Notes under the pieces: model-generated | What the model saw: the letters and a program-made list of their open reading frames with translations, nothing else | Databases searched by the model: none | What the model was told of the DNA's origin: nothing | Shown here: positions 1 to 10,445 of the stretch, piece by piece | Layout: each line of letters opens with the position of its first letter | Numbering within the stretch: the stretch's first letter is position 1 | Made by a program: the position numbers and the translations under genes | Assembly: GCA_026398575.1 (NCBI GenBank) | Contig: JAPLSP010000589.1 | Location: 1 to 10,445, forward strand | Direction: 5' to 3' | Length of the DNA: 10,445 bases | From: Candidatus Sumerlaeota bacterium | GTDB taxonomy: Bacteria; Sumerlaeota; Sumerlaeia; JADFCT01

Positions 1-108
1 TAAAATGAGAAATGTAAAATGAGAAATGTAAAATGAAAACGCGCGGCGACCGCCATGATGGCAGCCAATCAAAGCCTCACCGCGCTCATTTTACATTTTA
101 CATTTTAC
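1..108. repeat. AT-rich-ended inverted repeat element, copy 1
   Basis: The left end is a 14-bp direct repeat, TAAAATGAGAAATG, present twice in full (1-14, 15-28) and once partially (29-39). The right end (87-107) is three tandem copies of CATTTTA, the reverse complement of the start of the left unit. Between them is a GC-rich core that ends in CACCGCGCTC (78-87). The layout, AT-rich inverted ends around a GC-rich centre, is that of a small non-coding mobile-type or MITE-like element, but no transposase or target duplication is visible. The left end may continue outside the window. No gene is seen here. Confidence 0.6.
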
Positions 109-158
109 CTCGCGCGGGAATTGCCATTACAGCAGGCGATAATAGCATGATGCAAATT

Positions 159-266
159 TAAAATGAAAAATGAATAGCGCGCGCAGGCTTCCTTAACAGC
201 AACCAATTAAGACCCCACCGCGCTCTCATTAATCATTTCTCATTTCTCATTTCTCATTTTACATTA
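159..266. repeat. AT-rich-ended inverted repeat element, copy 2
   Basis: This is a diverged second copy of the element at 1-108. It begins TAAAATG (159-165), has a core with GCGCGCAGG, a CAGCAACCAATTAAGA-like stretch that matches CAGCCAATCAAAG of copy 1, and the same CACCGCGCTC 10-mer (216-225). It ends in repeated CATTTCT units and CATTTTA (255-261). The two 10-mers are 138 bp apart, giving the approximate period. The element lies just downstream of the thioredoxin gene stop. Bases 267-289 show no recognisable feature. Confidence 0.55.
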
Positions 267-289
267 ATAATGATTGTTCGCTGAGGGTT

Positions 290-1150
290 TCAGCTAAAAA
301 GAATTCGCGACAGCTTAGTGCGGTATTCCTCGGCCATGGAATCCTCGCGCCCCAGCATGTCGAAAATCACAAGCATCGCCTTGCGCGCAGCGCCTTCGTC
401 ATGCGCGCGGTTGCGCCGGACGCATTCGAGGAATTGCTCGAGCGCCTGCTGAAAATCGCCTTCCGCCGCCATACAACACGCCAGACTATAGCGCGCGCCA
501 ATGTCCGATTCATTGGCCGCCAGCGTCATCGCGCACGCCGAACGCCCTCCGGCCTTCTGGCAGGCGAGCATAAACTCAATCCGGGCCAGGATGCTGCGGG
601 CCTTGCCGTGGCTGGGACTGTCCGCGCCGACGGATTCCGCCAGTTTCTGGGCTTCGTCGGCTTCTCCCTTGCCGATCAAAATCCCGGCCAGCAAAACTGC
701 GGCCTGGCCGTGCTCGGGCGTGGCCTCCAACACCTTGCGCAGGATCGGTTCGGCCTTTTTGGCTTTGCCTTCGGCGATCAGTTTCTCGGCCCGCGTCGTA
801 TCGTCGTCTTCCTGCTGCGGGATCGCCTCGGCGATGATTTTCCGCACGACCGTTTCCGGTTGCGCGCCAATAAATTCGGAGACAAGTTCCCCGTTTCGCA
901 GAATCTTCACGGCCGGAATGCTCTGGATTCCAAAAGCCGCGGCGATCTCCTGATTTTCATCCACGTTGACTTTGACCAGCGTGGCGACGTCGCCAAACGG
1001 GGCCGTCGCTCTCTCGATGATGGGCCCCAGCGTTTTGCAGGGCGCGCACCACGTAGCCCAGAAATCTATGACATAGGTATGATTAGCCGGCCCGCCGAGC
1101 ACCCGGCTCTGAAAATCTTCGGGGCCATGAATATCCACAATTGCAAGCAT
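290..1150 (-). CDS. cnoX: CnoX/YbbN-type thioredoxin with C-terminal TPR-like region
   Basis: The protein has 286 residues, almost the length of E. coli CnoX (YbbN). Residues 1-110 are a thioredoxin fold with the active site WCAPC (Cys35 and Cys38) and the cis-proline loop SIPAV (Pro79). Residues about 118-286 are helical TPR-like repeats, including GKAKKAEPILRKVLEATPEH and EGDFQQALEQFLECVRRN. CnoX proteins are cytoplasmic holdases that protect substrates from oxidation and aggregation and pass them to GroEL or DnaK. E. coli CnoX lost the first active-site cysteine; this one keeps both, so it probably also has disulfide-reductase activity (inference). The start is chosen at 1150 because GAGGAA (1155-1160) sits 4-6 bases upstream and the fold begins at once (MLAIVDI); the frame stays open to 1273, but that extension looks non-coding. 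It is transcribed away from the hydrolase-like gene. Confidence 0.92.
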   Translation of the reverse strand: MLAIVDIHGPEDFQSRVLGGPANHTYVIDFWATWCAPCKTLGPIIERATAPFGDVATLVKVNVDENQEIAAAFGIQSIPAVKILRNGELVSEFIGAQPETVVRKIIAEAIPQQEDDDTTRAEKLIAEGKAKKAEPILRKVLEATPEHGQAAVLLAGILIGKGEADEAQKLAESVGADSPSHGKARSILARIEFMLACQKAGGRSACAMTLAANESDIGARYSLACCMAAEGDFQQALEQFLECVRRNRAHDEGAARKAMLVIFDMLGREDSMAEEYRTKLSRILFS

Positions 1151-1374
1151 TGAATTCCTCACTGGAAAAAGCGCGTGTCGGCGCCTTCGGGATTCTGCGC
1201 CATTTTGCGCCGCCTGAAGAAAAGGCGGCGCGCGCGCAATGAGCCCGAAGATTAACTGCAAAGGCGCCTCCACGCCAAGCGCCTTTTCAGGATTAAAACG
1301 ATGGACAAATTCGGCGGGGCAATTCCATGATCGCGGACAGGAATTCTTCCATCAAACCGATTATGGAGGGCGCC
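1151..1374. promoter_or_regulatory. Divergent intergenic region with two 8-bp hairpins
   Basis: This region lies between the divergent cnoX and hydrolase-like genes and should hold both promoters, though no convincing -35/-10 pair could be picked. Two perfect inverted repeats are visible. GCGCCGCC (1207-1214) pairs with GGCGGCGC (1224-1231) across a 9-base loop. AAAGGCGC (1260-1267) pairs with GCGCCTTT (1279-1286) across an 11-base loop, with one more T after it, so it looks like a weak terminator in the plus direction. Their role is unknown; both could be leader structures of the divergent transcripts. Confidence 0.35.
1155..1160 (-). promoter_or_regulatory. Ribosome binding site of cnoX
   Basis: On the minus strand, GAGGAA lies immediately ahead of the ATG at 1150, and the GAGG part is separated from it by six bases. 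It favours this start over the in-frame ATG at 1273. Confidence 0.6.
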
Positions 1375-1440
1375 GTGAAAATCTGTCTTTTTGCATTCGC
1401 GTTTTCATTTCCCTTCGCCGCCGTCGCTTATGAGCGGGGG
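1375..1440 (+). pseudogene. Detached signal-peptide start of the hydrolase-like gene
   Basis: A GTG at 1375, preceded by GGAGGG (1365-1370), starts MKICLFAFAFSFPFAAVA, a typical Sec signal peptide with a short positive start, a hydrophobic core and an AVA cleavage site. This frame then runs only into unrelated sequence and stops at 1507-1509. The conserved body of the protein continues in the next frame from about 1440. The strong ribosome binding site and signal peptide show that this was the original translation start. The switch of frame lies near a run of five G (1436-1440). Confidence 0.7.
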
Positions 1441-2410
1441 ATGCCTGACCGAGGAACAGTTGACGGCGCTGGAAAAAGCCGGAATGCCGGTGATCTGCGA
1501 TCAGAATGAATTCGCGCTGAAAAACAAGGAACGGAAAATCATCGTCGGTTGGATGCACGGAGACGAGCCGGATAACGCGCAGGAATTGCCAAACAAAAAA
1601 GGCTATGGCCCGCCGATCCTGCCGGAAAAAATCGTCGCGGACTCTCAGCGCATCCGGCAGGCCGATCCGTCACGGCCGGTGATGCTGAATCTCGGCCAGG
1701 GCGTCGCATGGGATGGTTACTATGGGCGCGGCGTGCGGACAAACAAACCTGAAGACTACCCCAAATATATCCAGGGATGCGATATCGCCTCCTTTGATAT
1801 CTATCCCGTCACGCATGATCGCAAGGAAGTGAAAGGCAAACTGGAATTCGTCGGCAAGGGCGTGCAGCGCTTGCGGCAATGGTCCGAAAACAAGAAGCCG
1901 GTTTGGGCGTGCATCGAATGCACGCGCATCGGCAATCCCAACGTCAAGCCAACGCCCGAGCAGGTCAAGGCGATCGTATGGATGGCGCTGATTCACGGCG
2001 CCAAGGGACTGATCTACTTCAGCCATGAATTCAAACCCAAGTTCATTGAAGCCGGATTGTTAGCCGACCCGGCCATGGCGCAGGCAGCCGGCCAGGTCAA
2101 CAAGCGGATTCAGGAACTGGCGCCGGTGTTGAACAGCGCGACCATCGAAGGCGCCGTCGAGGCTTCGAGCGCGAACAAGAACGCGCCGATTGATATCATG
2201 GTCAAGCGTTCCGGCGACGCGCTGCACGTCTTTGCCATCAACATGAGCGACGCCCCAACATCCGGCGTATTCACGCTCATGAAGGCAGGCGCGGAAGAAC
2301 TGGCGGCGATTGAAGGCGAGAACCCGAGACGACGCATAGCGATTCAGCAGAGCAGGTGGCAGGATGTTTTCCAAGGATATGAAACGCATCATTACAGAAT
2401 TGGGAATTAG
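1391..2410 (+). CDS. TIM-barrel glycoside-hydrolase-like protein, N-terminus broken
   Basis: The open frame has 339 codons from a TTG at 1391; an ATG at 1430 is the other internal start. From about LTEEQLTALEKAGMPVICDQ onward it looks like an intact (beta/alpha) barrel protein. It has GWMHGDEPDNAQ (Glu59), a strand ASFDIYPVTHD and KPVWACIECT (Glu176). The two glutamates sit at ends of predicted strands, as acid/base and nucleophile do in clan GH-A enzymes; this assignment is inference and the substrate is unknown. The C-terminal part (about residue 245 on) resembles a small beta domain. As I recall the related planctomycete-type proteins, they have a signal peptide followed by about 30-40 residues (first barrel strand, helix and second strand) before the LTEEQL helix. 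Those residues are absent here and the signal peptide is out of frame, so this is probably a pseudogene, unless the assembly is wrong. Confidence 0.75.
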   Translation: MHSRFHFPSPPSLMSGGCLTEEQLTALEKAGMPVICDQNEFALKNKERKIIVGWMHGDEPDNAQELPNKKGYGPPILPEKIVADSQRIRQADPSRPVMLNLGQGVAWDGYYGRGVRTNKPEDYPKYIQGCDIASFDIYPVTHDRKEVKGKLEFVGKGVQRLRQWSENKKPVWACIECTRIGNPNVKPTPEQVKAIVWMALIHGAKGLIYFSHEFKPKFIEAGLLADPAMAQAAGQVNKRIQELAPVLNSATIEGAVEASSANKNAPIDIMVKRSGDALHVFAINMSDAPTSGVFTLMKAGAEELAAIEGENPRRRIAIQQSRWQDVFQGYETHHYRIGN

Positions 2411-2450
2411 GGGCTTTTGTGCCTTTATGGATGTATCGCTAAAGCCTGTC

Positions 2451-2544
2451 CGAGAAGCCACGCTGAAGCGTGCTCGAAGGGATTGGCTGCTGAACAACAC
2501 CCCTGCTGAAGCAGGGTGCAAAGAAGAGCCTGCTGAAGCAGGCT
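2451..2544. repeat. Three tandem TGAA-loop hairpins
   Basis: Three short perfect stem-loops share the loop TGAA and the core GCTGAAGC. They are CACGC-TGAA-GCGTG (2459-2472, with an outer CGAG/CTCG clamp at 2451-2454 and 2473-2476), CCCTGC-TGAA-GCAGGG (2501-2516) and AGCCTGC-TGAA-GCAGGCT (2527-2544). No T-run follows any of them, so they are not classical intrinsic terminators, though they could stop or protect the upstream transcript. Loops are identical while stems differ with matching changes on both sides, as in a repetitive extragenic palindrome family. Confidence 0.6.
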
Positions 2545-2574
2545 AATCCCGGAAGGCGGCGGCAGACAGATACT

Positions 2575-3552
2575 ATGACGAAGTGGACGGATATTGCAGT
2601 TATTGTGGTAACATGGAACTCGGCGAAATGGATTGGCGGGTGTTTAGAGGCGTTGGCCAAAACCCGTTATGAAGGCAACTTGACGGTCATCGTCGTTGAT
2701 AATGCTTCGTCCGACGACAGTCACCAGATCACATGGAATTTCACCGCAGAATATGTGAGCTCGAATGCCGGCCGCAGCGGCGCCAGCTCAGGAAAGCGCA
2801 TAGAGTGGATAATGATCTGCGAAAATGAAAACCTGGGATTCGGAGGGGCAAATAACCAAGGCTGGCAGGACGAGGACGCGGAGGCGCCCATCATCGTCTT
2901 TCTCAATCCCGACACCGAGGTCACCCCCGATTGGCTGACGCCAATCGCAGAGCGCTTCGAGTCATCTCCGGATACGGCGATCATCGGATGCAAGCTGCTC
3001 TTCCCATCGTCTTCCGAATCCAGCGGCGCGCAAGGGCCATCCAACCCATCCATCATCCAACACGCCGGCGGCATTATATATGACAACGGCATGACCGATC
3101 ACATCGGGACCGGTCAGGAAGATCGCGGCCAATATGACCGCCCGCTGGAAATGGACTATGTCACGGGCGCAGCAATGGCCGTGCGGCGGACGCTTCTGGA
3201 AGAAGCCGGCGGCTTCGACGATCTGTTTTATCCGGCGTATTTCGAGGAGACGGATTTATGCGCGCAAGCCCATGCGCGCGGCCTGAAGGTGGTTTATGAG
3301 CCGCGCTCCGTCGTCATCCATCATGAATCCACGTCGCTGACGCGCGGCAGCCGGCGCTTTATCCGGTTCTATGCGCGGGGACGGGCCAAGTTTTTAATGA
3401 AGCATTTTTCCGCCGCCGACTGGCTTTGCCGGTTTTTGCCTTTCGAGCTTCGCTGGTTCCGCTGGCGCCAATCGCGCGAAGAATACGGGTGCATCCTGCT
3501 ATCGTATGCCGGCGCCTTGATTGGAAAATGGAAGGGAAAGAAGAAGGCATAG
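2575..3552 (+). CDS. Family 2 glycosyltransferase (rhamnosyltransferase-like)
   Basis: The protein has 325 residues with a GT-A fold of family GT2. The nucleotide-sugar site opens with AVIVVTWNS (residues 8-16) and VDNAS (41-45), then NLGFGGANN (86-94). The metal-binding DXD-type motif is FLNPDTEV (109-116). The acceptor side has YVTGAAMAVRR (195-205) and GGFDDLFYPAYFEETDL (212-228), with the conserved acidic pair Glu224/Glu225, followed by HHES (249-252). There is no signal peptide or membrane segment, so it probably acts on the cytoplasmic face of the inner membrane, adding a sugar such as rhamnose to a lipid-linked polysaccharide; donor and acceptor cannot be read from sequence. The stretch between the DNAS and NLGF motifs (46-85) is longer than usual. 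The ATG at 2575 has only a distant GGAAGG upstream. It stands alone, not in a polysaccharide cluster. Confidence 0.93.
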   Translation: MTKWTDIAVIVVTWNSAKWIGGCLEALAKTRYEGNLTVIVVDNASSDDSHQITWNFTAEYVSSNAGRSGASSGKRIEWIMICENENLGFGGANNQGWQDEDAEAPIIVFLNPDTEVTPDWLTPIAERFESSPDTAIIGCKLLFPSSSESSGAQGPSNPSIIQHAGGIIYDNGMTDHIGTGQEDRGQYDRPLEMDYVTGAAMAVRRTLLEEAGGFDDLFYPAYFEETDLCAQAHARGLKVVYEPRSVVIHHESTSLTRGSRRFIRFYARGRAKFLMKHFSAADWLCRFLPFELRWFRWRQSREEYGCILLSYAGALIGKWKGKKKA

Positions 3553-3631
3553 TACTCATACTCGTAAATACGACAACACAAAATCATCGCGAATACACAT
3601 GCCGGAGGAAAAGATTCATGCGGATAGGAGC

Positions 3632-3748
3632 AGCGCCAGCATTTGGAGTGCGGTTGCTTGCTGCCGCTTTAGCTTACATGGTCTATAAGATTGGGGTAGC
3701 GAAAGCGGCAGCGCGGCAGCAAGCAACCGCACTCCAAAAGCTGGCGCC
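3632..3748. repeat. Large imperfect palindromic repeat with duplicated inner arm
   Basis: The outer arms 3632-3667 and 3713-3748 are inverted copies matching at 34 of 36 bases; each contains TTTGGAGTGCGGTTGCTTGC or its complement. Inside, 3660-3674 (GCTGCCGCTTTAGCT) and 3698-3712 form a second inverted pair, matching at 14 of 15, that shares bases with the left outer arm. The right side therefore carries two tandem copies of the GCGGCAGC end, and two alternative stems are possible. The centre is a short AT-richer spacer. It is probably a non-coding mobile or REP-like element in the gap between the glycosyltransferase and glnE. No target duplication is evident. Elsewhere in 3553-3822 only a stray GGAGG-ATG (3604-3620) is visible. 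Confidence 0.75.
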
Positions 3749-3822
3749 ACTTCTGAGCGCATTACTTTCGTCCCTTGGGCAAAAATATGTGTCCGTAATT
3801 CTGAATCAGAACACTTAGCGAC

Positions 3823-6800
3823 ATGCCGCCAATGATTGAACAACTCAAGCGCCTGCATCCCGGCTTGGATGATGCGTTGCTGGAACGCCATCTGACGCAT
3901 CTTCCCGAGCGCTATTTCGAATGCTTCGATCTGGAAAGCGTTGCCCGCCATCTGGAAGGACTGGGCAGTCTATCGCCGCAGCAACCCGTTGAAGTCCTGA
4001 TCCAGTTTGGAAGCGATGGACGGGTGGATTGCACGTTTCTGGCTTTCGACTATGCGGGGGAATTCTCGCTCTTTGCCGGCATTCTGGCCGCGTCAGGCTT
4101 CGAGGTCGAATCCGGCGACATCTTCACGTACGAGCGTGAGGCGCCGGAAAGCGCCCCTCCCGCTCAGCCGCCGTCTTCCCTTCCGCTCACCAATCATCAG
4201 CGCCACCTGCTCCGCCAGCGCTGGCTGGCCTTTCAGCGCCTGCCGGACCGCCTTCGCCGCCGCCTCGTGATTGACCGCTTCCAGGGAACCATCGAGCCCG
4301 TGGACGCGCCCCCGGTATGGGCGCAGGAGTTGCGCGAACGCACGCTCGAGATCATTCTCAAAATGGAGAACAAGGAAATCGAAAAGGCCCGCAACCGCGT
4401 CAACGAAATGGTCACGCAGCGCCTTGAAAGCCTCCAGGCGCAAACCCCCGCCGTGCTTTATCCCATTCATCTCGAAATAGACAACGACGGTCCCTATACG
4501 CGCCTGAAAGTGGTATCGGAGGATACGCCCGCCTTCCTCTATTCGCTGAGCAACGCGCTGTCGCTGCGCGATATCTCCATCGAGCGCGTGACGATCCGCA
4601 CCCACGAACGGCGCATCCAGGACGAGATCGAATTCCTGAGTTTGTCCGGACAGCGGATCACGGACGCGGAAACGCTGCGCCAGATCAAGCTCTCGGCGCT
4701 GTTCACCAAGCAGTTCACCTATTTCCTGCCCAGCGCGCCCGATCCCTACGCCGCTCTGACGCGATTCAACAATCTGCTTCAGGACGTGACGCGCCTGCCG
4801 GAAGAGGGCCGCTGGCTCGAACGCTTTTCGCAAACCCGCAACCTTGACGGCCTGGCGCGCGTCCTGGGCGCCAGCGATTTCATCTGGGAGGACTTCATCC
4901 GCCTCCAGCACGAAGTGCTCCTGCCTATTCTGGAACCGGGAACGCAATCCGGAAAGTTTTTCGACCGCTCGACGCTGGCGGCGCGGCTCGAGGCGGCCTT
5001 GAAAGAAGCCGCTTCCCCTGAAGAGTGGCGGCAAAAGCTCAATGAATTTAAGGACCATGAAATATTTCTGATTGATCTGGATCACATCCTGAAAGCCGGT
5101 TCCTTTGATCCGCGTTCGCTGGCTGAAAATCTGAACGCCCTGGCGGAGTTGATCGTGCGCAAGGCATACAGCTTCGCTTTCGATCAGCTGACGCGGCATT
5201 ATGGCGTCCCGCGCACCGTCGGCGGCCTCGAGGCGCATTGCGCCGTGCTGGGGCTGGGCAAATTCGGAGGCGTGGCGATGGGATATGCCTCGGACTTCGA
5301 ACTGCTGTTCGTCTATAGCGACAATGGGGAGACCGACGGCCCCAACCGGATCAAGAACGCCGAATTTTTCGAGCGTCTGGTGCAGAGCTTCCGAGACACC
5401 ATCAAAGCCAAGCGCGAAGGTATCTTCGAGCTGGATCTTCAGTTGCGCCCTTATGGCAACAAAGGCTCCCTGGCCTCGAGTCTTGAAGCGTTTTGCCGCT
5501 ACTTCGGCCCGGGAGGCGAAGCTTATGCATACGAACGGCTGGCCTTGGTGCGCCTGCGAGCCGTGGCGGGCGATCCGATGCTCGGGGCGCAGATCGAGCG
5601 CTTGCGAGACGAGTTTGTTTACGAGGCCCAAACCATCGAGGTTCGTCAGATACACGATCTGCGCAAAAAGCAACTCAAGGAAAAAACCGGCGAGCGGCCC
5701 AACGCCAAGTTCTCACCGGGCGCGATGGTTGACTTGGAATACGCCGTTCAGATTCTCCAGGTGACCTATGCGCAGATAGCGCCTGCGTTGAAAACGCCGC
5801 GCATACATGAGGCGCTGGAAGCGCTCCTCAACGCCGGATTGCTGAGTCCGCTCGAAACCGGGCGCTTGTCGAACGCGTATTATTTTTTGCGCCGCCTGGT
5901 CAATGGACTGCGCATGTTGCGAGGCAACGCCCGCGACCTTTTTCTCCCTCCCGCCGATTCCGAAGAGTTTGTCCATCTGGCCCATCGCATGGGATACGAA
6001 CGGCGCGGCGAGCTGGACCGCTCGCAGCAGTTGTACTTGGATTTCGAGACCCATACCGCGGCCATCCGCGCGTTCGTGGAGCGGCATTTTGGGAGGGAAT
6101 CGCTCCCGGGGCCGCTCATCGGCAGCGTGGCGGACTTGGTGCTTTCCGATCAGGCGCCGCCCGAGCTCATCGAAAAAATCTTCAAGGCCGTGGGCATTCA
6201 GGACGGCCGGCAAGGCATGACGAATCTCCAACGCCTGGCGGGCAGCGGCGAACGGCGCGAACGCTTCGCGATGCTGGCGGTGCTGGCGTTCGACATGCTC
6301 CGTTCGAAAGCCGACCCGGCCATGGCCCTGAACAACTGGGAGCGGTTCTGCGATTCGCTCGAAGACCCGAAGACGCATTTCGAGACGCTGCTGTCGCAGC
6401 CCAGGCGGCTGGACATCCTTCTGAGCATCTTCTCCAACAGTCAGTTTCTTTCCGATGTGCTGGCCATCAATCCCGGAGTTTTCGAATGGGTCACGTCGCC
6501 GGCGAATTTGCATCGCACGCTCGAACGCGCCGAGGTGGAAAGGGAATTGCGCGAGCGATCCCGCAGTTTGCCGGAACACGAGGCCTGGCTCGATGCGATC
6601 CGCATTCACCGGCGCCGCGAAATCCTCAGGATCGGAACCCGCGATATCTGCCTCGGGGTTCCCATTCGCATCATTACGGGCGAGATTTCGGCGCTGGCCG
6701 ACGGCATCGTCCAGGCGACGCTCGAACGCTTCTGGCAGACCTGCGCCCAACCGGAATTATCCGAACGCTTTTGCATCCTGGCCTTCGGCAAGCTGGGCGG

Positions 6801-7644
6801 GTGTGAATTGAACTACAGCTCGGATATTGATCTGATCGGCGTTTATGACGGTCCGGCTGACCCACTGTTCGCCAAGGCCATGGAGGAGGTTCGCGAAGAT
6901 TTGGCAAAGCACACCAACGAGGGCTACGCCTATCGGGTTGATTTGCGCCTGCGGCCCTACGGACGCTCCGGACAGCTGGTTCCGTCCGTGAGCACGATGG
7001 TGAATTACTATCGCGACAAGGCTTCGCACTGGGAAGTTCAAGCGCTGCTCAAAGCGCGTCCCATCGCGGGAAATCTACGAATCGGCCGCGAATTGCTCGA
7101 ACGCCTGCGGTTCGCATTCAAGCGGCAGCGCTCGCGCCAGGAAGTGGTGCGTTCGATCGAGACCTTGCGTTCGCAGGCCATCGCCCAAACCGCGCAGCGC
7201 CAGACGCTGGACGCCAACGGGCGGCTCGGCGCCAGCCACCAGCTCGATGTCAAGAACGGACGGGGTGGCATTCGCGATATTGAATTCCTCGTCCAAGGCT
7301 TGCAGATGATCCATGCCGTCGAATATGAAGAGGCGCTTGCAGCCAACACCATCGAGGCGCTCGGACTGCTGGCGAAACACGGAATCCTTCCCGTGCAAGT
7401 TTCGCGCGCCCTGCACGAATACTACGTCTTTATGCGACGCGTCGAGCATTTCCTCCAAATCCTGGACGACCGCCAGACGCATTCGCTGCCGCTGGACAAG
7501 GTGGAACTGTCCGCCCTTTCCAAGCGCGTCCTGGGCGGCAAAGTCACCGAAGAAATTTTCCGCGTCTGCATCGAAGAATGCCTGAAGCGGGTTTGGGGAA
7601 TATATCAGGAATATTTGCTGGGCAAAACCGAAAATTCCGACTGA
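3823..7644 (+). CDS. glnE: Glutamine synthetase adenylyltransferase/deadenylase with N-terminal tandem ACT domains
   Basis: GlnE controls glutamine synthetase by attaching AMP to, or removing it from, a tyrosine of GlnA. This protein has 1273 residues against about 946 in E. coli. Residues about 56-103 and 224-275 read as two ACT domains like those at the C-terminus of GlnD (DYAGEFSLFAGILAASGFEV; DTPAFLYSLSNALSLRDISI), joined by a charged helical linker. The first nucleotidyltransferase domain has GLGKFGG (477-483), SDFE (490-493) and LDLQLRPYG (Asp538). The second has FGKLGG (988-993), SSDID (999-1003), VDLRLRPYG (Asp1040) and a GIRDIEFLVQ helix. By analogy with E. coli, the first domain removes AMP and the second adds it. 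The first domain has Glu493 where the second metal-binding Asp is expected. The start at 3823 is bounded by a stop at 3802-3804; no clear ribosome binding site is seen. It stands alone, with glnA and glnB not in view. Confidence 0.94.
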   Translation: MPPMIEQLKRLHPGLDDALLERHLTHLPERYFECFDLESVARHLEGLGSLSPQQPVEVLIQFGSDGRVDCTFLAFDYAGEFSLFAGILAASGFEVESGDIFTYEREAPESAPPAQPPSSLPLTNHQRHLLRQRWLAFQRLPDRLRRRLVIDRFQGTIEPVDAPPVWAQELRERTLEIILKMENKEIEKARNRVNEMVTQRLESLQAQTPAVLYPIHLEIDNDGPYTRLKVVSEDTPAFLYSLSNALSLRDISIERVTIRTHERRIQDEIEFLSLSGQRITDAETLRQIKLSALFTKQFTYFLPSAPDPYAALTRFNNLLQDVTRLPEEGRWLERFSQTRNLDGLARVLGASDFIWEDFIRLQHEVLLPILEPGTQSGKFFDRSTLAARLEAALKEAASPEEWRQKLNEFKDHEIFLIDLDHILKAGSFDPRSLAENLNALAELIVRKAYSFAFDQLTRHYGVPRTVGGLEAHCAVLGLGKFGGVAMGYASDFELLFVYSDNGETDGPNRIKNAEFFERLVQSFRDTIKAKREGIFELDLQLRPYGNKGSLASSLEAFCRYFGPGGEAYAYERLALVRLRAVAGDPMLGAQIERLRDEFVYEAQTIEVRQIHDLRKKQLKEKTGERPNAKFSPGAMVDLEYAVQILQVTYAQIAPALKTPRIHEALEALLNAGLLSPLETGRLSNAYYFLRRLVNGLRMLRGNARDLFLPPADSEEFVHLAHRMGYERRGELDRSQQLYLDFETHTAAIRAFVERHFGRESLPGPLIGSVADLVLSDQAPPELIEKIFKAVGIQDGRQGMTNLQRLAGSGERRERFAMLAVLAFDMLRSKADPAMALNNWERFCDSLEDPKTHFETLLSQPRRLDILLSIFSNSQFLSDVLAINPGVFEWVTSPANLHRTLERAEVERELRERSRSLPEHEAWLDAIRIHRRREILRIGTRDICLGVPIRIITGEISALADGIVQATLERFWQTCAQPELSERFCILAFGKLGGCELNYSSDIDLIGVYDGPADPLFAKAMEEVREDLAKHTNEGYAYRVDLRLRPYGRSGQLVPSVSTMVNYYRDKASHWEVQALLKARPIAGNLRIGRELLERLRFAFKRQRSRQEVVRSIETLRSQAIAQTAQRQTLDANGRLGASHQLDVKNGRGGIRDIEFLVQGLQMIHAVEYEEALAANTIEALGLLAKHGILPVQVSRALHEYYVFMRRVEHFLQILDDRQTHSLPLDKVELSALSKRVLGGKVTEEIFRVCIEECLKRVWGIYQEYLLGKTENSD

Positions 7645-7666
7645 TCCGACCGGCCTATTCATCCGC

Positions 7667-7711
7667 CAGTCCGACGCGTCCGACCAGTCCGACGCGTCTG
7701 ACCCGTCCGAC
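7667..7711. repeat. Five tandem 9-bp units, consensus NNGTCCGAC
   Basis: The units are CAGTCCGAC, GCGTCCGAC, CAGTCCGAC, GCGTCTGAC and CCGTCCGAC, so the first four also form an 18-bp direct repeat with one mismatch. The array fills half of the 100-bp gap between the convergent stops of glnE and the bPH2 gene. Each 18-mer contains the self-complementary GACGCGTC. No terminator hairpin with a T-run is seen; the minus-strand gene stop is followed directly by six T. Confidence 0.75.
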
Positions 7712-7744
7712 TGTCGCAGCTTCTATTATTGGCTTTTCAAAAAA

Positions 7745-8524
7745 TCATCCCCCGCAGATTTGCTTTCGAAGCTGATTGGCTTCAGCTGCGATCGCGCGCA
7801 GGGCTTCCATTTCCTGAGAGCCCCAGGCGATGCCCAGCGCCGTCTTCGCCGGAAGCACGCAGGACGCGGAGGGAGCAGGGGCCGCCGGTGAAGCCGCAGC
7901 CACATCATAGGCGTCGCCCAGTCCGGAGCTGCGCGTCGAGCGCAGATATCCCATAATCAGGTCCCGGATTTCCTGCGGGTTGTCAATGCCGCGAAACACT
8001 CCCTGATGCAGCATCAACGCGAATTGGTTGGGATCCTTCTGGACAAGGTTTCCGCCGCCACCGGCGGTTTCCACCACCAGATTGTAGATTCCGAAGAGCC
8101 GTTGAAGCGGCCCTTGCTGGATGTTGAAATTCTGAATATTGTCGAACGTCAGCGTGATCTCGCGGATCATCCATACGCCTTCGCGTATGCGCAGACTGCG
8201 GTCGGTGATGATATAGTATCGCATCTCATAATCCAACCGCACGACGACATAGAAGAAGGCCGCCTCCAGGGCCACTGCAATCGCGATCAGCAAACCAATC
8301 AGCAAACCCAAAACATGCAACGCCGCGACGAAGACGACAATCGCCAGCAGAAGCGCCATCGTCAGGAAGCCATTGAAAATATAAAATCCGAGAAGGCGGT
8401 AGTGCAGATAGGCGCGCGCGGCGCGAAACACGCGGACCAGATCATGCGATCCGGCGGGAGGCGCCGGCGGCGCGGCGGGACACTTGAGCAACGAAAGGAC
8501 AAGGCTTTTTAGAAGCTCATACAT
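7745..8524 (-). CDS. Membrane-anchored bacterial PH (bPH2, YdbS-like) domain protein
   Basis: The protein has 259 residues. Two adjacent membrane helices lie at about 46-70 and 71-95, followed by a bPH2 domain (formerly DUF304) at about 97-194. The signatures of that domain are MRYYIITDRSLRIREGVW (101-118), LTFDNIQNFNIQQGPLQRLF (125-144) and YNLVVETAG. An Ala/Pro/Ser-rich linker (about 208-224) leads to a short amphipathic C-terminal helix, QEMEALRAIAAEANQLRKQI. YdbS/YdbT-type proteins are inner-membrane proteins with a cytoplasmic PH fold; their molecular role is poorly defined. It is the second gene of a two-gene operon: the upstream bPH2 gene ends 44 bases before this start. AGGGAA lies about eight bases ahead of the ATG. 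The product acts at the membrane (inference). Confidence 0.9.
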   Translation of the reverse strand: MYELLKSLVLSLLKCPAAPPAPPAGSHDLVRVFRAARAYLHYRLLGFYIFNGFLTMALLLAIVVFVAALHVLGLLIGLLIAIAVALEAAFFYVVVRLDYEMRYYIITDRSLRIREGVWMIREITLTFDNIQNFNIQQGPLQRLFGIYNLVVETAGGGGNLVQKDPNQFALMLHQGVFRGIDNPQEIRDLIMGYLRSTRSSGLGDAYDVAAASPAAPAPSASCVLPAKTALGIAWGSQEMEALRAIAAEANQLRKQICGG

Positions 8525-8568
8525 GGCGCTATTCCCTTTCCCGAGCGATGGGTGTCAGATGAACGTGC

Positions 8569-9159
8569 TCACTGTTTCTGGTCCTGCAAGGCGCGGCGGA
8601 CGCCGGCAAGGTCCGCGTGAATCTGGCGCAGCAGATCAAGCGCTTCGGGACTGGAAGTGGATTGCAGCGAAGCGGCGGGGGCGCTGACGGCCGATGGACT
8701 TGCAGCCGATGGACTTGCGGCAGCAATAGGCTCTGCGAGGCCACGCGTCGCACGATGTCCGCGCATCCGTCCATAAAGGAAATCGCGCAATGCCTCATAA
8801 TCGCGGATTCCTTGCAGCGACATCTCGGCGGCGGCGCTCCCGGAAGCGGTCTGGATGGAGAGCGACGCCAGCCCAAGCCATCGCTCAATCAGGCCGCGCG
8901 TCAGATGAATGTCCTGAATGCGCGCATACGTCAGGTTGATCTCGCGATGGAAGAGGATGCCCCAGCTCATGCTGATGCCTTCGGAGTCGAACCGATAGCG
9001 CAGGGTGTGATACTTGAAAAAAAGCGGGATGAAGACAATCGGGCAAAATATCAAACCGGCAAGCGACCAGAGAAAATACTGGAACAGCAATTGGGGGTCT
9101 GGCCGCGTCAGCGCGTAAATGCGCCTTTCGTCTATGGTTTGCTGCGGAGTGGCGGACAT
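8569..9159 (-). CDS. Second bPH2 (YdbT/YdbS-like) domain protein
   Basis: The protein has 196 residues. A hydrophobic segment at about 25-49 is long enough for one membrane pass or a hairpin. The bPH2 domain at about 52-131 has LRYRFDSEGISMSWGILFHR (53-72), INLTYARIQDIHLTRGLIER (74-93) and LGLASLSIQTASG. An Ala/Ser/Pro linker (about 142-170), partly made by a 15-bp tandem duplication in the DNA, is followed by a C-terminal amphipathic helix, PEALDLLRQIHADLAGVRRA. The start at 9159 is chosen because GAGGAGGG (9170-9177) precedes it and homology begins just after; the frame is open to 9510, but that stretch is antisense to hrpB. It is the first gene of the bPH2 operon. The matching layout of the two proteins suggests that they work as a pair. 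Confidence 0.88.
   Translation of the reverse strand: MSATPQQTIDERRIYALTRPDPQLLFQYFLWSLAGLIFCPIVFIPLFFKYHTLRYRFDSEGISMSWGILFHREINLTYARIQDIHLTRGLIERWLGLASLSIQTASGSAAAEMSLQGIRDYEALRDFLYGRMRGHRATRGLAEPIAAASPSAASPSAVSAPAASLQSTSSPEALDLLRQIHADLAGVRRALQDQKQ
8690..8718. repeat. 15-bp tandem duplication in the bPH2 linker
   Basis: GCCGATGGACTTGC occurs at 8690-8703 and again at 8705-8718, separated by one A. In the minus-strand gene it encodes the repeated peptide AASPS. The period is a multiple of three, so the frame is kept and only the disordered linker is lengthened. Confidence 0.8.
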
Positions 9160-9322
9160 GGGGCGCGAACCCTCCTCTGCATTGAACGGAATAGCTGCAA
9201 TAATATTCAATGCCGGCCGGAGCGCAATCGAAAAGCGAATGGATCGCTTTTTCGCGCTTGAGCTGCACGCCATATCGCTCATGATTCCGCAGACAGAATA
9301 TTCACACATTGACGCAGATCTC
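9160..9322. promoter_or_regulatory. Divergent control region between the bPH2 operon and hrpB
   Basis: Two perfect 8-bp inverted repeats lie between these divergent genes. GCATTGAA (9179-9186) pairs with TTCAATGC (9206-9213) over a 19-base AT-rich spacer, the geometry of a dimeric regulator site. AAAAGCGA (9231-9238) pairs with TCGCTTTT (9244-9251) over a 5-base loop, forming a tight hairpin. GAGGAGGG at 9170-9177 (minus strand) is the ribosome binding site of the bPH2 gene. No promoter hexamers are convincing, and operator function is inference. Confidence 0.4.
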
Positions 9323-10445
9323 ATGGCTCTTTGCGATTCGCTTCCCATTGATTCAATCATCCCCGCGCTGGCGGCGGCGCTCGAAAATGGAAAAGGCGCC
9401 GTTGTCGTGGCGCCGCCGGGCGCGGGCAAGACGACGCGCGTTCCGCCGGCGCTTGCAATGACATCGTTTCTTGCCAGCGGACGGCGCAAGGGCGATGCGC
9501 GCGCTGTCATGCTTCTGCAGCCCCGGCGCGTGGCCGCGCGCGCTGCGGCGGCGCGGATCGCAAGCGAACACGGATGGAAGATGGGACGCGAAGTCGGCTA
9601 TCAGATACGGTTTGAAAATCGCACCTCTCCTGACACGCTTCTGCGAGTGGTAACGGAAGGAATTCTCACGCGCCGGATTCAAAGCGATCCGTTTCTTGAG
9701 GGCATCAGTTGCGTCATACTGGACGAATTTCATGAGCGCAGCATCCACACGGATTTGGCGCTGGCGATGCTGCGCGAGATTCAGGCGACGGCGCGCGAGG
9801 ATTTGCGGATCGTCGTCATGTCGGCCACGATGGACCCGAAACCCGTAGCCGAATTTCTGGGCGGCGTCCCAATCTTTCAGAGCGAAGGCCGCCTATACCC
9901 GGTCGAGATCGAGCATCTCGAAGGCGCGATCTCGCCAACAGCCCCTATCTGGGAACAAACTGCAGCGCAAGTGAAGCGCGTGCTGAGTTCGGCGGCGCCT
10001 TGTCCGTGTTCGTCCGTGCCCGTCCGTGCCCGTCCGCGCCTCCCGCTGTCCCCCGGCCACGTAATGGTCTTCCTGCCGGGCATCGGGGAAATCCGGCGAA
10101 CACAAGCCTTGCTGCGCGACGTGGACGCGGATATTCACATCCTGCACAGTTCGGTTTCGAATGAAGAGCAGGACCGCGCTTTGCAGCCTTCCGAGCGGCG
10201 CAAAGTCATTCTCGCCACCAATATCGCGGAAACATCACTGACGATTGACGGCGTGCGAACCGTGATTGACACGGGACTGGCGCGAGTCCTTATCAGCGAC
10301 GCGCGGCTCGGCATTGACCGCCTCGAACTGCGCCGCATCAGCCGCGCCTCAGCCGCGCAACGCGCCGGTCGCGCGGGACGCACGGCGCCGGGACGCTGCA
10401 TCCGGCTCTGGAGCGCGCGCGAAAACGCCCGCATGGCCGAGAGCG
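9323..10445 (+). CDS. hrpB: ATP-dependent RNA helicase HrpB, N-terminal part (runs off the window)
   Basis: The window contains 374 codons of a DEAH-family helicase whose HrpB members are usually about 800 residues. Motifs in order are Walker A APPGAGKTT (30-38), LQPRRVAA (65-72), VTEGIL (110-115), DEFHER (134-139, the HrpB variant of DEAH), SAT (167-169), LHSS (274-277), ATNIAETSLTI (298-308) and QRAGRAGR (346-353). HrpB is a cytoplasmic NTP-dependent RNA helicase of unclear physiological role. The start at 9323 gives MALCDSLPIDSIIPAL, matching the usual LPID opening of the family. In-frame ATGs at 9239 and 9281 are possible, but the first sits in a hairpin loop. Residues about 226-244 are an unusual Pro/Arg/Cys-rich insertion, encoded largely by a 10-bp tandem repeat, between the two RecA-like domains. 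Confidence 0.95.
   Translation, partial: MALCDSLPIDSIIPALAAALENGKGAVVVAPPGAGKTTRVPPALAMTSFLASGRRKGDARAVMLLQPRRVAARAAAARIASEHGWKMGREVGYQIRFENRTSPDTLLRVVTEGILTRRIQSDPFLEGISCVILDEFHERSIHTDLALAMLREIQATAREDLRIVVMSATMDPKPVAEFLGGVPIFQSEGRLYPVEIEHLEGAISPTAPIWEQTAAQVKRVLSSAAPCPCSSVPVRARPRLPLSPGHVMVFLPGIGEIRRTQALLRDVDADIHILHSSVSNEEQDRALQPSERRKVILATNIAETSLTIDGVRTVIDTGLARVLISDARLGIDRLELRRISRASAAQRAGRAGRTAPGRCIRLWSARENARMAES
10001..10040. repeat. Four tandem 10-bp units (CGTCCGTGCC) inside hrpB
   Basis: The units are TGTCCGTGTT, CGTCCGTGCC, CGTCCGTGCC and CGTCCGCGCC. Because 10 is not a multiple of three, successive units are read in different frames, giving CPCSSVPVRARPR. The array lies in the hinge between helicase domains 1 and 2 and leaves the frame open. 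Its GTCCG core resembles the intergenic 9-bp array at 7667-7711. Confidence 0.85.

What the first reader, a model, noticed from the sequence alone, without database searches (positions are those of the whole stretch)
3823..4740. GlnE with its own GlnD-like tandem ACT sensor at the N-terminus
In the sequence, the first catalytic motif comes at residue 490 instead of about 170 as in E. coli GlnE, and the roughly 320 extra residues contain two stretches that read like GlnD ACT domains. Known: GlnD carries two C-terminal ACT domains that bind glutamine, and normal GlnE gets its nitrogen signal through PII proteins. Inference: this GlnE may sense glutamine directly and control glutamine synthetase without, or in parallel to, GlnD and PII. 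The arrangement ACT-ACT-NT-NT swaps the sensor of one nitrogen enzyme onto the other.
Basis: partly seen in the sequence, partly recalled or inferred. Interest (0 to 1): 0.72.

Follow-up and report, generated by a model that had tools for sequence, protein, structure and literature searches.

The report
GlnE carrying GlnD's tandem ACT sensor
This bacterial enzyme, which switches glutamine synthetase on and off, carries at its front end the nutrient-sensing part of a different enzyme, seems to have its two catalytic halves in the opposite order to the textbook version, and was found mostly in genomes where that other enzyme is missing, so it probably reads the cell's nitrogen state directly.

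Summary
The ORF at 3823-7644 (1273 aa) is a GlnE-type protein. Its first ~290 residues match the whole post-HD C-terminus of GlnD (linker, ACT1, ACT2; profile-profile probability 99.7, E 4e-27). All 120 listed homologues (the window included) share this architecture.

(1) By tree and diagnostic residues the catalytic halves are swapped: ACT-ACT-AT-AR against canonical AR-AT; profile scores do not back this. (2) The ACT-ACT-AT module also occurs as AR-ACT-ACT-AT and alone (~730 aa). (3) GlnD is found in 1 of 24 genomes with an ACT-GlnE, against 43 of 47 with canonical GlnE. The PII tyrosine that GlnD modifies is mostly missing there, while a glutamine synthetase with the target tyrosine is kept in 19 of 19 genomes.

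Most likely this is a one-protein, effector-sensing switch of glutamine synthetase that replaces the GlnD/PII-UMP relay. Glutamine binding is not shown, and the hallmark ACT glycine is lost in ACT2. Ten library searches found no description. No structure could be predicted.

The parts
3823..7644 (+). ACT-ACT-AT-AR GlnE, 1273 aa
   Evidence: all 120 listed homologues (window included) have ACT-ACT-NT-NT
3856..3993 (+). GlnD-type helical linker before ACT1 (GlnD post-HD region)
   Evidence: aligned by TIGR01693 and by hhalign
3994..4140 (+). ACT1, strands 1-3 with helix 1 (DYAGEF loop at 4048-4065)
   Evidence: strand/helix limits inferred from the GlnD alignment
4141..4446 (+). variable insert in the ACT1 hairpin, probable ACT1 last strand (RRRLVIDRFQG, 4255-4287) and ACT1-ACT2 linker
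   Evidence: alignment of 120 homologues and hhalign gaps; strand assignment inferred
4447..4701 (+). ACT2 (DTPAFLY loop at 4522-4542)
   Evidence: Pfam ACT 227-289, below cut-off, NCBIfam GlnD models
5065..6204 (+). first nucleotidyltransferase half, AT-type by tree (G.GK.GG...SDFE motif 5251-5301)
   Evidence: PF03710; placement, not backed by profile scores; D and E of the motif invariant in 120 of 120
6595..7632 (+). second nucleotidyltransferase half, AR-type (FGKLGG...SDID motif 6784-6831; GGIRDIEF at 7264-7287)
   Evidence: PF03710 and PF08335; placement with canonical AR domains

Best explanation
It is a GlnE-type glutamine synthetase (GS) adenylylating/deadenylylating enzyme in which the effector-sensing C-terminus of GlnD is built on to the adenylyltransferase (AT) half, with the adenylyl-removing (AR) half moved to the C-terminus. 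Shown here: homology of the N-terminus to the GlnD tandem ACT module, the co-occurrence pattern, and the conserved GS tyrosine in relatives' genomes. Supported but not settled: the domain order. Inferred: when glutamine is high it binds the ACT pair, which turns the adjoining AT half on and lets it adenylylate the conserved tyrosine of GS (GS off); when glutamine falls the ACT pair lets go and the AR half removes AMP (GS on). One protein would then do what GlnD, PII and PII-UMP do together in E. coli. PII, where it is kept, would be an optional extra input without uridylylation.
For: N-terminus = GlnD post-HD module. ACT-linked catalytic domains of all three architectures form one clade (100/100) on the non-AR side; canonical AR, the second domain of the window type and the first domain of the AR-ACT-ACT-AT type lie together on the other side (100/99). 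Of residues defined on canonical GlnE, 9 AR-diagnostic ones are kept at 88% in the second domain and 2% in the first. GlnD: 1 of 20 ACT-ACT-AT-AR genomes and 0 of 4 AR-ACT-ACT-AT genomes, against 43 of 47 canonical (Fisher p 1.5e-13, not corrected for kinship); the contrast repeats inside Spirochaetota (0 of 10 against 6 of 10) and Verrucomicrobiota (1 of 8 against 9 of 9). G014 and G057 lie almost wholly on one contig, so absence there is reliable. PII Tyr51: in 25 of 26 PII proteins read from 19 (of the 43) genomes with canonical GlnE and GlnD, each of the 19 having at least one; against 2 of 19 proteins (2 of 12 genomes) with ACT-GlnE and no GlnD. The one genome with both, G294, has Tyr51 in 1 of 4 PII, the one encoded next to its ACT-GlnE. 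GS with the Tyr motif (DK[DN]IYD) in 19 of 19 ACT-ACT-AT-AR genomes with a GS hit. glnA next to ACT-glnE in 6 of those 19; in the 11 canonical genomes compared the two are on different contigs.
Against: No ligand shown. The loop glycine typical of ligand-binding ACT domains is Ala in ACT2 (114 of 134; Gly in 2) and variable in ACT1 (Gly in 40 of 134, the window among them), against 10 (ACT2) and 13 (ACT1) of 15 in GlnD. PII is clear in 13 of 24 ACT genomes, at times next to the gene (G079, G105, G294). Domain order: scored with canonical AR and AT profiles, the first domain prefers AR in 18 of 18 window-type proteins (by 6-38 bits), whereas 17 of 18 canonical AT domains prefer AT in the leave-one-out control (only E. 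coli's prefers AR); the ACT-linked domains of AR-ACT-ACT-AT proteins prefer AT in 5 of 5. A first tree set did not reject the usual order (AU p 0.27); fair tests on the second set give p 0.016 and 0.014. Whole-length NCBIfam alignments partly run colinear with canonical GlnE. Four canonical genomes also lack GlnD, and 2 of those 4 keep a Tyr51 PII. Second GS copies in G007, G079 and G251 lack the Tyr motif. Most genomes surveyed appear to be MAGs. The window has no genome held.
Confidence: 0.57

Rival explanations
1. The ACT pair is kept as a dimerisation or protein-docking element, or senses another small molecule, and nitrogen signalling still comes from PII (unmodified, sensing 2-oxoglutarate and ATP) or from the glutamine effect that canonical GlnE already has.
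For: ACT2 loop glycine replaced by Ala in 114 of 134; PII clear in 13 of 24 genomes and at times encoded next to ACT-glnE (G079, G105, G294); canonical GlnE adenylylation is itself stimulated by glutamine (PMC6490700, passages).
Against: 9 of 24 ACT-GlnE genomes show no PII match and 2 more only a weak one. ACT2 is about as conserved as the catalytic halves (mean majority fraction 0.72 against 0.63-0.76), with near-invariant Asp, Thr and Asp positions (231, 257 and 264 in P0001 numbering) that the 15 GlnD also hold.
Confidence: 0.25
2. The domain order is the ordinary AR-AT one and the swap is a tree artefact; the protein is simply GlnE with an added N-terminal ACT pair.
For: AU p 0.27 in the first data set; the AR profile outscores the AT profile for the first domain in 18 of 18 (by 6-38 bits), while 17 of 18 canonical AT domains behave as AT in the same control; colinear NCBIfam alignments; the region before the second domain prefers the canonical pre-AR region in only 20 of 32.
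Against: Deep split 100/99 in two later tree sets; AR-diagnostic residues 2% in the first domain, 88% in the second; both domains of the window type prefer the AR profile, the second with higher scores, and E. coli's true AT domain does so too, so that score alone cannot order them; in AR-ACT-ACT-AT proteins the ACT pair again stands directly before a domain of the same clade.
Confidence: 0.15
3. The ACT-linked catalytic domain is neither AT nor AR but an older, third class of nucleotidyltransferase (possibly still modifying PII), later joined to AR.
For: The tree is unrooted; canonical AT is not one clade beside it; its motif in the window type is SD.E instead of SD.D in 120 of 120; it exists alone in ~730 aa proteins.
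Against: AT-diagnostic residues 60%, AR-diagnostic 2%; PII Tyr51 missing in 10 of 12 such genomes with PII read; glnA is seen next door in 6 genomes, PII in 3.
Confidence: 0.08

Closest known systems
GlnE, bifunctional glutamine synthetase adenylyltransferase / adenylyl-removing enzyme (E. coli type, AR-R-AT)
   Same: Two PF03710 nucleotidyltransferase halves with PF08335 helical parts; GS with the adenylylation tyrosine in relatives' genomes; at times encoded beside glnA.
   Different: Carries the GlnD tandem ACT at the N-terminus; AT-type half first and AR-type half second by the trees; first catalytic motif SD.E; mostly found where no GlnD was found.
GlnD, [protein-PII] uridylyltransferase / uridylyl-removing enzyme
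   Same: The N-terminal ~290 residues are the GlnD region after the HD domain: linker, ACT1, ACT2.
   Different: No HD (uridylyl-removing) domain found; catalytic halves are of GlnE type; sensor N-terminal instead of C-terminal; extra insert in ACT1; ACT2 loop Gly to Ala.
ACR11/ACR12 plant ACT-repeat proteins (PMC3173338, passages read)
   Same: GlnD-like tandem ACT domains used outside GlnD; ACR11 is linked to glutamine synthetase by co-expression.
   Different: Described there as ACT repeats in the chloroplast, without a GlnE part.
AR-ACT-ACT-AT and solo ACT-ACT-AT proteins found here
   Same: Same ACT-ACT-AT module, one clade with the window's first catalytic domain.
   Different: AR half N-terminal, or absent.

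Membership tests
GlnE (bifunctional GS adenylyltransferase/deadenylylase) | Two PF03710 catalytic domains, with PF08335-type helical parts | tested here: met
   PF03710 304 bits in two stretches, PF08335 134 bits in two stretches
GlnE (bifunctional GS adenylyltransferase/deadenylylase) | Order AR (N-terminal) then AT (C-terminal) | tested here: not met
   Order AT-type then AR-type by trees and diagnostic residues; profile scores and some other measures say otherwise or nothing
GlnE (bifunctional GS adenylyltransferase/deadenylylase) | Reaches an NCBIfam equivalog cut-off | tested here: not met
   Window: 430 against 625, 427 against 487, 391 against 724 bits. Two of three relatives of the same architecture do pass NF008292 (P0006, P0054; not P0059), so this is weak
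GlnE (bifunctional GS adenylyltransferase/deadenylylase) | GS with the adenylylation tyrosine in the same genome | tested here: met
   19 of 19 related genomes with a GS hit, G001 without a hit; the window's own genome is not held
GlnE (bifunctional GS adenylyltransferase/deadenylylase) | Adenylylates and deadenylylates GS | not testable with these tools
   needs enzyme assay
GlnD | Post-HD linker with tandem ACT | tested here: met
GlnD | HD (uridylyl-removing) domain | tested here: not met
   no HD family hit in the protein up to E=1; best stretches of the GlnD models lie in the post-HD part or in the catalytic halves
ACT domain (ligand-binding, PF01842) | Sequence profile above curated cut-off | tested here: not met
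   20.7 against 27 bits for the window N-terminus; profile-profile match 99.7% to GlnD; several relatives carry a precomputed PF01842 hit
ACT domain (ligand-binding, PF01842) | Near-invariant glycine in the first strand-helix loop (after PMC3173338, passages) | tested here: inconclusive
   window ACT1 has Gly, ACT2 has Ala
[quoted passage not shown]
   structure prediction switched off

The most novel reading that the evidence does not exclude
A GlnD-derived sensor fused to the AT half of GlnE arose once and spread over many phyla in three arrangements (ACT-ACT-AT-AR, AR-ACT-ACT-AT, ACT-ACT-AT alone). With it, bacteria control glutamine synthetase by direct effector sensing in a single protein and have dropped GlnD and PII uridylylation, collapsing the textbook two-cycle cascade into one cycle.
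Probability: 0.4. Interest if true: 0.85.

Novelty: new variant of a known kind. Interest (0 to 1): 0.72.

Why it matters
The GlnD-PII-GlnE-GS bicyclic cascade is the textbook case of nested covalent regulation. A widespread GlnE that carries the GlnD sensor, in genomes where GlnD was not found and whose PII mostly lacks the uridylylation tyrosine, would be a natural single-cycle version. It would let one test directly what the second cycle adds, and whether the GlnD ACT pair alone is a portable glutamine sensor. Where sources name these proteins they mostly call them glutamate-ammonia-ligase adenylyltransferase or hypothetical, so the usual nitrogen-control scheme may have been assumed wrongly for these phyla.

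Tried and rejected

Split-gene architecture: in G032 the AR part and the ACT-ACT-AT part sit on different contigs, but the end of the first overlaps in sequence with the start of the second, so I read it as an AR-ACT-ACT-AT gene cut by assembly and not a split gene. G019 is cut by a contig end.

AR/AT assignment by profile score: it speaks against the swap for the first domain (18 of 18 prefer AR; 17 of 18 canonical AT domains prefer AT in the control). I do not take it as decisive because E. coli's own AT domain also prefers AR and both domains of the window type do. Region before the second domain as a marker of permutation: 20 of 32 canonical proteins match best before AR, 12 of 32 before AT (E. 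coli among these): suggestive only.

GlnD HMM was built with three wrong-frame ORFs among 18 rows; one search repeated the comparison with the 15 true GlnD only.

First tree set: deep split 93/96 with all rows, SH-aLRT 96 without the long rows; AU did not reject rival orders (p 0.27, 0.28). The sets hold a choice of the loci fetched, not all of them. The one search set left out L057, L059 and L065. In it both domains of the actinobacterial L081 grouped together. Rows dropped: the GlnD outgroup and both domains of L058, L079, L081 and L084. One search used 80 rows and left out, of the proteins scanned, the fast-evolving Spirochaetota rows (L049-L051, L054-L056, L064), L057, L079, L081-L083, L238, L242, L246, L003, L063, P0021, L087, L255 and L259. 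further dropped L084, L252, L061, L254, L085, P0083, P0041 and the two 'single' rows, and added 7 AR-ACT-ACT-AT and 10 solo proteins out of those listed. The AU test with p 4e-68 also breaks a well-supported sister pair, so the fairer p 0.016 is the one to use.

Library searches for ACT-GlnE: nothing seen that describes it; only listings and starts of abstracts were seen, except passages of PMC2700814, PMC3173338, PMC6490700 and PMC3710099. The library holds open-licence papers only.

Full report
WHAT IS THERE. The ORF at 3823-7644 (+) encodes 1273 aa. Pfam finds GlnE (PF03710) twice, the GlnD/GlnE helical part (PF08335) twice and a sub-threshold ACT at 227-289. Against NCBIfam the N-terminal fragment matches four GlnD models, best E 2.4e-9, one of them over residues 19-288; the only other listed match up to E=1 is unrelated (E 0.22). 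A profile of the 120 listed homologues (101 kept by the program) aligned with 15 GlnD C-termini gives probability 99.7 and E 4e-27 over residues 12-282, while the GlnD catalytic part gives 0.4. So the whole GlnD region after the HD domain is present, including the linker before ACT1. ACT1 carries an insert of variable length in its hairpin (position inferred).

HOW WIDESPREAD. The protein search returned 875 homologues, 120 listed, the window's own protein among them; all 120 have ACT-ACT-NT-NT. Names given by sources include Desulfobacterales, Thermodesulfobacteriota, Syntrophobacteria, Lentisphaerae and candidate division FCPU426; the eight loci come from Sumerlaeota, Spirochaetota, Lentisphaerae and two unnamed bacteria. 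A second search, from an AR-ACT-ACT-AT protein (491 found, 120 listed, 107 of them new), brought two further layouts. Of the 227 proteins read, 134 are ACT-ACT-NT-NT, 62 NT-ACT-ACT-NT and 31 ACT-ACT-NT (most 707-767 aa; sources name Nitrospirota, Chloroflexi, Anaerolineae and Tectomicrobia; at least three of the 31 are cut: P0138, P0171, P0201).

ORDER OF THE CATALYTIC HALVES. With canonical GlnE from Pseudomonadota, Sumerlaeota, Verrucomicrobiota and Spirochaetota, the domains split into an AR side (canonical first domains, second domains of the window type, first domains of NT-ACT-ACT-NT) and the rest (canonical second domains and every ACT-linked domain), support 100/99. ACT-linked domains of all three layouts form one clade, 100/100. 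Nine residues that mark canonical AR are kept at 88% in the window type's second domain and 2% in its first; eight AT marks at 29% and 60%. AU tests on the second set disfavour the usual order (p 0.016) and a separate duplication (p 0.014); on the first set they did not (p 0.27 and 0.28). Against the swap: scored with canonical AR and AT profiles, the first domain prefers AR in 18 of 18 window-type proteins, although 17 of 18 canonical AT domains prefer AT in the control; E. coli's alone prefers AR. The region before the second domain is mixed (20 of 32), and NCBIfam whole-length alignments are partly colinear. The tree is unrooted, so the ACT-linked domain could also be an older third class. 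I read the order as ACT-ACT-AT-AR with moderate confidence. The first motif is SD.E, both acidic residues invariant in 120 of 120; the second is SD.D, also 120 of 120.

GENOME SURVEY. PF03710 was sought in 120 Spirochaetota (20 with a match), 55 genomes of the phylum of G004 (6), 145 of the phylum of G006, read as Verrucomicrobiota with Lentisphaerae (34), and 40 of the phylum of G001, Sumerlaeota (31). GlnD (TIGR01693) was then sought in those with a GlnE I could class plus the eight starting genomes. ACT-ACT-AT-AR: 20 genomes, GlnD in one (G294, 475 bits). AR-ACT-ACT-AT: 4 genomes, none. Canonical: 47 genomes (26 read in full, 21 judged by frame length and lack of an ACT match), GlnD in 43; 34 of these 43 reach the curated cut-off, 9 were counted on a long or split match below it (G018, G031, G074, G097, G102, G158, G332, G340, G349). 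The four without are G060, G067, G092 and G117. Genomes with a PF03710 match not placed in these counts: G019 and G122 (cut by contig ends), G098, and 20 with only short weak matches in ~900-1170 aa frames (17, 3), which I took for GlnD or other relatives and did not test. G156 (N-terminus cut), G006 and G008 (C-terminus cut) and G322 (three frames) were counted as ACT-ACT-AT-AR by their domains. Fisher p 1.5e-13 ignores kinship, but the contrast repeats within two phyla. G014 and G057 lie nearly whole on one contig, so the absence there is real as far as the search reaches.

PII AND GS. PII is clear in 47 of 47 canonical genomes and in 13 of 24 ACT genomes; 2 more are weak (G008, G251) and 9 have none. 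In PII proteins read, the position of Tyr51 (the GlnD target, named in PMC3612183's abstract, search listing) holds Tyr in 25 of 26 from 19 genomes with canonical GlnE and GlnD, in 2 of 19 from 12 ACT genomes without GlnD (one of the two a doubtful alignment), in 1 of 4 of G294, which has GlnD, and in 2 of 6 from the 4 canonical genomes without GlnD. Not every PII of each genome was read. GS with the tyrosine motif is present in 19 of 19 ACT-ACT-AT-AR genomes with a GS hit; second GS copies in G007, G079 and G251 lack it, and G001 has no hit. glnA lies next to ACT-glnE in G005, G007, G079, G233, G294 and G310; in G294 a PII gene lies on the other side.

MECHANISM. In E. coli-type cells GlnD reads glutamine, probably through its ACT pair (PMC3173338, passages), and GlnE is told by PII and PII-UMP, with direct stimulation by glutamine (PMC6490700, passages). 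The simplest working model is glutamine-bound ACT pair = AT on, empty ACT pair = AR on. Against an unchanged pocket stands the loss of the ACT2 loop glycine (Ala in 114 of 134; GlnD Gly in 10 of 15). For a working sensor stand the loop aspartates (133 of 134 in each ACT) and conservation of ACT2 close to that of the catalytic halves. Ligand identity, the direction of the effect and the catalytic assignment are inferred.

LIMITS. No fold could be predicted; the PDB sequence search with E. coli GlnD found no GlnD structure, so the glutamine site of GlnD itself could not be mapped. No genome is held for the window. Most surveyed genomes appear to be MAGs (many contigs). Desulfobacterota, Nitrospirota and Chloroflexota genomes were not surveyed.

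Noticed in passing
window 3607-3773: Long imperfect palindrome (61-nt arms, 80% complementary, plus inner arms) ending 50 nt before the glnE start; folds far better than shuffles (z -9.2); no Rfam match; an 18-nt core was found neither in the 300 loci held nor in viral contigs. Possible mobile palindromic element or terminator.
   Followed up: partly
G226 (L258): A genome nearly all on one contig (1.95 Mb) has an AR-ACT-ACT-AT GlnE and a PII but no PF00120 glutamine synthetase match at E 1e-20: GlnE without its usual target, or GS in the missing part.
   Followed up: no
G060, G067, G092, G117 (L049-L051, L064): Spirochaetota with short canonical GlnE (frames of 921-937 aa) whose AT half is very divergent (42-53 bits against the seed profile) and without GlnD; two of them keep a Tyr51 PII.
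   Followed up: no
G294 (L253, L300): Only genome seen with both an ACT-GlnE and a GlnD; its ACT1 is barely recognisable (5 bits), it keeps a Tyr51 PII, and PII, ACT-glnE and glnA are neighbours.
   Followed up: partly
L058 (G043): 1602-aa AR-ACT-ACT-AT protein with long extra stretches, in a Spirochaetota genome without a PII match and without a GlnD.
   Followed up: no
window 290-1273 (-), 1391-3552 (+), 7745-9270 (-), 9119-10444 (+): Neighbours: thioredoxin-TPR protein, GH42-like protein, family 2 glycosyltransferase, two bacterial PH-domain (bPH_2) proteins, DEAD/helicase-C protein; none of these points to nitrogen metabolism.
   Followed up: partly
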